NCBI GenBank assembly: GCA_021811315.1 | Contig: JAJZPF010000001.1 | Location: 142,153 to 206,152, forward strand | Source of the DNA: a bacterium | GTDB lineage: Bacteria; Elusimicrobiota; Elusimicrobia; Elusimicrobiales; UBA9959 | DNA: 64,000 nucleotides | Direction of reading: 5' to 3' | Shown here: piece after piece, positions 1 to 64,000 of the stretch | Layout of the letters: each line of letters starts with the position of its first letter | Numbering within the stretch: position 1 is the stretch's first letter | Program-made: the position numbers and the translations under genes | The notes under the pieces: model-generated | Database searches by the model: none | What the model was told of the DNA's origin: nothing | Seen by the model: only the letters and a program-made list of their open reading frames with translations

Positions 1-600
1 GCGCAGCCTGATCACGTCCCGCTCGTCGGCGACCACGTAGGTCAGCTCGTACTGCTTGAAAAAACCCCTGACGGAAGAATACTCTTCGCCTTTCTTTTTC
101 CGCGTCTCTATGGAAAAGCAGACGTATTTTCCCCCGCCGAACCCGAAGCTGAGCATGGTGTGCGCGATATGGGGCAGGCCCCAGTCGACGAAATAAAGGT
201 CCAGGCTGCGCAGGGAGCCGAGATAGAAGGTCCGGTCATAGTGCCGGACGGTATAGTCGGTCTCCGACCTGTAATCGCAATCGCGGATGTTATGGAGGGT
301 AACGCTGCTGCCGGCGACTTCTGCGTAGGCGAGCTTCGCCACATCCGGCGCCCAGTCCCTCTCATTGCTCGGGGACAGGGCCAGCCAGCAGGCCAGCGAG
401 ATCAGGAACAAGGAGGAGAACCAGACTATTTTCCGTCCGCCATCCTTCGGGATAAAAACGCTGCAAAGCGCCGCCGCTCCGAAGACCACGGCCGCGGCCA
501 TTCGCGCGCCATACGGGAAGTTGGAATAGGAAACGGCCATTACCACCCAGCACGACATGATCAGGAAAAAAAACCAGGCAAAAACCTGTTTTATCCTCAT
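1..600 (-). CDS. Lnb N-terminal periplasmic domain (DUF4105) protein, 3' truncated by window
   Basis: Reading the minus strand from an ATG at 600 gives 200 uninterrupted codons that run off the window, so the C-terminus is missing. Residues about 5-25, 30-45 and 60-75 are hydrophobic and look like membrane segments. After them comes a soluble part with the DUF4105/Lnb signature: an SETDYTVR-type stretch, then FVDWGLPHIAHTMLSFGFG, FSIETRKKKGEEYS and a final YVVADERDVIRLR. The family is periplasmic or membrane-anchored and is sometimes annotated as a lipoprotein-processing or peptidase-like domain; its function in most bacteria is unknown. No gene lies immediately upstream on this strand within 90 bp. 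A second, divergent family member lies at 54847-55749. Confidence 0.8.
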   Translation of the reverse strand, partial: MRIKQVFAWFFFLIMSCWVVMAVSYSNFPYGARMAAAVVFGAAALCSVFIPKDGGRKIVWFSSLFLISLACWLALSPSNERDWAPDVAKLAYAEVAGSSVTLHNIRDCDYRSETDYTVRHYDRTFYLGSLRSLDLYFVDWGLPHIAHTMLSFGFGGGKYVCFSIETRKKKGEEYSSVRGFFKQYELTYVVADERDVIRLR

Positions 601-691
601 GATACGCGCCGCCGTCCGGCCAGGATGCTTTTGTCCGTGGAAAACATAAGAGCCTTAATTATATATTAACCCCGGCGCCCGCGTCCGCAGC

Positions 692-1561
692 TCACCGCTG
701 GCCCGCCGCCAGCCCGCGCTCCTGGGCGCGCACGCGGGTGAACTCGGCGCCGAAGTACAGAAGCTGCGAGCAGTAAAAAGCCCAGACGAGGACAAGGATC
801 AGCGAGCCCGCGGCGCCGAAAGCCGTAGTGAGGTCGCTTTTCCCAAGGTAGATGCCGATAACCAGATTGCCCAGCGTAAGCAGGAGGGAAGTGAAGCCGG
901 CTCCGGTCCAGACGTCCCGCCAGGCGATGCGCGTATCGGGCAGGTATTTATAAACCATTGCGAACAGCAGCGTGGTCACGCCGAAAACAAGGGCGAAATC
1001 CATAATATGCATTGCGGCCTCGGGCACCGGCAGCCGGGAACTCACGTACTTGCCCAGCACGGAAACCGCGGCGCTAAGGACCAGCGCGAGCAAAAGCAGG
1101 AAACCGGAACCGAGCACGAAGCCCAGCGCCATAACGCGCCGGCGGATAAGGGCCAGCCAGGGGCGGGGCGGGGGCTCCACCCTCCAAATATCATTAAGCC
1201 CCGACTGCAGTTCGCTTACCAGCCCCGAAGCCGCGAAGAGCAGGACCGCCGCGCTGGCAATAGCTCCTAAAAGACCGCTTTTGAAGGACGCCATGGACCC
1301 CATAAGGTCCCGCACCGCCTGGGCTCCCTGAATCCCTACGTGAGCACGGACCTGTCTGAAGACCTCGTCCTGCGCCGACGTATCGCCGAAAAAAGACCCG
1401 GCGACGCCTAGAGCGATGATCAGGATAGGCGCAAGCGAGAACAGCGCGTAATAAGCCAGCGCGGCGCCCATCCGGGGCCCGTGGTCGGCGTCCCAGGCTT
1501 TAAAGGTCCGGACCAGCAGGGTCCAATAATACCCGGCCCGGCTTCCAAGGTCCTTTTTCAT
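692..1561 (-). CDS. YihY/BrkB-family inner-membrane protein
   Basis: The protein is about 289 residues, typical for the YihY (formerly BrkB, wrongly called RNase BN) family. The N-terminal GAALAYYALFSLAPIL motif is the family hallmark, and about six hydrophobic segments follow. It is an integral inner-membrane protein of unknown transport role. The start is ambiguous: ATG at 1561 (MKKDLG) or ATG at 1600, which would overlap the end of tamB. The short distance to tamB indicates one transcript tamA-tamB-yihY. The charged tail (FTRVRAQERGLAAGQR) is also usual for the family. Confidence 0.88.
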   Translation of the reverse strand: MKKDLGSRAGYYWTLLVRTFKAWDADHGPRMGAALAYYALFSLAPILIIALGVAGSFFGDTSAQDEVFRQVRAHVGIQGAQAVRDLMGSMASFKSGLLGAIASAAVLLFAASGLVSELQSGLNDIWRVEPPPRPWLALIRRRVMALGFVLGSGFLLLLALVLSAAVSVLGKYVSSRLPVPEAAMHIMDFALVFGVTTLLFAMVYKYLPDTRIAWRDVWTGAGFTSLLLTLGNLVIGIYLGKSDLTTAFGAAGSLILVLVWAFYCSQLLYFGAEFTRVRAQERGLAAGQR

Positions 1562-1581
1562 AGTCTGTCCCGCTCTATCAT

Positions 1582-3951
1582 TCAGCGCCGACCGTACCAT
1601 TCAAGGAGCGTTGTGACCACGTTCCCCTGTGTTTGCGTATTTGTTAGCTCGGTCTGTATCGCAAGGTTGGAAGCGATGCGTTTTCGCAGCTGCATGCCCC
1701 TGCTCTGCCCGTCGGAGCCCAGTTGGAGCGTCGCCCCGCCGGGGATCCGGAGCTTGACCGTGTAGGTCCTGGAGACCGGGTCATACCCGACGTAATCGAT
1801 GGGAGTGGAAGCAAGCAGGTAGAGCGAGGCCAGGCCGAAAGCGCTGTTGGACACGGCGGTCTGCGTATTGGCCGCGCTCGCCTGCTGGTCGGAGTCCAGC
1901 TTGCCCGGGGATTTGCCGAAGAGAAGCATCGCCGTGATGTCGGCCTGGCTCATCGGCGGGTCGCTTTCGAACGTGACCTGCGGCTTCTGGGCGGTTCCGA
2001 GGAGGCGGATTAGAATTTTGGCCTCGGCCGCTTTATAAACTATCAGGCCGTCCAGGCCCATGACGGGCGAGCCCGCGCGGCCGGTGAACTTAATATGGTC
2101 GATAGACGCGAGACGGCGGAAGATCTCTACGCGGAACGGCTTTATCTCCACTGTCCCGGCCATCCCGCCCCCTGGGACCTTTAAAGTGAAATCCAGCCCT
2201 ACCGGGACAGGGTCTTTGGCCAGATTGGAGTACAGGATAGCGGGGCTCACCGTCTTGACGCGTATTTCCGTCCGCATAACCGTCGCCGAGCGTTCGGCGG
2301 GCTGCTTGCGCTCTTCCTCCCTGGCCAGCGCAGCCTTGTCCAGCTGCGCCCCGGTCTTGATGCGGCTGTCCGGGATGAAAGCCGCCATACCCTTGAGATC
2401 GAAGCGCGGGAGCTGAAGCGCTACCTCGCGCAGCGCCAACTCAGTTTCGTTCCTGAAAGACCGCTCCGGGGTCCAGAGCCTGGACGCGGCAACCTTCCCC
2501 TTAACTTCGAATTTCAAGGCCTGCCGGCCCGCCGCCAGCCCGCTTACCACCGAGTACTCGAAATCCTGGCTGTCCTTAAGCGAATCGCCGCTCCCCTTTA
2601 GCGAGACGCTGAGCGGCCCGCGGAAAACGTTGACGGGCGCAGGCACCGAATACGGAGTATGCGCCAGGTACTCGACCAGGTCCTCGAACCTGCCGACTTT
2701 AAGCCCGAAGTCGAGCTTATGACTGATATTGAGCGCCTGCAGCCGGCTGGCGCGGCCGGAAACCTTGCCTTCGAAACTGCCGTAAAACTCATACCAGAAC
2801 TTTGCCGGATCGACGGTCAGCGACACTTCCGCGTCGAAATGGTCCCTCTCGAGAAGTCCGGGGGTGGAGCGGGCTTTTACCGAAAGCCGGCCCTCCAGGG
2901 TTTTAGCCATGCCGCGCCCCGCGCCCCTGACGCCGAAAGTCTCCGGTTCCAGCTCGAAGCCGCTGTCCAGTTTCAGGGTTTCCCATTCGGTGGAATCTTT
3001 CTTAAGGCGGGCCGCAAGGTTGAACTGTTTGAGCCGGACGCTCTTGACCGGCCCCGTGGTTTCCCAAACTCCCGCCGAGCCGCCCAAGCGGAAATCCTGT
3101 CCTTTTTGAGAGCCTTCCACGCCGGCCTCGATCCGGCGCCCCGGCATGCGCGCGTCGGCGTTGAGGCTGAAGACCAGGGCGTCGGCGCCTTTTTCATCCA
3201 CCCTGGCCTGGAATTTAGCGCTTACCCCTTCCGCCTTAAGCTGCCCCCGCGCGTCCAGGTAGGTGAACTCGAGGCCTTTCAGAAGATCGGAGCCAAGCGT
3301 AGCTTCGCCGCTGTAATGCCTGGTAAAGCTCCCGGAGCTATGCGCCACTTCCGCCTTGAGAGCAAGCGGCCTGTCCCCTTCCAGCCCGAGATTCAGGTGA
3401 AGCGCCCCGCTGAGCGAACCGCCGGCGCTTATGATCTTGTTGGCCGGCAGGTCCACCCTGAGCAATTCGAGCGTGAGGCCGCGCAGGGCCGCCGGGATCA
3501 AATTGGGCAGCGTGGTGGGCAGTCCCGCGCTCTTTACCGGCAGCGCTTCGGACTTCACCCCGGTCCGGTCCAGCGTAAAATGATCGCCCGAAACTATGAG
3601 CCTGGAGATCTTCGTCAGCTTCGCGCCGAAAAAATGAAGGCGCACGCTAAGCCGGACGTCCAGGCTCTTCAGGCAGCCCTCCGCCCCCGCGGCCGCGTTC
3701 TCGAAACAGAGTTCGCCGGCCCGAAGCCGGATCTCTTTTTCCGGGAAGCTGATCGAGCGGATGCCGAAGTCCAGGGTTTTCCACCTGGGTTTCCAGGCGC
3801 TGCCGAAATTTTTTATCGCTACGGTTACGGTGCGGGTCGTAAGGAACCATTGCGGCTTGGCGATAAGCGTAACCGCCGCCAGCGCCAGCGCGGCAAGCAG
3901 CGCGCAGACAGAGACGATGGAAACGAGGAAGAGTTTCCTGAACAGGCGCAT
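1582..3951 (-). CDS. tamB: TamB-like translocation/assembly module protein (DUF490)
   Basis: This 789-residue protein has an N-terminal signal anchor (about residues 8-31), a long middle made of repetitive beta-strand sequence, and a C-terminal DUF490/TamB domain (about 600-789). The ending shows the conserved MSQADITAMLLFGKSP, a LASTPIDYVGYDP segment and the terminal LLEWYGRR. TamB proteins bridge the inner and outer membranes and work with TamA in outer-membrane protein insertion or lipid transport. It is shorter than enterobacterial TamB (about 1260), common outside Proteobacteria. Its ATG overlaps the tamA stop codon (TGATG) and is preceded by an AAGGAG site, so translation is probably coupled. 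Confidence 0.9.
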   Translation of the reverse strand: MRLFRKLFLVSIVSVCALLAALALAAVTLIAKPQWFLTTRTVTVAIKNFGSAWKPRWKTLDFGIRSISFPEKEIRLRAGELCFENAAAGAEGCLKSLDVRLSVRLHFFGAKLTKISRLIVSGDHFTLDRTGVKSEALPVKSAGLPTTLPNLIPAALRGLTLELLRVDLPANKIISAGGSLSGALHLNLGLEGDRPLALKAEVAHSSGSFTRHYSGEATLGSDLLKGLEFTYLDARGQLKAEGVSAKFQARVDEKGADALVFSLNADARMPGRRIEAGVEGSQKGQDFRLGGSAGVWETTGPVKSVRLKQFNLAARLKKDSTEWETLKLDSGFELEPETFGVRGAGRGMAKTLEGRLSVKARSTPGLLERDHFDAEVSLTVDPAKFWYEFYGSFEGKVSGRASRLQALNISHKLDFGLKVGRFEDLVEYLAHTPYSVPAPVNVFRGPLSVSLKGSGDSLKDSQDFEYSVVSGLAAGRQALKFEVKGKVAASRLWTPERSFRNETELALREVALQLPRFDLKGMAAFIPDSRIKTGAQLDKAALAREEERKQPAERSATVMRTEIRVKTVSPAILYSNLAKDPVPVGLDFTLKVPGGGMAGTVEIKPFRVEIFRRLASIDHIKFTGRAGSPVMGLDGLIVYKAAEAKILIRLLGTAQKPQVTFESDPPMSQADITAMLLFGKSPGKLDSDQQASAANTQTAVSNSAFGLASLYLLASTPIDYVGYDPVSRTYTVKLRIPGGATLQLGSDGQSRGMQLRKRIASNLAIQTELTNTQTQGNVVTTLLEWYGRR

Positions 3952-5708
3952 CAGAACTCCTTCCCAAGGCTAAGGAATAACCGCCACTGCGGTTTCATGA
4001 GCACCTCGGCGGCGGGGTCGCGGCGCCAGACCATGCCGCGCGCCAGCGTGGTCCGGAGAGAGCCTATCGGCGAGGCCCAGCGAAGGCCGAAGCCCGGGGA
4101 AAAATAAACGTTCGGGTCCAGGTGCGCGGAGCTCCGGCCGGCCATCGCGGCGTCCAGGAAGATAAGCGGCTGCAGGCCATGAGGCAGAACGTCGCCCATT
4201 CTCAGTTCCACGCCGTCATAGGCCGTCGTAAGCAGGCCGGCTTTGTCGGAAGGCAGCTTGTTCAGCTCCGCGCCCCTCAGGTCGGAATCTCCGCCCATGA
4301 AGATCCGCATGCCTAAAGGGATCTCCCCGGCGGCCAGGAGTGAATTTTTTACCAGCGTGGTCTGCACGAGATAGCGCGTGGCCAGTATCAGGGCCGGGGG
4401 GGTGTACCCGCCAAGGTTCCAGATATGCTCCCCCTGCAGGCTCAGCAGGTGCGCCGTTATGCGGGACTCCAGCCCCGCTACCCGCGACTGCGACTTGAAG
4501 GTAAGCCGCCCGCCGGTCTGCGGCTCGCCCGCATAGTATTCGAACAAGTGGTCGCGCAGTTCGAGCTGGGTCTCGTAAACCGGATAACTGGTTACGGGCC
4601 CCAGTCCCCGGATAGTATGCTCATATTCCAGCGCCGGGCCGGCCGAGAACTCTCCGCGCAGGTTCTTGCTGTCCCAGCTGAAGCCGGGAAGCAGCGCGAA
4701 CTCCGCATGGATGGCCTCATACTGAGGTTCGTTCTGGCGCCCGAAGGTCAGCTTGGGCATGAAGTAGAACCGCGAGGCCCGTCCCATGAAGTAGCGGAAA
4801 TTGGCGACGGCCGTCTGCTCGCGGAAGGAAGTGTAGCCCATAACGCCCATAGAATTGCTGCGCGTCCCGAGCCGGGAATTCTGCCACTGCGCCTTGCCTA
4901 TGAAGAAACCCTCGGTGTCGAAGCCCACGCCAAGCTTGTAGAGCTGCGGTTTGCCGGCGACTACCCGCTCGGTGATCGCCATGCCGCCCGTCGAGCAGTC
5001 CACCTCGAAATAGGCGTTCAGGAACAGCGAGTCGGCCATGGTCCGCTGGGCCGTCAGGTCCAGAAGCCTGGAATCGAAACGCTGGCCGCGTTTAAAAGCC
5101 TCGTAGCGGGCGAAGATCTGCGGGTAGACCTCGTCCGTTTTTTTAGGGCGGATATGGGCGAAGACGTAGACGTCCCCTGGCCGCACCTCCGCCGACAGTT
5201 CCCCCGTTGTCCCGTTGCCCTGCATTTCTATGGCCGGGCAGGCGTAGCCGCGGTTCAGGAGGGCGCTAAGCAGGGCGGCCTTGGCGGCGTCGAGCAGCGC
5301 GGGCGTCATTGGCTGCCCTTTGATCTTGCGCAGTTTGCGGGGCTTTATCTCCGGCGGCAGGCCGGTGACGGCGAAAGACTTTACGAAGGTTTTTTTTCCC
5401 GGGTCCACCCTGAGGACGTCCTGGCCCGGGTCGAACTTCGGCTCCTGGTAGCCCCGCTGCTGGAGGAAAGCCCGCAGGAAGCTCTCGGCCTGGTTGAAAG
5501 GGATCTGCCCCCAGCCTTCGGTAGCGGCGTCGCCGCAGACCAGGCGGACCTCCATAGGGTTCAGCTCTATCTTTTCACTGCCGGAGAACTGTATCTGCGG
5601 GCAGGGCCCGGATCTTTTCCCGGCCATGGCCGGAACTACGGAGACGGCCGCAAGTACGGCCGCCGCCAGCAGGGCCCGAAAAATTATGTAATTCTCTGTA
5701 GGAAGCAT
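3951..5708 (-). CDS. tamA: TamA/BamA-like Omp85 outer-membrane protein
   Basis: The 585-residue product has a signal peptide (cleavage near AMA/GKR, residue about 29), a POTRA-like region (about 85-240) and a 16-strand-type beta barrel (about 250-585) ending in KEF, an aromatic-terminal barrel signal. The barrel includes the surface-antigen-like RIFMGGDSDLRGAELN and SPGFGLRWASPIGSLR motifs of Omp85 proteins. It should insert barrels in the outer membrane together with the TamB encoded directly downstream. Only two or three POTRA repeats fit the space, which favours TamA over BamA (five). The 80 bp upstream are GC-rich with a TATAAC-like box very close to the start codon. Confidence 0.85.
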   Translation of the reverse strand: MLPTENYIIFRALLAAAVLAAVSVVPAMAGKRSGPCPQIQFSGSEKIELNPMEVRLVCGDAATEGWGQIPFNQAESFLRAFLQQRGYQEPKFDPGQDVLRVDPGKKTFVKSFAVTGLPPEIKPRKLRKIKGQPMTPALLDAAKAALLSALLNRGYACPAIEMQGNGTTGELSAEVRPGDVYVFAHIRPKKTDEVYPQIFARYEAFKRGQRFDSRLLDLTAQRTMADSLFLNAYFEVDCSTGGMAITERVVAGKPQLYKLGVGFDTEGFFIGKAQWQNSRLGTRSNSMGVMGYTSFREQTAVANFRYFMGRASRFYFMPKLTFGRQNEPQYEAIHAEFALLPGFSWDSKNLRGEFSAGPALEYEHTIRGLGPVTSYPVYETQLELRDHLFEYYAGEPQTGGRLTFKSQSRVAGLESRITAHLLSLQGEHIWNLGGYTPPALILATRYLVQTTLVKNSLLAAGEIPLGMRIFMGGDSDLRGAELNKLPSDKAGLLTTAYDGVELRMGDVLPHGLQPLIFLDAAMAGRSSAHLDPNVYFSPGFGLRWASPIGSLRTTLARGMVWRRDPAAEVLMKPQWRLFLSLGKEF

Positions 5709-5788
5709 AAAAGCCGTTATAGCGGCAGCGAAGCGTTAACCCCGCGCGCACACCGGGGCCGCGGCGGCCGGCACGGGACCGCGGCCCG

Positions 5789-6856
5789 TCATTTTTCCGG
5801 CGCGGGCGGATCGCTTTCCACAGGGACGGCGGGCCCGAGCAGAACGGCTATCCACCGCGTGCTTTCATGGTGTTCGCAGGCGAACTTCAGCGTCATAGTG
5901 AACGGTACGCACAGCACCGCGCCGATCAGGCCGAGCATCCTTCCCCAGAAGATCAGCGACAGGAAAACCACCAAAGTGGATAAAGACATTTTACGCCCGA
6001 CGAGCTTCGGCCAGACCAGATTGCCTATCGTGAACTGAACCAGCACATAGCCGGCGACTACGAGCGCGGCGCGGCCGGGCCCGAACTGGACAAGGGTGAG
6101 ACTTACCGCCGGGAGCGCGGCTATGATAGAGCCGACATGCGGGATATAGAGCAGCATAAAAGCCAGGAAACCCCAGAGGACGGGGGAATCCACTCCGAGG
6201 ATGGCCAGCCAGACCCCGAGCAGGAACCCCGCGGCCAGGTTGAGCCCGGTAGCGACGACCATATAGCGCTGGATATCATCGAAGAACTTCGTGAACTCCG
6301 GGAATTTCTGCAGTGGATCCCCGAGGACGGCGCGGAGCTTTACCGGAAAGGTCGAGGCCTCGAGCAGGATGAACATCACGGTGAGCAGGATCAGGACGAT
6401 ATTGGAGAGCGCCGCTCCCAGCCCCCCGAGCAGGTCGACGGCCAGCTTCATTATCGCCGCCGGATTGAGATACTCGAGCAGCGCTTTGTCCGTGACGGCG
6501 ACGCCTTTCTTCGCCAGCAGCGCGGTGAGCGCCGAAACTTCTTCCTGCATGCGCTGCTGATAGGAGGGCAGGGAAGCGCTGAAGCCGCCGAGGGACGTGC
6601 TCACCAGCACGCCGCCGACGAGCAGGATCGCGATCAGCCCCGCCAGCACGAGCAGCACCGCGAGAGCGTGCGGGACGCCTTTCCGCTCAAGCCGCTGCGC
6701 CAGCGGCGTGCCAAGGACGGCGAGGAAAACGGCCACAAGGGAGGAAACCAGGGCCGACTGCGCCTGGTTCATGCCCCAGATGATGACCACGAGCGCGGCC
6801 GAGATAACGAGGAAGCGCGTTCCCCCGGGGAAATTGTTCTGTTCGGTCGCCGTCAT
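5789..6856 (-). CDS. AI-2E-family (PerM/YdiK) transporter
   Basis: The 355-residue polytopic membrane protein has the family pattern: two N-terminal helices (about 13-45, 60-90), an amphipathic region, and a C-terminal block of helices with GFLAFMLLYIPHVGSIIAALPA and the conserved FTIGNLVWPKLVGRKMSLSTLVVFLSL (in two parts). Members export autoinducer-2 or act as Na+/H+ antiporters or small-solute permeases; substrate cannot be read from sequence. A GGAGGAG site precedes the ATG. It is the last gene of the BON operon (29 bp gap from the lipoprotein gene), which suggests a role in stress or osmotic response. Confidence 0.9.
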   Translation of the reverse strand: MTATEQNNFPGGTRFLVISAALVVIIWGMNQAQSALVSSLVAVFLAVLGTPLAQRLERKGVPHALAVLLVLAGLIAILLVGGVLVSTSLGGFSASLPSYQQRMQEEVSALTALLAKKGVAVTDKALLEYLNPAAIMKLAVDLLGGLGAALSNIVLILLTVMFILLEASTFPVKLRAVLGDPLQKFPEFTKFFDDIQRYMVVATGLNLAAGFLLGVWLAILGVDSPVLWGFLAFMLLYIPHVGSIIAALPAVSLTLVQFGPGRAALVVAGYVLVQFTIGNLVWPKLVGRKMSLSTLVVFLSLIFWGRMLGLIGAVLCVPFTMTLKFACEHHESTRWIAVLLGPAVPVESDPPAPEK

Positions 6857-6885
6857 AGCTCCTCCGGGACAAGGCTGGCAGCCGC

Positions 6886-7197
6886 CTATTTTACGATCAG
6901 GTCGTTCTTCAGGGATTTCACCCCTTTGACGCCTTCCGCGATCTTGCCGGCTTTATCCGCCGCCTCGCGGGAATTTACGAAGCCGCTCAGTTGGACTATG
7001 CCCTGGCGCGTTTCCACGCCGATCTGGAAAGACTTGAAGAAATTGTCGTCGGCAAGCCTGGATTTTACCCTGGTAGTAATGACCGAGTCGTCGATGAACT
7101 CGCCCGCGGTTTCGGGCTTGCCCGTCGTGGCGCAGGCCGCGAAAGCCGCGGCCATGGTAGACAGGACCAAAGTCCGGAGTATAATATTTTTTTTCAT
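6886..7197 (-). CDS. BON-domain lipoprotein
   Basis: A 103-residue protein with a lipoprotein signal (lipobox AAFAAC, Cys at about residue 22) followed by one BON domain (about 37-103) containing the typical IQLSGFV-like strand (GIVQLSGFVNSREAADKAG). BON domains bind phospholipid surfaces and occur in OsmY, Kon and secretins. It should be anchored in an envelope membrane leaflet. It is the third gene of the operon 8209 to 5789 and is a paralogue of the three-BON protein at 7454-8209. Confidence 0.9.
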   Translation of the reverse strand: MKKNIILRTLVLSTMAAAFAACATTGKPETAGEFIDDSVITTRVKSRLADDNFFKSFQIGVETRQGIVQLSGFVNSREAADKAGKIAEGVKGVKSLKNDLIVK

Positions 7198-7270
7198 AAA
7201 GTTTTCTCCTTATACCGCACGTTTGAAAGGAAAGACCGCTCCGGGTTCTTCCCGAACAAGGCGCAGGCCG

Positions 7271-7420
7271 CTACAGGACTTTCCGCCCCCTGATGACCCT
7301 TAACACCACCACGATGACCGCTATTACGAGCAGAATATGGATAAAACCGCCCATAGTGTAGCTGCTCACCAGCCCCAACAGCCACAGGACCACCAGTATT
7401 ACCGCAATTGTTTCCAGCAT
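7271..7420 (-). CDS. 49-aa Lmo0937-like small membrane protein
   Basis: A short reading frame of 49 codons plus TAG, beginning ATG at 7420 behind an AGGAG ribosome site six bases away. The peptide starts MLETIAVILVVLWLLGLVSS and has a second hydrophobic helix (HILLVIAVIVVVLRVI) and a basic end (RGRKVL). This matches the lmo0937-type two-helix membrane peptides found widely beside stress genes (general-stress regulons). It sits between two BON-protein genes (33 bp and 73 bp gaps), so it is almost certainly cotranscribed with them. Confidence 0.88.
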   Translation of the reverse strand: MLETIAVILVVLWLLGLVSSYTMGGFIHILLVIAVIVVVLRVIRGRKVL

Positions 7421-7453
7421 ATGATTCTCCTCTCCGCTTTCCCGGGCTTTGGA

Positions 7454-8209
7454 CTAGGACGGCTCTACCGTCATCAAATTTTTAACTTTCTTTACGCCGT
7501 TCACGTCTTTTACGAGCTTGGTCACCAGGGCTTTTTCAGCGTCGGTCCGGGCCCGGCCGCCCAGCGTGACCGTGCCGCGCTTGACCGCGACCGTGGTATA
7601 GAGGCCGTTGGTGGAATGATGCAGCACCAGGGCCATCCTTACCAGGGCGGCCACGGAAACGTCGTCGACCTGCTCCTTGGTCGTCCTGGGCTTTTTTTCA
7701 AGGGGCGCGGCCACTACCATCTCGTTTATAACTTTTATCACCCCTTCCACGTCGTTGGCGTATTCCGTGGTCAGGTCTTTTTGCGCCATGCTCGCGGCGC
7801 TGCCCCTGAGGGTAACGATGCCGTCTTTAACGTCCACCTCCGTATCTTTCGCGCTGACGCTCCGGTGGAACAGAAGAGTGGCCTTAACTTTGTCGTGGAA
7901 CCAGGCGTCCGAATTCGCCGTGGGAAGCGAGCCTTTGACTTCCAGCCTGTTGTCCACGCTCCTGACCCCGGGGATGTCCGTCATGGTCACTTCCGCCAAT
8001 GATTTGTGGAAGTATTCGGAAATGATCCCGGTCAGGGTTACCGCCCCGTCCTTTGATTCGATCCTGATATCGTCGCCCTGCAGGTAATTATTGAACACAT
8101 AAGACTGCCTGGCTGAGGTAACGATGTAAACGTCCATCCTGGACGCGTAGGCGGGCGCGCTGAGCGCCAGCAGGCCCGCCGCCAGGGATATTGAAAATAT
8201 TGATCTCAT
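7454..8209 (-). CDS. Periplasmic three-BON-domain (OsmY-like) protein
   Basis: The 251-residue protein has a signal peptide (cleavage near AYA/SRMD, residue about 23) and three consecutive BON domains (about 28-95, 100-170, 180-251), each with the G(A/I)VTLxG core (GAVTLTGIISE, GIVTLRGSAAS, GTVTLGGRART). OsmY-type proteins are periplasmic and induced by osmotic or stationary-phase stress, possibly supporting envelope integrity. The start has an AAGGAG site. It heads a four-gene operon (this gene, the 49-aa peptide, a BON lipoprotein, AI-2E permease) whose promoter at 8247-8313 carries the same operator as the neighbouring two-component genes. Confidence 0.92.
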   Translation of the reverse strand: MRSIFSISLAAGLLALSAPAYASRMDVYIVTSARQSYVFNNYLQGDDIRIESKDGAVTLTGIISEYFHKSLAEVTMTDIPGVRSVDNRLEVKGSLPTANSDAWFHDKVKATLLFHRSVSAKDTEVDVKDGIVTLRGSAASMAQKDLTTEYANDVEGVIKVINEMVVAAPLEKKPRTTKEQVDDVSVAALVRMALVLHHSTNGLYTTVAVKRGTVTLGGRARTDAEKALVTKLVKDVNGVKKVKNLMTVEPS

Positions 8210-8246
8210 TATGGTTCTCCTTGAATACCTTTACTCTTATTTATTA

Positions 8247-8313
8247 AGTATAGCCCTTAGCCGGCCTGGCGGCTATTCGGGATAATGCCCGGTCTGGTAA
8301 GTAGTTTTACGGA
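8247..8313 (-). promoter_or_regulatory. Regulated promoter of the BON operon (regulon site 1 of 4)
   Basis: On the minus strand a TATACT -10 box lies at 8247-8252 (predicted start near 8240, 31-nt leader). There is no good -35 box. Exactly 22 bp upstream of the -10 lies an 18-bp element (8275-8292) matching 12 of 18 bases of the element at 11366-11383. A TCCGTA block lies at 8308-8313 followed by AAACTACT, close to the TCCGTAATACTACT block of the 16.8 kb promoter. The matching layout of four promoters argues for one NarL-type activator. This is the weakest of the four copies. Confidence 0.6.
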
Positions 8314-8355
8314 AGGCGTACGCCCGCGGAAATATATACCGGTGTTTCCAGTTCT

Positions 8356-9675
8356 TTATCCGGGCCTTGCCGAAGCCGGCGTTTCCGCCGCTTTCAAGGC
8401 AGGCACCGACAGGGAGAAATAGAAGCAGACGTTTTTACCGGGCTCGCTTTTAATTTCCAGCGCGCTGCCGTGGAGCAGCAGCATGTCGTTGCAGATCTTA
8501 AGCCCCAGCCCGAAGCCCTCGGCGGCGGCCTGGCCTTCCCCGGTCCTGAAAAATTCCGTCTTTATCTTCTCTATGTCCCCGGCGGCGATGCCCCGGCCGG
8601 AATTCTCTATGCGGAAAGTCACCTGCCCCGCTTTTTCGGCCGCGAGCCTGACCGCTATCCGGCCGTTTTCAGGCGTATATTTTACGGCATTGCCTACCAG
8701 GTTGGAGAGCACCAGCGCCATCGCCTCCTGGTCGGCGTCGATCACGACCGGCTCCTTCGCCATGTCCAGGGTAAAGGAAATTTTCTTCTTCAGCATTAAT
8801 TCTTCCATGACCGAGACCGCGCCGGCCACCAGGCCGCTAAGCGCCAGCGGCTTCTTTTCTATCTTGAACCTGCCGGCCTCCATCCTCGCCTCGCTCAGGA
8901 TATTCTTCACGTAGTTCTTCAGGGATTTCCGTTCATAGGCGAGGGTTCTGTACAGGCCGGCCCGCGCGGGGTCGTTTTTCACCGGCTCGGTTTCCTCCAG
9001 CAGGAAGATCACCGCGTCTATTACCGTGAGCGCGTTATTGAATTCGTGGCTGACGGTGTGCACCATGGCTGATTTAATAGCGGAGGACCTTTGCTCCCTG
9101 CGCAACAGCGACCTGATCTCCAGCAGCAGCCCCATTGCGCCCAAAGCCGCGAGAAAGATGATCGCCAGCTTGTGCGTAGTGGCGGCCAGGCGGTATCTCA
9201 TGGTTTCGCCGTTAATGGCGATGGCGAGCGTGCCCAGGCGCCTGCTTCCCACGGCCACAGGCTCGGAAAAATAATAATATTCCAGGCCGTCCGGGCCCTT
9301 GAAAGACTGCGTCAGGGCGAACCTGGAGTTCCTTGCGGCTATCCCCTCGCGGCTCTCGTCCTTCCCCCCTATTTTGTCGGGCTCGGAGTGGGAGCGTATT
9401 TTACCTGACTGGTCGGACACGACGGCGTATTTTATGACCTTATCCAGCGCCAGGTTATTTATAAGGAAGTGAAGGGAGAACAGGTCGACTTTGGGGAACA
9501 TGGCCTTGCCGGCCAGCCTGGCAGAGATCTCGGCGCGCAGGCGCGTATCCTCGAAGACCGATTTCCTGGCGTCGCTGAGCATCAGCCTGGCGGCCCCAAG
9601 TATCAGCAGGAGGACCAGCGCTGAAAAAGCGATGGACAGATTTACAGCCGTCTCCCTCAGCTTGCCGGTTCTCAT
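8356..9675 (-). CDS. Membrane sensor histidine kinase
   Basis: The 439-residue kinase has a first membrane helix (about 12-33), an extracytoplasmic sensor region (about 34-165, PDC/Cache-like in size), a second helix (about 168-188), then HisKA with the phospho-acceptor His210 in VSHEFNNALTVID, and a HATPase domain with N-box NLVGNAVKYTPENG, G1 SGRGIA and G2 FGLGLKIC. No HAMP or receiver is present. Its ATG overlaps the stop of the small lipoprotein gene by 4 bp, and the NarL-type regulator lies just before that, so barrel, regulator, lipoprotein and kinase form one operon. A HisKA (not HisKA_3) kinase next to a NarL-type regulator is a slightly unusual pairing. Confidence 0.9.
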   Translation of the reverse strand: MRTGKLRETAVNLSIAFSALVLLLILGAARLMLSDARKSVFEDTRLRAEISARLAGKAMFPKVDLFSLHFLINNLALDKVIKYAVVSDQSGKIRSHSEPDKIGGKDESREGIAARNSRFALTQSFKGPDGLEYYYFSEPVAVGSRRLGTLAIAINGETMRYRLAATTHKLAIIFLAALGAMGLLLEIRSLLRREQRSSAIKSAMVHTVSHEFNNALTVIDAVIFLLEETEPVKNDPARAGLYRTLAYERKSLKNYVKNILSEARMEAGRFKIEKKPLALSGLVAGAVSVMEELMLKKKISFTLDMAKEPVVIDADQEAMALVLSNLVGNAVKYTPENGRIAVRLAAEKAGQVTFRIENSGRGIAAGDIEKIKTEFFRTGEGQAAAEGFGLGLKICNDMLLLHGSALEIKSEPGKNVCFYFSLSVPALKAAETPASARPG

Positions 9676-10022
9676 TGCTTTTGCGGCGGCGTGGGCTTAT
9701 TCGCGCCGGAAACGCTCTTTATCTTCCCCCGCAGCTCTACGGCCGGCGGATACGAGGGGTACAGGGTGGAGATCTCGTTAATATAGCCCAGAGCGGCGTC
9801 CATATCGTTGTTGCTGTAGGCGCCGACCGCTTTGTAATACAGGCTTTCCACCGCTTTCGCGTCCTCGGGAGAAAGCTTCGCCGCGGCCTCTTTTTTTACC
9901 GCCGCCTCTTTTTCTACCGGCGCCGCCGGGGGCGGCGTTTTCCGGGCCGCGTGCGCGCAGGCGCAGAACAGAGCCGCGGAAAAAACCGCGAATAGAGCTT
10001 TATTAAGGCGGAGGAAGGGCAT
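9672..10022 (-). CDS. Small alanine/lysine-rich lipoprotein with TPR-like segment
   Basis: A 116-residue protein with a lipoprotein signal (LFCAC lipobox, Cys at about residue 21), a Pro/Ala/Glu/Lys-rich linker (about 28-50) and a single helical pair (about 51-100) resembling a tetratricopeptide repeat (KAVESLYYKAVGAYSNNDMDAALGYINE). It could be a periplasmic accessory of the kinase that its gene overlaps (ATGA junction), for example presenting a signal to the sensor domain; that is inference from context only. No named family was recognised. Confidence 0.75.
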   Translation of the reverse strand: MPFLRLNKALFAVFSAALFCACAHAARKTPPPAAPVEKEAAVKKEAAAKLSPEDAKAVESLYYKAVGAYSNNDMDAALGYINEISTLYPSYPPAVELRGKIKSVSGANKPTPPQKQ

Positions 10023-10036
10023 AAAATGACCGCTGT

Positions 10037-10696
10037 TTATTTTAGCGAGGTCAGGCCGTGCTGGATGGCGTACTTGGTAAGTCCGGCCACGGTCGGGATA
10101 TGAAGTTTATGCGAGATATGCTCCCGGTGCGTCTCGGCCGTCCTTACCCCGATACCGAGCCTGGCGGCTACGCCTTTATTCGAGAGCCCTTCCGCGAGCA
10201 AAGCGACCACCTCCAGCTCGCGCGCCGTAAGCGCCGGGCTCTCCTGCTTGTCCGGAGGGAGCTTGGGCGCGGGGGCTAAGATAGCGTCCGTCATGCCGGC
10301 CGGGAAATGGAGGCCGCCCTTCGACACCTGCCTGATAGCGTCCAGCAGCTCCGCGGTGGGCTGGTCTTTCATCACGTAGCCCTGGACCCCGCAGCGGGCC
10401 ATCCGCACCACATATTCCTCGCTGGAATGGATGCTGAAAGCGATGATCTTGGACTTCGGGACCAGCCTGCGCAGGCGGCGCGCCAGCTCCCCCCCGTCCA
10501 TCAGCGGCAAATTAACGTCGAGCACGATAACGTCTGGAGCCAGTTTCCTGACCTTCCTGAGCGTTTCTTTAGCGTCGGAAGCCTCGCCCACTACCGCTAT
10601 GGAGCGGCTGGTCAGGTAGGAGCGCACCCCTTCGCGCACGATCGGGTGGTCGTCCACGAGGAAGACCTTGATCTTCTTTTGTTTTTCGTCTGTCAC
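10037..10696 (-). CDS. NarL/FixJ-family response regulator
   Basis: The 219-residue regulator has a receiver (residues about 8-125; acidic pair VDDHP, phospho-acceptor Asp60 in VLDVNLP, conserved Lys in VMKDQPT) and a LuxR-type helix-turn-helix (about 155-215; LTARELEVVALLAEGLSNKG and RLGIGVRTAETHREHI). It should bind DNA when phosphorylated, probably by the kinase two genes downstream. It is closely related to the regulators at 12130-12813 and 11412-11954, which points to local duplication. It is one of two candidates for binding the shared operator described at 8247, 11338, 12056 and 16810. Confidence 0.94.
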   Translation of the reverse strand: MTDEKQKKIKVFLVDDHPIVREGVRSYLTSRSIAVVGEASDAKETLRKVRKLAPDVIVLDVNLPLMDGGELARRLRRLVPKSKIIAFSIHSSEEYVVRMARCGVQGYVMKDQPTAELLDAIRQVSKGGLHFPAGMTDAILAPAPKLPPDKQESPALTARELEVVALLAEGLSNKGVAARLGIGVRTAETHREHISHKLHIPTVAGLTKYAIQHGLTSLK

Positions 10697-10714
10697 TTTA
10701 GCATCTCTCTGTTC

Positions 10715-11299
10715 CTAAAAAGAATAATTCACCGCCGCGGTGAGCATGAAGCCCCTGTCTTTGAAATTCCTGCCCAAAGGGTGAGCGACGTCCTGGGAAC
10801 GTATATCCTCGGTCCACAGATAACGGTAAGACCCGCCAAAAGACCAGGCGCTGTCCCTGAAGAACTCTACCCCGGCCCCGGCATGGGGCCCGAAACGGAA
10901 CCCGCTGCTGTCGGTCGGGGTGTCTACCTGGGTGTAATACCAGCCGCCGCCGGCTAAAATATACGGGGCGAACCTGTAGCCATGCGGCATAAGGTATACC
11001 AGCACTGAAAGCTGGATAGGGACAACGCTTACTTTAGTCCCGGAGAACCTGTCCTGGCGCAAGTCCACCGAGCCTTCCAAAGCCCACCTGCGCGTAAGAT
11101 GATAACGCACCTGCACGCCCTCGGCAAAGTCGCCGTGATCGGCGTCCTTGGGGCGATAATACGCGGCGCGCCCGCCTATCGACAAACCGGGCCGGGGCCC
11201 GTGGCTTTCTTCCGCTTCGGATTGTGCGGAAGCCGGCAAAGCAGCGAACAGGCCGGCCGCCAGCAGGATAAAGAAAGCAGAGATCTTGCGTGTAGTCAT
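10715..11299 (-). CDS. Outer-membrane beta-barrel protein
   Basis: Starting at ATG 11299, the product is 194 residues with a signal peptide (cleavage near ASA/QSEAEE) and alternating beta-strand sequence of an eight-stranded OmpA/OmpW-like barrel (GGRAAYYRP, VQVRYHLTRRWALEGSVDL, PYILAGGGWYYTQ, GAGVEFF, FGGSYRYLW), ending in an aromatic residue (NYSF). The upstream in-frame extension to 11356 was not used because the signal peptide begins at 11299 and a predicted transcription start lies near 11331. It is first in the operon with the regulator 10037, the lipoprotein and the kinase, and its promoter has the shared operator. Confidence 0.85.
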   Translation of the reverse strand: MTTRKISAFFILLAAGLFAALPASAQSEAEESHGPRPGLSIGGRAAYYRPKDADHGDFAEGVQVRYHLTRRWALEGSVDLRQDRFSGTKVSVVPIQLSVLVYLMPHGYRFAPYILAGGGWYYTQVDTPTDSSGFRFGPHAGAGVEFFRDSAWSFGGSYRYLWTEDIRSQDVAHPLGRNFKDRGFMLTAAVNYSF

Positions 11300-11337
11300 A
11301 AATAAGATTTTCCGCGGCTTCGCGGTCCCATATATAG

Positions 11338-11405
11338 AGCATACCGCATAGGGCAAACCCTGCCAATGCGGAATTATACGCGTAATAGGACGGTGATAAT
11401 ACGGA
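11338..11405 (-). promoter_or_regulatory. Regulated promoter of the barrel/RR/kinase operon (regulon site 2 of 4)
   Basis: Minus-strand -10 box TATGCT at 11338-11343, followed by CTATATA as in the promoter at 12056. A 22-bp gap separates it from an imperfect dyad at 11366-11383 (ATGCGGAATTATACGCGT on plus), and a distal TCCGTATTA block lies at 11400-11405. Predicted start is near 11331, giving a 32-nt leader. Spacing is identical to the copies at 12056 and 16810. Confidence 0.72.
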
Positions 11406-11411
11406 GAAGGC

Positions 11412-11954
11412 TTAAGTTTTCGACGGCGGTTTTTTTACAAGGCCGCCCTTGAGACGGGAGCCCCTGGAAGGTTTGCGGCCGGGATTCAGCCGCAGGGGTT
11501 TTTTAGCGGAAAGCTTCGGCCTCTTGTCGGGACCGGCGACAGTCATCCCCGCGGGGAAATACCGGCCGCCGCCAAAAACCTGCCTGACCGCGTCGAGCAG
11601 TTCGGAAGTAGGCTGGCTCTTCATCACATAGCCGCTCGCGCCGCAGCGGGCCATCCGCACTACGTATTCCTCGCTGGAATGGATGCTGAAAGCGATGATC
11701 TTGGACTTCGGGACCAGCCTTCGCAGGCTGCCGGCGACTTCCCAGCCGTCCATTGAGGGCAGATTGACGTCCAGCACTATGACATCAGGCGCTATTTTTT
11801 TTACCTTGCGGAAAGCCTCCGGGGCGTCCGAAGCTTCTCCAACCACCTCGATAGCGCAGCTGGTCAGGAAAGCGCGCACTCCGTCCCGCACGATCGGATG
11901 GTCGTCTATCAGGAAAACCCTTATCTTGTTTTCTTTGCAGTCTTTAATGCTCAT
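11412..11954 (-). CDS. Orphan receiver protein; NarL paralogue lacking the HTH domain
   Basis: About 180 residues from ATG 11954 (an in-frame ATG at 12005 is also possible; alignment with its paralogues favours 11954). The receiver (residues about 12-130) is intact with IDDHP, Asp62 in VLDVNLP and the conserved Lys in VMKSQPT, and is very similar to the regulators on both sides. Where they continue into a LuxR-type HTH, this protein has only a basic tail (KRPKLSAKKPLRLNPGRKPS and beyond). It may act as a phosphate sink, a dimerising modulator or a non-specific DNA binder. Its promoter carries the best copy of the regulon operator. Confidence 0.85.
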   Translation of the reverse strand: MSIKDCKENKIRVFLIDDHPIVRDGVRAFLTSCAIEVVGEASDAPEAFRKVKKIAPDVIVLDVNLPSMDGWEVAGSLRRLVPKSKIIAFSIHSSEEYVVRMARCGASGYVMKSQPTSELLDAVRQVFGGGRYFPAGMTVAGPDKRPKLSAKKPLRLNPGRKPSRGSRLKGGLVKKPPSKT

Positions 11955-12055
11955 TGTCCGTTCGCCGGCCATAGACTTCGGCACGGCGCTGCCCGCTTGC
12001 CTCATGCGCCGCCCGCGCGCGCCCCGGCAGGCAAAACTCCGTGTCCTGTATATAA

Positions 12056-12122
12056 AGTATAGCGGTCAGGGCGCGCGCTACCAATGCGTAACTTTACGCA
12101 TGGTCATACGTAGTAATACGGA
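12056..12122 (-). promoter_or_regulatory. Regulated promoter of the orphan receiver gene (regulon site 3 of 4, perfect dyad)
   Basis: Minus-strand -10 box TATACT at 12056-12061, then a 22-bp gap to a perfect 8+8 dyad at 12084-12101 (ATGCGTAA CT TTACGCAT), centred near -43 from the predicted start (about 12049). A distal site CGTATTACTACG (12109-12120, 4-bp arms CGTA/TACG; TCCGTA block 12117-12122) is centred two helical turns further upstream, near -65. There is no -35 box. This is the arrangement expected of an activator-dependent promoter. Confidence 0.78.
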
Positions 12123-12129
12123 GACGCTT

Positions 12130-12813
12130 TTAAGTCTTGGGCTGGACGGGCAGGCCCAGAGAGGTCAGTCCGTGCTGGATCGCGTATTTCGTAAGCCCGG
12201 CGATGGTCATGATATTGAGCTTGTGCGAGACATGCTCGCGATGGGTCTCGGCGGTCCGCACGCTGATGCCCAGCTTGCGCGCTACCTCTTTATTGGCCAG
12301 GCCCTCGGCCAGAAGCGTGAGAACTTCCCTCTCGCGCGTGGTCAAGACCACTTTACCCTCATCCTCCGCGGAAGGCTTGGACTCGGGGGACAGAATAGCG
12401 TCGGACATTTCAGGAGGGAAATAGAGCCCGCCCTTGTGCACCTGCTGGATGGCCTCCACGAGTTTAGCCGTGGGCGCGTCCTTCATCACGTAGCCGTGCG
12501 CGCCGCAGCGCGCCATCCTGACCACGTATTCCTGGCTGGCATGGACGCTGAAACCGATGATCTTGGCGGCGGGAACGGTCAGCCGCAGCCGGCGGGCGAG
12601 CTCGCCGCCGTCGAGGGAAGGCAGGTTCACGTCCAGAATTATAACCTCGGGAGCCAGCTTCTTTACCTTCCGGAGGGCTTCTTTGGCGTCGGCGGCTTCA
12701 CCCACCACCGAAACAGAACCCTGGGCGGTCAGGTAGGACCGCACTCCTTCGCGCACGGCGGGATGATCGTCCACCAGGAACACTTTTATCTTGGGCTGGT
12801 TTTTCTTTTTCAT
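12130..12813 (-). CDS. NarL/FixJ-family response regulator paired with the CheB-CheR kinase
   Basis: The 227-residue regulator has a receiver with VDDHP, Asp61 in ILDVNLP and VMKDAPT, and a C-terminal LuxR HTH (about 155-220, LTTREREVLTLLAEGLANKE; LGISVRTAETHREHV). Its start codon overlaps the end of the HisKA_3-type kinase gene by 4 bp (ATGA). This is the standard pairing of an HPK7 kinase with a NarL regulator, so the kinase at 12810-16754 is its likely partner. Strong similarity to the regulator at 10037 suggests duplication and possible crosstalk. Confidence 0.94.
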   Translation of the reverse strand: MKKKNQPKIKVFLVDDHPAVREGVRSYLTAQGSVSVVGEAADAKEALRKVKKLAPEVIILDVNLPSLDGGELARRLRLTVPAAKIIGFSVHASQEYVVRMARCGAHGYVMKDAPTAKLVEAIQQVHKGGLYFPPEMSDAILSPESKPSAEDEGKVVLTTREREVLTLLAEGLANKEVARKLGISVRTAETHREHVSHKLNIMTIAGLTKYAIQHGLTSLGLPVQPKT

Positions 12814-15800
12814 ACTGTTTCTCCTCCCGCGCCGGACAGGGGAATACGGACGGTGAGCATGGTCCCGGACCCCGGCTTGGAATTAAGTTCCAGGGAGCCC
12901 CCCAACAGTTCCGACCGCTCGCGCATGCTGCCAAGGCCTATGCCCCGCCCGGCCGGCTGCCGCTTTCCGCCAAGGGCAAAGCCTATCCCGTTGTCTTTCA
13001 CGCTCAACACTATCTCTTTCCCCTTGCGGGAGAGATTTACCGAGGCCAGGGTCGCCTTGGAATGTTTTCCGACGTTATTCAGAGCTTCCTGGGCGATACG
13101 GAAAAGCGCCAGCGCAAGGCCGGGCGCTATTTCCGCGGGGACATTCCCCGCTTGCAGCGTTACGGGGACTCCCGCGCGCTCTTTGAACTCGCGGCAAAGC
13201 GTGCGCAGGGCCGGCTCGAGGCCGAGGTCCACAAGTTCAGAGGGCATGAGGTTCTGAGAGACGCGGCGTATTTCCGAAATGGCCTGGCTCAATAGCCCGC
13301 CCACTTTAACTATTTTCCCCGCGGCTTTCCCGTCCAGGGCTATCTCCCCGGGCAGGGACTCCAGCCTGAATTTAACTCCGGAAAGTATCTGGCCGACGCC
13401 GTCGTGGAGTTCGCGGGAAAGGCGCTTCCGCTCGGTTTCCTGGGCGGAGATAGCGCGCATATGCAGCCCGCGCAGTTCGCGTTCGCTCCGCTTTTGTTCC
13501 GTTATATCTCTTTCGGTGGTGGCGACCTCCACGGGCCGGCCATTGTCGTCGCGCAGCACCGTCACCGTAAGCAGCACATCAAGCGTCCGGCCGCCGCGCG
13601 TGAGGCGCTGGGCCTCTATCGGCGCCGCCGAGACCCGGACCAGCTCCCTCGCCCTGATAAGTTTGTTTTCCGGCATGAGCCTTTTGATGCTCATTGCCAG
13701 GGCCTCGGCTTCGGTGTAACCGTACATTTTCTGGGCGCCTTTGTTCCAGGCGATGATCTGGTCATCGAGATCGCAGATGATCACGGCGTCATTGGAGTCC
13801 AGCACCGAAGTGGCCAGCCGCAAAACGGTTTTTTCAGAGAGTTTCCTCTCCCGCTCGGCCCGCTTTTGCTCGGTGATATCACGCTCGGTCTTTGCGACTT
13901 CTACCGCCCGGCCTTTATCGTCGCGCAGCACCGTGACGGTGAGCAGCACGTCCAGGATCCGGCCGTCCTTCGCGCGGCGCCGCGTCTCTATCGGCGCCGC
14001 CGAGACCCGGACCAGGTCCCGCGCTTTTACGCGCATTTTCTCCGGCATGAGCCGGCTGATATTCATTCCAAGGGCTTCCGCTTCCGTATAGCCGTACATT
14101 TTCTGGGCGCCTTTGTTCCAGGCGGTGATCCGGTCGTTCAGATCGCAGATGATCACGGCGTCATTGGAGTCCAGCACCACCGTGGCCAGCCGCTGTACGT
14201 TCTTCTCCGCGAGCTTCCGGTCCTGGATATCTATCAGCGCCATCACGGCGCCCTCGGTCTTGCTCTTTTCGGTCTTGCTCTTGTCGATCCGGTAAGGCCG
14301 CGCCACAAGGTAATGCCAGCGGCCCTGGATATCCTGCACTTCGAGCTTTTGGACCTGCCCGTTCCTGATCACTTTCAGGAGCAGCTGTTTTAGGCCCGGA
14401 AGGAACAGCGGGAGCTTGATCTCCGCGATGGAGCGCCCGATCTTGTCAGCGGACATGCCGAGCGCTTTCTCCGCCGGCGGCGTGAAGCGGCGGACGGCCA
14501 GGTCGGGGTCCAGCAGGAGGATGGGGATATCGATATTTGCCAGGAGATTGGAAAAATCGCTGTTTGCGCGGTTCAAAACCTGGTTGGCTTCCCCGAGCTC
14601 CTCGGTAGAAGTGAGCAGCTCTTCGTTGGTGGACTGAAGCTCTTCCTTGGCCGTTTCGAACTCCTCGTTGACGCTCTGCAGTTCCTCGTTCCCGGAAAGG
14701 AGCTCCTCATTGGAAACCTTTAGCTTCATGTTGGTGGCTTCCTGCTCTTCGATGATGGCCTTAAGCTGCTCTCCGGAAACCGCCAGGTCCTCTTTTAGCT
14801 CTATCACGCGGCGGCTGTCTTTGCCGTTCCTTGCCACCCCGGCCTGCCGCCGGCCTGGCTGGGCTTCGCCGAGCTCTTCGAACAGTATCAGGAAACATTC
14901 CTGGTGCAGGTTCGAGGCCTTGATCGGCAGGACCTCTATCTGGATGCGCTTTGCAACCCCGCCGGGGCCGGGCGCAGCTATCTCCTTGCGCACGGCGCAA
15001 GCGGATTTTTTCGCGATATGGATAGCGGCCCGGAATTCAAGCAGGAACTCCCCCGAAGCCATGCGGCGGAGGTTCATGCTGGGCTTGCCGGGCGCCGGCT
15101 TGAGGTAAGAAGAGGTATCCCCGAGGAAACGCAGGATCTCCAGATCGCCGTTGACTATGACGCCGTTCGGGATATAGCGGGCCGGCAGTACGCTGTCCAG
15201 CTCGCCCTGCAGGTCCAGGGCGTCCTGGGCCGGGTTATTCTGCTCCACCGCGCTTTGCACGAGGCTTTTAGCGGCGTACCCCGGCTCCATGAAACGGCCG
15301 AATTGCACGAAATCAAGGCGGGGATTAGAAGCCGAGGTCCGCTCGAAAAAAACTTTCTTTTTCAGGTTCAGGAGAGAAAGACCGCCAGTATACTCGCCGA
15401 TGCTCTCGGAATGGCCCAGCATCAGGACGCCCCTGGGCTTCAAGGCGTACTGGAAGATCTGCAGGGCTTTTTCCTGCAGGGCCGGGCCAAGATAGATCAG
15501 CAGGTTGCGGCAGCTTACCAGGTCCAGGTTGATGAAAGGCGGGTCCTTCAAAAGGTTTTTGGCGGTAAAGACGCAGCGATCGCGGATAGCCGGGACTATA
15601 CGGTAGCCATCAGGCGTCTCCGTAAAAAAGCGCCGCAGCCGCTCGGGGGAAACATCGGCTTTTATCTTTTTGGAATAGGCTCCCGCCCTGGCTTTTTCTA
15701 TCCCCTCGGGATTCACGTCCGTTGCGAAGATCTGGAAGGGAACCTGGGATGCCCGCGGGCCAAGGAACTCGACCAGGTTTATCGCGTGGGAATAAGCCTC

Positions 15801-16754
15801 TTCACCGGTGGAGCAGCCAGGAACCCAGATGCGGACGGGCGCGGCGGAGGCCCTGTTCTTGAGGAGGCGCGGGTAGATATCGCTCTTTAAAGCTTTGAAG
15901 GCTTCCGGCTCCCGGAAGAACGAAGTCACGGAGATCAGTATATCGCTGTAGAGCTGATCCAGTTCGCCGGGATCCGCTTTCAGCATACGGAAATATTTCC
16001 CCGGCTCGCTGACCCGCTTCAGCGCCATGCGCCTCTGGACGCGCCGGCGGAGAGTGCTCTGCTTATAAAATCCGAACTCTACCCCTTTGGCGGTACGCAG
16101 CAGTTCCAGGATGCCGTTCATTGACTCTTCGCCGGGGGCGCGCTCTTTTTTTCCCGCCTCGCGGGACCGGCTTGCGCCGGCGGCGGAGCCCAGCTTTTTA
16201 CCTATCTCCGCCGGGGAAAGAACGAAGTCCGCATAGCCGGCGACAAAGGCCGAATTAGGCATACTGGGGTGGGCCGCCGTTTTCCCGTCCTGCACGAAAG
16301 TAGTTCCTCCGTTCTCTTTGATCGCTTTCAGACCGTCGGTACCGTCGTCGCCCTCCCCGGACAACAGGCCCCCTATCGCGTTCTTTCCCTGGTCAGCGGC
16401 CAGGGAGCGGAAGAAACTGTCTATAGGGTTGCGCCAGTCAGACTTGTGCCCGAACGAGGAAAGGTGGAGAACTCCCCCCCTTATCTGCATAGCGCGGTTA
16501 GGCGGAAGTATATAGACCCGGTTGGGCAGGACCTTGTCGCCGCTTTTGACTTCGGCGATCGGAAGCTTGGTGTTGCGCACCAGGATGTCGGCCAACTGGC
16601 TTTTATACTGGGGGGCCAAATGGGGGACAAGAATGAAAGCCATGCCTGGCTTCAGCGGCAGGGCGCCCAGCAGGTCCGAAAAAGCCTTTAGGCCGCCGGC
16701 CGAAGCGCCTATCGCGGCAATAGGGAAACCTTTAGGATTCTTATTTTTTTTCAC
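12810..16754 (-). CDS. CheB-CheR-PAS-HisKA_3 multidomain sensor kinase
   Basis: 1314 residues from a GTG at 16754 behind an AGGGG site. Domains in order: CheB methylesterase (about 8-195; Ser18 in GASAGG, His46, Asp138 in GEGDDGTDG), CheR all-alpha and methyltransferase domains (about 215-480; VPGCSTGEEAYS), a coiled coil with NEELxSxNEELQS heptads (about 640-740), three PAS domains (about 745-860, 870-985, 995-1110), HisKA_3 with His1117 in RELHDGVGQ, and HATPase_c (DNGIGF, GRGIGLGSMRER). The receiver normally fused to CheB is absent and no chemoreceptor gene is nearby, so this is a sensory rather than classical chemotaxis protein. PAS2 and PAS3 are a recent tandem duplication. Confidence 0.95.
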   Translation of the reverse strand: MKKNKNPKGFPIAAIGASAGGLKAFSDLLGALPLKPGMAFILVPHLAPQYKSQLADILVRNTKLPIAEVKSGDKVLPNRVYILPPNRAMQIRGGVLHLSSFGHKSDWRNPIDSFFRSLAADQGKNAIGGLLSGEGDDGTDGLKAIKENGGTTFVQDGKTAAHPSMPNSAFVAGYADFVLSPAEIGKKLGSAAGASRSREAGKKERAPGEESMNGILELLRTAKGVEFGFYKQSTLRRRVQRRMALKRVSEPGKYFRMLKADPGELDQLYSDILISVTSFFREPEAFKALKSDIYPRLLKNRASAAPVRIWVPGCSTGEEAYSHAINLVEFLGPRASQVPFQIFATDVNPEGIEKARAGAYSKKIKADVSPERLRRFFTETPDGYRIVPAIRDRCVFTAKNLLKDPPFINLDLVSCRNLLIYLGPALQEKALQIFQYALKPRGVLMLGHSESIGEYTGGLSLLNLKKKVFFERTSASNPRLDFVQFGRFMEPGYAAKSLVQSAVEQNNPAQDALDLQGELDSVLPARYIPNGVIVNGDLEILRFLGDTSSYLKPAPGKPSMNLRRMASGEFLLEFRAAIHIAKKSACAVRKEIAAPGPGGVAKRIQIEVLPIKASNLHQECFLILFEELGEAQPGRRQAGVARNGKDSRRVIELKEDLAVSGEQLKAIIEEQEATNMKLKVSNEELLSGNEELQSVNEEFETAKEELQSTNEELLTSTEELGEANQVLNRANSDFSNLLANIDIPILLLDPDLAVRRFTPPAEKALGMSADKIGRSIAEIKLPLFLPGLKQLLLKVIRNGQVQKLEVQDIQGRWHYLVARPYRIDKSKTEKSKTEGAVMALIDIQDRKLAEKNVQRLATVVLDSNDAVIICDLNDRITAWNKGAQKMYGYTEAEALGMNISRLMPEKMRVKARDLVRVSAAPIETRRRAKDGRILDVLLTVTVLRDDKGRAVEVAKTERDITEQKRAERERKLSEKTVLRLATSVLDSNDAVIICDLDDQIIAWNKGAQKMYGYTEAEALAMSIKRLMPENKLIRARELVRVSAAPIEAQRLTRGGRTLDVLLTVTVLRDDNGRPVEVATTERDITEQKRSERELRGLHMRAISAQETERKRLSRELHDGVGQILSGVKFRLESLPGEIALDGKAAGKIVKVGGLLSQAISEIRRVSQNLMPSELVDLGLEPALRTLCREFKERAGVPVTLQAGNVPAEIAPGLALALFRIAQEALNNVGKHSKATLASVNLSRKGKEIVLSVKDNGIGFALGGKRQPAGRGIGLGSMRERSELLGGSLELNSKPGSGTMLTVRIPLSGAGGETV
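13497..14240 (-). repeat. Tandem 372-bp duplication encoding PAS2 and PAS3 of the sensor kinase
   Basis: Two copies of about 372 bp (roughly 13497-13868 and 13869-14240) encode nearly the same PAS-PAC unit. Matching blocks such as CGCAGCACCGT (13551 and 13923) and GATCACGGCGTCATTGGAGT (near 13778 and 14150) recur at the same 372-bp offset. At protein level both contain SNDAVIICDL, WNKGAQKMYGYTEAEAL and ERDITEQKR. The period of 124 codons keeps the frame. Confidence 0.85.
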
Positions 16755-16809
16755 ATGACCCCTGAGGTAACTATACCTTGTCTAAGTTGCCTGTACAAGG
16801 CCAATACCA

Positions 16810-16877
16810 ATTATATCCTATAGGGCGGAGAGCAAAAATCCGTACTTTCACGCGCTTTTATCAGTAGTATTACGGAT
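16810..16877 (-). promoter_or_regulatory. Regulated promoter of the CheB-CheR kinase operon (regulon site 4 of 4)
   Basis: Minus-strand -10 box TATAAT at 16810-16815 (predicted start about 16803, 49-nt leader to the GTG). The proximal operator half lies 22 bp upstream at 16838-16855 (12 of 18 matches to the perfect dyad at 12084) and the distal TCCGTAATACTACT block ends at 16877. The spacing equals that of the promoters at 11338 and 12056, indicating that the kinase/regulator pair is autoregulated. Confidence 0.7.
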
Positions 16878-16886
16878 AAGGGCGGA

Positions 16887-18002
16887 TCACAAGCCTGAAC
16901 GCAGGATGAGTAGCGGAAGTTCGGAATCGGCGAAAAGGCGCATCGGGGGACCCCAGGCGCCGGCGCCGGAGGTCACGTAGACGCTGAAATTACCGGCTTT
17001 ATACAGGCCGTAGAAATATTTGAACATTTTCCGTTCCAGCGGGCCGAAAGGGAAGATCTGGCCCGCGTGGGTGTGGCCGCTTAAAACGAGGCCGGAACCG
17101 GCGGCGGTTATCTCGTCGAAGCCCTGCGGCTGGTGCGAAAGGAAAACAAGGGGCTTTGAACGGTCCAGCGCGGCCGCCAGTTTCCTGACGGCCTCTCCGT
17201 CCCCCCGGCGCAGGTCGTCGACTCCGGCCACGAGCAGCCCCGGAACAGGTTCATAGACCTGGCCGCGCAGCATTTTCACCCCGCAGCTCTCGAAGAAACC
17301 CGCCGCGACCTCTCCGGCGGTGAACATATCGTGGTTCCCGAGCACCGCGGCCTTGCCGTAGCGGGAATAGATGCTCTTGATGATGCCGCAGGTACCTTCT
17401 GGCATGGGCTCGCGTCTTTCCGAGAAATCCCCGGTTATAACTATCAGGTCAGGCCGAACCTCGTTCAGGGTTGCGGCTATTTTCTCAAGCCGCTCCAGCT
17501 TTATCATCCGTCCCAGGTGCAGGTCGGAGATCTGCGCTATAGTGAAGCCGTCCAGAGCCTTCGGCAGGCCTTTTACGGTTACTTCCACGCGCTTGAGGCG
17601 CGGCGTCTCGGCCCCGCTCCAGACGGCCAGGGCCACGAAGGCGGCCGCAAGCAGAAGCACGCCGCCCCCGGCCGCCCTCGTCCTCGCCCAATCCACTCCC
17701 AGGCCGTTCAGGACGGTGAGCGAAAGGTCGCAGGCAAGAAGCACCCAGAAAGAAATGAAAGCGCTCCCGAAACCGAATAAAGCCAGCCAAAGCATTATAT
17801 CCGCGATGCCGCCGAAATGGGTAGAGGCAAAAAACCGCGCGAGCGGATAAAAAGCCGAAAGAAGAAGCGCCGTTTCATAAACTATGAACCGGCCTTTCGG
17901 CCCCAGCCTAAGCCTGAAAGCCAGCCAGAGCGCGATATAAACATTGAAAGCCAGGTAAAACAACGCCAGCCCCAGCCCGAAAAGATGAAAAGGATTTTTC
18001 AT
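16887..18002 (-). CDS. Membrane-anchored metallophosphoesterase (YkuE/YaeI-like)
   Basis: From ATG 18002 the product is 371 residues: four N-terminal hydrophobic segments (about 5-130) and a C-terminal calcineurin-like phosphoesterase domain (about 145-371) with ISDLHLGRM, ITGDFSERR, LGNHDMF, LSHQPQGF and SGHTHAGQIFPFG. These are the metal-binding blocks of the YkuE/YaeI type (UDP-2,3-diacylglucosamine pyrophosphatase-like or related phosphohydrolases). A longer in-frame extension to 18233 lies wholly inside the adenosine deaminase gene and was rejected. The ATG overlaps the deaminase stop (ATGA), so the two are coupled. Confidence 0.9.
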   Translation of the reverse strand: MKNPFHLFGLGLALFYLAFNVYIALWLAFRLRLGPKGRFIVYETALLLSAFYPLARFFASTHFGGIADIMLWLALFGFGSAFISFWVLLACDLSLTVLNGLGVDWARTRAAGGGVLLLAAAFVALAVWSGAETPRLKRVEVTVKGLPKALDGFTIAQISDLHLGRMIKLERLEKIAATLNEVRPDLIVITGDFSERREPMPEGTCGIIKSIYSRYGKAAVLGNHDMFTAGEVAAGFFESCGVKMLRGQVYEPVPGLLVAGVDDLRRGDGEAVRKLAAALDRSKPLVFLSHQPQGFDEITAAGSGLVLSGHTHAGQIFPFGPLERKMFKYFYGLYKAGNFSVYVTSGAGAWGPPMRLFADSELPLLILRSGL

Positions 18003-19069
18003 GCTGAGGCTTCGCCTCGACAGACTCCTATCGAGGTTGAGCCTCGATAGGGAAAGCCAAGTTCTTTGACGGCTTGCTGTTTTTTGTCGGCGGGGAGGAA
18101 TGAGGCCTCCGCGGCGCATTCGAGCGTGTAAGCGATATCTTCGAAAGAAAGGCCCATTTTCTCCACGGCCAGGAGGTATTCCTTGTTCAAATGGGTGTCC
18201 AGGATCTCCGGATCGTCGGCGCCTATAGTGCACTTTACGCCGGCTTTGATGAATTTTTTAAGCGGGTGAGCTTCTATTGAGGTCACCGCCCGGGTCAGGT
18301 AATTGCTCCAGGGATTGGTCTCGACCGTAATAGCGGATTTTTTTATAAGTTCGATAGTCCTGCCCGATTTGTCGTCGGCGGCTTTAACTCCGTGGCCTAT
18401 CCGCCGCGGCTTAAGCGTTCTTATCGTTTCGCCTATCTGCGAATAATGCCCCTCTTCACCCGAGTGAACGGTAAGCGGCAGGCCCGCCTCATGCAGTTTT
18501 TTTGCCGCCTCTTTATAAAGAGCCGGCGGGTAATCGGCCTCATTGTCGGCCAGGTCGAAGCCTATTACGGTTTTTTTATTCTTAACGGCGAAAGCCGCGG
18601 TTCTTTCGGCCGACTCCACGCCGTAGATGCGGGAAGCGATAAGGATGAGGCCGCAGACCATATTGCTGCTTTTCTCGAATTTTACCGCCGTGGAATTTAT
18701 GAGGTCATGGGCTTTCTGCCAGTCCAGCCCGGCTTTTTTGAACATGAAGTCCGGGCTGTAGCGCAGCTCAAGCAGCCGGATATTCTCTTTTTTATAAGCG
18801 TCTTCGAGCGCTTCGAAGGTGATTCGCTCCACGGCTTCGTAAGAAGCGAAAGAAGCCTGCGCCAGCTCGAACATCCCGAGCACTTCCCTGAGCGAGGCGC
18901 CGGGGGCGCGCAGTTTGTAGATACGGTCCAGGCCGGCGGGATCGAAGGTGGGGAGCTTTAAATTGTTTTTTCGGGCGAGGTCTATGACGGTTCCGACGCG
19001 CACGCAGCCCTCAATATGGCGGTGGAGCTCCGCCTTGGGCATGGCGCGTATTTTTTCTTCCGCCGTCAT
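17999..19069 (-). CDS. add: Adenosine deaminase
   Basis: The 356-residue enzyme shows all metal and catalytic blocks of the adenosine/adenine deaminase family: His16 and His18 in ELHRHIEG, the LPLTVHSGEEG block with the catalytic Glu, RIGHGVKA, and the C-terminal CTIGADDPEI. It hydrolyses adenosine (or a related aminopurine) to inosine in the cytoplasm. Exact substrate cannot be fixed from these motifs alone. It is followed with overlap by a phosphoesterase and preceded by an unknown gene and a PfkB-type kinase. The last 16 codons run through two inverted repeats (18006-18051) and look like an added tail. Confidence 0.9.
   Translation of the reverse strand: MTAEEKIRAMPKAELHRHIEGCVRVGTVIDLARKNNLKLPTFDPAGLDRIYKLRAPGASLREVLGMFELAQASFASYEAVERITFEALEDAYKKENIRLLELRYSPDFMFKKAGLDWQKAHDLINSTAVKFEKSSNMVCGLILIASRIYGVESAERTAAFAVKNKKTVIGFDLADNEADYPPALYKEAAKKLHEAGLPLTVHSGEEGHYSQIGETIRTLKPRRIGHGVKAADDKSGRTIELIKKSAITVETNPWSNYLTRAVTSIEAHPLKKFIKAGVKCTIGADDPEILDTHLNKEYLLAVEKMGLSFEDIAYTLECAAEASFLPADKKQQAVKELGFPYRGSTSIGVCRGEASA
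18006..18051. repeat. Two inverted repeats at the 3' end of the adenosine deaminase gene
   Basis: A perfect 10-bp inverted repeat with a 5-bp loop lies at 18027-18036 and 18042-18051 (CCTATCGAGG / CCTCGATAGG). A 5-bp hairpin GAGGC-TTC-GCCTC lies at 18006-18018. Both are inside the last codons of the deaminase and just before the start of the next gene. Confidence 0.8.
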
Positions 19070-19075
19070 AGAGGG

Positions 19076-19489
19076 TTACTTTTCGGTGTAGGTTATTTCG
19101 ATCTTCGCGGCTAACTTGGTTCCGGAAGCTTTGGCTTTATAAGGCCTTGTCCCGGCATTGATATAAGCTTCGAAACCTTTAACGGTTTCCAGCGCGGTCT
19201 GGCCGGCCTTGAGCGCGAGCATAATGTTCCAGCCGGCCACATGGTTCACGGTCCCGTCGGGCCGCTTGAAGCGGAAGATGGAGAGCCAGAGATTTATAGT
19301 CCCGTCTATGCCGCCGCCGGCCCTGCCCGTGGCTATACCGGTAATTTCAGCCACGCCGGGCTTGCCGCCCACCGTGACCTTGCCGGCCGCTACGGCCGCG
19401 CCCTGCGTTTTGTCATAGGAGGACGCGGTGAGCTCAGCGCCCTTGGCGAGCTCCACGTCCGGATCGTAACCGCCGGTATTCTTTTTCAT
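19076..19489 (-). CDS. Hypothetical protein between PfkB kinase and adenosine deaminase
   Basis: A 137-residue soluble protein with no signal peptide or membrane segment, beginning MKKNTGGYDPDVELAKGAEL behind a G-rich ribosome site. It has glycine-rich beta-type sequence (GKVTVGGKPGVAEITGIATG) and no family I recognise. It lies 18 bp after the PfkB gene and 6 bp before add, so it is cotranscribed with both. Codon use looks like that of its neighbours. Confidence 0.75.
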   Translation of the reverse strand: MKKNTGGYDPDVELAKGAELTASSYDKTQGAAVAAGKVTVGGKPGVAEITGIATGRAGGGIDGTINLWLSIFRFKRPDGTVNHVAGWNIMLALKAGQTALETVKGFEAYINAGTRPYKAKASGTKLAAKIEITYTEK

Positions 19490-19507
19490 AGCCCCCCCAG
19501 GCCCCGC

Positions 19508-20419
19508 TTATTTTACGTGAAGCGCGTCCACGTATTTGTTGAAGCGCGCGCAGATCACGCTCTTTGAAAGCCCGCCTACGCGCTTGACGCTGAAATCTTC
19601 CACGCTGAAAGAGGACATTACCGTGCCATAGGCCATGGCGCGGCGGATCACGTTGAAATTCTTCCAGTCGGGCGCGGCGGCGAGATACCCCATGAAACCG
19701 CCGGCGAAAGTGTCGCCCGCGCCGGTAGGGTCCACCACCTTCTCTATCGGGTGGGCGGGGACGGAGAGGACATTGTCCTTGAAGAACATCATCGCGCCGG
19801 CGTCGCCGCGCTTGACGATAATGCCCTTCGGGCCCATCTTCATGATCAGCCGGGCCGCCTTTATCAGGTTGTACTCGCCGGTGAGCTGGCGGCACTCCTC
19901 CTCGTTGACGAAGAGCATGTCCACCTTCTTGAGCAGCTTAAGCAGCGAGGGCTTCTTGAGGGAGATCCAGTAATTCATCGTGTCGCAGGCCACCAGCCGG
20001 GGCTTGCCCATCTGGTCCAGGACCTTGCGCTGCAGGTCCGGGTCGATATTGGCCAGGAAGAGCACGCCGCAGCGGGTGTGGTCTACGTCGAGCTTGGGCT
20101 TGAAATGCTGGAAGACGTTCAGCTCGGTGGCTATGGTCTCGGCGTTCTTGTAGTCGCGGTCGTAGCGGCCCACCCAGTGAAAGGTCTTGCCCGGCATGAC
20201 CTCTATGCCCTTCTGGCAGATATTGCGGCGCTTCAGGAAGCGGCGGAAAGGAGCGGGGAAATCTTCGCCTACCACGCCTACCATCTGTACCGGCGAGAAC
20301 TGCGAGGCGGAAAGAGAGAAATGCACGGCGGAGCCGCCCAGGGCGCGCTTGGTGCTTCCGTGTATCGTCTGCACCGAGTCGAGCGCTACGGAACCGACCA
20401 CAAGGATAGTGTTTTTCAT
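19508..20419 (-). CDS. PfkB-family carbohydrate/nucleoside kinase
   Basis: From ATG 20419 (MKNTILVVGSVALDSV) the protein has 303 residues. It shows the N-terminal GGSAVHFSLSASQF glycine motif and the C-terminal PfkB signature 2, VDPTGAGDTFAGGFMGYL, with the catalytic Asp. The family phosphorylates ribose, adenosine, fructose or related sugars. The linked adenosine deaminase makes a nucleoside or ribose substrate plausible, but this is inference. An upstream in-frame extension to 20458 adds no conserved sequence. Confidence 0.9.
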   Translation of the reverse strand: MKNTILVVGSVALDSVQTIHGSTKRALGGSAVHFSLSASQFSPVQMVGVVGEDFPAPFRRFLKRRNICQKGIEVMPGKTFHWVGRYDRDYKNAETIATELNVFQHFKPKLDVDHTRCGVLFLANIDPDLQRKVLDQMGKPRLVACDTMNYWISLKKPSLLKLLKKVDMLFVNEEECRQLTGEYNLIKAARLIMKMGPKGIIVKRGDAGAMMFFKDNVLSVPAHPIEKVVDPTGAGDTFAGGFMGYLAAAPDWKNFNVIRRAMAYGTVMSSFSVEDFSVKRVGGLSKSVICARFNKYVDALHVK

Positions 20420-20518
20420 GGCTGCAAGTGCTCCCGGAAAGAATGGCGGCCCGGACAACGGGCCTACCTGCCTATAATATCAAAATTGAAAGCACCCCTG
20501 CCCTGCCGGAGGTCAAAT

Positions 20519-21157
20519 ATGGAATATAATATTATCATGAAGAAAAAGATGCTGGTCACGGCTTTCGAGCCTTTCGCGGGAAGAAAGATAAATCCTTCCC
20601 TCCAGGTGCTTGCGGCGCTTAAACCCGCCGCTTTCAAAGACTGCCGCCTTTACCGGGAGAAACTGCCGGTAAGCGGCAAAGCGGTCGAGAACCGGATAAA
20701 AGCGCTTGTCTCCGGGCTAAAACCGGATTTCCTGGTCTCACTTGGCCTCGCGGCCGGGGAAACCGGGATAAGGGTGGAGCGGTTCGCGCTGAACATACAG
20801 GATTACGGGATAAAGGATAACTCCGGCTGCCTGCCGGAAGGTAAAAAAATAGACGAAAAAGGCCCCGCCGCTTATTTCGTCAATACGGACCCGCTCAAGC
20901 TTGCCGCCGCCGCGCGTAAAGCCGGCGCGCCGGCTTATGTAAGCAATTACGCCGGCGCCTATGTCTGCAACCACCTGATGTACGCCGCGATGCGCTCCAT
21001 CGGGGCCGCCGGTCTGAAGACGAAATTCGCTTTTATCCACCTGCCGCTCACCACCGAGATGGCCCTGCTTGAAAAACCCGGCCGCGGAACCCCCCCGTCC
21101 CTGCCGCTATCCCTGCTGGTAAAAGCGGTGGAAGCGGCGATAAAGACGGTAAAGTAG
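20519..21157 (+). CDS. pcp: Pyroglutamyl-peptidase I family cysteine peptidase
   Basis: 212 residues from ATG 20519, chosen because GGAGGT lies six bases before it. It fits peptidase family C15: N-terminal TAFEPFAGRKINPS, a Glu in GLAAGETGIRVERFALN, the catalytic Cys in SNYAGAYVCNHLMYAA and the His in FIHLP. Pcp removes N-terminal pyroglutamate from peptides in the cytoplasm. A TATAAT box at 20473-20478 may serve as the -10. It converges on the next gene with a shared terminator at 21175-21212. Confidence 0.9.
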   Translation: MEYNIIMKKKMLVTAFEPFAGRKINPSLQVLAALKPAAFKDCRLYREKLPVSGKAVENRIKALVSGLKPDFLVSLGLAAGETGIRVERFALNIQDYGIKDNSGCLPEGKKIDEKGPAAYFVNTDPLKLAAAARKAGAPAYVSNYAGAYVCNHLMYAAMRSIGAAGLKTKFAFIHLPLTTEMALLEKPGRGTPPSLPLSLLVKAVEAAIKTVK

Positions 21158-21174
21158 CCTGTCCCCTTTACCTG

Positions 21175-21212
21175 AAAAAACATCCGGGCTTTAGGGGCCC
21201 GGATGTTTTTTT
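21175..21212. terminator. Bidirectional intrinsic terminator
   Basis: A perfect stem of CATCCGGGC and GCCCGGATG around a short loop, flanked by six A on the left and seven T on the right, placed between the convergent genes pcp (plus) and the ATPase gene (minus). Confidence 0.92.
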
Positions 21213-21229
21213 GCGGCGGTGATACCGGT

Positions 21230-21856
21230 TCAAGCGACGGCGGCTTTTTCCTTGGGGGCGGGGGCCGTCCGGCCGAGGGCTTCCAAAGTTTCCCGCACTA
21301 TCAGGTCGGACCATTCTTTGCGCAGCTCGGTGCTGGGCGCGGGGAGGGTCCGGTGCTCTATCTTCATGTCCGAAAGCAGCTCGTTGAGGCGGTTATAGAT
21401 ATCCGCCTGGAATTCCACGCTCTCGGCGTCGCGGATGCCGTCGGCCGTCATCTCCGCCCCGAACATCGGCAGCTTGTAGATCACGTCGTACGGGAATTCT
21501 TCGGCGTAGCCCTGCAGGAAATCGCGGATGAACTGGTTCTTGCCGCAGCGGCGCTCCATATAGGCCAAATTATCGAACACGCTGCGGTCGCAGACCACCA
21601 CCTGGTAGTTGCGGATGATAGCGCGCAGCTCCTCGGTGATATGCTGCATCATGATGTACATCTGGGCGGGCAGCGTGGTGGTCTCGTTGATGGGAATGCC
21701 CTGCTCGAAAGCCGAAGCGGCGATCTCGGAAAAAACTTTTACTTTCAGCCCGCGTTTTTTAAGCTCGGCGGCCACCTCGTAACAAAGGGTGGTCTTGCCG
21801 GTGCCGTGCGTGGAAATGAGCGAGATCTTGTACGGCCGCTTTTTTGTTGAAGGCAT
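21230..21856 (-). CDS. AAA_28/NadR-like P-loop ATPase or kinase
   Basis: From ATG 21856 (AGGAG site upstream) the protein has 208 residues. It begins with a P-loop ISLISTHGTGKTTLCYEV and has a Walker-B-like VVVCDRSVFDNLAYM, followed by a DVIYKLPMFGAEMTADGIRD segment and an EFQADIYNRLNELL helix. This layout matches AAA_28 proteins, related to the nicotinamide riboside kinase domain of NadR, which may phosphorylate small molecules. NadD and NadA are also in this window but not adjacent. Confidence 0.8.
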   Translation of the reverse strand: MPSTKKRPYKISLISTHGTGKTTLCYEVAAELKKRGLKVKVFSEIAASAFEQGIPINETTTLPAQMYIMMQHITEELRAIIRNYQVVVCDRSVFDNLAYMERRCGKNQFIRDFLQGYAEEFPYDVIYKLPMFGAEMTADGIRDAESVEFQADIYNRLNELLSDMKIEHRTLPAPSTELRKEWSDLIVRETLEALGRTAPAPKEKAAVA

Positions 21857-21943
21857 TTGAACTCCTGTAAAATTGGAAATTGGATACACTATCTTACACG
21901 TTTTCCCGGCCCGTGGCAAAGGCACGGCGGCCCATACCGACGG

Positions 21944-21957
21944 GGGCCTAAAGGCCC
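21944..21957 (+). promoter_or_regulatory. GGGCCTAAAGGCCC motif upstream of a secreted-protein gene
   Basis: A 14-bp near-palindrome about 115 bp before the start of the secreted protein at 22073. The same 14 bases occur in the same orientation relative to the gene before the GH104-like gene (26711-26724), and a degenerate form lies before the DUF4105 gene (about 55809-55837). The function is unknown. Confidence 0.4.
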
Positions 21958-22072
21958 AAAACCGCGGGCCTATTAACCGAACTCTCGCGGACCTATGGCC
22001 CATACGCGCTCCCGGGAAAAACGGGATAATATAGGTACGGCGAGCTGAAGCGCCTCTATCTAAGGATAAACA

Positions 22073-23503
22073 ATGAACAAAACACTCTTCGCGGCGATAA
22101 TACTCTCACTTTCCTGCGGCGCAAAGGCCGCCGGCTTCAGCGACCTCGCGGTCAACGCGAACTCCCTTAAAGCCATTTCTGCGGCCAGGACCCTCAACAT
22201 AACCCCGGGGCTCCTGGACCTGCCCGTCATCACCGACCCCGGCTCTTCCAAATGGTACGGCGCCGATTCCCGCCAGGCCCGGATGCAGTTCACGGCTTAT
22301 ATGTACTACAAAGTCCCTGCCAAATACACCGGCCCGGTCTCGCAGATACTTTCCGACTCCGCGCAGAAGCAGAAGATCTCAGAACTGATAGACCTGCAGC
22401 TGCAGCATATGTACGGCGCTTTCACCACCCATCCCGGCTTCGTGGACGCCCCGGGCATACCCTCCGGGGATTATAAGGTAACCCTGATAGGCGCGGAAAA
22501 AGTCCCCAACGAGAATTACGCCAAAGTCTCTTATTCCTACGACGATATAGTGGTCTTCTCTACCAAGCTTTTCCGCGGCAGCGGCGCTACCCGGATAAAT
22601 TTCGTCCTGCCTAAAGACCCGGTAACTATCTACAAAAAAGGCTTCCCCACGCCCGGCTCGCGCGTCAACCGCTGCACCGACGAGCATTATAACAGCGAGG
22701 GAGATTTCTGGTACTTCTGGAACCCCTACCAGGAAGGCTGCCCCATAGACGGCGGCGACCTGGTCGGCGTTCAGACCGACCTGACCCCGATGAACGTGAC
22801 GCGCAACACTTACCCGGAATACTCCAAGCTTTACGGCGAGAACGGGAACGGCGAAGTGCTGCAGGTGAGCTACCTGGTGGGCGTGGACGAGAATTTCCAG
22901 AGCGGCGACCTCGGGAAAAAGACTTTCACCGACGCTTTCGCCGGCCTCAAGGCCGCGGGTTTCCAGGTCACCGTGGACCAGCCCCGCCGCAAAATGCTGT
23001 CCTTCCGCTTCGGGACCAAGCGCGCTTCTATCGAGATGATATTGAGCGACCCGAACTCGACCGAATTCGCCCAGGAGGCGGTGCGCGGGATGAAGACCGC
23101 GGATATCTTTCTTTACGACGGGCACTCCGGCCTCGGCGGCTACCTCAGCCCCGACCGCCTGGCCGAAGACACCGGCCGCCCGCTCGAACTGCCGAAGAAC
23201 AAATACCAGATCTTCGTCTTCCAGGGCTGCTCCACCTACGCTTATTACAACTCGGCTTATTTTAACCTTAAACGCTCCGGCACGGACCCGAAAGGCACGA
23301 AGAACCTGGACATAATCACCACCGGCATCGGCGCGGCTTTCGACGTGGGCGCCAAGGTGGACGTAGCTTTCCTCACCAGCGTGGCGGCCGGCCAGCGCCC
23401 CTCCTGGCAGACCATCATCGACCGGGTGCACGCGGCTGAAGGCGAGAACACCGCCCTCTCCCACGTTAACGGCGACGAAGACAATCCCAAGGCCCCCAAC
23501 TGA
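22073..23503 (+). CDS. Secreted protein with a clan-CD (caspase-like) His/Cys pattern
   Basis: 476 residues with a signal peptide (cleavage near AKA/AGF, residue about 20). The middle (about 60-250) is unrecognised and contains three Cys. The C-terminal third (about 330-460) alternates hydrophobic strands with ADIFLYDGHSGLGG (His351) and YQIFVFQGCSTYAYY (Cys386). A strand-H-G/S then strand-x-C-S pattern about 35 residues apart is the catalytic arrangement of clan CD peptidases (caspase, gingipain, C25-like). Peptidase activity is therefore inferred, not certain. The gene stands alone between convergent or divergent units and is followed by a terminator. Confidence 0.65.
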   Translation: MNKTLFAAIILSLSCGAKAAGFSDLAVNANSLKAISAARTLNITPGLLDLPVITDPGSSKWYGADSRQARMQFTAYMYYKVPAKYTGPVSQILSDSAQKQKISELIDLQLQHMYGAFTTHPGFVDAPGIPSGDYKVTLIGAEKVPNENYAKVSYSYDDIVVFSTKLFRGSGATRINFVLPKDPVTIYKKGFPTPGSRVNRCTDEHYNSEGDFWYFWNPYQEGCPIDGGDLVGVQTDLTPMNVTRNTYPEYSKLYGENGNGEVLQVSYLVGVDENFQSGDLGKKTFTDAFAGLKAAGFQVTVDQPRRKMLSFRFGTKRASIEMILSDPNSTEFAQEAVRGMKTADIFLYDGHSGLGGYLSPDRLAEDTGRPLELPKNKYQIFVFQGCSTYAYYNSAYFNLKRSGTDPKGTKNLDIITTGIGAAFDVGAKVDVAFLTSVAAGQRPSWQTIIDRVHAAEGENTALSHVNGDEDNPKAPN

Positions 23504-23518
23504 ACCGCTCTAAACAGA

Positions 23519-23557
23519 AAACGGCCGGGCTCTTACAGCCCGGCCGTTCTTTTTTTA
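23519..23557. terminator. Bidirectional intrinsic terminator
   Basis: Stem ACGGCCGGGC / GCCCGGCCGT with loop TCTTACA, followed by a run of T (plus strand) and preceded by AAA (T on minus strand), between the convergent secreted-protein and 5'-nucleotidase genes. Confidence 0.92.
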
Positions 23558-23566
23558 TCGCCACTT

Positions 23567-25120
23567 TCACTTCAGCAGTCTTATCCTTCCCGTCGCTGGC
23601 GCGGTCACGGGGCCTTTGGAAAAAGCTTTAAGCATTACGTCGCGCACCGGTATCAGCGTATCTTTAATGTCCTTGCCGCCGGCGAAAGCGTCGCCGCCGT
23701 TGCCGCCGAAAGCGAGGTAGTTATTTGTCGCCACGGTGAACTCTTCCTGCGGCTTTATTACCCGCCCGTCCCGCTTCAGGATAATTTTATCCGCCCGGCC
23801 TTCGGGAGCCAGCTTGAATTCAACTTCGAGGCCGGAAACCTGCATTAAACTCCTGCCTTTGTACAGATTATCGGCCATCAGGCGCTCGAGCTGGGCGCCG
23901 TTAAGCTTCATCGTTACGATGGTATTGTCGAAAGGGACCGCCTGGTAAAGATCGCGCAGGCGGACTTCGCCTTTTCTTATCTCCGCCCTGATGCCCCTGG
24001 TATTCTGGAAAGCGAGCTCGGCGCCGGAAACCGCGCGCGTAATGTCGCAGGCCCAGTTGCCGATAGTCGAATCCAGACCTTCAGCGCTGAAGCCCAGGTC
24101 CGTGGCGGCGCTTCCGACTACGCGGCCCATCTCCTGCTCTACTTTCGCGTTAAACCCGGCTACAGTCTTGATCACCGCGGGGTCCTCGCCGGTCTGGTCC
24201 GTCCAAAGCGGGACAAGCGTCACCTTAATACCGTCAAGGCCGCCGGCAGCGTCGTCGAAGTCCAGCTCGGCGCGGGTAACATAAGAAAGACCGTAGCCGC
24301 TCTCCCCGAACCAGGTTCCGGAGACCGGGTCATGGTAGCCCTTCAGGAAGGCGGCATGGTTATGCCCGCCAAGCAAAAGATCTATGCCCTGCGCGGCCCT
24401 GGCCAATCCCAGCGTCCCTAAAGGCGGCGGCTCGAAGGTCCAGGTGGAGATATCTACGCGCTTCAGGCCCAATTCATCGCTGAGGCCGAGGTGCGTCAGC
24501 ACTATTATTGCGTCCGGTTTTTGTTTTTTGATCTCCGGCAGCCATTTAGCCGCCTCCGCGGCTTCGTCCCGGAAGTCCAGGTGCTTTACGGCGGAGGGCA
24601 TGGTGGAAGTGGCGGTATGTTTGCCGAGCAGGCCAAGGACGGCGATTTTTTTGCCCCCCTTTTCAATGATCGTGTACGGTTTAAGATAAGCCGCATTGGC
24701 GCCGTCCGACCTGGCGTAAAGGTTGGCGCCTAAAAAAGTGAAAGCGGCGCTTGAAACCAGCGTCTTCAGATTGGGTTCGCCGAAATCGAAGTCGTGGTTG
24801 CCGGGGACGGCGGCCGAGTAGCCCAGCTGGTTCATCAGGACCATGCTGGCCATGCCCTTCGTGAGTATCCCCTCGGGCGTGCCCTGGAACATATCGCCGG
24901 AATCGAGCAGGAGGTACGGGGTGGTCTCTTTTTTCAGCAGGTCCGAAAGCGCCGCGAAGCCGCCTATGCTGCGGGTGGAATTTTCATTATCCCAGAGGGC
25001 CGGCCGCGCGGAATACCAGCCGTGCACGTCGGAGGTATGATAAACGGCTATACTCGCTGCCCGGGCGTTCAGGCTGTTTAGTATGGTGAGCAGGGCGGTG
25101 ATGAAAAATATTTTTATCAT
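23567..25120 (-). CDS. Secreted 5'-nucleotidase / UDP-sugar hydrolase family protein
   Basis: From ATG 25120 the protein has 517 residues: signal peptide (to about NARA/ASI), an N-terminal metallophosphoesterase domain (YHTSDVHGWY, LDSGDMFQGTPEG, PGNHDFDFGE, LTHLG, GGHNHAA) and a C-terminal 5_nucleotid_C domain (IGNWACDI, NTRGIRAEI, YQAVPFDNTIVTMKLNG, VATNNYLAFGG). It should release phosphate from nucleotides in the periplasm. A TTG at 25144 is possible but adds no signal. The gene lies downstream of the unusual 25178-25567 block, which could be its leader. Confidence 0.92.
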   Translation of the reverse strand: MIKIFFITALLTILNSLNARAASIAVYHTSDVHGWYSARPALWDNENSTRSIGGFAALSDLLKKETTPYLLLDSGDMFQGTPEGILTKGMASMVLMNQLGYSAAVPGNHDFDFGEPNLKTLVSSAAFTFLGANLYARSDGANAAYLKPYTIIEKGGKKIAVLGLLGKHTATSTMPSAVKHLDFRDEAAEAAKWLPEIKKQKPDAIIVLTHLGLSDELGLKRVDISTWTFEPPPLGTLGLARAAQGIDLLLGGHNHAAFLKGYHDPVSGTWFGESGYGLSYVTRAELDFDDAAGGLDGIKVTLVPLWTDQTGEDPAVIKTVAGFNAKVEQEMGRVVGSAATDLGFSAEGLDSTIGNWACDITRAVSGAELAFQNTRGIRAEIRKGEVRLRDLYQAVPFDNTIVTMKLNGAQLERLMADNLYKGRSLMQVSGLEVEFKLAPEGRADKIILKRDGRVIKPQEEFTVATNNYLAFGGNGGDAFAGGKDIKDTLIPVRDVMLKAFSKGPVTAPATGRIRLLK

Positions 25121-25177
25121 AAGCTGTATAGATATTGTAAGCAAACCGGGGGAAGGAGGGGAAGAGGCTCAAAAGCG

Positions 25178-25567
25178 AGAGCCCCCGATGAACGGGGGCT
25201 CTTCACCTGGCACACGGGCCAGTAACCGCGACCACGCTGGGGGCGACCGGGGGACCGACGGCGCACTAACCGCAGCCGAAGGGCCGGAACACCCTCCCGG
25301 GGGGCGCCGCCGAAGGCGGGCCGAACCGGGACCCCGGGAAACCCGCCCTGCCTGAAGCAGACCAGCGGACCGGGGAACCGCGCCGGGGCCGGGGCAAACC
25401 CCTGAAGCCCAACCACTACTACCGCACCGAGACCAGCTCGACCGCACACCGCCCGGGCCCGACCGAACCGCACCGCGCACACTTCGCACACGCACACCAG
25501 ACCTCAACCGCACCGCTGGGCCCGCGACCACACAACCGGCGCAACCGCATAAAGAGAGCAAGACTAC
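25178..25567 (-). ncRNA. Candidate structured RNA or long leader with extreme base bias
   Basis: The 600-bp gap between the 5'-nucleotidase and the GH104-like gene holds this block. By hand count, 25205-25560 has 16 T in 356 bases on the plus strand, so a minus-strand transcript would hold almost no A. A consensus sigma70 promoter (25574-25602) fires into it on the minus strand. It ends with a 10-bp hairpin (25178-25202, AGAGCCCCCG / CGGGGGCTCT) and holds others, such as CTGGC/GCCAG (25207-25222) and CCGCC/GGCGG (about 25307-25320). GGTGCGGT-type motifs recur in the 5' half. The bias removes stop codons, so the long open frames here are accidental. I saw no RNase P, tmRNA or 6S signature. Beyond it, 25603-25682 holds nothing I recognise. 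Confidence 0.5.
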
Positions 25568-25573
25568 ATTCCG

Positions 25574-25602
25574 AGTATAACAGAGGAAACTTGACTTGTC
25601 AA
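25574..25602 (-). promoter_or_regulatory. Consensus sigma70-type promoter reading into the 25.2-25.6 kb block
   Basis: On the minus strand TTGACA (25597-25602) is followed after exactly 17 bp by TATACT (25574-25579), a five-to-six of six match in both boxes with optimal spacing. It is the best housekeeping promoter in the window. Predicted start near 25567. Confidence 0.75.
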
Positions 25603-25682
25603 GGCCCAGATGAAAAATAGCGGATAAAACACATTTTCACGTCGGGCTCACGGATTTACGTGTCTTAAATATATCCGGATAA

Positions 25683-25708
25683 ATTAAAACGGCCCGCTTT
25701 TGCGGGCC
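25683..25708 (-). terminator. Intrinsic terminator of the GH104-like gene
   Basis: Minus strand: GGCCCGC, loop AAAA, GCGGGCC, then GTTTTAATTT. It lies 20 bp after the stop codon at 25728. Confidence 0.9.
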
Positions 25709-25727
25709 GGTCCAGGGCTGATAAAAT

Positions 25728-26651
25728 TCAATATTTCGCCAGCGCGGCCTTGTAGACTTTCCACAGCTGGGCCTTGGTATGCGTGGGCTGGCCGTAGGGG
25801 CTGCCGGGCAGGGAGGCCCAGACGCCGTTGAGCTTGCGCAGGGCCTCGGTGAACTCCTCGTATTTGGAAGCTTTGCTCACATTGCGGAAAGCCCCGCTGC
25901 GGCGTATCGTCTCGACGACCGCTTTATCCTGGCTGGGCGGGGTGAAATCCGTAAGGCCGAGGCCGGGGGCCAGGCCGTCCCAGGTATCCGAAAGGAACTG
26001 GTAGCGCCCCGAAGCGTTGGAGCAGAGCTTGCCGGCGCATTTGCGCTTGCGGGGGTGGTCCGCGTAGCTTTCGAAAGTAGCGTGCGTGAAAATATAGTTA
26101 TACCTGTCGTCCGTGCCCTCGGCATAGGCCAGGGTATCGAGGAAAGCCCTGATGTTCCTGGGCAGCTCCCAGGCGCCGCCGGCCGAGCTGGAGGAAACGT
26201 GGGATATATAAATATAGCCGCTGGCGAGCTGGCAGCCGGGCAGCGGCTCAGCCAGGGTCACGGTCATATGTTCGCCTTTGAAGCCTGGCCTTGCGGAAAT
26301 CTTGTACAGCGTTTTCGGGGAGAGGGCGCATTTGCCGGAACCTTCGGCAAGGGCTTCGGACCGGGCGTCCGAGATCTTAAGGAAAGTCGCTTCGCCGCCG
26401 ATATACACGAAATTATCTTCCAGGCCTTTGTTCCTGCCGGGCCAGGCGAAACCGGGCTCGTCGTTGTCCGGCGGAAGGTACTGCACCATATCCACGGTTC
26501 CGTCGGCATGGGCGGGAACTATTTCCGGAAGCGGAACGGCCGCGGCGCCGCCGCGGGAATTATCTAGGAGTTGCTGGAAAGCCGTATTCTCCGCGCAGAG
26601 CGGCGCGGCGATCGCGATAAGGCCTACAAGGGCTGCCAGGATCTTCCTCAT
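25728..26651 (-). CDS. Secreted lambda-endolysin-like (GH104) muralytic protein
   Basis: 307 residues with signal peptide (cleavage near CA/ENT, residue 20), an N-terminal region (about 21-165) of unknown fold, and a C-terminal lysozyme-like domain (about 165-307). That domain has RAFLDTLAYAEGTDDRYN, FESYADHPRK, SGRYQFLSDTWDGLAPGLGL, DFTPPSQDKAVVETIRR and WASLPGSPYGQP, the pattern of lambda-type lytic transglycosylases/endolysins. It should cleave peptidoglycan in the periplasm; no holin or phage genes accompany it. The mature N-terminus ENTAxxQLxxxS is shared with the DUF4105 protein at 54847. Confidence 0.88.
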   Translation of the reverse strand: MRKILAALVGLIAIAAPLCAENTAFQQLLDNSRGGAAAVPLPEIVPAHADGTVDMVQYLPPDNDEPGFAWPGRNKGLEDNFVYIGGEATFLKISDARSEALAEGSGKCALSPKTLYKISARPGFKGEHMTVTLAEPLPGCQLASGYIYISHVSSSSAGGAWELPRNIRAFLDTLAYAEGTDDRYNYIFTHATFESYADHPRKRKCAGKLCSNASGRYQFLSDTWDGLAPGLGLTDFTPPSQDKAVVETIRRSGAFRNVSKASKYEEFTEALRKLNGVWASLPGSPYGQPTHTKAQLWKVYKAALAKY

Positions 26652-26710
26652 ACCTATAGTATGGCAGGCAGCGGTTGACGGGGTAAGTGCCGGGGGGCCC
26701 TGGCAGGCCT

Positions 26711-26724
26711 GGGCCTTTAGGCCC
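26711..26724 (-). promoter_or_regulatory. GGGCCTAAAGGCCC motif upstream of the GH104-like gene
   Basis: Same 14 bases as at 21944, here on the minus strand 60-73 bp before the start codon at 26651 and touching the stop codon of the upstream esterase gene. Confidence 0.4.
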
Positions 26725-27530
26725 TAAGGCTTAAGAAAGAAGCGGAAGACGTCCGGCAGCAATTTGGCCCAGTATTTCTCATTATGCCTGCCGCCTTTTT
26801 CTTCGTAATAAACGAGGTTTTTATTTTTTTTGAAGCCCCTGGAAAGCAGGATGTTCCGCAGCCTCCGGGAGTCCAGCACGGATTCGGCGGTTTTTTTCTG
26901 CTTCCCGGGCCGCCCCCCCTCCTCGGTTCCCATGCTAAGCCAGATCCCCATTTTTTCCGGGTCCGCTTTCTGACCGGCCAGGGGCAGCAGGGTATGCCCG
27001 GCCCAGTGGAGGGAGGGAGAAAGGACTCCCGCTTTCGAGAAAACCTCCGGGTACTCTAAAATAAGGAAAAGAGAGATGAGCCCGCCCAGCGAGGAGCCGG
27101 CCACGGCCGTATGCTCCCTGCCGCTCAAGGTGCGGTAGGCCGAGTCGATAAAAGGCTTCACTTCTTTTACGAGGAATTCCGAGTACTTGCGGCCTTTTCC
27201 ACCCCCGCGTACCGCGTCCCGGTCCGGGGCGTATTCGGAGATCCGCTCTTCGCCTTTATTATAGATCCCTACGATTATAGCCTCCAAAGGCGGCTCCTCT
27301 TTGGCGAGGGCCGCGGCCGTTTCATAAGCCCCCCACTCCACGCCCGAATAGGAAGTGGAACTGTCGAAAACATTCTGCCCGTCGTGCATATAGATGACCG
27401 GGTAGCGCCTGGTTTTGTCGGCCGCGTAAGTGAATGGCAGGCAGACCAGGAGGGTTCTTTTATTTTTCAGCACGCGCGAAGGGAAGCCGCGGTGAAATTT
27501 CATTATGCCGGGAAGAGGGGTTTTGTTCAT
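26724..27530 (-). CDS. Enterochelin-esterase-like alpha/beta hydrolase
   Basis: 268 residues, cytoplasmic (no signal peptide). It follows the esterase D / IroE pattern: YPVIYMHDGQNVF near the N-terminus, nucleophile elbow AVAGSSLGGLISLF, and a late His in GGRHNEKYW. Such enzymes cleave ester bonds in siderophores, feruloyl esters or formylglutathione; the substrate is unknown here. The ATG overlaps the radical SAM stop codon by 4 bp (ATGA), so it belongs to the proC-radical SAM-esterase operon. Confidence 0.88.
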   Translation of the reverse strand: MNKTPLPGIMKFHRGFPSRVLKNKRTLLVCLPFTYAADKTRRYPVIYMHDGQNVFDSSTSYSGVEWGAYETAAALAKEEPPLEAIIVGIYNKGEERISEYAPDRDAVRGGGKGRKYSEFLVKEVKPFIDSAYRTLSGREHTAVAGSSLGGLISLFLILEYPEVFSKAGVLSPSLHWAGHTLLPLAGQKADPEKMGIWLSMGTEEGGRPGKQKKTAESVLDSRRLRNILLSRGFKKNKNLVYYEEKGGRHNEKYWAKLLPDVFRFFLKP

Positions 27531-28939
27531 TTTTTAAAAGCCCGCAGGGCGGCCAGGGCGCCTTTGGCCAGGTATTTCAAGTCTTCGGTTCCGCGTATGG
27601 ACAACAGTTTGCGGCTTATATAAGGGAAACTGAAATAATAGCCGCGGCCGATCTCTCCCCGGAACTTTATAAGTTCGGCCCCGGTAAAATGCTTCGTCCG
27701 CCAGGGGACGGAGCTGCCGAAGAAACCATAGGCCTGCCAGGGGAGCCCTTCCGGCAGGAAACCGTCCGCTTTCGCTTTAAGATAGTTTTCGGTGCCTGGC
27801 AGAGGGACGCTGATAGCGAGCGAGACCAGGTCCGGTTTTATTTCGTGGATAAGTTTAACGGTCTCGGCCAGGTCCTCTCTGGTTTCCTCCGGGTGGCCTA
27901 TCATGAAAAAAGCCTGCGCCTGGATGCCGTGTTTTTTTATAAGCCTGAAAGTTTCTTTTATCTGCGCTACCGTCGTTCCCTTCCTGATGCCGTCCAGCAC
28001 GCGCTGGGAGCCGCTTTCGGCGCCCACGGCTATCTTCCGGCAGCCGGAGCGCTTCATCGCCGCCAGCATTTCCTCGTCCAGCTCCCCGGCGCGCGCGTCG
28101 CAGTTCCAGGTCAGGCCGGGATAATTGCGCTCGAGGTGGGCCGAGAATTCCAGGACCCTGGATTTTTTCAGGGCGAAAGTGTCGTCGTCCACAGTTATAT
28201 GCTTATAGCCCAGAGCCGCGATATCGTCCACTTCCCGCAGTACTTTGTCCATGGCCCGCAGCCTCGCGCGCGGCCCGTTTATCACCTGCGAAGCGCAGAA
28301 AGAGCAGCGGTACGGGCAGCCCCGGGAGGTGAACAGCACCGTCCCTCCGGCGGGCACTCCTGGCGTAGTGTAGCCGCCGCTGTAAAGCTCCTTGTCCAGC
28401 AGCCGCCGGTCGGGGATCGGGAGCAGGTCGATATCGAGCGGCTCGCCGCGCGGGTTTACCGCCGCCGCGCCTTCGCGCGGGAAAGCCAGCCCCGCGACGG
28501 ACTCAAAGCCGCCTCCGCTTTTCAAAGCGGAGACAAGCTCCAGCAGGGGCTTCTCCCCCTCGCCGATCACGACAAAATCGCAGCCGGCGTCGACGAGGGT
28601 TTCGGCCGGCAGCGCCGTGGCGTGCGCGCCGCCCACCACGGTCTTTATCTTTAATTCGCGGCAAAGCAGGCAGAGCTCTTTTATCGCCGGGATATCCGTG
28701 GTCATCCCGGTTATCCCGACCAGCACCGGGGCCGAGGTTTCAAGAGTACGCCGCAAACCCTCGGAGGAACCGACTTCAAGGTCGTAAATAGCAGCTTTAA
28801 AACCGCGGGCGTTCAGCCAGGTGGCAAGGCAAACCAGGTTTATAGGCGGCTGCGAAGCCCCGATCGCTTTGAAGACGCCCATAGCGGCGGCCTTCGGGCG
28901 CACCAGGAGTAAGTCGTTTTTTGGCGAAGGAAGATTCAC
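27527..28939 (-). CDS. B12-binding-domain radical SAM protein
   Basis: 470 residues from a GTG overlapping the proC stop. The N-terminal part (about 5-150) is a cobalamin-binding Rossmann-like domain (NLVCLATWLNARGFKAAIYDLE, GITGMTTDIPAI), then a radical SAM core with the 4Fe-4S motif TSRGCPYRCSFCASQ (CxxxCxxC), followed by ITVDDDTFAL, SGCRKIAVGAESGSQRVL and a C-terminal tail. Class-B-type radical SAM enzymes of this layout act as methyltransferases or rearrangement enzymes; the substrate is unknown. It is encoded between proC and an esterase in overlapping fashion. Confidence 0.9.
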   Translation of the reverse strand: MNLPSPKNDLLLVRPKAAAMGVFKAIGASQPPINLVCLATWLNARGFKAAIYDLEVGSSEGLRRTLETSAPVLVGITGMTTDIPAIKELCLLCRELKIKTVVGGAHATALPAETLVDAGCDFVVIGEGEKPLLELVSALKSGGGFESVAGLAFPREGAAAVNPRGEPLDIDLLPIPDRRLLDKELYSGGYTTPGVPAGGTVLFTSRGCPYRCSFCASQVINGPRARLRAMDKVLREVDDIAALGYKHITVDDDTFALKKSRVLEFSAHLERNYPGLTWNCDARAGELDEEMLAAMKRSGCRKIAVGAESGSQRVLDGIRKGTTVAQIKETFRLIKKHGIQAQAFFMIGHPEETREDLAETVKLIHEIKPDLVSLAISVPLPGTENYLKAKADGFLPEGLPWQAYGFFGSSVPWRTKHFTGAELIKFRGEIGRGYYFSFPYISRKLLSIRGTEDLKYLAKGALAALRAFKK

Positions 28940-29766
28940 TTGTCGAATAATTTCGCGGCTTTATCGTTCGAGGTCACGATCCCGGTTATCATGGCCGAGC
29001 TGAAGCCGTGGTGCTCCATCTCATTTAAGCCCTCGATAGTGCAGCCGCGCGGCGTCGTCACTTTGTCTATCTCGCTTTCCGGGTGGCCCGGGCGGTCCAG
29101 GAGCAGCGAGGCGGCCCCGCGCGCGGTCTGCGCCGCCATCAGCAGGGCTTCTTCGGAATGAAAACCTATCTGCGTTCCGCCCTGGGAGGCGGCGCGGATG
29201 GCGCGCAGGAAAAAAGCGATGCCGCAGCCGGTCAGCGCGGTGGCCGAAAGCATCAGCCCCTCGTTTATGACCAGGGTCTTGCCGAGCGCGTCGAAGATCT
29301 CTTTCGCTTCGGACAGCGCGGCCCGGCTTTCCGGCGCGGCGCAGAGGCAGGTCATCGCTTCGCGGATAGCTATAGCGGTATTGGTCATGGCCCTCACCAG
29401 GCTGACTTTCTTTTTCAGCCAGCCGGAGATCTGGGCGGTGGTCACGCCGGTAACGATAGAGATCACTATCTGCCGCCCGTTCAGCGCCGGCGCGAGCGCC
29501 TTCACCGCGGCCTCGACTTCCTGCGGCCCCACGGCGAGGATGACTATATCCGCGCCCTTGACCGCGGCGCGGTTATCGGCCAGCACAGTGAAATTCTCGG
29601 CCCGGAGCTCTTCAAGGAATTCGGCTCGTCGGCGGGTAAGGATAATATCCTGCGGCTTGAAGTTACCTGAAGCCGCCAGGCCCCTGGCGATGGCCGCGCC
29701 TATATTCCCGGCGCCTATGATGGCTATTTTTTTCGCGCCGGTCTTTAAAGTTACGTTCTGTTTCAT
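28936..29766 (-). CDS. proC: Pyrroline-5-carboxylate reductase
   Basis: 276 residues with an N-terminal Rossmann fold (KIAIIGAGNIGAAIARGL) and the C-terminal dimerisation domain carrying the ProC signature (ALTGCGIAFFLRAIRAASQGG, later TTPRGCTIEGLNEMEHHG). It reduces pyrroline-5-carboxylate to proline with NAD(P)H in the cytoplasm. It is the first gene of a tightly overlapping three-gene operon and lies 15 bp after the marC-like gene. The first ten residues before KKIAIIG are a short basic leader. Confidence 0.93.
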   Translation of the reverse strand: MKQNVTLKTGAKKIAIIGAGNIGAAIARGLAASGNFKPQDIILTRRRAEFLEELRAENFTVLADNRAAVKGADIVILAVGPQEVEAAVKALAPALNGRQIVISIVTGVTTAQISGWLKKKVSLVRAMTNTAIAIREAMTCLCAAPESRAALSEAKEIFDALGKTLVINEGLMLSATALTGCGIAFFLRAIRAASQGGTQIGFHSEEALLMAAQTARGAASLLLDRPGHPESEIDKVTTPRGCTIEGLNEMEHHGFSSAMITGIVTSNDKAAKLFDK

Positions 29767-29781
29767 AATTTTCCCTGTAGG

Positions 29782-30378
29782 TCAGCCGGTCAGGAATTTT
29801 TTCAGGCCGGTCATTATCATCTGCACCGAAATGGTCACGAGGATCATGCCCATGAGCTTTTCCATCGCGATCAGGCCGCGGGCGCCCATGAACCGCGAGA
29901 TCCTTTCGGAGAACCCGGCGAGGATGGCCATATTGATAAGCCAGGAAACTATGACCACCGCCAGGGTTCCCGCCCAGCCGCCGGAGTTCATGGAAAAGAT
30001 AAGGATGGTGGTCAGCGTGGAGGGCCCGGCGATGAGCGGGATGGCCAGCGGCACGATGAAAGGCTCGCCGCCGGGGAGTTCGCCGAAGGAAGAATGGTTG
30101 TTCGGAAAGATCATCTGGATGGCTATCAGGAACAGCACGATACCGCCGCCCACGCTGAGGGAAATTATATCCAGCGCCAGGAAAGTCATCAACGATTTCC
30201 CGAAGAGCAGGAAGAAGACCATTATGCCCAGCGCGATGAAGAGCTCGCGGGTCACCACGGCGCGCTTACGCTCCTGCGGCACGCCCTTCAGGGCGGTGAC
30301 GAAAGGCGGCATGTTCCCGAGCGGGTCCATGACCAGCGTAAGCGTGAAGACGGAGGAGATAAATTGAGCCAGGTCCAT
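29782..30378 (-). CDS. MarC/UPF0056-family inner-membrane protein
   Basis: 198 residues with six hydrophobic helices, beginning MDLAQFISSVFTLTLVMDPL. It carries the family motifs FGKSLMTFLALDIISLSVGGG, PGGEPFIVPLAIPLIAGPST and a C-terminal LMGMILVTISVQMIMTGLKKF (split). MarC proteins are inner-membrane proteins of unknown transport function and are not proven drug pumps. It is probably the first gene of the unit that continues into proC. Confidence 0.92.
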   Translation of the reverse strand: MDLAQFISSVFTLTLVMDPLGNMPPFVTALKGVPQERKRAVVTRELFIALGIMVFFLLFGKSLMTFLALDIISLSVGGGIVLFLIAIQMIFPNNHSSFGELPGGEPFIVPLAIPLIAGPSTLTTILIFSMNSGGWAGTLAVVIVSWLINMAILAGFSERISRFMGARGLIAMEKLMGMILVTISVQMIMTGLKKFLTG

Positions 30379-30394
30379 GGTTTAATTTTAGCAA

Positions 30395-30430
30395 AAGAAA
30401 GCGGCCGGGGAGCCTGGCTCCGCCGGCCGC
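30395..30430 (-). terminator. Intrinsic terminator after gyrA
   Basis: Stem GCGGCCGG / CCGGCCGC with inner GGAGCC/GGCTCC pairing at 30401-30430, followed on the minus strand by TTTCTTTT. Confidence 0.85.
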
Positions 30431-30447
30431 CGTTCTTCGGGGCGTTT

Positions 30448-32961
<2,514 letters not shown>

Positions 32962-32990
32962 TTTTTTATCCTTGCGAATTTAATGGAACG

Positions 32991-33034
32991 TCGGGAGTCG
33001 GGGGTCGGGGGTCAGACTGACTCCCGACTCTCGA
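32991..33034. repeat. Inverted repeat in the gyrB-gyrA gap
   Basis: TCGGGAGTCGGG (32991-33002) pairs with CCCGACTCTCGA (33023-33034) with one mismatch; between them GGGGTC units repeat. It fills most of the 84-bp gap and could attenuate or stabilise the gyrBA message. Confidence 0.7.
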
Positions 33035-33044
33035 CCCTGGACTC

Positions 33045-35555
<2,511 letters not shown>

Positions 35556-35858
35556 TTAAATGCTGTTCGCCGTCTTTATCGCTTTTATCCAGGGCTTCCT
35601 GAAATGCTTGTTCAGGCTCTTCACCAGCACCGAGCTGCGCAGGGAAAGCTCGCTGGCCGCCGTCGCCGAGGAGGGCTTCACCAAAATGACGTCCCTGTCC
35701 ACCCCGAGCAGGACGCAGTGCTCGCCCAGGCGCCCCATTTCTTTCTTCCAGACCGCGTCCAGAAGCGCCAGCCTGTCGGTAAAGACCCCCAGCACTTTCG
35801 GGGACGAGCAGACCGCGCTCGCTTTGGTCCAGTTGGCCTTTCTTTTCTCCAGGAACAT
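35556..35858 (-). CDS. DUF721 / DciA-like protein
   Basis: 100 residues with the loose DUF721 pattern: LALLDAVWKKEMGRLGEHC, a strand ILVKPSSATAASELSLR, then SLNKHFRKPWIKAIK. DUF721 includes DciA, a loader of the replicative helicase, and usually lies between dnaN/recF and gyrB, exactly as here. The ATG starts one base after the dnaN stop. The family assignment rests on both pattern and position. No recF lies between dnaN and gyrB. Confidence 0.75.
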   Translation of the reverse strand: MFLEKRKANWTKASAVCSSPKVLGVFTDRLALLDAVWKKEMGRLGEHCVLLGVDRDVILVKPSSATAASELSLRSSVLVKSLNKHFRKPWIKAIKTANSI

Positions 35859-35859
35859 A

Positions 35860-36981
35860 TTACTGCGTGCGCAGCGGCATCACGATATAGATCAGGTCTT
35901 CGCGGCCCTTCACCCTGAGCAGCGCGGGCGTCGCCGGGGAAGTGAATTCCGCGGTTATCTCGCTGTCGCCGGCGGCTTTAAGGATGTCCAGCACGAACTT
36001 GGGATTGAAGCTGATCTGGAATTCCTTGCCCTTGTAGTCTATTTCCAGCTCGTCCTCGAAGTCCATGCTCTGCGAGGCGGAGTTGACCACCAGCGCGTCC
36101 TTTTTAAAAGTGTACTTCACGGCCCCGGAGCGCTCGTTGCAGCAGATGGCGGCGCGCTTGGTCACGGCCATGAGCTTTTCGGCGTTGAGCAGGATCTCCA
36201 TCTCGTGGGTCTTGGGTATGATCTGCTCGAAGGCGGGGAAGTTCCCCTCCACCAGGCGGGAAATGAACACCGTCTTGCCGATCTTGAAGCCGATCTGGTT
36301 CGAGGACAGGCCTACGGTGACTTCCTCGGCTTCTTTGCCCTTCAGGCCGGCCAGGTAAGAGGCCAGTTCGCCGAGGATCTTGGAGGGGACGATGACCTTG
36401 AACTCTTTTTTCGCCTTGATCTTTTTCGTGGAGGTTATGGCCAGGCGGCGGCCGTCGGTCGCCACCAGGGAGAAGGTGTCTTTCTCGAACTTCCAGAGCA
36501 GGCCGTTCAGGAAATGCCTGTCGTCCTCGGTGGAGGCGGAGAAGATGGTGCTGGTGATCATCTCGCCCAGGAGCTTGGCCGGGATCTTGAAAGAATTGCT
36601 CTCGTCGAGGTCGGGGATCACCGGGTAATCGTTCTTCGGCGTGCCGCCCAGCTTGAAGCGGGATTTGCCGCTCAGGATCGAGATCCTGTTGTTCTCGTCC
36701 ACCGCGATGTTCACGGGCGAATCCGCGCCCAGGTTCTGGAGGATCTCCATGAATTTCTTTATCGGGACGGTTATGCTGCCCTCCCCTTTTATCTCCAGGG
36801 GGATATGGTGCTTGATGGCCATTTCGAGGTCCGTGAATACGACCTTGACGCCTTTGTCCTCGGTCTCCATCAGGAAGTTCTGCAGTATCGGTATGGTCCC
36901 GGTCTTCGAGGAGACGCCGGCCTGTATCGTCTGAATTCCCTTTATCAGGGTTTCCCTGTTACTGTTTATTTTCATGTTCAT
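35860..36981 (-). CDS. dnaN: DNA polymerase III beta subunit (sliding clamp)
   Basis: 373 residues in three clamp domains. It begins MNMKINSNRETLIKGIQTIQ and contains SSKTGTIPILQNFLMET, LLWKFEKDTFSLVATDGRRLA (in parts), VPSKILGEL and the C-terminal YIVMPLRTQ, matching the universal VMPMR ending. It encircles DNA to hold the polymerase. It follows dnaA by about 118 bp, a spacer with no clear DnaA box. Confidence 0.98.
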   Translation of the reverse strand: MNMKINSNRETLIKGIQTIQAGVSSKTGTIPILQNFLMETEDKGVKVVFTDLEMAIKHHIPLEIKGEGSITVPIKKFMEILQNLGADSPVNIAVDENNRISILSGKSRFKLGGTPKNDYPVIPDLDESNSFKIPAKLLGEMITSTIFSASTEDDRHFLNGLLWKFEKDTFSLVATDGRRLAITSTKKIKAKKEFKVIVPSKILGELASYLAGLKGKEAEEVTVGLSSNQIGFKIGKTVFISRLVEGNFPAFEQIIPKTHEMEILLNAEKLMAVTKRAAICCNERSGAVKYTFKKDALVVNSASQSMDFEDELEIDYKGKEFQISFNPKFVLDILKAAGDSEITAEFTSPATPALLRVKGREDLIYIVMPLRTQ

Positions 36982-37098
36982 AGTCCTCTATAAGACAGTC
37001 TGTTGATAGCGTCAAAGCGTTGAATCTCCAGGAGAAAGTTATCAGCAGCTTATCCGATTTTATTAACTGTCCCGACAAAACTCCGCGCCGCGAGCGTC

Positions 37099-38454
37099 TT
37101 AACCCTGGTTATTAACGGTCTTTATCTTCGAAATTATCTGGTTCAGGGTCTCGTTGAAATACGGGTCGGTCTGCACCATCTGCCCTATTTTATTCTTGGC
37201 GTAGATCACCGTGGCGTGGTCCCGGTCGAAAGCTTCGCCTATGTCCGTCTGGGTCAGGTCCGTCAGCGTGCAGGCCAGGTACATCGCGACCTGCCTGGGG
37301 AAAGCGATGTTCTCGTTGCGCTTCTTCGAATTCAGGTCCCGCGCTTCTACGGAGTATTTGTCGGAGACCACGGTCTTTATCAGCTCGATGGTCACTTTCT
37401 TGTCGTCGTGGTCCTGGTCGCTTATATGGTCCTTTATAAGCTCCCTGACGGCGTCTATGGACGGCTGCACGGGCATATTGGAGAAGAAGTTGACCACGGT
37501 GATGAGGCAGCCTTCCAGCTCCCTTATGTTCTTTTTTACGTTCTCGGCTATAAAGGTTATAACGTCGTCCGGCAGCTCGAATTTATGCTGCTCCTTCTTC
37601 TGGCGGAGGATGGCCATGCGGGTCTCGAAATCGGGGATCTTGATATCGGCCACGACGCCGGAGAGGAAGCGGGAGATGAGGCGCTGGCCCAGGGCGAGCT
37701 CCCGCGGCGGCCGGTCGGAGGTGACCACGATCTGCTTCTTCGATTCGAACAGGGAATTGAAAGTGTAGAAGAATTCCTCTTCGCTGCGCTCTTTGTTCAC
37801 CAGGAACTGTATGTCGTCCAGCAGGAGGCAGTCGAGCTTGCGGTACTTGCTCCTGAACTGCTCCGTGGCGCCGCCGCGCACCGAGTCGATGTATTCGTTC
37901 ACGAAATTCTCGCTCGCGGTATAAAGGATGCGCGCCGAGGAATTATTCTTGAAGATCCCGTGGGCTATGGCGTGGAGCAGGTGGGTTTTCCCCAGGCCGG
38001 GGGCGCTGTAGATGAAGAAGGGGTTGGCCTGGTGGCCCGGGGTTTTAGCCACGCCCTCCGCGGAGGCGAAAGCGAAGCGGTTGGAGGTGCCCATGATAAA
38101 GCTTTCAAAAGTGTAATTCGGGTTGAAGGAGTAATAATTAGCGGGCAGCGCGACCGAAGCCGGCGTGGCTTTGGACTGCGGCGGCGGCTCCACCTGGGTC
38201 AGGGACATCGAATAATTAACCTTGAGCGTCTTCCCGGTGAGCTGGAGCAGCAGGGCAACTATTTTCCCCTCGTAGCGGTCTTTTACCGTATTGTAAATTA
38301 TCGAGTCGGAAACTTCGAGCTTGATCGTGTCTCCCTCTATCACCAGGGGCTTTATCGGGCGCACCCAAAGGTCCACGGCCTCGGAACCTATGTCGGTTCC
38401 CAGGTTTTTCACCACTTCCTGCCAGATTTCCTTGATATCGGTTAAGTTATCCAC
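37099..38454 (-). CDS. dnaA: Chromosomal replication initiator DnaA
   Basis: 451 residues: N-terminal domain I, short linker, AAA+ domain (YTFESFIMGTSNRFAFAS, Walker A SAPGLGKTHLLHA, Walker B LLLDDIQFL, RFLSGVVADI) and a C-terminal DNA-binding domain ending FDRDHATVIYAKNKIGQM, the DnaA signature. The start is GTG at 38454; an in-frame TAA lies two codons before it, so no earlier start is possible. The GTG lies inside a DnaA box and has no Shine-Dalgarno sequence, suggesting self-repression and unusual initiation. Confidence 0.98.
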   Translation of the reverse strand: MDNLTDIKEIWQEVVKNLGTDIGSEAVDLWVRPIKPLVIEGDTIKLEVSDSIIYNTVKDRYEGKIVALLLQLTGKTLKVNYSMSLTQVEPPPQSKATPASVALPANYYSFNPNYTFESFIMGTSNRFAFASAEGVAKTPGHQANPFFIYSAPGLGKTHLLHAIAHGIFKNNSSARILYTASENFVNEYIDSVRGGATEQFRSKYRKLDCLLLDDIQFLVNKERSEEEFFYTFNSLFESKKQIVVTSDRPPRELALGQRLISRFLSGVVADIKIPDFETRMAILRQKKEQHKFELPDDVITFIAENVKKNIRELEGCLITVVNFFSNMPVQPSIDAVRELIKDHISDQDHDDKKVTIELIKTVVSDKYSVEARDLNSKKRNENIAFPRQVAMYLACTLTDLTQTDIGEAFDRDHATVIYAKNKIGQMVQTDPYFNETLNQIISKIKTVNNQG

Positions 38455-38466
38455 AAGTTATCCACA
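38447..38466. promoter_or_regulatory. Two consensus DnaA boxes overlapping the dnaA start
   Basis: TTATCCACA occurs at 38447-38455 and again at 38458-38466, two bases apart in the same orientation. The first includes the dnaA GTG codon (38452-38454). Perfect boxes here mark the origin region and would let DnaA repress its own gene. Confidence 0.92.
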
Positions 38467-38717
38467 ACTGTTAGTAATTTTTTCAAATATGCGGAAAATG
38501 CTTATTTTATATGTGTATATTGTGTCAGCAACTTTTTTAAAACATATGCCCGGTCGGTGTTTCTACCGGAAAAAGGTTGCAAAATAATGAACAGAAAAGG
38601 CTAAAAATCGCTCAAAACAAGCTTCTTTATGGGATATCTATATACTATATATTTAATAGGAAGTAGTCAACTATTAAAAAATATATATAAAACAATGATT
38701 TTTTAGATGTATAAAGG
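38467..38717. other. Probable oriC: AT-rich unwinding region
   Basis: The 312-bp gap between dnaA and tldD is strikingly AT-rich in an otherwise GC-rich window. The densest part is at 38630-38700 (TATACTATATATTTAATA and AAAAAATATATATAAAAC), a plausible duplex-unwinding element about 170-240 bp from the tandem DnaA boxes. A near-box TGTGTATAT lies near 38511-38519. No coding frame here is credible. Position beside dnaA-dnaN-gyrB-gyrA supports the assignment. Confidence 0.75.
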
Positions 38718-38718
38718 A

Positions 38719-38752
38719 AAGCCGGAAAGACTGATTTTAGTCTTTCCGGCTT
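38719..38752 (-). terminator. Hairpin after tldD, bounding oriC
   Basis: A perfect 14-bp stem (38719-38732 with 38739-38752; core GCCGGAAAGACT / AGTCTTTCCGGC) with a 6-base loop. On the minus strand it is followed by TTCCTTTATA, a weak T-run. Confidence 0.75.
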
Positions 38753-38766
38753 GCTGATAAATTTAA

Positions 38767-40212
38767 TCAGCCGTGCATTCCTATCTTGACCTTGCGGAAG
38801 CGTGCGGGACTGGAGCCGTGGCACATCATCGCGGTCTGGCCGGGCTGACCCTTGCCGCAGTTCGCCACGCCCCAAAGGCGCCACTCGCTGTGGTCGGCTA
38901 TGGCGTCGCAGGAGCCCCAGAATTCCGGCGTGATGCCCTGGTAGGTGGGGTTCTTCACCATCCTGGTTTTCTTGCCGTTCTTTATCAGCCAGCCGATCTC
39001 GCAGCCGAACTGGAAATTCAGGCGCCGCTGGTCTATGCTCCAGGAAACGTTGTTCTCCATCATGATGCCGTCGCGCACTTCGCCGACGAGCCGGTCCAGG
39101 GGCGTGTTCCCGGGCATCAGGCTGAGGTTGCAGATGCGGGTTATCGGGATATTGGAGTAGCCGTCGGCGCGGCAGGAGCCCCAGGACCTTTCTTTGCCGA
39201 TCCTGCCGCAGAACTCGCGGTTGGTCATATAGCCGGTCAGGATGCCGTCCTTGACGATGTTCCAGCGCTGGGCTTTCACGCCGTCGTCGTCGTAGCCGGC
39301 GGTGGCGAGGCCGCCGGGCAGGGTGGCGTCGGCCACCAAATTCACTATCGGGGAGCCGTAGCGGAATTTCCCGAGCTTCTCGGTGGTGGCGAAACTGGAG
39401 CCGGCGTAGGATTCCTCGTAACCGAGCACGCGGTCGAGCTCGGAGGCGTGGCCCACGGATTCGTGGATCTGCAGGGCCAGCTGGTTGCCGGAGATTATCA
39501 GGTCCTTCAGGCCCGCGGGGCAGACCGGCGCTTTCAGCAGCGCGGCGGCCTCGTCGCGCACGCGCTCGGCGTGGGCGGGCAGGTCCATGGCCTCTATGAT
39601 CTCCCAGCCGCCGCCGAGGGTCTGCCCGCCGTGGGAGCAGGGGTAGCCGCGCAGCTGCGACTCGCCGTTCTCCACGGCGGTGGCGGTCATGCTCGCGCCG
39701 GAGGAGAGCAGGACCTGCTCCAGGCGCGAGCCCTCGGTGGTCATATGCCACTGGTGCTCGCGCGTAAAGCGCATGCTGGTGGCGGCCACGCGGATCTTCT
39801 TGTTCTTCCTCAGCACCGCGTCCAGCCGGAACATCAGGTCGAGCTTCGTCTGCACGGACACGGCGAAAGGGTCTTTCAGGAAAGGGGTCTGCCAGAAATC
39901 GGTGTGGGCGGGCTCGTGGGCGAGGCGCACTTTGCCGCGCATCAGCAGGCGGCTGGCCTTGGCGATAGCGATAGCTTTCAGCGTGGTCTCGGCCACGGCG
40001 CGCTCGGTCATGTCCCTGCCGGAGGCGAAGCCCCAGGCGCCCTTGTAGAGCACGCGGATGCCGTAGCCCAGGGTGACCGTGTCGGTCAGGCCGGCGACCT
40101 CGCCGTTCTTCACGCCGAGGTACTGGCCGCGGTCCTCGACGATGCGGATGTCCCCGAAATCGACGCGGTGCTTGTTCGCTACTTCTATGGCTTTGGAGGC
40201 GAGTTTGAACAT
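38767..40212 (-). CDS. tldD: Metalloprotease TldD
   Basis: 481 residues from ATG 40212 (AAAGGAT site upstream; the longer frame to 40293 lies in tldE). It contains the zinc motif HESVGHASELDR (HExxxH) followed by GYEESYAGSSFAT, and ends with the family C-terminus (GSSPARFRKVKIGMHG). TldD forms a heterodimer with TldE that degrades peptides through an enclosed active site; the pair matures microcin B17 and degrades CcdA in E. coli. tldE lies 11 bp upstream in the same operon. Confidence 0.95.
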   Translation of the reverse strand: MFKLASKAIEVANKHRVDFGDIRIVEDRGQYLGVKNGEVAGLTDTVTLGYGIRVLYKGAWGFASGRDMTERAVAETTLKAIAIAKASRLLMRGKVRLAHEPAHTDFWQTPFLKDPFAVSVQTKLDLMFRLDAVLRKNKKIRVAATSMRFTREHQWHMTTEGSRLEQVLLSSGASMTATAVENGESQLRGYPCSHGGQTLGGGWEIIEAMDLPAHAERVRDEAAALLKAPVCPAGLKDLIISGNQLALQIHESVGHASELDRVLGYEESYAGSSFATTEKLGKFRYGSPIVNLVADATLPGGLATAGYDDDGVKAQRWNIVKDGILTGYMTNREFCGRIGKERSWGSCRADGYSNIPITRICNLSLMPGNTPLDRLVGEVRDGIMMENNVSWSIDQRRLNFQFGCEIGWLIKNGKKTRMVKNPTYQGITPEFWGSCDAIADHSEWRLWGVANCGKGQPGQTAMMCHGSSPARFRKVKIGMHG

Positions 40213-40223
40213 GATTTTATCCT

Positions 40224-41552
40224 TTAAAACTTGGTCGACGAGGAGAAATTGAAGCCCGACAGGCGCATCGCTGGGCAGCGCAGGCTCCCCCACTCCGAGA
40301 CCAGGCCGGTCTCCGCCGAGACGGCCTCTATGTTACTGAAGGCCTCCACCATGTTCTGGGTGAAGCGCATGTTCTTTATTGCGCAGGCTATTTTGCCGTT
40401 CTCCACCAGGAAAGTCCCGTTGCGGGTCATGCCGGTCATCTCCACTATCTGGGTCTTCAGGATATTTGTGTAGTGGAACTGGGTGACCAGGATGCCGCGC
40501 TCCGTGCCCTTTATAAGGTCCGCCAGCGTGCCCTGGCCGGGTTTTATCGACAGGTTGAGGGGGATGGGGCCCATATAGCTGGGCTGGGGCAGCGCGTGGC
40601 CGGTGGAGGCCGTCCGCGCCTTTTTGGCCGTTTTGCGGTCGTGGACCACGGCTTTAAGCACGCCGTTCTCCACCAGGGTCACCCGGGTGCGGGGCTGGCC
40701 TTCGTAGTCGAAGGTCATGCCGGGCGCGCCGCCGTCCAAAGCGTTATCCTCGATGGTGAGCAGCGGGCTCAGGAGCTTTTTGCCGAGCTTGCCGGCCGCG
40801 AAGGAGCGGCCCTCGTTGTAGAGCTGCCCGCCGAAACCGTAGACCGCCAGGTAAGAAGCCAGCGCCGCCGTGGCGCAGGGCTCGAGGATGACGGTATATT
40901 TGCCGGGCTTGATCTCCCGCGGGTTGCGGCTGGCCGCGGCTTTCGCGCGGGCCGTCTCGTTGAGGCGCTTGAAATCGATCTCGTTCACGTCGTGCGAGGG
41001 CTGCTCGGCCCAGCCGGAGCCGCCGCGGTCGCGCACCGTGACGCTGTGCGTGATATAGCTTTCCTTGTGCGCGGCGTAAAGGCCCAGGTTATTGGCGATG
41101 GTGAGCTCCGAGACGCCGTTGTCCACGGTGCCGCAGGCGACCTGCCCGGATTTCCGGCAGGCCTTCGCCAGCTCCGCGGCCCTGGCGGCGCGGAAGGACG
41201 GGGACAGCTCCGCCGTCTCCTTTTTAAAAAGGTCCTTGCCGGCGGGTATCGGGCGCGGTTTGGCCAGCGGCAGCAGCGCCGGGTCTTTCTTCTGGCGCCG
41301 GAGTATTTCCAGGCCGGAGGAGATGGAATGCTTCAGCGTGGGCCCGTCGGCCTGGTTGAAGTTGACCTTGGCCGAGCGGCCGCCGTCGAGCAGGCGCACG
41401 GAGAAGTTCACCGAGGAAGAGGCGACGTTCTGGGAGATGACGTTATCGGCGAAGCGGGTGAGGGCCCCTTCGCGCGCCTCGGCCATCACCTCGCACTGCG
41501 CCCCCCCGGCCAGCTTGAATATTTCTCTGCAGACGGTTTCTATATTTTTCAT
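40224..41552 (-). CDS. pmbA: TldE/PmbA subunit of the TldD-TldE protease
   Basis: 442 residues. The protein has the N-terminal TldD/PmbA domain (ADNVISQNVASSSVNFSVRL), a middle region with FDYEGQPRTRVTLVENGVLKAVVHD, and the C-terminal EMTGMTRNGTFLVENGKIA typical of TldE. It lacks the HExxxH motif, as expected for the non-catalytic partner. It is translated before tldD on the same message. Confidence 0.94.
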   Translation of the reverse strand: MKNIETVCREIFKLAGGAQCEVMAEAREGALTRFADNVISQNVASSSVNFSVRLLDGGRSAKVNFNQADGPTLKHSISSGLEILRRQKKDPALLPLAKPRPIPAGKDLFKKETAELSPSFRAARAAELAKACRKSGQVACGTVDNGVSELTIANNLGLYAAHKESYITHSVTVRDRGGSGWAEQPSHDVNEIDFKRLNETARAKAAASRNPREIKPGKYTVILEPCATAALASYLAVYGFGGQLYNEGRSFAAGKLGKKLLSPLLTIEDNALDGGAPGMTFDYEGQPRTRVTLVENGVLKAVVHDRKTAKKARTASTGHALPQPSYMGPIPLNLSIKPGQGTLADLIKGTERGILVTQFHYTNILKTQIVEMTGMTRNGTFLVENGKIACAIKNMRFTQNMVEAFSNIEAVSAETGLVSEWGSLRCPAMRLSGFNFSSSTKF

Positions 41553-41676
41553 AAATCCTCGGCTTTTTCCGTAAAACAGCCGCGAAGGCGCGGAGGGCGC
41601 GGGTAAAAATATCAGTGAATATTTCTCCGGTCCTCTGCTCCTCTCTGGCGAAGCTGACGTGCTCTGTTTTTAAATC

Positions 41677-42420
41677 TTACAGCGGCGGTTTTTCAGGCGG
41701 GGGCTGCACCTGGGTTTCCTGGTGGCGGCTATGGTGCCTGTGGGCTTTCTTGCTTTCCTGCTGCCCCGGCGCCTGCTGGGGGTGAGGAAAAAGAGGGGGA
41801 AGGGTCTCCTTCGACTCCATCCACTTCAACAGGGTTTCCTCGCCGGTGAGGGCGTAAGTTTCGGGGGTGCTGAAAACGGTCAGCTTGTTCTTCTTGGCGC
41901 GCTCCGCCAGTGTCTCGGCGCTTTTCCCGTGGAAGAAGCCGGGCGCTTCCACGATCCTCAGATTCTGCTGGGTGAGGCCGAGCAGGTAGAAAGAACCGTC
42001 CTGGTTGGCGCCTATGGCGACGGTCTTGTCGCTCACCGCTTCGAAAGAGAGGGAGAGCCACTCGCTTTTAAGCTCGGGGGAAAGATGGCGGACAAGGACC
42101 GCTTTCTTCGCCCCGGTGAAAAAGGCGAGGCGGAAAGCTTCCTGGATCCGGTCCTCGAGGGCGTGGCTTTTCGCTTCCAGGAAGCCGGGATCTTCCGGGT
42201 CGAGCCAGGTCAGGTCGGGATGCCGCGGCGTCTTCAGGTAAGAGAGCAAAAGGATGGATTCGCTGAAGCCCTTGGCGAGCTTGTAAGCGGAAGAGAGCAG
42301 GTCGCTGTTCACGTGGGTGGCCCGCTCCGGGCCGAAGGCCGTTTTAAATTCCTGGCTTATCTTGTCCGGTTCCGGTGGATCAACAAGGAGTATTATGCAG
42401 TTGTCGCGTTTTTGTGACAT
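41677..42420 (-). CDS. DUF2064-like (GT-A fold) protein with His/Pro-rich tail
   Basis: 247 residues. The segment 80-195 resembles DUF2064 (CofC/arsenosugar-biosynthesis glycosyltransferase-like): LEDRIQEAFRLAFFTGAKKAVLVRHLSPEL, then TVAIGANQDGSFYLLGLT matching the family's GPxxDGGYYLLGL. The usual GSDxP metal-binding motif is replaced by VRHLSP, so activity is doubtful. The last 45 residues are rich in Pro, Gln and His (KKAHRHHSRHQE). It stands alone between tldE and the divergent nadD-yqeK gene. Confidence 0.65.
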   Translation of the reverse strand: MSQKRDNCIILLVDPPEPDKISQEFKTAFGPERATHVNSDLLSSAYKLAKGFSESILLLSYLKTPRHPDLTWLDPEDPGFLEAKSHALEDRIQEAFRLAFFTGAKKAVLVRHLSPELKSEWLSLSFEAVSDKTVAIGANQDGSFYLLGLTQQNLRIVEAPGFFHGKSAETLAERAKKNKLTVFSTPETYALTGEETLLKWMESKETLPPLFPHPQQAPGQQESKKAHRHHSRHQETQVQPPPEKPPL

Positions 42421-42478
42421 AGTAAGGTAAAGTATATTATACTAAATGGAGCCGCACCGGTGGGCGGGCAGACACGTT

Positions 42479-43639
42479 ATGGCAGAGGAAAAAAGACCTG
42501 TAATTATCTACGGCGGGAGTTTCGATCCCCCGCACCGCGGGCATACGGCGCTGGCCGCCGCGGCCCTGTCCCAGCTCAAGCCCTCCGTGCTCTATTTCGT
42601 CCCCGGCTTCCACACCCCTTTCAAAGACCTGCAGCCGACGCCTTTTGCCGGGCGCGCCGCGCTGCTCCGGGCGGCGCTGGCCGAGGCCGGGCTGGCCGGC
42701 AGGAAGGAGCTCAGGATCAGCTCCTTCGAGGCGGACCAGAAGAAAGTCGTCTACACCTGCGAAACCGTGGAGCATTTCCGGAAGCTGCATCCCGGCGCCC
42801 CGCTCTATTTCCTTATGGGCTCCGATTGCCTGGCCGGGTTCAGGCGGTGGCGGAGGCCTGGCTTCATCCTTAAGAACGCGCGCCTCCTGGCGGGGCTGCG
42901 GCCCGGCCACGCTATCGGCAAAAGCCCGGGCGTGCCTTTCACCGCCCTGGCCGGCCGCTTCCCCAGGGCCGACTCTACCGGGATACGCGCTGAGCTGTTC
43001 CTGGGCGGCCGGCCGGCCCAGCTGCACCGCGCCGTGCTGGACAGGATAGAAAAAAAAGCGCTTTACCTTTCGCGCGAAAGGACGCTCCTCAGGAAACTCC
43101 TTGGGCACGGCCGCTACGCCCACTCGCTTTATACCACGGAACTGGCCCTCAGGCTGGCTCCGGCCGCGGGGGTTCCGCAGCAAAAGGCAGCGCTGGCCGC
43201 CCTGCTGCATGACTGCGCCAGGGACCTGGGCCAGGCGGCGCAGAACAGGTACTGCCTGAAGCGCGCCCCGCGCTCGGCCCTGACGGGCCTGATGCTCGAA
43301 GAAGCCCCGGTGCTCGCCCACGCCTGGGCCGGCGCCTCCCTGGCCGCTGAAAAATTCGGGGTAAAAGATCCGGAGATACTTGAAGCGATAGAACAGCACG
43401 CCACGGGAGCCCCCGGGATGGGGCCGCTGGCCAGGCTGGTCTATGTCAGCGACATGGCCAACGAGGGGCGCGGTTTCAGCGAGGCCGGGCTGGTGCGGAA
43501 GCTGGCTTTTAAGGATCTCGGGGCGGCTTTTCGGGCGGCTAATTATGTTAAACTTGTCTATGCGTTTTCCGGCGGGGGCTGGGTGCACCCGCTGAGCGTC
43601 GCACTATGGAACAGTCTTCAGGAAAAAAAGAAAGGTTGA
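42479..43639 (+). CDS. nadD: NadD-YqeK fusion: nicotinate-nucleotide adenylyltransferase plus HD phosphohydrolase
   Basis: 386 residues from ATG 42479. An ATG at 42446 is in frame, but a TATACT-like box at 42437-42442 would place transcription start after it. Residues about 5-195 are NadD (GGSFDPPHRGHTALA nucleotidyltransferase motif, YFLMGSDCLAGFRRW, FPRADSTGIRAEL). Residues about 200-375 are an HD domain like YqeK (HGRYAHSLYTTELA, LLHDCARDL, HATGAPGMGPLARLVYVSDMAN), a diadenosine-tetraphosphate hydrolase family. In many bacteria nadD, yqeK and rsfS are separate neighbours; here the first two are one polypeptide. Confidence 0.9.
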   Translation: MAEEKRPVIIYGGSFDPPHRGHTALAAAALSQLKPSVLYFVPGFHTPFKDLQPTPFAGRAALLRAALAEAGLAGRKELRISSFEADQKKVVYTCETVEHFRKLHPGAPLYFLMGSDCLAGFRRWRRPGFILKNARLLAGLRPGHAIGKSPGVPFTALAGRFPRADSTGIRAELFLGGRPAQLHRAVLDRIEKKALYLSRERTLLRKLLGHGRYAHSLYTTELALRLAPAAGVPQQKAALAALLHDCARDLGQAAQNRYCLKRAPRSALTGLMLEEAPVLAHAWAGASLAAEKFGVKDPEILEAIEQHATGAPGMGPLARLVYVSDMANEGRGFSEAGLVRKLAFKDLGAAFRAANYVKLVYAFSGGGWVHPLSVALWNSLQEKKKG

Positions 43640-44454
43640 TGCTCGCCTGCGGGCTGGTCCTGGCGCTTGGAACCGCGGCCTGGCAGTATTTTTCCCCGGC
43701 GTCGCGCGAGCTCCTGGCCGGGCGGGACGTGAGCCTGGCCCTGCTCGGCGAGCGCGCCTCCGCGCTGCTGGTCTACCACCCGTTTTCAAGCACGGTGAAC
43801 GCTTTCACCCTGTCCCACGCGAAGCCCCGGCCCGGGATCTCCAACTGGCACCGCGCCACCGACGTCATAAAGGCCGCCGGCGGCTCGGGAACGGGGGAAA
43901 ATATTTTCTATATCGCCCTCTCTTCCGCCCCGGACCTGGACGTCCTCTGGGGCGCGCTCAACAACTGGCGCGCCGAGCCGCGGCGCCTGCTGCCCGCCGT
44001 TTCCTGGCTTTCCGGCCTGCGGGCTTCCGGGGCGACGAATTTGTCCGGCTTCGACCTGTTCTCGCTTTCTTCGGAATTCTCGAAGCTGAACTCGTCCAAT
44101 TTCATACTTAACGAGGTCCCGCGCAGGGCCCTGGCCCCGGAGGCCGCGCCCGAAGAAGGGCCGGCCCTGATGGTGGAGGTCTTTAACGCCTCCGGCAGGA
44201 CGGGCCTGGCCGCGCTGGCGGCGAAGCGCCTGCGGGCGCTGGGCTACGACGTGATAACCGAGACGTCCTACCCCTCCCTTGAAAAACACACCAGGATAAT
44301 CAGCTTTTCCGCGGATACGGCCGCGGCGCGCAAGCTGCGGGAAGCTATGCGGCTCGAAGGGCTCGAGATCCGCGTCAAGTCGTCGCAAAAGAGCGTGGCT
44401 GGCGCGGCCGTGATACTCGGGCAGGATTATAAGGCTGACGATACCGAAAAATAG
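43639..44454 (+). CDS. LytR_C-domain membrane-anchored protein
   Basis: 271 residues from ATG 43639 (TGATG overlap with the previous stop and an AAAGG site). An in-frame ATG at 43606 would add 11 residues. It has an N-terminal membrane anchor (about 2-18), a middle of unknown fold (about 25-165) and a C-terminal LytR_C domain (about 178-265; LMVEVFNASGRTGLAALAAKRLRALGYDV). LytR_C domains occur on LytR-CpsA-Psr cell-wall ligases, but the LCP catalytic domain is not recognisable in this short middle. It belongs to the nadD-to-argS operon. Confidence 0.75.
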   Translation: MLACGLVLALGTAAWQYFSPASRELLAGRDVSLALLGERASALLVYHPFSSTVNAFTLSHAKPRPGISNWHRATDVIKAAGGSGTGENIFYIALSSAPDLDVLWGALNNWRAEPRRLLPAVSWLSGLRASGATNLSGFDLFSLSSEFSKLNSSNFILNEVPRRALAPEAAPEEGPALMVEVFNASGRTGLAALAAKRLRALGYDVITETSYPSLEKHTRIISFSADTAAARKLREAMRLEGLEIRVKSSQKSVAGAAVILGQDYKADDTEK

Positions 44455-44473
44455 AAGCGTACGGGAGATAACT

Positions 44474-45541
44474 ATGGACATGGTAACTATCCTGAAGACG
44501 GCGGTGACGGCGGGCTCGAGCGATATTCATATCTGCGTCAACAAGCCGCCGATGATGCGCCGCAACGGCGAAATGGTCCCGGTGGCCGAAGGCCTGGCGC
44601 CGCTTACGGCCGACCAGACCAAAACTCTGATCTACTCGACGCTCTACGACGAGCAGCGCGCCAAATTCGAAAAAGACTGGGAGCTGGACTGCTCCTTCGC
44701 CGTCACCGGCGTCTCCCGCTTCCGCCTCAACGTGCTGGTGGCCCGCAACGGCGTGGAAGCCGTGATGCGCGTCATCCCCTCCAAGATCCCCACGCCGGAA
44801 GAGCTGGGCCTGCAGCCCACCATAGTGAACTTCGCCGGGCTGCCCAAGGGTCTGGTCCTGGTGACCGGGCCCACCGGCTCGGGCAAGTCCACGACGCTGG
44901 CCGCCCTGATAAACCAGATCAACCTGAAGCGCAAAGGCCATATCCTGACCGTGGAGGACCCGATAGAGTTCACTTACGAGGCCAACAGCTGCGTGGTGCG
45001 CCAGCGCGAGATAGGCCAGCACACCCGCTCTTTCAGCAACGCCCTGCGCGCCGCGCTGCGCGAGGACCCCAACGTGATCCTGGTCGGCGAGATGCGCGAC
45101 CTGGAAACGATCCAGCTGACGATCACGGCCGCCGAAACGGGCCACCTGACCTTCGCCACGCTGCATACGCAGGACGCGCCCTCGACGGTCGACCGCATCA
45201 TCGACGTTTTCCCCCCGCACCAGCAGACGCAGGTGCGCGTGCAGCTGGCCGCCTCGCTCCAGGGCGTGGTCTCCCAGATCCTCCTGCCCAAGAAGGACGG
45301 GCACGGCCGCGTGGCCGCGCGCGAGATCATGGTGATGACGCCGGCCATCTCCAACCTGATCCGCGAGGGCAAGACGCACATGATCTACAGCGCCATCGAG
45401 ACCGGGGCCAAGTACGGCATGATGCCGATGGACAGGTCCCTCGTGATGCTGGTGAAGCAGAACCTGGTCTCCTACGAAGTGGCGCTCGCGAAAGCGCACG
45501 ACCAGGAATCGTTCAAGAAACTCTGCGTGGGCGGCGTCTAA
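44474..45541 (+). CDS. pilT: Type IV pilus retraction ATPase PilT
   Basis: 355 residues: N-terminal PAS-like domain (SSDIHICVNKPPMMRRNG), Walker A GPTGSGKST (132-140), Asp box TVEDPIE, Walker B LVGEMRDLETIQL and His box TAAETGHLTFATLHT. These define a PilT/PilU retraction motor that depolymerises the pilus fibre. No other pilus gene is in the window. The next gene encodes a cyclic-nucleotide-binding protein, so pilus activity may be tied to a cyclic-nucleotide signal (inference). Confidence 0.95.
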   Translation: MDMVTILKTAVTAGSSDIHICVNKPPMMRRNGEMVPVAEGLAPLTADQTKTLIYSTLYDEQRAKFEKDWELDCSFAVTGVSRFRLNVLVARNGVEAVMRVIPSKIPTPEELGLQPTIVNFAGLPKGLVLVTGPTGSGKSTTLAALINQINLKRKGHILTVEDPIEFTYEANSCVVRQREIGQHTRSFSNALRAALREDPNVILVGEMRDLETIQLTITAAETGHLTFATLHTQDAPSTVDRIIDVFPPHQQTQVRVQLAASLQGVVSQILLPKKDGHGRVAAREIMVMTPAISNLIREGKTHMIYSAIETGAKYGMMPMDRSLVMLVKQNLVSYEVALAKAHDQESFKKLCVGGV

Positions 45542-45554
45542 AGGGGGAACTGAA

Positions 45555-46442
45555 ATGTCCGAAACAGAAAAACTAAAGAACATACCGCTCTTCCGTAATT
45601 TCTCCGCGGAGATGCTGAAAGAATTCTCCAGTTCTTTCAAACCCTCCGCCTACGCGGCCGGGGACATCATATTCAAGGAGAGGTCCGCGGGCGACAGCCT
45701 TTACATAATCGTATCCGGGGAAGTGGTCATAGAGAAAGCCATGGACGAGGAAGGCCGCGAGTTCAAGACGCTGGCCATCCTCGCCGCGGGCGACTTCTTC
45801 GGCGAGATGGCCCTGATAGACAAGGCCGCGCGCTTCGCGCAGGCCCGCGCCTCCGGCGACTCCGCGCTCTACGAGGTCAACCGCCAGCAGTTCTTCTCCT
45901 TCATCAAGGACCACGCGGAGACCGGCGTAGGCGTGATCAGCGAGATCATGCGCACCGTTTTCCGCCGCCTCCAGCACACGTCGAGCGAGCTTACCATGCT
46001 CTTCGACCTCAGCCGCCAGCTGCTGGTCCAGCACAAGTCCCCGGCGGAGTTCTTCTCCACGGTGCTGAGCGAGATGAACATTTACCTGGAAGGGTCCTGG
46101 AACGTGAAGGGCTACTCCTACAATATGTTCAACGAGGAATACGAGGAGGTCTACTCGCGGGAGTCCTTTGCGCCCGCGGGAGAGCCGCGCGTTCTCCCCG
46201 CCAGGCCGGAGAGCGGCTGGACGAACGAGAGCACCTACACTCTGGTCTGCTCCGCGGACAGGAGGGCGCTGGCCTGCGCCGTGTTCGAGCGCTCCGAGAA
46301 GCTGTCCGCCGTGGAGAAGAACAACCTCGCCACCATATTTAATACAATATCCTCCATCGCGGGCTCCGCGATGATAAATATCGAGCACCAGGCGGAAGCC
46401 GCCATGCTGGAAAAACTGAAGAACAGAAAGAACACAATATGA
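45555..46442 (+). CDS. Cyclic-nucleotide-binding protein with GAF-like C-terminus
   Basis: 295 residues. Residues 8-125 are a cNMP-binding beta roll ([61 protein letters not shown] phosphate-binding cassette). The rest has a helical linker (about 125-155) and a GAF-like domain (about 165-290), not a helix-turn-helix, so it is not a CRP-type repressor. It lies 13 bp after pilT and overlaps rsfS by 4 bp. It may sense cAMP/cGMP and act through protein contacts. Confidence 0.85.
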
Positions 46443-47158
46443 CAATGACAAAACCAGGCTTTAAAAAGATCGCGGTAGCGGCGGCCCGCGCCGGGGACTC
46501 CAAGAAAGCTTCCCCCGTAACCATCTTCGACCTCGCCGGCAAATCCCCGCTGGCCGACTACGCCGTGCTCCTGGTCGCCGAGTCGGCGCCGCAGCTCGAC
46601 GCCATCGAGGAAGAGGTCCAGATAAAACTGAAGCAGGAGGGGGTCTACTGCCTCCACAGGGACGGGATGCGCTCCAAGAACTGGAAAGTTCTGGACTACG
46701 GCGGCGTGCTGGTGCATATCTACGAGGGCAAGGCCGCCGAGTTCTACGCCATAGACAAAGTTTACGAAGGGTATAAGACCGTGGAATGGGAAGAAGCGCC
46801 CGCGCCGAAGCCGGAACCCCGGCCCGCCGCGCCCGCGCCCGCAAAAGCCCCTGCCAAAAAAGCGGAGCCCGAAAAGCCCGCCGCGAAGAAACCCGCGGCA
46901 AAGAAGCCTGCCGTGAAAAAGCCTGCCGCGAAGAAAGCCGCCGCGAAAAAGCCCGCGGCGAAGAAACCGGCCGCGAAAAAGCCCGCGGCGAAAAAAACAT
47001 CCGCAAAAAAAGCCGCGGTCAAAAAAGCCCCGGCAAAGAAAGCCGCGATTAAAAAACCAGCGGGCAAGAACAAGCCGGCGAAAAAAACCGCCGTCAAGAA
47101 ATCGCCCGCCAGGAAAACGGCCAAGAAAAAATGGCCGTCTGATGCGCATAGCGCTTGA
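46439..47158 (+). CDS. rsfS: Ribosomal silencing factor RsfS with histone-H1-like Lys/Ala tail
   Basis: 239 residues. Residues 22-118 are RsfS/YbeB ([19 protein letters not shown], then [22 protein letters not shown]), which binds uL14 and blocks subunit joining. From about 120 the protein switches to a roughly 120-residue tail of Lys, Ala and Pro built from [14 protein letters not shown] repeats, like bacterial histone-H1 (Hc1/AlgP) tails. Normal RsfS is about 105-120 residues. The frame is continuous and ends next to argS, so the tail is real unless the assembly is wrong. Confidence 0.9.
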
Positions 47159-47164
47159 TACGGC

Positions 47165-48784
47165 ATGACCATAGGTCTAAAGCTATCGATCCTCGAAGCC
47201 GGCCTGAAAAGCCGCGCGGCGGCGGCCTTTGGCCTGGAAGAAGCGGCTATGGCCGGCTTCCACCTGGCCGCGCCGCCCCCGCATATCGCCGCCGACGTCT
47301 CCATAGCCTGGCCTATAGCCGGCGCCAAACTGCTCAGGAAGCCGCCCCTCAAGATCGCCGAGGAGCTTAAAGCCGCGCTCGGCGCCGAATTCGAGGCCGA
47401 GTCGGTCCCGCCGGGTTTCGTCAATCTTAAATTCAAGGATTCCGTCCTGTTCGAAGCTCTGAAGGAGCTCGAGAAGCCGGATTGCTTCGCCCGGCCGGAC
47501 TTCAAAGGCGAAAAGATAAACCTCGAGTTCGTATCGGCCAACCCCACGGGCCCGATGCATTTGGCCAGCGGCCGCGGCGCCACGCTGGGCGACAGCCTGG
47601 CCCGCATCTACAGGGCGCTGGGCGCCGAAGTCGCGACCGAATTTTACGTCAATAACGTGGGCAAGCAGGTGGAACTGCTCGGGCTGTCCCTGAAAGCAAG
47701 GCTGGAAGGGAAGGAACCGCCCGAGAACGGCTACCAGGGCGCCTATCTTAAAGAGATGGCCGCGGCGCTGCCCAAAGAAGCGGCGGGCTGGACCGGGACG
47801 CAGTTTTCCGAATATGCCGTAGCGGAGATTCTGAAGCTTCACCGGGCCGACATGAAGGCTTTCGGAGTGGAATTCGACCGCTGGTTCCTGGAGTCCGAGC
47901 TGCACGCCGAGGGCGGGCCGGCCAAGGCCCTGGCCGCGCTGAAAGAGCGGGGAATGGTCTACGAAAAAGAGAACGCCGTCTGGTTCGGCGCGGCCACCGA
48001 GCTGGAGTCCGACGACAAGGACCGCGTGCTCGTAAAGGCCGACGGGCGCAACACCTATTTTCTCAACGATATAGCCTATCACCTGAATAAATTCTCGCGC
48101 GGCTTCACCAGCCTTATCGACATCCTGGGCGCGGACCATCACGGTTACGTGCCCCGCATGGAGGCGGGCGTGGGCGCGCTGGCCGCGGGCAAAGGCTCTT
48201 TCAAGTTTATCATTCACCAGCAGGTGGCGCTGAAGCGCGGCGAAGAGACGGTGAAGATGTCCAAGCGCGCCGGGGATTTCATCTCGCTCAAGGAGCTGGT
48301 GGAGGAAGTCGGCGCCGACGCCTGCCGGTTCTTCTTCGCGGCGCGCGGCCCGCATACCCACCTGACCTTCGACGTCGACCTCGCTAAAAAGAAAAGCAAC
48401 GACAACCCCGTTTTCTACGTGCAGTACGTGCACGCGCGCATCAGCTCCATCTTCGCCAACGCCGCGGAGAAGGGCATCGACCCGGCCGCCGGCTTCGACC
48501 AATCAAAAGTGGCCATCCTCCCCGAGGAGCGCGCGCTGATCCTGAAGCTGCTCTGGCTCGAGAAGACGCTTTCCGACTGCGCCCGCGATTTCTCCCCCCA
48601 CCACCTGACCACCTACCTGTCCGAGCTGGCGGCCAGCTTCCACTCTTTCTACGACAAGTGCAAAGTGCTGGACCCGGAGAACAAAGAAACCTCCGCCTAC
48701 AGGCTCTTCCTGCTGAAGCACGTGCAGGCCGTCATAGCCAAAGGGCTGGGCCTGCTAGGGGTTTCCGCGCCGGAGCGGATGTAG
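47165..48784 (+). CDS. argS: Arginyl-tRNA synthetase
   Basis: 539 residues: N-terminal Arg-tRNA-synthetase domain (about 1-95), class I catalytic core with the HIGH-like NPTGPMHLASGRGATLGD, FYVNNVGKQVELLG, KMSKRAGDFI (KMSKS loop) and a C-terminal DALR anticodon-binding domain (about 425-539). It charges tRNA-Arg. It lies 6 bp after rsfS, closing the operon that starts at nadD-yqeK. Confidence 0.97.
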   Translation: MTIGLKLSILEAGLKSRAAAAFGLEEAAMAGFHLAAPPPHIAADVSIAWPIAGAKLLRKPPLKIAEELKAALGAEFEAESVPPGFVNLKFKDSVLFEALKELEKPDCFARPDFKGEKINLEFVSANPTGPMHLASGRGATLGDSLARIYRALGAEVATEFYVNNVGKQVELLGLSLKARLEGKEPPENGYQGAYLKEMAAALPKEAAGWTGTQFSEYAVAEILKLHRADMKAFGVEFDRWFLESELHAEGGPAKALAALKERGMVYEKENAVWFGAATELESDDKDRVLVKADGRNTYFLNDIAYHLNKFSRGFTSLIDILGADHHGYVPRMEAGVGALAAGKGSFKFIIHQQVALKRGEETVKMSKRAGDFISLKELVEEVGADACRFFFAARGPHTHLTFDVDLAKKKSNDNPVFYVQYVHARISSIFANAAEKGIDPAAGFDQSKVAILPEERALILKLLWLEKTLSDCARDFSPHHLTTYLSELAASFHSFYDKCKVLDPENKETSAYRLFLLKHVQAVIAKGLGLLGVSAPERM

Positions 48785-48838
48785 TTAAACCATAAACATT
48801 GGCCCTCCCGCGGACTGGATTTTCCCACGCATGACTTT

Positions 48839-50038
48839 ATGAACAACTTCATCATGCTTTCCCCCCAGTACCCGCCGCGCCTGCGGTTTTTCGCCAACAG
48901 GCTCAAGGCCCGCGGTTTCAACGTGCTGGGCGTAGGCGACGCGGACTGGGGCTGCCTCGACGAGAACCTGAGGGCCGACCTCGCCGAATACTGCAAGACC
49001 GGCCTCGCCTGCTACGCCGGGAACGAGGAGATAGACCCGGAAAGATACGCCTCCGTCCTTTCCACTGCGCTCTACCTGGCGGATAAATACGGCCCGCCCT
49101 CCTACCTTGAATCCTTCAACGAGTGGTGGCTGCCGCTGGACGCCGCGCTCCGGCAGGACCTGGGGATCCCCGGCCTCAGGCCGGCCGACCTGCCGCGCCT
49201 GCTCCGTAAATCCGTCATGAAGGAGAAGTTCCGGCAGGCCGGCGTCGCCGTGGTAGAGGGAGAAATAGTGACCACCCTCGCGGCCCTGCTCGCTTTCTTC
49301 GAGCGCTCCGGGCGGGATATCGTGGCGAAGCCGGACCGCGGCGTCGGAGCCTCGGATACCCGGCGCATAAGGACCAGGGAGGAGGCGGAGAGATTTTTCG
49401 GCGGCCGCAACCCCGCTTTCCCGTATTATATCGAGAAGTTCATCTCCGGCCCCGGCAGGGAGCTGTTCTCCTTCGACGGCTTTACCGGCGCCGACGGCGA
49501 GCCGGTGTTCTTTACCAGCCATTTTTACTGCGACGGCATCCTGGAAGTGGTGGAGGGGAATCCCCTCAGCTATCACAATCTGCGCCGGGACGAAATACCG
49601 GCCGGGCTGAAAGCCGCGGGCCTGGCGGCGCTGAAGGCCTTCGGGCTTAAAAAGAATTTCTTCCATATAGAGTTCTTCAGGCTCGACGGGATCTGCTACG
49701 GGCTGGAGATAAACGCCCGGCCGCCGGGCGTGCTGACCCTGGACATGATAAACCACTCGAAGGGGATAGACTGCTGGGACCTTTACGCCCGGATGTGCGC
49801 CGGGGAGAAGCTGGATGTAAAACTTCCGCTGGACAAGGTCTGCTGCTACGCGGCCCGCGTTTTCGACAGGCCCTACCTTCTGTCGCATGAAGAGCTGCTC
49901 GCCCGCTTCGGCGGCGAGATCGTCCTCCATATGCCGATGGACAGCAAAGTGATGGGCGACTACGCCTACCTTGTGCTCACGGAGAACCAGGAGCGGAGGG
50001 CGGAGATCCTCGCGGCCATCTCGGAACTCCGCGGCTGA
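48839..50038 (+). CDS. ATP-grasp ligase-like protein A
   Basis: 399 residues, cytoplasmic. It has an N-terminal Rossmann-like domain (MLSPQYPPRLRFFANRLKARGFNVLGVG), an ATP-grasp middle (IVAKPDRGVGASDTRRI as the lysine/glycine loop; YIEKFISGPGRELFSFDGF) and the metal-binding NFFHIEFFRLDG with LEINARPPG. ATP-grasp enzymes form acyl-phosphate intermediates to join carboxylates to amines or thiols. It is a paralogue of the protein at 51947-53101. The substrate is unknown. Confidence 0.88.
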   Translation: MNNFIMLSPQYPPRLRFFANRLKARGFNVLGVGDADWGCLDENLRADLAEYCKTGLACYAGNEEIDPERYASVLSTALYLADKYGPPSYLESFNEWWLPLDAALRQDLGIPGLRPADLPRLLRKSVMKEKFRQAGVAVVEGEIVTTLAALLAFFERSGRDIVAKPDRGVGASDTRRIRTREEAERFFGGRNPAFPYYIEKFISGPGRELFSFDGFTGADGEPVFFTSHFYCDGILEVVEGNPLSYHNLRRDEIPAGLKAAGLAALKAFGLKKNFFHIEFFRLDGICYGLEINARPPGVLTLDMINHSKGIDCWDLYARMCAGEKLDVKLPLDKVCCYAARVFDRPYLLSHEELLARFGGEIVLHMPMDSKVMGDYAYLVLTENQERRAEILAAISELRG

Positions 50039-50061
50039 AAAGTTCCGCCGGACAAGCGCAA

Positions 50062-50099
50062 AAAAGAGCGCCGGTCGCTGTGACCGGCGCTCTTTTTTA
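50062..50099. terminator. Bidirectional intrinsic terminator
   Basis: Stem GAGCGCCGGTC / GACCGGCGCTC with A-run before and T-run after, between ATP-grasp gene A (plus) and the malic enzyme gene (minus). Confidence 0.93.
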
Positions 50100-50113
50100 T
50101 TGTCGCGGTTCGG

Positions 50114-51787
50114 CTAGTTCCTTTCCAGGCGCCCGTAGACGGGCTGATACTGGCTGCGGCGCATCAGTTCCAGCATATTCTTCGGCCTGCGCTTGTCCGT
50201 CAGGCCGCTCCTGCAGGCCACTTCGGCCACGGCCGCGGCGATGCGGGCCGAGATCTCCCTGATCTGGCTCAGCGCCGGGAAGAGCCGGCCCTGCGCGAGG
50301 TCCTTCGGGCTGGTCATCTCCGCCAGGGTCTTGGCGGCCACGAAGAACATCTCGTCGGTGACCCGCCTGGCCCCGCTGACCGTCACCCCCAGCCCGATGC
50401 CCGGGAACACATAGGCATTATTGGACTGGCCGGGGATGAGGGTCTTGCCTTTGTATTTGCAGGTCGGGAAAGGCGAGCCGCTTGCGTAGATAGCTCTCCC
50501 GCCTGACCAGTCATAAGCGTCCTGCGCGGCGCATTCGGCCTTGGACGTCGGGTTGGAGAGAGCGAAAATGACCGGGCGCTTGTTTATTTTCGCCATCTCG
50601 GCCACTATTTCGCGCGTGAACCTCTTAGGCTGACCGGAAGCGCCTATAAGGATGCTCGGCCTGATCGACTTGACCGCGGCCTCAAGGCTCTTGACGGGCG
50701 CATGCCGGTGGGCGAAAGGCTTTTTATGCGCGGCCAGGTCCGTGCGGCTGTCTTCCACCAGGCCGGTGGAGTCCACGAACCAGCAGCGGCCCATAGCCTC
50801 GGCCCGGTCGGCGCCTTCGGCCACCGCCGCGCTGACGCAGAGCTCCGCTATCCCGGTAGCCGCTTCCCCGGCCCCGAGGAAGAGCAGGGTCTGGTCCTTC
50901 AGGTCGCCGCCGGTCAGGCGCAGCGCGCTGTAGATGCCGGCCAGGGTCACCGAGGCGGTACCCTGGATATCGTCGTTGAAGGTGCAGACCTCGTCCCGGT
51001 ATTTCGCGAGCAGCCGGAATGCGTTATGATTGGCGAAGTCCTCGAACTGGATCAGGGCCGCGGGGAACACCTCGCTGACCGCGTTCACGAACTCGTCCAC
51101 GAAAGAATCGAACTCCGCCCCGGAGATGCGCTTCTTGCGGATCCCGAGGTATAGCGGGTCCTTGAGCAGGTCTTCGTTATTGGTCCCCACATCAAGCAGT
51201 ATCGGCAGCGTCTGTTCCGGAGGGATACCGGCGCAGGCGGTGTAGAGGGAGAGCTTGCCCACCGGGATGCCCATCCCGTTCGCGCCAAGATCGCCCAGGC
51301 CCAGGATCCGCTCGCCGTCCGTCACCACGATCACGCGGGGGTCTTTCTCGGGCCAGTTGCGCAGGATCTCCCTGATCCGGCCTTTGTAGTTCCTGGAAAT
51401 GTAGAGCCCCTTGGGACGCCTGAAGATATGGCCGTAGATCTGGCAGGCCTGGCCGACCACGGGCGTGTAGATGATGGGCATGGTCTCTTCGATATTGTCC
51501 ATGACCACGCGGTAAAAGAGGGTCTGGTTGCGGTCCTGCAGGGCGCTGAGCATGATGAACTTGCCCAGGCCGTCCGGTACGCGCCGGAAGTTCTCCAGCA
51601 CCCGGGTGCATTGCTGCTCGATCGTGCTGACCTGGGGCGGCAGCAGGCCGAGCAGTCCGAAGCGCTTGCGCTCGACCTCGGTAAAAGCCGTGCCTTTGTT
51701 CAAATAAGGGTCGTGGAGAAAGTCCGCCGCGCAGCGGGCGCGGTGGACGGGGGTGGAATTTTTACGGCTGGGGAGAGTTGTTTTCAT
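50114..51787 (-). CDS. maeA: NAD-dependent malic enzyme (oxaloacetate-decarboxylating)
   Basis: 557 residues, the large-type malic enzyme. It shows YTPVVGQACQIYGHIFRRP, VVTDGERILGLGDLGANGMGIPVGKLSLY (in parts), LIQFEDFANHNAFRLLAKYR, FNDDIQGTASVTLAG and the Rossmann LLFLGAGEAATGIAELC. It converts malate to pyruvate and CO2; NAD versus NADP use cannot be settled by eye. It stands as a single gene. Confidence 0.95.
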   Translation of the reverse strand: MKTTLPSRKNSTPVHRARCAADFLHDPYLNKGTAFTEVERKRFGLLGLLPPQVSTIEQQCTRVLENFRRVPDGLGKFIMLSALQDRNQTLFYRVVMDNIEETMPIIYTPVVGQACQIYGHIFRRPKGLYISRNYKGRIREILRNWPEKDPRVIVVTDGERILGLGDLGANGMGIPVGKLSLYTACAGIPPEQTLPILLDVGTNNEDLLKDPLYLGIRKKRISGAEFDSFVDEFVNAVSEVFPAALIQFEDFANHNAFRLLAKYRDEVCTFNDDIQGTASVTLAGIYSALRLTGGDLKDQTLLFLGAGEAATGIAELCVSAAVAEGADRAEAMGRCWFVDSTGLVEDSRTDLAAHKKPFAHRHAPVKSLEAAVKSIRPSILIGASGQPKRFTREIVAEMAKINKRPVIFALSNPTSKAECAAQDAYDWSGGRAIYASGSPFPTCKYKGKTLIPGQSNNAYVFPGIGLGVTVSGARRVTDEMFFVAAKTLAEMTSPKDLAQGRLFPALSQIREISARIAAAVAEVACRSGLTDKRRPKNMLELMRRSQYQPVYGRLERN

Positions 51788-51946
51788 ATCTAAATCCTAT
51801 AATACGAAGGCCGGTCTGTACAGGGCTCCGGTCAATAGCGGGGTTAAGCGGCGTCAGTCCGGCAGATGCGAAAAATCAAGAAGAACCGGCCCGGGAAGCG
51901 CCGCTTGAAGCGCGCTGCCGGGCCGGCCCGTATTCAAGCGCGTTTT

Positions 51947-53101
51947 TTACTCCTGGATGAACTTCACCGCTTTCATTACCGCTTCCAGCTTTTCGGCCCT
52001 TACGATATAGCCGTAATCGCCCATAGCGCGGGCCAGCACCGGGGCCAGGCCCTGGTGCTGCACTACGATGTCGCCCAGCCTGCCCAGGACCTCTTCGTGG
52101 GAATGCTTGTAAGCCAGGCGGTTCTTCCTTCCTATATAGCAGCAAAAATACTTCCTCTTATAGTCGAACGGGACCGGGGCCCCGGTCATGACCTTCGCCC
52201 AGAGCGCGTAGACGTCCATATCGCAGGAATAGTTGAACATGTCGACGGTGAAGCCGCCTGGCGGCCTGATATTGACCTCGAGGGCGCAGAGCGTCCCGTC
52301 CTTCCTGCGGAAAAACTCGAAGTGGAAGAACCGCTCCCGCACCTTGAAAGCGTCCGCCAGTTTGCGCCCGGCTTTTTCCAGGTCCGCGGGAATCTCCCGG
52401 GTAGAATAATAATAGATGTGGGAATCGGCCAGGACCGTTTCCATCACGCCCTCGCCGTAGACGTGGGAAGTGCAGAAAACTATTTTTCCGTCCCGGTCCG
52501 CGAGGCCGTCGAAAGTCACGATGTCGCCGGGGATGAATTCCTCGGCTATGAACTCCCGGTCCGGCTTGCCGGCGAAGAATTCATTTATCTCCTCTTCGTT
52601 CCTGAGCTTGTAGGTGAAAGCGGCGCCCATCCCGTCGTCCGGTTTCACGATGACGGGAAAGCGCGTTTCCTTCGCCAGCGCCAAAACCTCTTCGGGGGAG
52701 CGGGCCAGGCGGCCGCGGGCGTGCGGGATGCCGGCGGCGGCGAAGATCTTCTTCATCCGCGACTTGTGCCGGATGTCGGCGATAGTGTCGTTCTGCACCC
52801 CGAAAACGCCGAACTCGGTGCGCAGGCGCGCCTCGGTCTCCAGCCAGTATTCGTTGAGCGAATCCAGCCTGTCTATCTTCCCGAACCGCCCGGTGAAGAA
52901 CTCGCAGGCCGCTTTAAGTTCCCCGTAGTTATGCAGATCGTCCACTTTATAGTACCAGTCGAGGGCCTCCCGGAGCTCCGGGCTGAGCTCGCCGAGCTCC
53001 GGCTCGCCTATGGCCAGCACCGTGAACCCGGCCTCTTTCAGGCGCCGGCAGAAAAGGTAGTAATTAGTGGGAAAATGCGGGGAAATAAAAACAAAATTCA
53101 T
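51947..53101 (-). CDS. ATP-grasp ligase-like protein B
   Basis: 384 residues from ATG 53101. It has the same layout as protein A: MNFVFISPHFPTNYYLFCRR, ATP-grasp loop FPVIVKPDDGMGAAFTYKL, FIAEEFIPGDIVTFDGL, FFHFEFFRRKDG and LEVNIRPPGGFTVDMFN. Extra in-frame sequence upstream reads across the divergent esterase gene and is not real. It is transcribed away from the esterase at 53192 with a 90-bp gap, so the two probably share a promoter region and a pathway. Confidence 0.88.
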   Translation of the reverse strand: MNFVFISPHFPTNYYLFCRRLKEAGFTVLAIGEPELGELSPELREALDWYYKVDDLHNYGELKAACEFFTGRFGKIDRLDSLNEYWLETEARLRTEFGVFGVQNDTIADIRHKSRMKKIFAAAGIPHARGRLARSPEEVLALAKETRFPVIVKPDDGMGAAFTYKLRNEEEINEFFAGKPDREFIAEEFIPGDIVTFDGLADRDGKIVFCTSHVYGEGVMETVLADSHIYYYSTREIPADLEKAGRKLADAFKVRERFFHFEFFRRKDGTLCALEVNIRPPGGFTVDMFNYSCDMDVYALWAKVMTGAPVPFDYKRKYFCCYIGRKNRLAYKHSHEEVLGRLGDIVVQHQGLAPVLARAMGDYGYIVRAEKLEAVMKAVKFIQE

Positions 53102-53191
53102 AGCTACCGTTAATTTTAGCATACTGCGTCGGGCCCTGAAATTTAATAAGATTAATGTGGTAATTTTAAAGCAGCCACAGGACGGACAACT

Positions 53192-53986
53192 ATGCAAGTG
53201 AACTATCACAAATTTTACAGCCAGCACCTCGGGCAGGATTTCGAGTTCAAAGCCTACGGCTGGTCGGGCAAGCCCGTCATGGTTTTTCCCACTTCCTGCG
53301 GCCGGTTCTTCGATTACGAGAACAAGGGAATGATAGAAGCCCTTTCCGAATTCATCGAGAAAGGCGAGATAATGGTTTTCTGCGTAGACGGGCGGGATAA
53401 CGAGTCCTGGTACAAGCCGGTCAGGGACGAATGGATAGCCCGCAGGCATAACCAGTACGAAGCCTGCATCACCGGCGAAGTGATCCCTTATATCCGCGGC
53501 GTCTATAATGTGAACGAGAAATTCATGGCCACCGGCAACAGCTTCGGGGCTTTTCACTCCGCCAACTTCTTCCTGAAGCACCCGGACCTGTTCGACTCCG
53601 CTATGTGCCTGAGCGGTGTCTACCATATGCAGGACCAGATAGGCGGCTACTTCGACCCCGGGATCTATTTCAACGAGCCGCTCAGCTACGCGCCCGGGCT
53701 TAACGACCCGGCCATCCTCGACAAGCTCAGGGAAGGCTATATCGTGATCGCTCACGGCCTCGGGGCCTGGGAAACTTTCAACGCCCAGGCCGAGGCGCTC
53801 TCGGAGATCATCAAGGAAAAAGGAATAACCTGCTGGTACGACCGCTGGGGCGGCGAATGGCCCCATGACTGGGAGACCTGGATAGCCCAGGTAAAAGTTT
53901 ATATGCCGCGCTTCAGGGAAGGAGTGATGTTCAAAGGCGGGATGCTTAAACTGACCGGCCCGGACAGGCGGATCAACCCTATTTAA
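53192..53986 (+). CDS. Putative esterase (alpha/beta hydrolase) divergent from ATP-grasp B
   Basis: 264 residues without a signal peptide. It follows the esterase-like alpha/beta hydrolase pattern: KPVMVFPTSCGRFFDYEN, nucleophile Ser117 in ATGNSFGAFHSANFFL, and a His225 in GGEWPHDWETW. An AGGACGG site precedes the ATG. Members of this type release or transfer acyl groups; pairing with ATP-grasp enzymes suggests an amide- or ester-bond pathway (inference). Confidence 0.85.
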   Translation: MQVNYHKFYSQHLGQDFEFKAYGWSGKPVMVFPTSCGRFFDYENKGMIEALSEFIEKGEIMVFCVDGRDNESWYKPVRDEWIARRHNQYEACITGEVIPYIRGVYNVNEKFMATGNSFGAFHSANFFLKHPDLFDSAMCLSGVYHMQDQIGGYFDPGIYFNEPLSYAPGLNDPAILDKLREGYIVIAHGLGAWETFNAQAEALSEIIKEKGITCWYDRWGGEWPHDWETWIAQVKVYMPRFREGVMFKGGMLKLTGPDRRINPI

Positions 53987-53989
53987 ACA

Positions 53990-54475
53990 TTATTTGCAGG
54001 CGTTCTTCAGCGCGAGCAGGAACAGGTAGTCGGAGAGGCGGTTGAGGTAGACGGCGGGGGCTTTTGCTTTTATTTCCCAGGCGAGGAGCTCGCAGATCCG
54101 GGTCTTGGTCCTGGCCAGGTGGGCCAGGGCTTCAGTTTCATTCGCTCCCGGCAGGACGAATTTTTTGGGCGGTTTGATAGTTTCCGAAAGCGCGCCTATC
54201 AGCGCTTCCAGCGCGGCGGTTTCTTCTTTAAGTTCGCCTTTCATTCCGGCCGCCAGGCCGGAGACGCGGATAAGCGCGGCCTGCGCCGCCGAAAGCTCTT
54301 CTTTGGTTTTTTTGTCCTTGAGCCCTGTTTTGACCAGGCCGAGCAGGGCCGAAAGCTCGTCCACCAGGGCGTTCAGTTTTATACGCCGGTCCGTTTTGGG
54401 GACCCGCCTGCCGCCCAGGAGGTCGGTGAGCCCGAGGTCGCCCGAGCCGATTTCAGGTTTGAAGTTCTTTGGCAT
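53990..54475 (-). CDS. PduO-type cob(I)alamin adenosyltransferase
   Basis: 161 residues, all-helical. It has the N-terminal GSGDLGLTDLLGGRRVPK ATP-binding motif, KLNALVDELSALLGLVK and the C-terminal FVLPGANETEALAHLARTK with LNRLSDYLFLLA. These are hallmarks of PduO/MMAB adenosyltransferases, which make adenosylcobalamin. The usual extra Arg pair is present only in part (HLARTKTR), so activity is likely but unproven. The ATG overlaps the end of the next upstream gene (TGATG). Confidence 0.85.
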   Translation of the reverse strand: MPKNFKPEIGSGDLGLTDLLGGRRVPKTDRRIKLNALVDELSALLGLVKTGLKDKKTKEELSAAQAALIRVSGLAAGMKGELKEETAALEALIGALSETIKPPKKFVLPGANETEALAHLARTKTRICELLAWEIKAKAPAVYLNRLSDYLFLLALKNACK

Positions 54476-54840
54476 CAGAGCTTGAAGACTTTAACTTTTT
54501 CCAGGACAAAATCGGCTATGTCGCGCGGCAGTTCCCCGGCGGCTTTCTCCAGTTTTTTTCCTATCGACGGGGAATCGAACAGCCCGTCCGCCACCAGGAC
54601 CGGAGATTCCTTAAGCATTCCGCCGGAGCCTTCCCCGTCGTCGATGCCGGTGTGCTTGTAGCCGGCCTTTTTGGTCCAGGTAAGAGCGCGCGGTTTGTAT
54701 TCCCGGTCATAGCAAAGCTGAAAACCAAAGATAGAGTCATCCTTCTCGAACCAGACGATCAGGTCGAAATACTCGTCGTCGAACCAGCGGCGGCGCGGCT
54801 CGCCCGCCGACTGACTTACGTTCTTCGCTTCTTTCAGCAT
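54475..54840 (-). CDS. Conserved hypothetical protein
   Basis: 121 residues, no signal peptide. The core EYFDLIVWFEKDDSIFGFQL followed by CYDREYKPRALTW recurs, to my recollection, in small unannotated bacterial proteins, and a late helix is SIGKKLEKAAGELPRDIADFV. Function is unknown. It shares one base with the adenosyltransferase gene start and begins 6 bp after the DUF4105 gene, so all three are cotranscribed. Confidence 0.75.
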   Translation of the reverse strand: MLKEAKNVSQSAGEPRRRWFDDEYFDLIVWFEKDDSIFGFQLCYDREYKPRALTWTKKAGYKHTGIDDGEGSGGMLKESPVLVADGLFDSPSIGKKLEKAAGELPRDIADFVLEKVKVFKL

Positions 54841-54846
54841 AGCGGT

Positions 54847-55749
54847 TCAGATCCTGGTGATGTCGAACTGGGAGTAATTATCCGCGCCCATTCGGAAGGT
54901 CTCGGTCCGCAGCGTTCCGTTATTCGTGTATTTCCTCACCGCGAGCCGCGGGAGGGCGGAGTTGGGATTCGTCACGCCGATCACTTCCAGCGCGATGCGC
55001 TTGTCGGCCGGTATCACCTGGTTTATCAGATTGACCGGGTTATTCGTGCAGCTGTTGGTGAACATGTTGTACGTCTCTTTATTGCGGTTCGTCTCGTCGA
55101 TGCGCGCTATCAGCAGGCCGAACAGCCTGGCGGTTTGCGCCGGGCCGAGGTTCATGTTCTTGAAGAAAGAGTCCGTCTTTTTCGCCACGATATAGCCGGT
55201 GTAGCTTTCGAAGGTGGTCGCGAGCCAGAGCAGCGGATACCGGCCGTTCAGGGCGTGGGCGAGAGTATAGCCGTAAGGCTCCCTGCTCCAGCCTTCCGCG
55301 CCGAAAGTGAGGGCCCGCACGCTTTTACCGAGAGAATTGACCGCGCCGCCGTCCCTGAAAACGAAGACCAGGAAAGAGTGGCCGACGCCGTAAGTCCTGT
55401 AGCCGAAGATCACTTTTTCTATCAGGGCCGTCTTTATCGTGAGGGTATCCCAGGCATAGCTTTTATGGTCGGCCGGGGCGGCGCCCGAGCGCACGTTCTT
55501 TATGACGGTTACCCCCCCGGTATTCGAAAGCACCAGCGCGGGCGCCTGGCTATAAGAGAAAGGGGCCGCCGGGTCCCAGGTATTGTAAATAGAGTCAAGG
55601 ATCGGACCCCTGTCGGGCAGGGGCGCTTCGGGGACGGCAATGTTTATATCGGAAGTTCCTATCAGCTGGTCGAGGGCTGTATTCTCCTGCGCTTGGGAAA
55701 CGGAAAAGAAAGCGGTTATGGCGGCCAGGGCCAGGGCGTGTTTTTTCAT
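54847..55749 (-). CDS. Secreted DUF4105 (Lnb-like) protein
   Basis: 300 residues with signal peptide (cleavage near SQA/QENTA, residue 20). The DUF4105 traits are YGVGHSFLVFVF in the middle and the C-terminal Cys motif YNMFTNSCTNNPVNLINQV. It should be periplasmic. Its mature start ENTAxxQLxxxS matches that of the GH104-like protein at 25728, suggesting a shared sorting or partner-binding tag. Its upstream region contains a degenerate GGGCCTAAA motif (55809-55817). Confidence 0.8.
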   Translation of the reverse strand: MKKHALALAAITAFFSVSQAQENTALDQLIGTSDINIAVPEAPLPDRGPILDSIYNTWDPAAPFSYSQAPALVLSNTGGVTVIKNVRSGAAPADHKSYAWDTLTIKTALIEKVIFGYRTYGVGHSFLVFVFRDGGAVNSLGKSVRALTFGAEGWSREPYGYTLAHALNGRYPLLWLATTFESYTGYIVAKKTDSFFKNMNLGPAQTARLFGLLIARIDETNRNKETYNMFTNSCTNNPVNLINQVIPADKRIALEVIGVTNPNSALPRLAVRKYTNNGTLRTETFRMGADNYSQFDITRI

Positions 55750-55808
55750 GCAGGTATCTCCTTACCTGGTATATTCTACAGTAATGCGGGAGAAGCCGAA
55801 AGGGCGCA

Positions 55809-55837
55809 GGGCCTAAACAGGTCCCGGCATTGGGCCC
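55809..55837 (-). promoter_or_regulatory. Degenerate GGGCCTAAA/GGGCCC motif upstream of the DUF4105 gene
   Basis: GGGCCTAAACAGGTCCC on the plus strand (55809-55825) followed by GGGCCC (55832-55837), about 60-90 bp upstream of the start at 55749. A weak relative of the 14-bp motifs at 21944 and 26711. Confidence 0.3.
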
Positions 55838-55905
55838 AGGCGGCCGGGCGCGGCGCGGGACCCGGGCGGCCCGCGGCATGGTATAATTTAATCAGAGGTA
55901 TCATT

Positions 55906-56130
55906 ATGAAAGACAAAGTCACCAAAGTTATAGAGAAAATAAAGCCCATGCTTGCGGCCGACGGCGGTTCCGTGGAGCTGGTGGGCGTGGACGAGAAGAA
56001 GGGCATCGTTACCGTGCGCCTGACCGGCGCCTGCGGCTGCTGCCCCCATGCCACGATGACGCTTCAGAACGTCGTCGAACGGATGATAAAAGAAGAAGTC
56101 CCCGAAGTTAAAGCCGTAACTGTAGGCTAA
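55906..56130 (+). CDS. NifU C-terminal-domain Fe-S scaffold protein
   Basis: 74 residues, starting MKDKVTKVIEKIKPML behind AGAGGT. It is the NifU_C/Nfu domain alone: LAADGGSVELVGVD, then the Cys motif GACGCCPHATMTL (CxxC in the form CGCC), ending VKAVTVG. It carries or transfers a 4Fe-4S cluster between dimer partners. A TATAAT box at 55882-55887 may be its -10. It could serve the downstream quinolinate synthase, a 4Fe-4S enzyme (inference). Confidence 0.93.
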   Translation: MKDKVTKVIEKIKPMLAADGGSVELVGVDEKKGIVTVRLTGACGCCPHATMTLQNVVERMIKEEVPEVKAVTVG

Positions 56131-56181
56131 AAAGCTCTCCCCGGGAAGTTCTAAAGCCGAGGGCTAGCGCCCCCGGCGCCT

Positions 56182-56991
56182 ATGGCTTTGATCAACCTCC
56201 ACAACCACTCCACCTATTCGGACGGCACGCTTACGCCCGCCCTGCTGGCCCGCGAGGCCGCGCGCGCCGGCATAAAATATTTCTCCCTGACCGACCACGA
56301 TATGACGGGCGGCTGGCCCGAGATGGAGCCGGCGCTGAAAGAGGCCGGCCTCAGCTACTGCTACGGGGTGGAGATAAGCACCGGCCTGCACGAGAACCTG
56401 CACATCCTCGGCTACGGGATAAACCCGGCGGACCAGGTCCTGGCCGCGCGGCTCGCCGAATTCCGGGGCAGGCGGATAGTCAGGATAAAAAAAATACTTG
56501 AGCTCCTGAAAGGCCTGGGGATAGACATCGCTTTCGAGGACCTGCCGGTCCCCGCCGGGCGCACCGTCGGGCGCCCCCACGTGGCGGACGTGATGCGCGC
56601 CCGCAAACTGGTCCCGAGCCGGAGCCAGGCTTTCAAGCGCTACCTCGCCCCCGGCGCGCCCGCCTACGTCCTCCCGAACGGGCCCACGGTGGAGGAAGCT
56701 ATAAAGGCGGTGAAGGAAGCAGGCGGCAAAGCCGTGCTGGCCCACCCCGGCGGAGTAGCTAAAATATTGGACCTGCCCGCCTGGAAGGCCGCCGGCCTGG
56801 ACGGGCTGGAGGCTTTTTACCCCGCTCATACCGGCGTCGCCACCCGGGAGTTCATCAGCCTGGCCGCGCGGCACGGGCTGTTCCTCACGGCCGGCACGGA
56901 TTTCCACGGCCCCGGCTCGGAGCGGGACAAAATGGCCGGCTTCGAATATTCGGACGAGTATTTCTCCGAGGTTAAAAAGCTCTTCCTATGA
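56182..56991 (+). CDS. PHP-domain phosphoesterase (TrpH/YciV/RNase AM-like)
   Basis: 269 residues with the PHP metal blocks: INLHNHSTYSDGTLTP, FSLTDHDMTGG, GVEISTG, TVGRPHVADVM, LAHPGGVAK and GTDFHGPG. This set matches 3',5'-nucleotide bisphosphate phosphatase / 5'-3' RNA-processing enzymes such as E. coli YciV. It overlaps the next gene (GDPD) by 4 bp. Confidence 0.92.
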   Translation: MALINLHNHSTYSDGTLTPALLAREAARAGIKYFSLTDHDMTGGWPEMEPALKEAGLSYCYGVEISTGLHENLHILGYGINPADQVLAARLAEFRGRRIVRIKKILELLKGLGIDIAFEDLPVPAGRTVGRPHVADVMRARKLVPSRSQAFKRYLAPGAPAYVLPNGPTVEEAIKAVKEAGGKAVLAHPGGVAKILDLPAWKAAGLDGLEAFYPAHTGVATREFISLAARHGLFLTAGTDFHGPGSERDKMAGFEYSDEYFSEVKKLFL

Positions 56992-57725
56992 AAATAATCG
57001 CTCACCGCGGCGCCTCGGGCTACGCGCCGGAAAACACGCTAAAAGCCTTCAAGCTGGCGATCGAACTGGGGGCCAAAGATTTCGAGTTCGACGTCCACCA
57101 GACGAAGGACGGCATTTTAGTTGTGCATCACGATTATGACCTGAAAACTACGGCCCACAAAGCGGTCAGGATCGCGGACCTGAATTACGAAGAATTGAAG
57201 AAATACAATGTAGCGGCCCATTTCAAGCGAGACAAGATCGTGCAGCATATCCCCCGCCTGGAAGAAGTTCTGGATATTATCGGGCAGAAGTCGGACTGGC
57301 TGAATTTCGAGATCAAGAACGACAATAACGTCTATCCAGGGATCGAGGAGAAAATCCTCTCTTTCCTGAAGAGCAAGCCGGGGCTTTTCGACAAATCGAT
57401 AGTCTCAAGTTTCGACTATCCCACTCTTAAGCGCTTCCGCGAGCTTTCCCCCCGCCTGAAACTGGCTTTCCTCGGCCACGGGCTAAGCACCCTGTTCCTC
57501 CTGCCGGCAATAAAGAAAGCAAAAGCCATAGGCGCGGTGAATTTCCACATGGCTCTGCGCATAGCTTTCAAGCTGAACGTCTCCCGGATCAAAAAAGCCG
57601 GGTTCAGGGTCTGCGTCTATACCGTGAACGAGAAAAAAGACGCCCTGCGCATGAATAACATCGGCGTGGACGGGATCTTCAGCAATTATCCCGACATCTT
57701 CGGGAAATGGGAGTTGAAAGGCTGA
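56988..57725 (+). CDS. Glycerophosphodiester phosphodiesterase
   Basis: 245 residues. HRGASGYAPENTLKAFKLAI, then EFDVHQTKDGILVVHHD give the catalytic His residues and metal ligands of the GDPD family; later LNFEIKNDN and VYTVNEKKDALRMNNIGVDGI. No signal peptide, so cytoplasmic (UgpQ-like). It hydrolyses glycerophosphodiesters to glycerol-3-phosphate and an alcohol. It lies one base before nadA. Confidence 0.95.
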   Translation: MKIIAHRGASGYAPENTLKAFKLAIELGAKDFEFDVHQTKDGILVVHHDYDLKTTAHKAVRIADLNYEELKKYNVAAHFKRDKIVQHIPRLEEVLDIIGQKSDWLNFEIKNDNNVYPGIEEKILSFLKSKPGLFDKSIVSSFDYPTLKRFRELSPRLKLAFLGHGLSTLFLLPAIKKAKAIGAVNFHMALRIAFKLNVSRIKKAGFRVCVYTVNEKKDALRMNNIGVDGIFSNYPDIFGKWELKG

Positions 57726-57726
57726 T

Positions 57727-58731
57727 ATGGACGCTTTGAACGAGGAAATAAAACGCCTGACCGCGCTCGGCCTGCACCGCCGCTGCGTAGAAGGCGATAT
57801 CGCGCGCGTGGCGGGGCTGACGCTGGAGATAAACACGCTTAAGAAGCAAAAGAACGCGGTTATCTGCGCCCATGTCTACCAGACTCCGGACATTATCCTC
57901 GGCATCGGCGATCTGGTGGGCGATTCTTACAAACTGGCGGACGATTGCCGGAAGACCGCGGCGGATATCATAGTTTTCTGCGGCGTTCATTTCATGGCGG
58001 AGACGGCCAAGATCCTCAATCCCTCCAAAAAAGTCTATGTGCCTTCGAAGAACGCCGGCTGCTCGCTAAGCGAGGCTATCACCGGCGAGGATGTGCGCAA
58101 ACTCAAGGCGGAGCATCCCGGCCTGCCGGTGGTCACTTATATCAACACTTCGGCCGAAGTTAAGGCCGAATCGGACTGCATAGTGACCAGCGCGAACGCC
58201 GAGAAGATCCTGCGGAAGATGTACGAGAAGCACGATAAGGTTATTTTCATCCCCGACCGCTTCATGGGGACGAACCTGGCGAAAGTGCTGGGGAAGACTC
58301 CCGGCAAGGATATCATCCTCTGGAACGGGACCTGCATCGTTCACGAGCATCTGAACCCGGACCTTATAAAAATTTACAGGCAGAAATATCCCGGCCTCGT
58401 GGCGCTCGCTCACGCCGAATGCCCTTCCGACCTTATCGCGGCGGTCGATTTCATGGGCGGCACGGGCGATATGATGCGCTATGTGGAGAACACCAACGCC
58501 GCCGCCTATCTACTGCTGACCGAATGCGGCTTCGGCGAGCTCGCGAAGCTCAAATTCCCGGAGAAAAATTTCATAGCGATGTGCCGGCTCTGCCCCTACA
58601 TGAAGTCCATCACCCTCGAAAGCGTCCTGACCCTCCTGAAAGACCCGAACCCGGAAGAAGTGACGGTCCCCGCGGATATCGCAATCCGCGCCAAAAGATC
58701 AATAGATAAAATGTTCGAATTGGCCGCTTAG
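57727..58731 (+). CDS. nadA: Quinolinate synthase NadA
   Basis: 334 residues with three repeated-fold domains. It has AHVYQTPDI, GDSYKLADDC, IVFCGVHFMAETAKIL and cluster-ligand cysteines in NAGCSLSE, WNGTCIVHE and RLCPYM. It condenses iminoaspartate with dihydroxyacetone phosphate to quinolinate, using a 4Fe-4S cluster. NadD is 15 kb away. Downstream comes a non-coding element, not another nad gene; no nadB or nadC was found in the window. Confidence 0.97.
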   Translation: MDALNEEIKRLTALGLHRRCVEGDIARVAGLTLEINTLKKQKNAVICAHVYQTPDIILGIGDLVGDSYKLADDCRKTAADIIVFCGVHFMAETAKILNPSKKVYVPSKNAGCSLSEAITGEDVRKLKAEHPGLPVVTYINTSAEVKAESDCIVTSANAEKILRKMYEKHDKVIFIPDRFMGTNLAKVLGKTPGKDIILWNGTCIVHEHLNPDLIKIYRQKYPGLVALAHAECPSDLIAAVDFMGGTGDMMRYVENTNAAAYLLLTECGFGELAKLKFPEKNFIAMCRLCPYMKSITLESVLTLLKDPNPEEVTVPADIAIRAKRSIDKMFELAA

Positions 58732-58762
58732 CGGCAGCACCGCATAGATGCGTAGTTGTTGC

Positions 58763-58970
58763 GGCGAGGGCATGGGCCCGTCGCTCACGGCGTCGCGCAC
58801 ACCGTGCGCGCGCCTCCTCTCACTGCAGTGGCCTGCCGGCCACCCGGCCTTTCCCGCGCTATGCAAGCGTCGGCCTCCGAGAGGTCGCTCCGAACCCATG
58901 CCCTCGCCACCCCTTCGACGGCAAGTCCGAATGCTATGGTTATGTCGGGTTCGAATCCTAGTCCCGGAGC
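58763..58970. repeat. Multi-hairpin element with a 14-bp closing stem and T-arm-like end
   Basis: A perfect 14-bp inverted repeat (58763-58776 GGCGAGGGCATGGG with 58895-58908) encloses three hairpins: CGCGCAC/GTGCGCG (58794-58810), GTGGCC/GGCCAC (58828-58843) and CCTC/GAGG (58874-58884). Sixty bases later comes GGGTTCGAATCC (58947-58958), as in a tRNA T-arm, ending TCCCGGAG. The T-stem pairs poorly and no D- or anticodon arm is seen, so it is not a normal tRNA. The element sits directly beside the BrnT/BrnA genes and may be part of a mobile island or a structured RNA. This covers most of the gap after nadA. Confidence 0.65.
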
Positions 58971-59207
58971 CTAGTGGTGCTGGTAGTGAGCGGTATAGGT
59001 ATCTACAAGGGTGCGGATCATTTTTTGGTATTTGGTGTGGTGTTTGCTCGCTTCTTCTTTGAAGAAACGGACGCTGGCTTTGCTCAGGGAGATGGTGACT
59101 TTCACGTTCTCCTCGGGCGTGACGAGTTTTTCTGGGGGCGGGAGGAAGTCGGGGACCCTGGCCAGCCTTCCTGCGGGTTTATTCGGGTCCGTTAAATTCT
59201 TTTTCAT
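58971..59207 (-). CDS. brnA: BrnA-like antitoxin
   Basis: 78 residues. The C-terminal half VKVTISLSKASVRFFKEEASKHHTKYQ (in part) and MIRTLVDTY is the ribbon-helix-helix-like DNA-binding end of BrnA, while the N-terminal half wraps the toxin. It neutralises BrnT and represses the operon. Its ATG lies inside the toxin gene (29-bp overlap), the standard toxin-first BrnTA order. Confidence 0.88.
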   Translation of the reverse strand: MKKNLTDPNKPAGRLARVPDFLPPPEKLVTPEENVKVTISLSKASVRFFKEEASKHHTKYQKMIRTLVDTYTAHYQHH

Positions 59208-59475
59208 AGTATTTCTTCCCTTTGCGCCAGTAGCCGGCGCCGATTATCCTTATTTTCCCGCCTCGATAGGTAAACCGTACTGTTAGTATCCTGTTCTCTA
59301 CCCTTCCTATACAGAAAAAACGTTCTTCTTTAGCGCTGTGCCTGGCGTCCGTGTAAATTTTTCTATTTGCGTCCTTAAAGGCTTTAGCGGCGGTGATGAA
59401 ATCGACCCTGTGCTTATGGATATTGGCGGTTTCTTTTCCCGGGTCCCAGATGAAGCTGCAGTTATGTGTTATCAT
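59179..59475 (-). CDS. brnT: BrnT-like ribonuclease toxin
   Basis: 98 residues from ATG 59475 (an earlier in-frame start at 59508 adds 11 unconserved residues). It matches BrnT: FIWDPGKETANIHKHRVDF, FKDANRKIYTDARHSAKEERFFCIGRV (in parts) and ILTVRFTYRGGKIRIIGAGYW, where the family usually has RIISAR. BrnT is an mRNA-cleaving RelE-fold toxin. The upstream region 59505-59545 is AT-rich with TATGTATATATGTATG repeats that could be the operator. Base composition is lower in GC than the neighbourhood, consistent with transfer. Confidence 0.88.
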   Translation of the reverse strand: MITHNCSFIWDPGKETANIHKHRVDFITAAKAFKDANRKIYTDARHSAKEERFFCIGRVENRILTVRFTYRGGKIRIIGAGYWRKGKKYYEKEFNGPE

Positions 59476-59614
59476 AAGTTTACCAGAGATATGGGTATAA
59501 GTCAACATAACAATACATACATATATACATACTTATTCTTAAGGTACTTCAGGAAAGTGAAAAGCACCCCTATCAACAGCATAGCAGGTCAACCCGACAA
59601 GGGCGTGACGGGGT

Positions 59615-59630
59615 AAAAAAGCGCTTTTTT
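59615..59630. repeat. AAAAAAGCGCTTTTTT palindrome
   Basis: A perfect 16-bp palindrome in the gap between brnT and the papain-like gene, followed by a TATAAT box at 59657-59662 that could be the -10 of the protease gene. The stem is too short and AT-rich to be a confident terminator. Confidence 0.5.
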
Positions 59631-59711
59631 GCTCGTTTATTCTGGATGGATTTGTGTATAATTGACTTTAGACAACTCTTGGGCCGGTTTAACCATATAT
59701 TCGGAGGCTAA

Positions 59712-60677
59712 ATGAATAAGAAACTTATAGCGGTGTTTTTTGCTTTTGCTTCGCTGGCGGGCTACGCCGCGGCGGCGGACAGGGAAGTGACTTTCGACCA
59801 GAGCGGGGACATGGGCGCGATGCTCGGCTCCGCCCGGGAAGCCTCCCAGCCGGCCGTCTCCACTCCTTTCTTCCCCGAATTCACCTTTACCGAGTCGGCC
59901 GAGCGCGTGGTTTACGCCAAGGGCTTTATAAAGAAAGACCTGCCCGCCTCGATGTGGAAATCTTTCAAAGACGTTAAAGTCGAGATCCCCAACGCCCTCG
60001 ACCTGCGCCCGGGCCTCACCCAGATAGAGAACCAGGGCTCCTGCGGCAGCTGCTGGGCTTTCGGCCTTACCGCGGCGCACCGCGACGGCCACGCTCTCGC
60101 CGGCAAAGATCCCGGCCGGCTCTCCCAGGAGTGGATGGTGAACAATTCCACCTACGCCGCCGGCTGCCAGGGCGGCTACTTCGACTCCGCCAACGATATC
60201 GTCGCCCCGCGCGGGCAGCCGCTCTGGAAAGACTGCCCCTATAAGAACGGTAACGGCAAATGCCGCGCCGATCTCCCGATAGCGGCGAGCATAAAAGGCT
60301 GGTTCATGCTTGGCGAAAAAGCCTCGGGGCCCACAGTTAAAGATATAGAGGCTTATATGGCAAGCACCGGCAAAGAAATAGCCATCGCGGTGGCCGCCGG
60401 CGTAGGCCGCTGGCAGAGCTACAGCGGCGGCGTCTACAATGCCTGCAAATACGGCCAGCTCGACCACATGATCAATATCGTGGGCTGGGATAACGAGGGC
60501 GCCGCTTTCGACGAGAACGGCAATCTTCCCCCGGGCAAGGGCGTCTGGATCCTGCGCAATAGCTGGGGAACCTCCTGGGGCGAGAAAGGCTTTATGCGCA
60601 CCAGGATGACCGACGCGGCCGGCAAACGCTGCAATGCCGTGGCTGAAGAAGCCGCGGCCTACGACTTCGGCCAGTAA
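59712..60677 (+). CDS. Secreted papain-like (C1A) cysteine protease
   Basis: 321 residues with signal peptide (cleavage near AAA/DREV, residue about 22), a pro-region (about 23-90) and a mature C1 domain starting IPNALDLRPG. The catalytic set is complete: Gln in ENQGSCGSCWAF with Cys114, His252 in LDHMINIVGWDN and Asn283 in LRNSWGTSWGEKGF. The GCQGGYFDSA block is also conserved. C1A proteases are common in eukaryotes and sporadic in bacteria. It is a single gene with its own terminator. Confidence 0.95.
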   Translation: MNKKLIAVFFAFASLAGYAAAADREVTFDQSGDMGAMLGSAREASQPAVSTPFFPEFTFTESAERVVYAKGFIKKDLPASMWKSFKDVKVEIPNALDLRPGLTQIENQGSCGSCWAFGLTAAHRDGHALAGKDPGRLSQEWMVNNSTYAAGCQGGYFDSANDIVAPRGQPLWKDCPYKNGNGKCRADLPIAASIKGWFMLGEKASGPTVKDIEAYMASTGKEIAIAVAAGVGRWQSYSGGVYNACKYGQLDHMINIVGWDNEGAAFDENGNLPPGKGVWILRNSWGTSWGEKGFMRTRMTDAAGKRCNAVAEEAAAYDFGQ

Positions 60678-60697
60678 ATAACGCCCGCGCGCATAGA

Positions 60698-60728
60698 AAA
60701 GACCCGCCGGCACGACCGGCGGGTCTTT
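60698..60728. terminator. Bidirectional intrinsic terminator
   Basis: Stem GACCCGCCGG / CCGGCGGGTC with A-run before and T-run after, between the convergent protease and epimerase genes. Confidence 0.93.
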
Positions 60729-60745
60729 CTTTTGCTTAAGCGGCT

Positions 60746-61798
60746 TTACTTCAGGCCGCGTTTCTGCCAGGCCGAGGCTATTTCTTCGAATATTTTAGGC
60801 AGGGGCACCGAGATATCCCAGTTGGGGTAGTGGCTCTTCAGCTTGCGCAGGTCGGAGATATAGCAGATGTGGTCGCCTTCGCGGTTCTTCTCCACGTACT
60901 CGTAGTTCATCTTCTTGCCGGTTATCCCTTCTATGATCCCGAACGCTTCCAGGATGGAACAGGAATTACCGCGCCCGCCGCCCAGGTTGTAAACTTCTCC
61001 TATCCTGGGTTTCTCGATGAACTGCTCTATTATCCTGGTCACGTCCAGGGAGTGGATATTGTCGCGCACCTGCTTGCCTTTGTAGCCGAACACTTTATAG
61101 ACCCGGCCCTCCAAATTCACTTTTATGAGGTAGCTGAGGAAACCGTGCAGTTCGACGCCGGAATGGTTCGGGCCGGTCAGGCAGCCGCCGCGGAAGCAGC
61201 AGGTCTTCATCGAGAAATACCTGCCGTACTCCTGCACCATGATATCCGCGGCCGCTTTCGAAGCGCCGAAGATGGAATGCTTCGACTGGTCGATAGTGAA
61301 ATCCTCGGCGATGCCGTTCTTATACTTCTCGTCGGCATAGTCCCACCGCTTTTCAAGCTCTTTCAGCTTTATGCTGTTGGGCGCGTCGCCGTAGACCTTG
61401 TTGGTCGAAGTGTAAACGAACACCGCTTCGGGCACATGCCGCCTGGTCGCCTCGAGCAGGTTCAGCGTTCCCACGGCGTTCACGTCGAAATCGTCGAAAG
61501 GCCTTGAGGCCGCCAGGTCGTGGCTGGGCTGGGCCGCGGTATGGACTATAGCTTCCGGCTTTATTTCCCCGAGGCATTTCAGGACGGCGGCCCGGTCCCT
61601 TATGTCTATGGAGGAATGCGTGAAATTCTTGTATTTCCCGCTCAGCTCTTTCTGCCGCCAGCTGGTGTCGCCGCCGGGCCCGAAGAAGTCCGCGCGCATA
61701 TTATTGTCGATGCCGTAGATCTCGTGGCCCTTCCCGGCGAAATAAGAAACGACTTCGCTGCCGATCAAACCGCTGGAGCCCGTCACAAGTATTTTCAT
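60746..61798 (-). CDS. NAD-dependent epimerase (CDP-paratose 2-epimerase-like)
   Basis: 350 residues from ATG 61798 (AGGAAGG site upstream). It is an extended-SDR: Rossmann [39 protein letters not shown] (strongly reminiscent of CDP-tyvelose epimerases), [11 protein letters not shown], a [12 protein letters not shown] active-site region (YxxxK appears as Y with later K) and the NSKHSIFG-like segment. It probably interconverts nucleotide sugars for a surface polysaccharide. It is 11 bp after the methyltransferase-glycosyltransferase gene, so the two form a glycan unit. Confidence 0.88.
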
Positions 61799-61809
61799 AG
61801 CTGGCCTTC

Positions 61810-63249
61810 CTAGTGGAATTTGGTCTTGAACATCGACTGCCGGCACATTTTCAGCATGATCCAGCCGTTTTTAAACCTGCCGGTCATCTTGGTCTCGCCG
61901 TAGGTCCTGTCCATGTAGTGGACCGGCAACTCTATTATCTTGAGGTTCTTCGCGGCGCCGAAGATCAGGTCGTAGTCGCCCCAGCGGTCCTCGCCCCAGG
62001 TCCCGCGGCGGGGTTTTACTTTGTTCAGGTAATCGGTGCGCCACAGGACCTTGGTCCCGCATAAGGTGTCTTTCAGCGGGATATCCAGGATGAAGGAGAA
62101 AAGCGTCGAGAAGAACTTGTTCCCGAGGACGTTCAGGAACCTCATCGCGTCGTCGTGCATCGGGTAGACCAGCCGCGAGCCGTTGATGAACTCGCCGTAG
62201 CCTTTGGTGATGGCCTCGAAGAAATAAGGCAGCTCCTCGGGGATGACGGAAAGGTCGGCGTCCAGGATCAGCAGGATATCCCCGGAGGCGGCGTCGAAGC
62301 CGGTCCAGACGTTCTTCGCTTTGCAGATCCCGGGCCCGGCCACCAGCTTGATGTCTTTTTCGGGATACTTCTTTATCATCTCCCTGACTTTTTCCGGCGT
62401 TCCGTCGGTGGATTTGTCGTCGCAGAAAATGATCTCGGTGTGCTTGCCCATCGCGGGGATCCGCTCCACCGCGTTCTGGATATTTCCGACCTCGTTCCGG
62501 CAGGGCACGACCACGGAAATGGAATATTCCGCCGGGTCTTTAAGCTTCGGCGTCTTCCTGGCGAAAGAAAGCTGGATCAGCGGAAAATTATTGAAAAAAG
62601 GCAGCCTGGCCGCGAACCTGTTCAGCAGCCTCGAGACCAGCGGGATATAATAAGGGAAAAGGATGATATTGTCGGTGGCGATCACGTCCAGCCCCGACAG
62701 GCGCATGAAATCGTCCATGTCCTTGGTGGACACCCAGTTGTGCAGCTCCTGGGGATATTTCAGCTTCAGTTTCTCGGCGAGCCTCACCAGCGGGTTCCAG
62801 AGATAGTTGTAATTCGTGACTATTATCCTGGTGCTGTTGTCCGCGTATTTCGTGACGGAGTCCAGCACCGCTTTGATGTCGACGAGGTCCTCCACCGAGG
62901 AGATCAAAATAAAATCGAAGACCCGCGGCTCCGGCAGGCTAAGCTCCTCCGGGTTCTGGCAGATGAAACCTACGTTATTCAGCTTCTTCTGCTCCGCTTT
63001 TTTGATCTGCCCGGGCGCGTCCTCGACGCCGACCGCATAGGACGGGTCCAGCCTTTCAAGGATATAGCCGGTGCCGCAGTTGATATGCAGGATGGAGGAA
63101 TTCGCGGGGATGAAGAACTTCAGGGAATTGAGGATCTGGGAATAATAATAGCTGTTGTCCGACTGCCAGTGCTCCCTTTCCTGGGCGATGGCGTCCTTCT
63201 TCGCCCTTAATCTCTCCCGCTGTTCCTGTAAATATTCTATTTTCAGCAT
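61810..63249 (-). CDS. Methyltransferase-glycosyltransferase (GT2) fusion
   Basis: 479 residues. The N-terminal part (about 40-215) is a class I SAM methyltransferase ([53 protein letters not shown]). The C-terminal part (about 238-479) is a GT2 glycosyltransferase ([58 protein letters not shown]). The last 60 residues are basic. It probably modifies and transfers sugars to a lipid carrier; it is cotranscribed with the epimerase gene. Confidence 0.9.
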
Positions 63250-63323
63250 AAGTCCGGACTTTCCAGCTTCCCGGCGATAAAACGCCGTAATTTGATGTTA
63301 CTTTATATTTATTGAGTTTTCAA

Positions 63324-64000
63324 TTATAGGCCGCGGCGGCTGCCGGGCTTTTCCCGGCGGAATTTTTTGTCGAAAGGGACGGCCGCTTCCACCCCGGTAA
63401 CGGTGGCGGTATCGCCGGTGACCGAGAACTTTATTTCCCGGTTCAGCATGAAAAAAGCCAGCTCCGCGCCGTCTTTCATCTGGGTGCGGTCGCGGATATT
63501 GCGCGGGTCGTGCCGGAGCGTGTCCGCGATCAGCCGCGGGATATCCCGCAGCCCCGGCGGGTCGAGCCGCTCGATGTCTTTAAGCGCCCGGGCGGAGAAT
63601 TCCACTTTCAGCTCGGGGAAAGTATTGAGCGGGACCCAGCCGGAGAGCGGGTTGGCGGCTATATCGCTGATCGGCAGATAAGGCTTCACGTCCAGGATCG
63701 GGGTTCCGCTGATCAGGTCTATCCCCGAGAGGTAGAGCGTGTCTTTCTCCACGCGCTCGAGCTTGGTGAGGGAGAGCCCGACGGGATTTGGGCGGTGCGG
63801 CGTACGCGAAGCGAAGACGCCTATCTTCCCCCCTTTAAGCCGGGGCGGATGGATCTTCGGGTGGAAAGTCTTGTTCGTGCTCAGGTGGAACCAGGAGAGC
63901 AGCCAGACATGGCTGAACTCGGACAGGCCGGCCAGGGAATGTTCCGGCGAGAACTGCGGGTAGATCTTAAGCCTGGCGAAAGAGCCGGGGACCAAGTGCG
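63324..64000 (-). CDS. trmO: tRNA (N6-threonylcarbamoyladenosine) methyltransferase TrmO, 5' truncated
   Basis: The frame is open to the window edge, so the N-terminus (PRQP region) is missing; about 225 residues are visible. It contains LAGLSEFSHVWLLSWFHLS, ASRTPHRPNPVGLSL and LSGIDLISGTPILDVKPYLP, the core of the TrmO/TsaA (UPF0066) beta-barrel methyltransferase. It methylates t6A37 of tRNA-Thr. The C-terminal extension with ALKDIERLDPPGLRD matches the usual TrmO tail. Confidence 0.92.
   Translation of the reverse strand, partial: HLVPGSFARLKIYPQFSPEHSLAGLSEFSHVWLLSWFHLSTNKTFHPKIHPPRLKGGKIGVFASRTPHRPNPVGLSLTKLERVEKDTLYLSGIDLISGTPILDVKPYLPISDIAANPLSGWVPLNTFPELKVEFSARALKDIERLDPPGLRDIPRLIADTLRHDPRNIRDRTQMKDGAELAFFMLNREIKFSVTGDTATVTGVEAAVPFDKKFRREKPGSRRGL

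Follow-up and report, generated by a model that had tools for sequence, protein, structure and literature searches.

The window, that is, the whole stretch of 64,000 nucleotides that was analysed, carries four minus-strand promoters (P1 to P4) of closely similar architecture, together with the genes that follow them. The features are listed below; operon membership, where given as putative, was assigned from spacing.

8301..8313, minus strand: P1 box A, TCCGTAAAACTAC, distal operator half (profile R1 match 8246-8315, 52.1 bits)
8273..8288, minus strand: P1 box B, GCATTATCCCGAATAG, proximal operator half (four-block layout)
8247..8252, minus strand: P1 -10 hexamer TATACT (from the sequence)
7454..8209, minus strand: P1 first gene, with three BON-domain stretches (Pfam BON 6.6e-39; start 37 nt past the -10)
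7271..7420, minus strand: putative P1 operon, 49-aa peptide, DUF5670 (1.2e-16)
6886..7197, minus strand: putative P1 operon, second BON protein (2.5e-19)
5789..6856, minus strand: putative P1 operon, AI-2E family permease (3.3e-44)
11393..11405, minus strand: P2 box A, TCCGTATTATCAC (13 bp to box B, not 12)
11364..11379, minus strand: P2 box B, GTATAATTCCGCATTG (four-block layout)
11338..11343, minus strand: P2 -10 hexamer TATGCT
10715..11302, minus strand: P2 first gene, outer-membrane beta-barrel protein (Pfam OMP_b-brl 5.1e-18)
10037..10696, minus strand: NarL/FixJ-type response regulator, receiver plus GerE, candidate binder (Response_reg 3.2e-28, GerE 4.2e-12)
9672..10022, minus strand: putative P2 operon, small protein without Pfam match
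8356..9675, minus strand: putative P2 operon, histidine kinase (Pfam HisKA, HATPase_c)
12110..12122, minus strand: P3 box A, TCCGTATTACTAC (four-block layout)
12082..12097, minus strand: P3 box B, GTAAAGTTACGCATTG (overlaps the dyad 12084-12101)
12056..12061, minus strand: P3 -10 hexamer TATACT
11412..12005, minus strand: P3 gene, stand-alone receiver with a lysine/arginine-rich tail (Pfam Response_reg only; start codon uncertain)
16864..16876, minus strand: P4 box A, TCCGTAATACTAC (four-block layout)
16836..16851, minus strand: P4 box B, GTGAAAGTACGGATTT (four-block layout)
16810..16815, minus strand: P4 -10 hexamer TATAAT (from the sequence)
12810..16754, minus strand: P4 gene, CheB-CheR-PAS-HisKA_3-HATPase kinase (CheB 5.8e-51, CheR 1.5e-48, HisKA_3 3.4e-13)
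12130..12813, minus strand: NarL/FixJ-type regulator, receiver plus GerE, leading candidate binder (Response_reg 9.6e-27, GerE 5.9e-16)

The regulator gene at 12130 overlaps the P4 kinase gene by 4 bases. It has two close paralogues, the regulator at 10037 and a third one 24 kb away, outside the window. Response_reg and GerE both exceed the Pfam cut-off in all three proteins, which by these domains belong to the NarL/FixJ family of response regulators. In the receiver-only protein at 11412, a Pfam scan found no GerE helix-turn-helix; a basic tail is present instead, and these tails were compared across relatives.

The four blocks share one layout over 67-68 bp: box A (consensus TCCGTAnTACTAC), 12-13 bp, box B (consensus GYAnAATTCCGnATnG), 20 bp and a -10 of the TATACT type. 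The -10 hexamers lie exactly where the first-pass annotation had placed them, and the TCCGTA block, which it described another 33-34 bp on, keeps its distance in three promoters and is shifted outward by 1 bp in the one at 11338. It had also presented a perfect dyad at 12084-12101, ATGCGTAACTTTACGCAT, as the best copy of the proximal element. The two 8-bp arms do form a perfect inverted repeat, with 2 bp between them that lack self-complementarity, but the dyad is an unusual copy of the proximal element, which is better described by the box B consensus. The view that none of the promoters has a -35 box goes too far, since TTGGCA (5/6 of the -35) lies 17 bp upstream of the hexamer at 11338 and TTGGTA (4/6) at the same spacing at 12056. 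Box B itself occupies the usual -35 position, where the -35 hexamer is mostly poor.

A matrix built from the four window blocks alone was scanned over the rest of the same 282-kb contig and found eight further places outside the window, with scores of 22.1-37.5. Twenty first-order Markov simulations of the contig peaked at 11.6-16.3, except for one run that reached 22.2; simulated sequence thus gave nothing comparable to the sites apart from that single run, which puts the lowest of the eight places within reach of chance. A profile search of the genome returned 18 sites before genes at E <= 3.3e-8, 17 of which had been in the training set of the profile, followed by a gap to E 0.002. Sixteen of the 18 fall within 133 kb of one contig. 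The shared operator that had been proposed for a local regulon of four promoters is therefore upheld, and its confinement to the window is rejected by the genome-wide sites and the held-out matrix matches. Box A was also tried as a stand-alone detector and rejected, given that it had 11 matches in the whole genome at no more than one mismatch, against 12 for the reversed pattern, and was thus not enriched. The enrichment belongs to the whole spaced block, not to box A alone.

Sites of this genome and its relatives were pooled into a set of 110, made up of 53 of the 61 and 49 of the 56 rows of two match tables and 8 more of the 18 sites of the genome; weak, partial and overlapping rows were discarded. 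Sixty-eight of the 110 precede an open frame of at least 150 codons within 110 nt, compared with 13% of random places, and 21 lie inside a long open frame, compared with 80%. The 94 sites scoring at least 28 were used for a column table. The spacing between the boxes is 12 bp in 85 of these, and box B is 20 or 21 bp from the -10 in 89, a constancy that is partly built in because the profile used to find the sites has the same spacing. Conservation extends to -73, the boxes being conserved in excess over the spacers, whose letters vary, and TTG stands at the 17-bp -35 position in 13 of the 94. Both boxes are dyads, B the weaker, with centres about 22 bp apart. Counted from a predicted start 7 nt 3' of the -10, the dyads centred at -65.5 and -43.5 rank first and second among the 56 scored over the 94 sites, in agreement with the operator centres first proposed around -43 and -65. 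A distance of about 22 bp corresponds to two helical turns, which would place both dyads on the same face of the DNA.

Among the genes preceded by a site are those for a catalase, two superoxide dismutases, a rubrerythrin-like protein and BON proteins. Others encode envelope functions (phospholipase A1, glycerophosphodiesterase, barrels and beta-propeller surface proteins), a SpoIIE-STAS module and the signalling proteins of the cluster, and many are surface proteins without an assigned role. These families come in part from a scan of 98 of the 102 distinct first downstream frames, four long kinases being left out; the frames were chosen by length, so that a few may not be genes. Taken together, the stress and envelope genes lead us to predict a general or oxidative/envelope stress regulon, a label drawn from gene families.

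The element recurs in the same slots of related loci: all 11 examined for the homologue of the barrel gene have it there, as do seven of nine before the BON gene, the other two being without a site. The kinase is preceded by a site in five of eight loci, one of the five weak, and the P4 slot is without a site in three (L024, L032 and L123). In the present genome, the operon of regulator 12130 follows P4 and that of 10037 follows P2. Sites before the kinase-regulator operon, the barrel-regulator-kinase operon and the receiver-only gene predict positive autoregulation. The earlier idea that the regulon includes its own genes agrees with the sites before signalling-operon genes in relatives, but with the kinase and BON slots empty in 3/8 and 2/9 loci, autoregulation at the kinase promoter would not be universal.

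Regulator and sites also occur together across genomes, which supports the proposal that a NarL-type regulator of the locus is the binder. Of 25 genomes within the genus, nine encode a regulator at least 64% identical, and each of these nine has sites at E <= 1e-9. In a phylum sample of 198 genomes, sites were found in eight and the regulator in nine, with an overlap of eight (Fisher 1.8e-13); G112 has the regulator (66%) and no site at E <= 1e-5. Kinship partly confounds the association within the genus, and a gyrB tree of chosen genomes was used as a check. The tree holds 28 of the 30 requested (G006 had no match, and G020, whose match was partial and 36% identical, was left out), with 13 of its 25 inner branches well supported. 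Over seven independent pairs the two traits agreed in 5.5 and opposed in 0.0 on average, and with a median p of 0.031 (range 0.031-0.125) the association was kept. The co-occurrence fits the regulators and the kinases of the same cluster alike, and cannot separate them.

It is unlikely, in our judgement, that the element is real and is bound by a regulator encoded outside the cluster, the cluster being merely one target. Such a binder would account for the same-genus genomes G004 and G011, which have sites and no close regulator, and other NarL-type regulators, with 30-43% identity, are indeed present in these genomes. Against this, distant regulators of 41-43% also occur in six genomes without strong sites (G010, G013, G015, G017, G018 and G024), whereas sites accompany the close regulator in every same-genus genome that has it. 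Moreover, at the DNA level the two strong sites of G011 correspond to sites in its sister G002, on contigs other than that of G002's regulator cluster. They look like remnants of the G002 regulon, and the cluster of G011 may be truly lost or may have escaped binning. Of eight window proteins scanned with Pfam, 12130 and 10037 alone carry a DNA-binding domain.

A promoter for an alternative sigma factor would fit the near-constant spacing to the -10 and the stress-like targets. We nevertheless regard this reading as very improbable, because the -10 is of the common TATACT kind and the conserved stretch, with its two dyads 22 bp apart, continues up to -73, farther upstream than sigma contacts are known to extend. 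In the complete relative G019, Sigma70_r2 is matched by eight frames of 182-363 codons and by one of 584. Still less credible is that the blocks are alike through promoter duplication or a repeat, with no common regulator. Duplication would predict pairs such as C26:108058 and 112547, two promoters whose block and leader are almost the same. The downstream genes are from different families, however, the boxes and their spacing persist as the letters of the spacers change, and the sites recur together with the regulator across families f1 and f7.

We therefore think it probable that the blocks, at 18 places, are one two-part operator to which NarL/FixJ-type regulators of the cluster bind as two dimers and activate transcription; binding and activation are what we infer from the sequence. 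The phosphorylated regulator (12130 and/or 10037, possibly the third paralogue) would bind both boxes, cooperatively as judged from the box spacing, and would then contact RNA polymerase carrying the housekeeping sigma factor. The receiver-only protein may serve as a brake, either as a phosphate sink or as a partner. A broader picture, which we offer tentatively and think somewhat more likely wrong than right, is that of a self-contained island for a general-stress regulon. Over about 130 kb, it would unite kinases, two or three paralogous NarL-type regulators, the basic-tailed receiver as brake and most target operons under one two-dimer operator. It would be gained or lost as a unit across Elusimicrobia, with an activator doing the work of the stress sigma factors of other phyla.

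Literature searches naming the phylum gave no description of such a regulon, judged by title among the matches listed, and other searches, judged by title and opening of the abstract, brought up no fitting paper either. The results provide an operator that is exact and searchable, and a list of targets, for an Elusimicrobia two-component circuit whose predicted output covers oxidative and envelope defence as well as surface proteins. The operator is amenable to testing in a laboratory strain of E. coli without culturing the organism, and the joint but patchy distribution of regulator and sites offers a way to study gain and loss of a whole regulon.

The RpoS, SigB and EcfG responses have similar target families, including catalase, superoxide dismutase and OsmY-type BON proteins. 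These factors set promoter specificity through the sigma -35 and -10, whereas here the -10 is TATACT-like and specificity appears to reside in the upstream dyads. A two-site operator upstream of an ordinary -10 predicts an activator, not a sigma factor. One study places katE under RpoS control (PMC5405132).

The best full-length solved relatives of 12130 are VraR (5.9e-33) and NarL (1e-32); DevR is among the closest solved structures (3c3w, 4e-27), and FixJ (5xso, 1.5e-13) is a weaker match than these three. The targets of VraR and NarL differ from those here in sequence and function, NarL half-sites being TACYYMT-type heptamers and the present ones GTA-N4-TAC. FixJ of rhizobia is of the same family and protects two regions on fixK, -69 to -44 and -57 to -31 (PMC4999443). 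The SELEX consensus GTAGTTTCCC and the site TAAGTAATTTCCCTTA given there resemble box B (GTATAATTCC). The FixJ regulon described in that study is small and devoted to nitrogen fixation, in which it differs from the present one (PMC4999443).

The predicted circuit would work like DevR/DosR and FixJ promoters. With DevR/DosR it would share a NarL-subfamily regulator and tightly spaced sites, of which the proximal covers the -35 region as counted from the predicted start. For Mycobacterium tuberculosis, published work describes closely packed sites whose proximal member overlaps the -35, cooperative binding and autoregulation (PMC3029386), and a dormancy regulon of about 48 genes (PMC4973870). 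Unlike the DevR regulon, the genes behind the sites here include many for outer-membrane or surface proteins. The Dev box is GGGACT-like, and the present operator differs from it. We know of neither clustered targets nor a basic-tailed receiver from DevR. Its partner kinases DevS/DosT carry GAF domains, unlike the CheB-CheR-PAS-HisKA_3 kinase in the operon of 12130, and a Pfam scan found no GAF in the two window kinases. GAF-PAS kinases are present among the site-preceded genes of relatives.

The four minus-strand promoters of the window, with -10 hexamers at 8247-8252 (P1), 11338-11343 (P2), 12056-12061 (P3) and 16810-16815 (P4), and their upstream elements lie where the first-pass annotation had placed them. 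On the transcribed strand, the parts of a block run, 5' to 3', from a distal box A (13 bp, TCCGTAnTACTAC) over 12 bp to a proximal box B (16 bp), and over a further 20 bp to a -10 of the TATACT type; the spacer between the boxes is 13 bp in P2 vs 12 bp in the other three. Among the 94 best sites of this genome and its relatives, box A and box B are 12 bp apart in 85 and box B lies 20 or 21 bp from the -10 in 89, a constancy partly favoured by the profile used to find these sites. The profile does not impose dyad centres. With the predicted start put 7 nt past the -10, the best two of 56 possible centres over the 94 sites fall at -65.5 (61% paired) and -43.5 (43%), in keeping with the earlier proposal of binding around -43 and -65. 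These centres are separated by 22 bp, that is, two helix turns. Box A tends towards the palindrome GTAATATTAC and box B towards GYAnAATTCC, and back-to-back promoters may overlap in box A (e.g. 8154-8223 (-) with 8207-8271 (+) in locus L112). Most sites lack a -35 hexamer, with TTG at the expected position in 13 of the 94, but the claim that none of the four window promoters has a -35 box is too strong: P2 has TTGGCA and P3 TTGGTA.

The host genome comprises 2.67 Mb in 48 contigs (63% complete), and the window lies within contig C26. A position matrix trained on the four window blocks only, as had been suggested, passed a held-out test on this 282-kb contig, where eight places outside the window scored 37.5, 37.0, 34.9, 30.1, 30.1, 29.4, 23.7 and 22.1. 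Of 20 Markov simulations of the contig, 19 peaked at 11.6-16.3 and the remaining one at 22.2. At scores under 22, genuine sites and chance matches stand side by side; the next four scored 17.3, 16.9, 16.8 and 16.0, three of which later joined a sequence-only profile built from an alignment of 17 blocks, while one (+97281) is not matched by it. The profile found 18 places in the genome at E ≤ 3.3e-8, with the next match only at E 0.002. Sixteen are on C26 (26.5-159 kb), with one each on C12 and C29; the regulon is larger than the four promoters first described. Two sites, C26:26550 and C26:26683, precede one gene. The groups of genes are as follows, and the spacing suggests that later genes in each group use the same promoter.

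Genes of this genome downstream of the putative operator sites
P1 (-10 at 8247-8252, -): BON, DUF5670 peptide, BON, AI-2E permease
P2 (-10 at 11338-11343, -): barrel, response regulator 10037, small protein, kinase
P3 (-10 at 12056-12061, -): receiver-only protein (11412)
P4 (-10 at 16810-16815, -): CheB-CheR-PAS-HisKA_3 kinase, response regulator 12130
Outside the window: two DUF7948/SBBP beta-propeller proteins, weak secretion-tail matches
Outside the window: protein with weak CHU_C match, then UPF0164/PorV-like protein
Outside the window: glycerophosphodiesterase; on the opposite strand, phospholipase A1
Outside the window: catalase, superoxide dismutase, hydrolase
Outside the window: flavin disulphide reductase, superoxide dismutase, rubrerythrin-like protein
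Outside the window: 2-oxoacid:ferredoxin oxidoreductase
Outside the window: Omp85-type protein, receiver protein
Outside the window: receiver protein, GAF-SpoIIE phosphatase, STAS protein
Outside the window: small protein (weak barrel match), holin-like protein, AI-2E permease
Outside the window: heptosyltransferase-family protein; DUF6627 protein

Sites precede genes and avoid coding sequence: 68 of 110 stand before a long frame, vs 13% of random places, and 21 of 110 fall within one, vs 80%. Matches among 98 first downstream frames scanned over all genomes include (E ≤ 0.001) OMP_b-brl (20), SBBP (10), BON (8), receiver, HisKA and CHU_C (7 each) and P-type ATPase (4).

Seventeen of the 18 genomic sites were training blocks, and the real test therefore lies in other genomes. 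The element is present in homologous loci of relatives: in those holding the gene plus its upstream stretch, a site precedes the barrel gene in 11/11, the BON gene in 7/9 and the CheB-CheR kinase in 5/8, at 28-308 bp except for one weak kinase site (17.1 bits, 409 bp). A site also separates 12130 from the barrel or regulator gene that follows in 8/8 loci (seven genomes); in six it comes straight after 12130, and in the other two a receiver gene comes first. Two of the eight sites are weak (18.5 and 15.9 bits).

Sites and regulator also occur together. In a profile search of 41 genomes, 11 of the 25 from this genus had strong matches (E ≤ 1e-9), and the 16 from another family had none (best E 0.019); the regulator was present at ≥ 64% identity in nine of the 25, all nine with sites. 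Among 198 phylum-wide genomes, eight had sites (E ≤ 1e-5), nine the regulator (E ≤ 1e-75) and eight both (Fisher 1.8e-13); these eight belong to families f1 and f7, and the ninth regulator genome to f8. Both site searches used stricter filters, with some weak matches lost. Because kinship inflates such tests, a gyrB tree of 28 chosen genomes was used, with nine or more changes of either trait; seven independent pairs gave on average 5.5 in the same direction and 0.0 in the opposite one (median p 0.031, range 0.031-0.125). The exceptions are G004 and G011, with sites but without a close regulator, and G112, with the regulator but without sites. Loss or non-assembly of the regulator cluster would fit G011, since both of its strong sites correspond to ones that its sister G002 has on contigs other than that of the G002 cluster.

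The most economical reading of the geometry, recurrence, co-occurrence and gene content, all of which are seen in the sequences, is that the cluster's NarL/FixJ-type regulators activate these promoters. Two dimers of phosphorylated regulator would bind, probably cooperatively, on one face of the DNA, with the proximal dimer standing in for the -35; positive feedback and a role in stress may be expected. DevR/DosR (PMC3029386) and FixJ (PMC4999443) are among the closest systems in working, and their promoters can be likened to this arrangement. The regulon is not assigned to either of theirs; it would be a new regulon with a mode of working already known, and literature searches, phylum-named ones included, gave no description of it among the matches listed.

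The receiver-only protein 11412 (window 11412-12005, -) is a paralogue of the neighbouring regulators without a DNA-binding domain, which retains the LDVNLP phospho-acceptor motif and has a short tail rich in lysine/arginine. This basic trend is common to relatives' proteins at the same slot: from residue 141 on, K/R and D/E number 14 and 1 here, 16 and 1 in G019, 11 and 0 in G002, 3 and 0 in G020, and 7, 6 and 5 with 0 in G008, G009 and G023 (G003 was left out). As a guess, 11412 might act as a brake on the circuit. A third close regulator paralogue (L012:17012-17695, -; 76% to 12130), paired with a separate PAS-HisKA_3 kinase (L012:17706-19103, -), is encoded 24 kb upstream of the window cluster, and the genome profile search gave no operator match directly before this pair.

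The DUF7948/SBBP proteins (L012:9291-12857 and 14141-16861, both -) are large, with weak type IX-like secretion tails and an operator before each; a weakly OMPP1-like protein comes after the latter, and one that looks similar by eye after the former. Directly upstream of P4, the gene at window 16887-18233 (-) appears metallophosphoesterase-like by eye and has the same place in G019 (84%). The sites C26:108058 and C26:112547 (L100:13057-13126 and 17546-17615) have near-identical promoters and leaders before unrelated genes, 2-oxoacid:ferredoxin oxidoreductase and flavin disulphide reductase, which suggests recent promoter copying. Among named genomes, the closest relatives are metagenome-assembled ones of Elusimicrobia, and the records with that name have 12130 at 69-89% identity. 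Matches to 12130 in family f7 reach 67-72% identity, vs 60-61% for gyrB there, and the system may possibly have moved between f1 and f7 by transfer.
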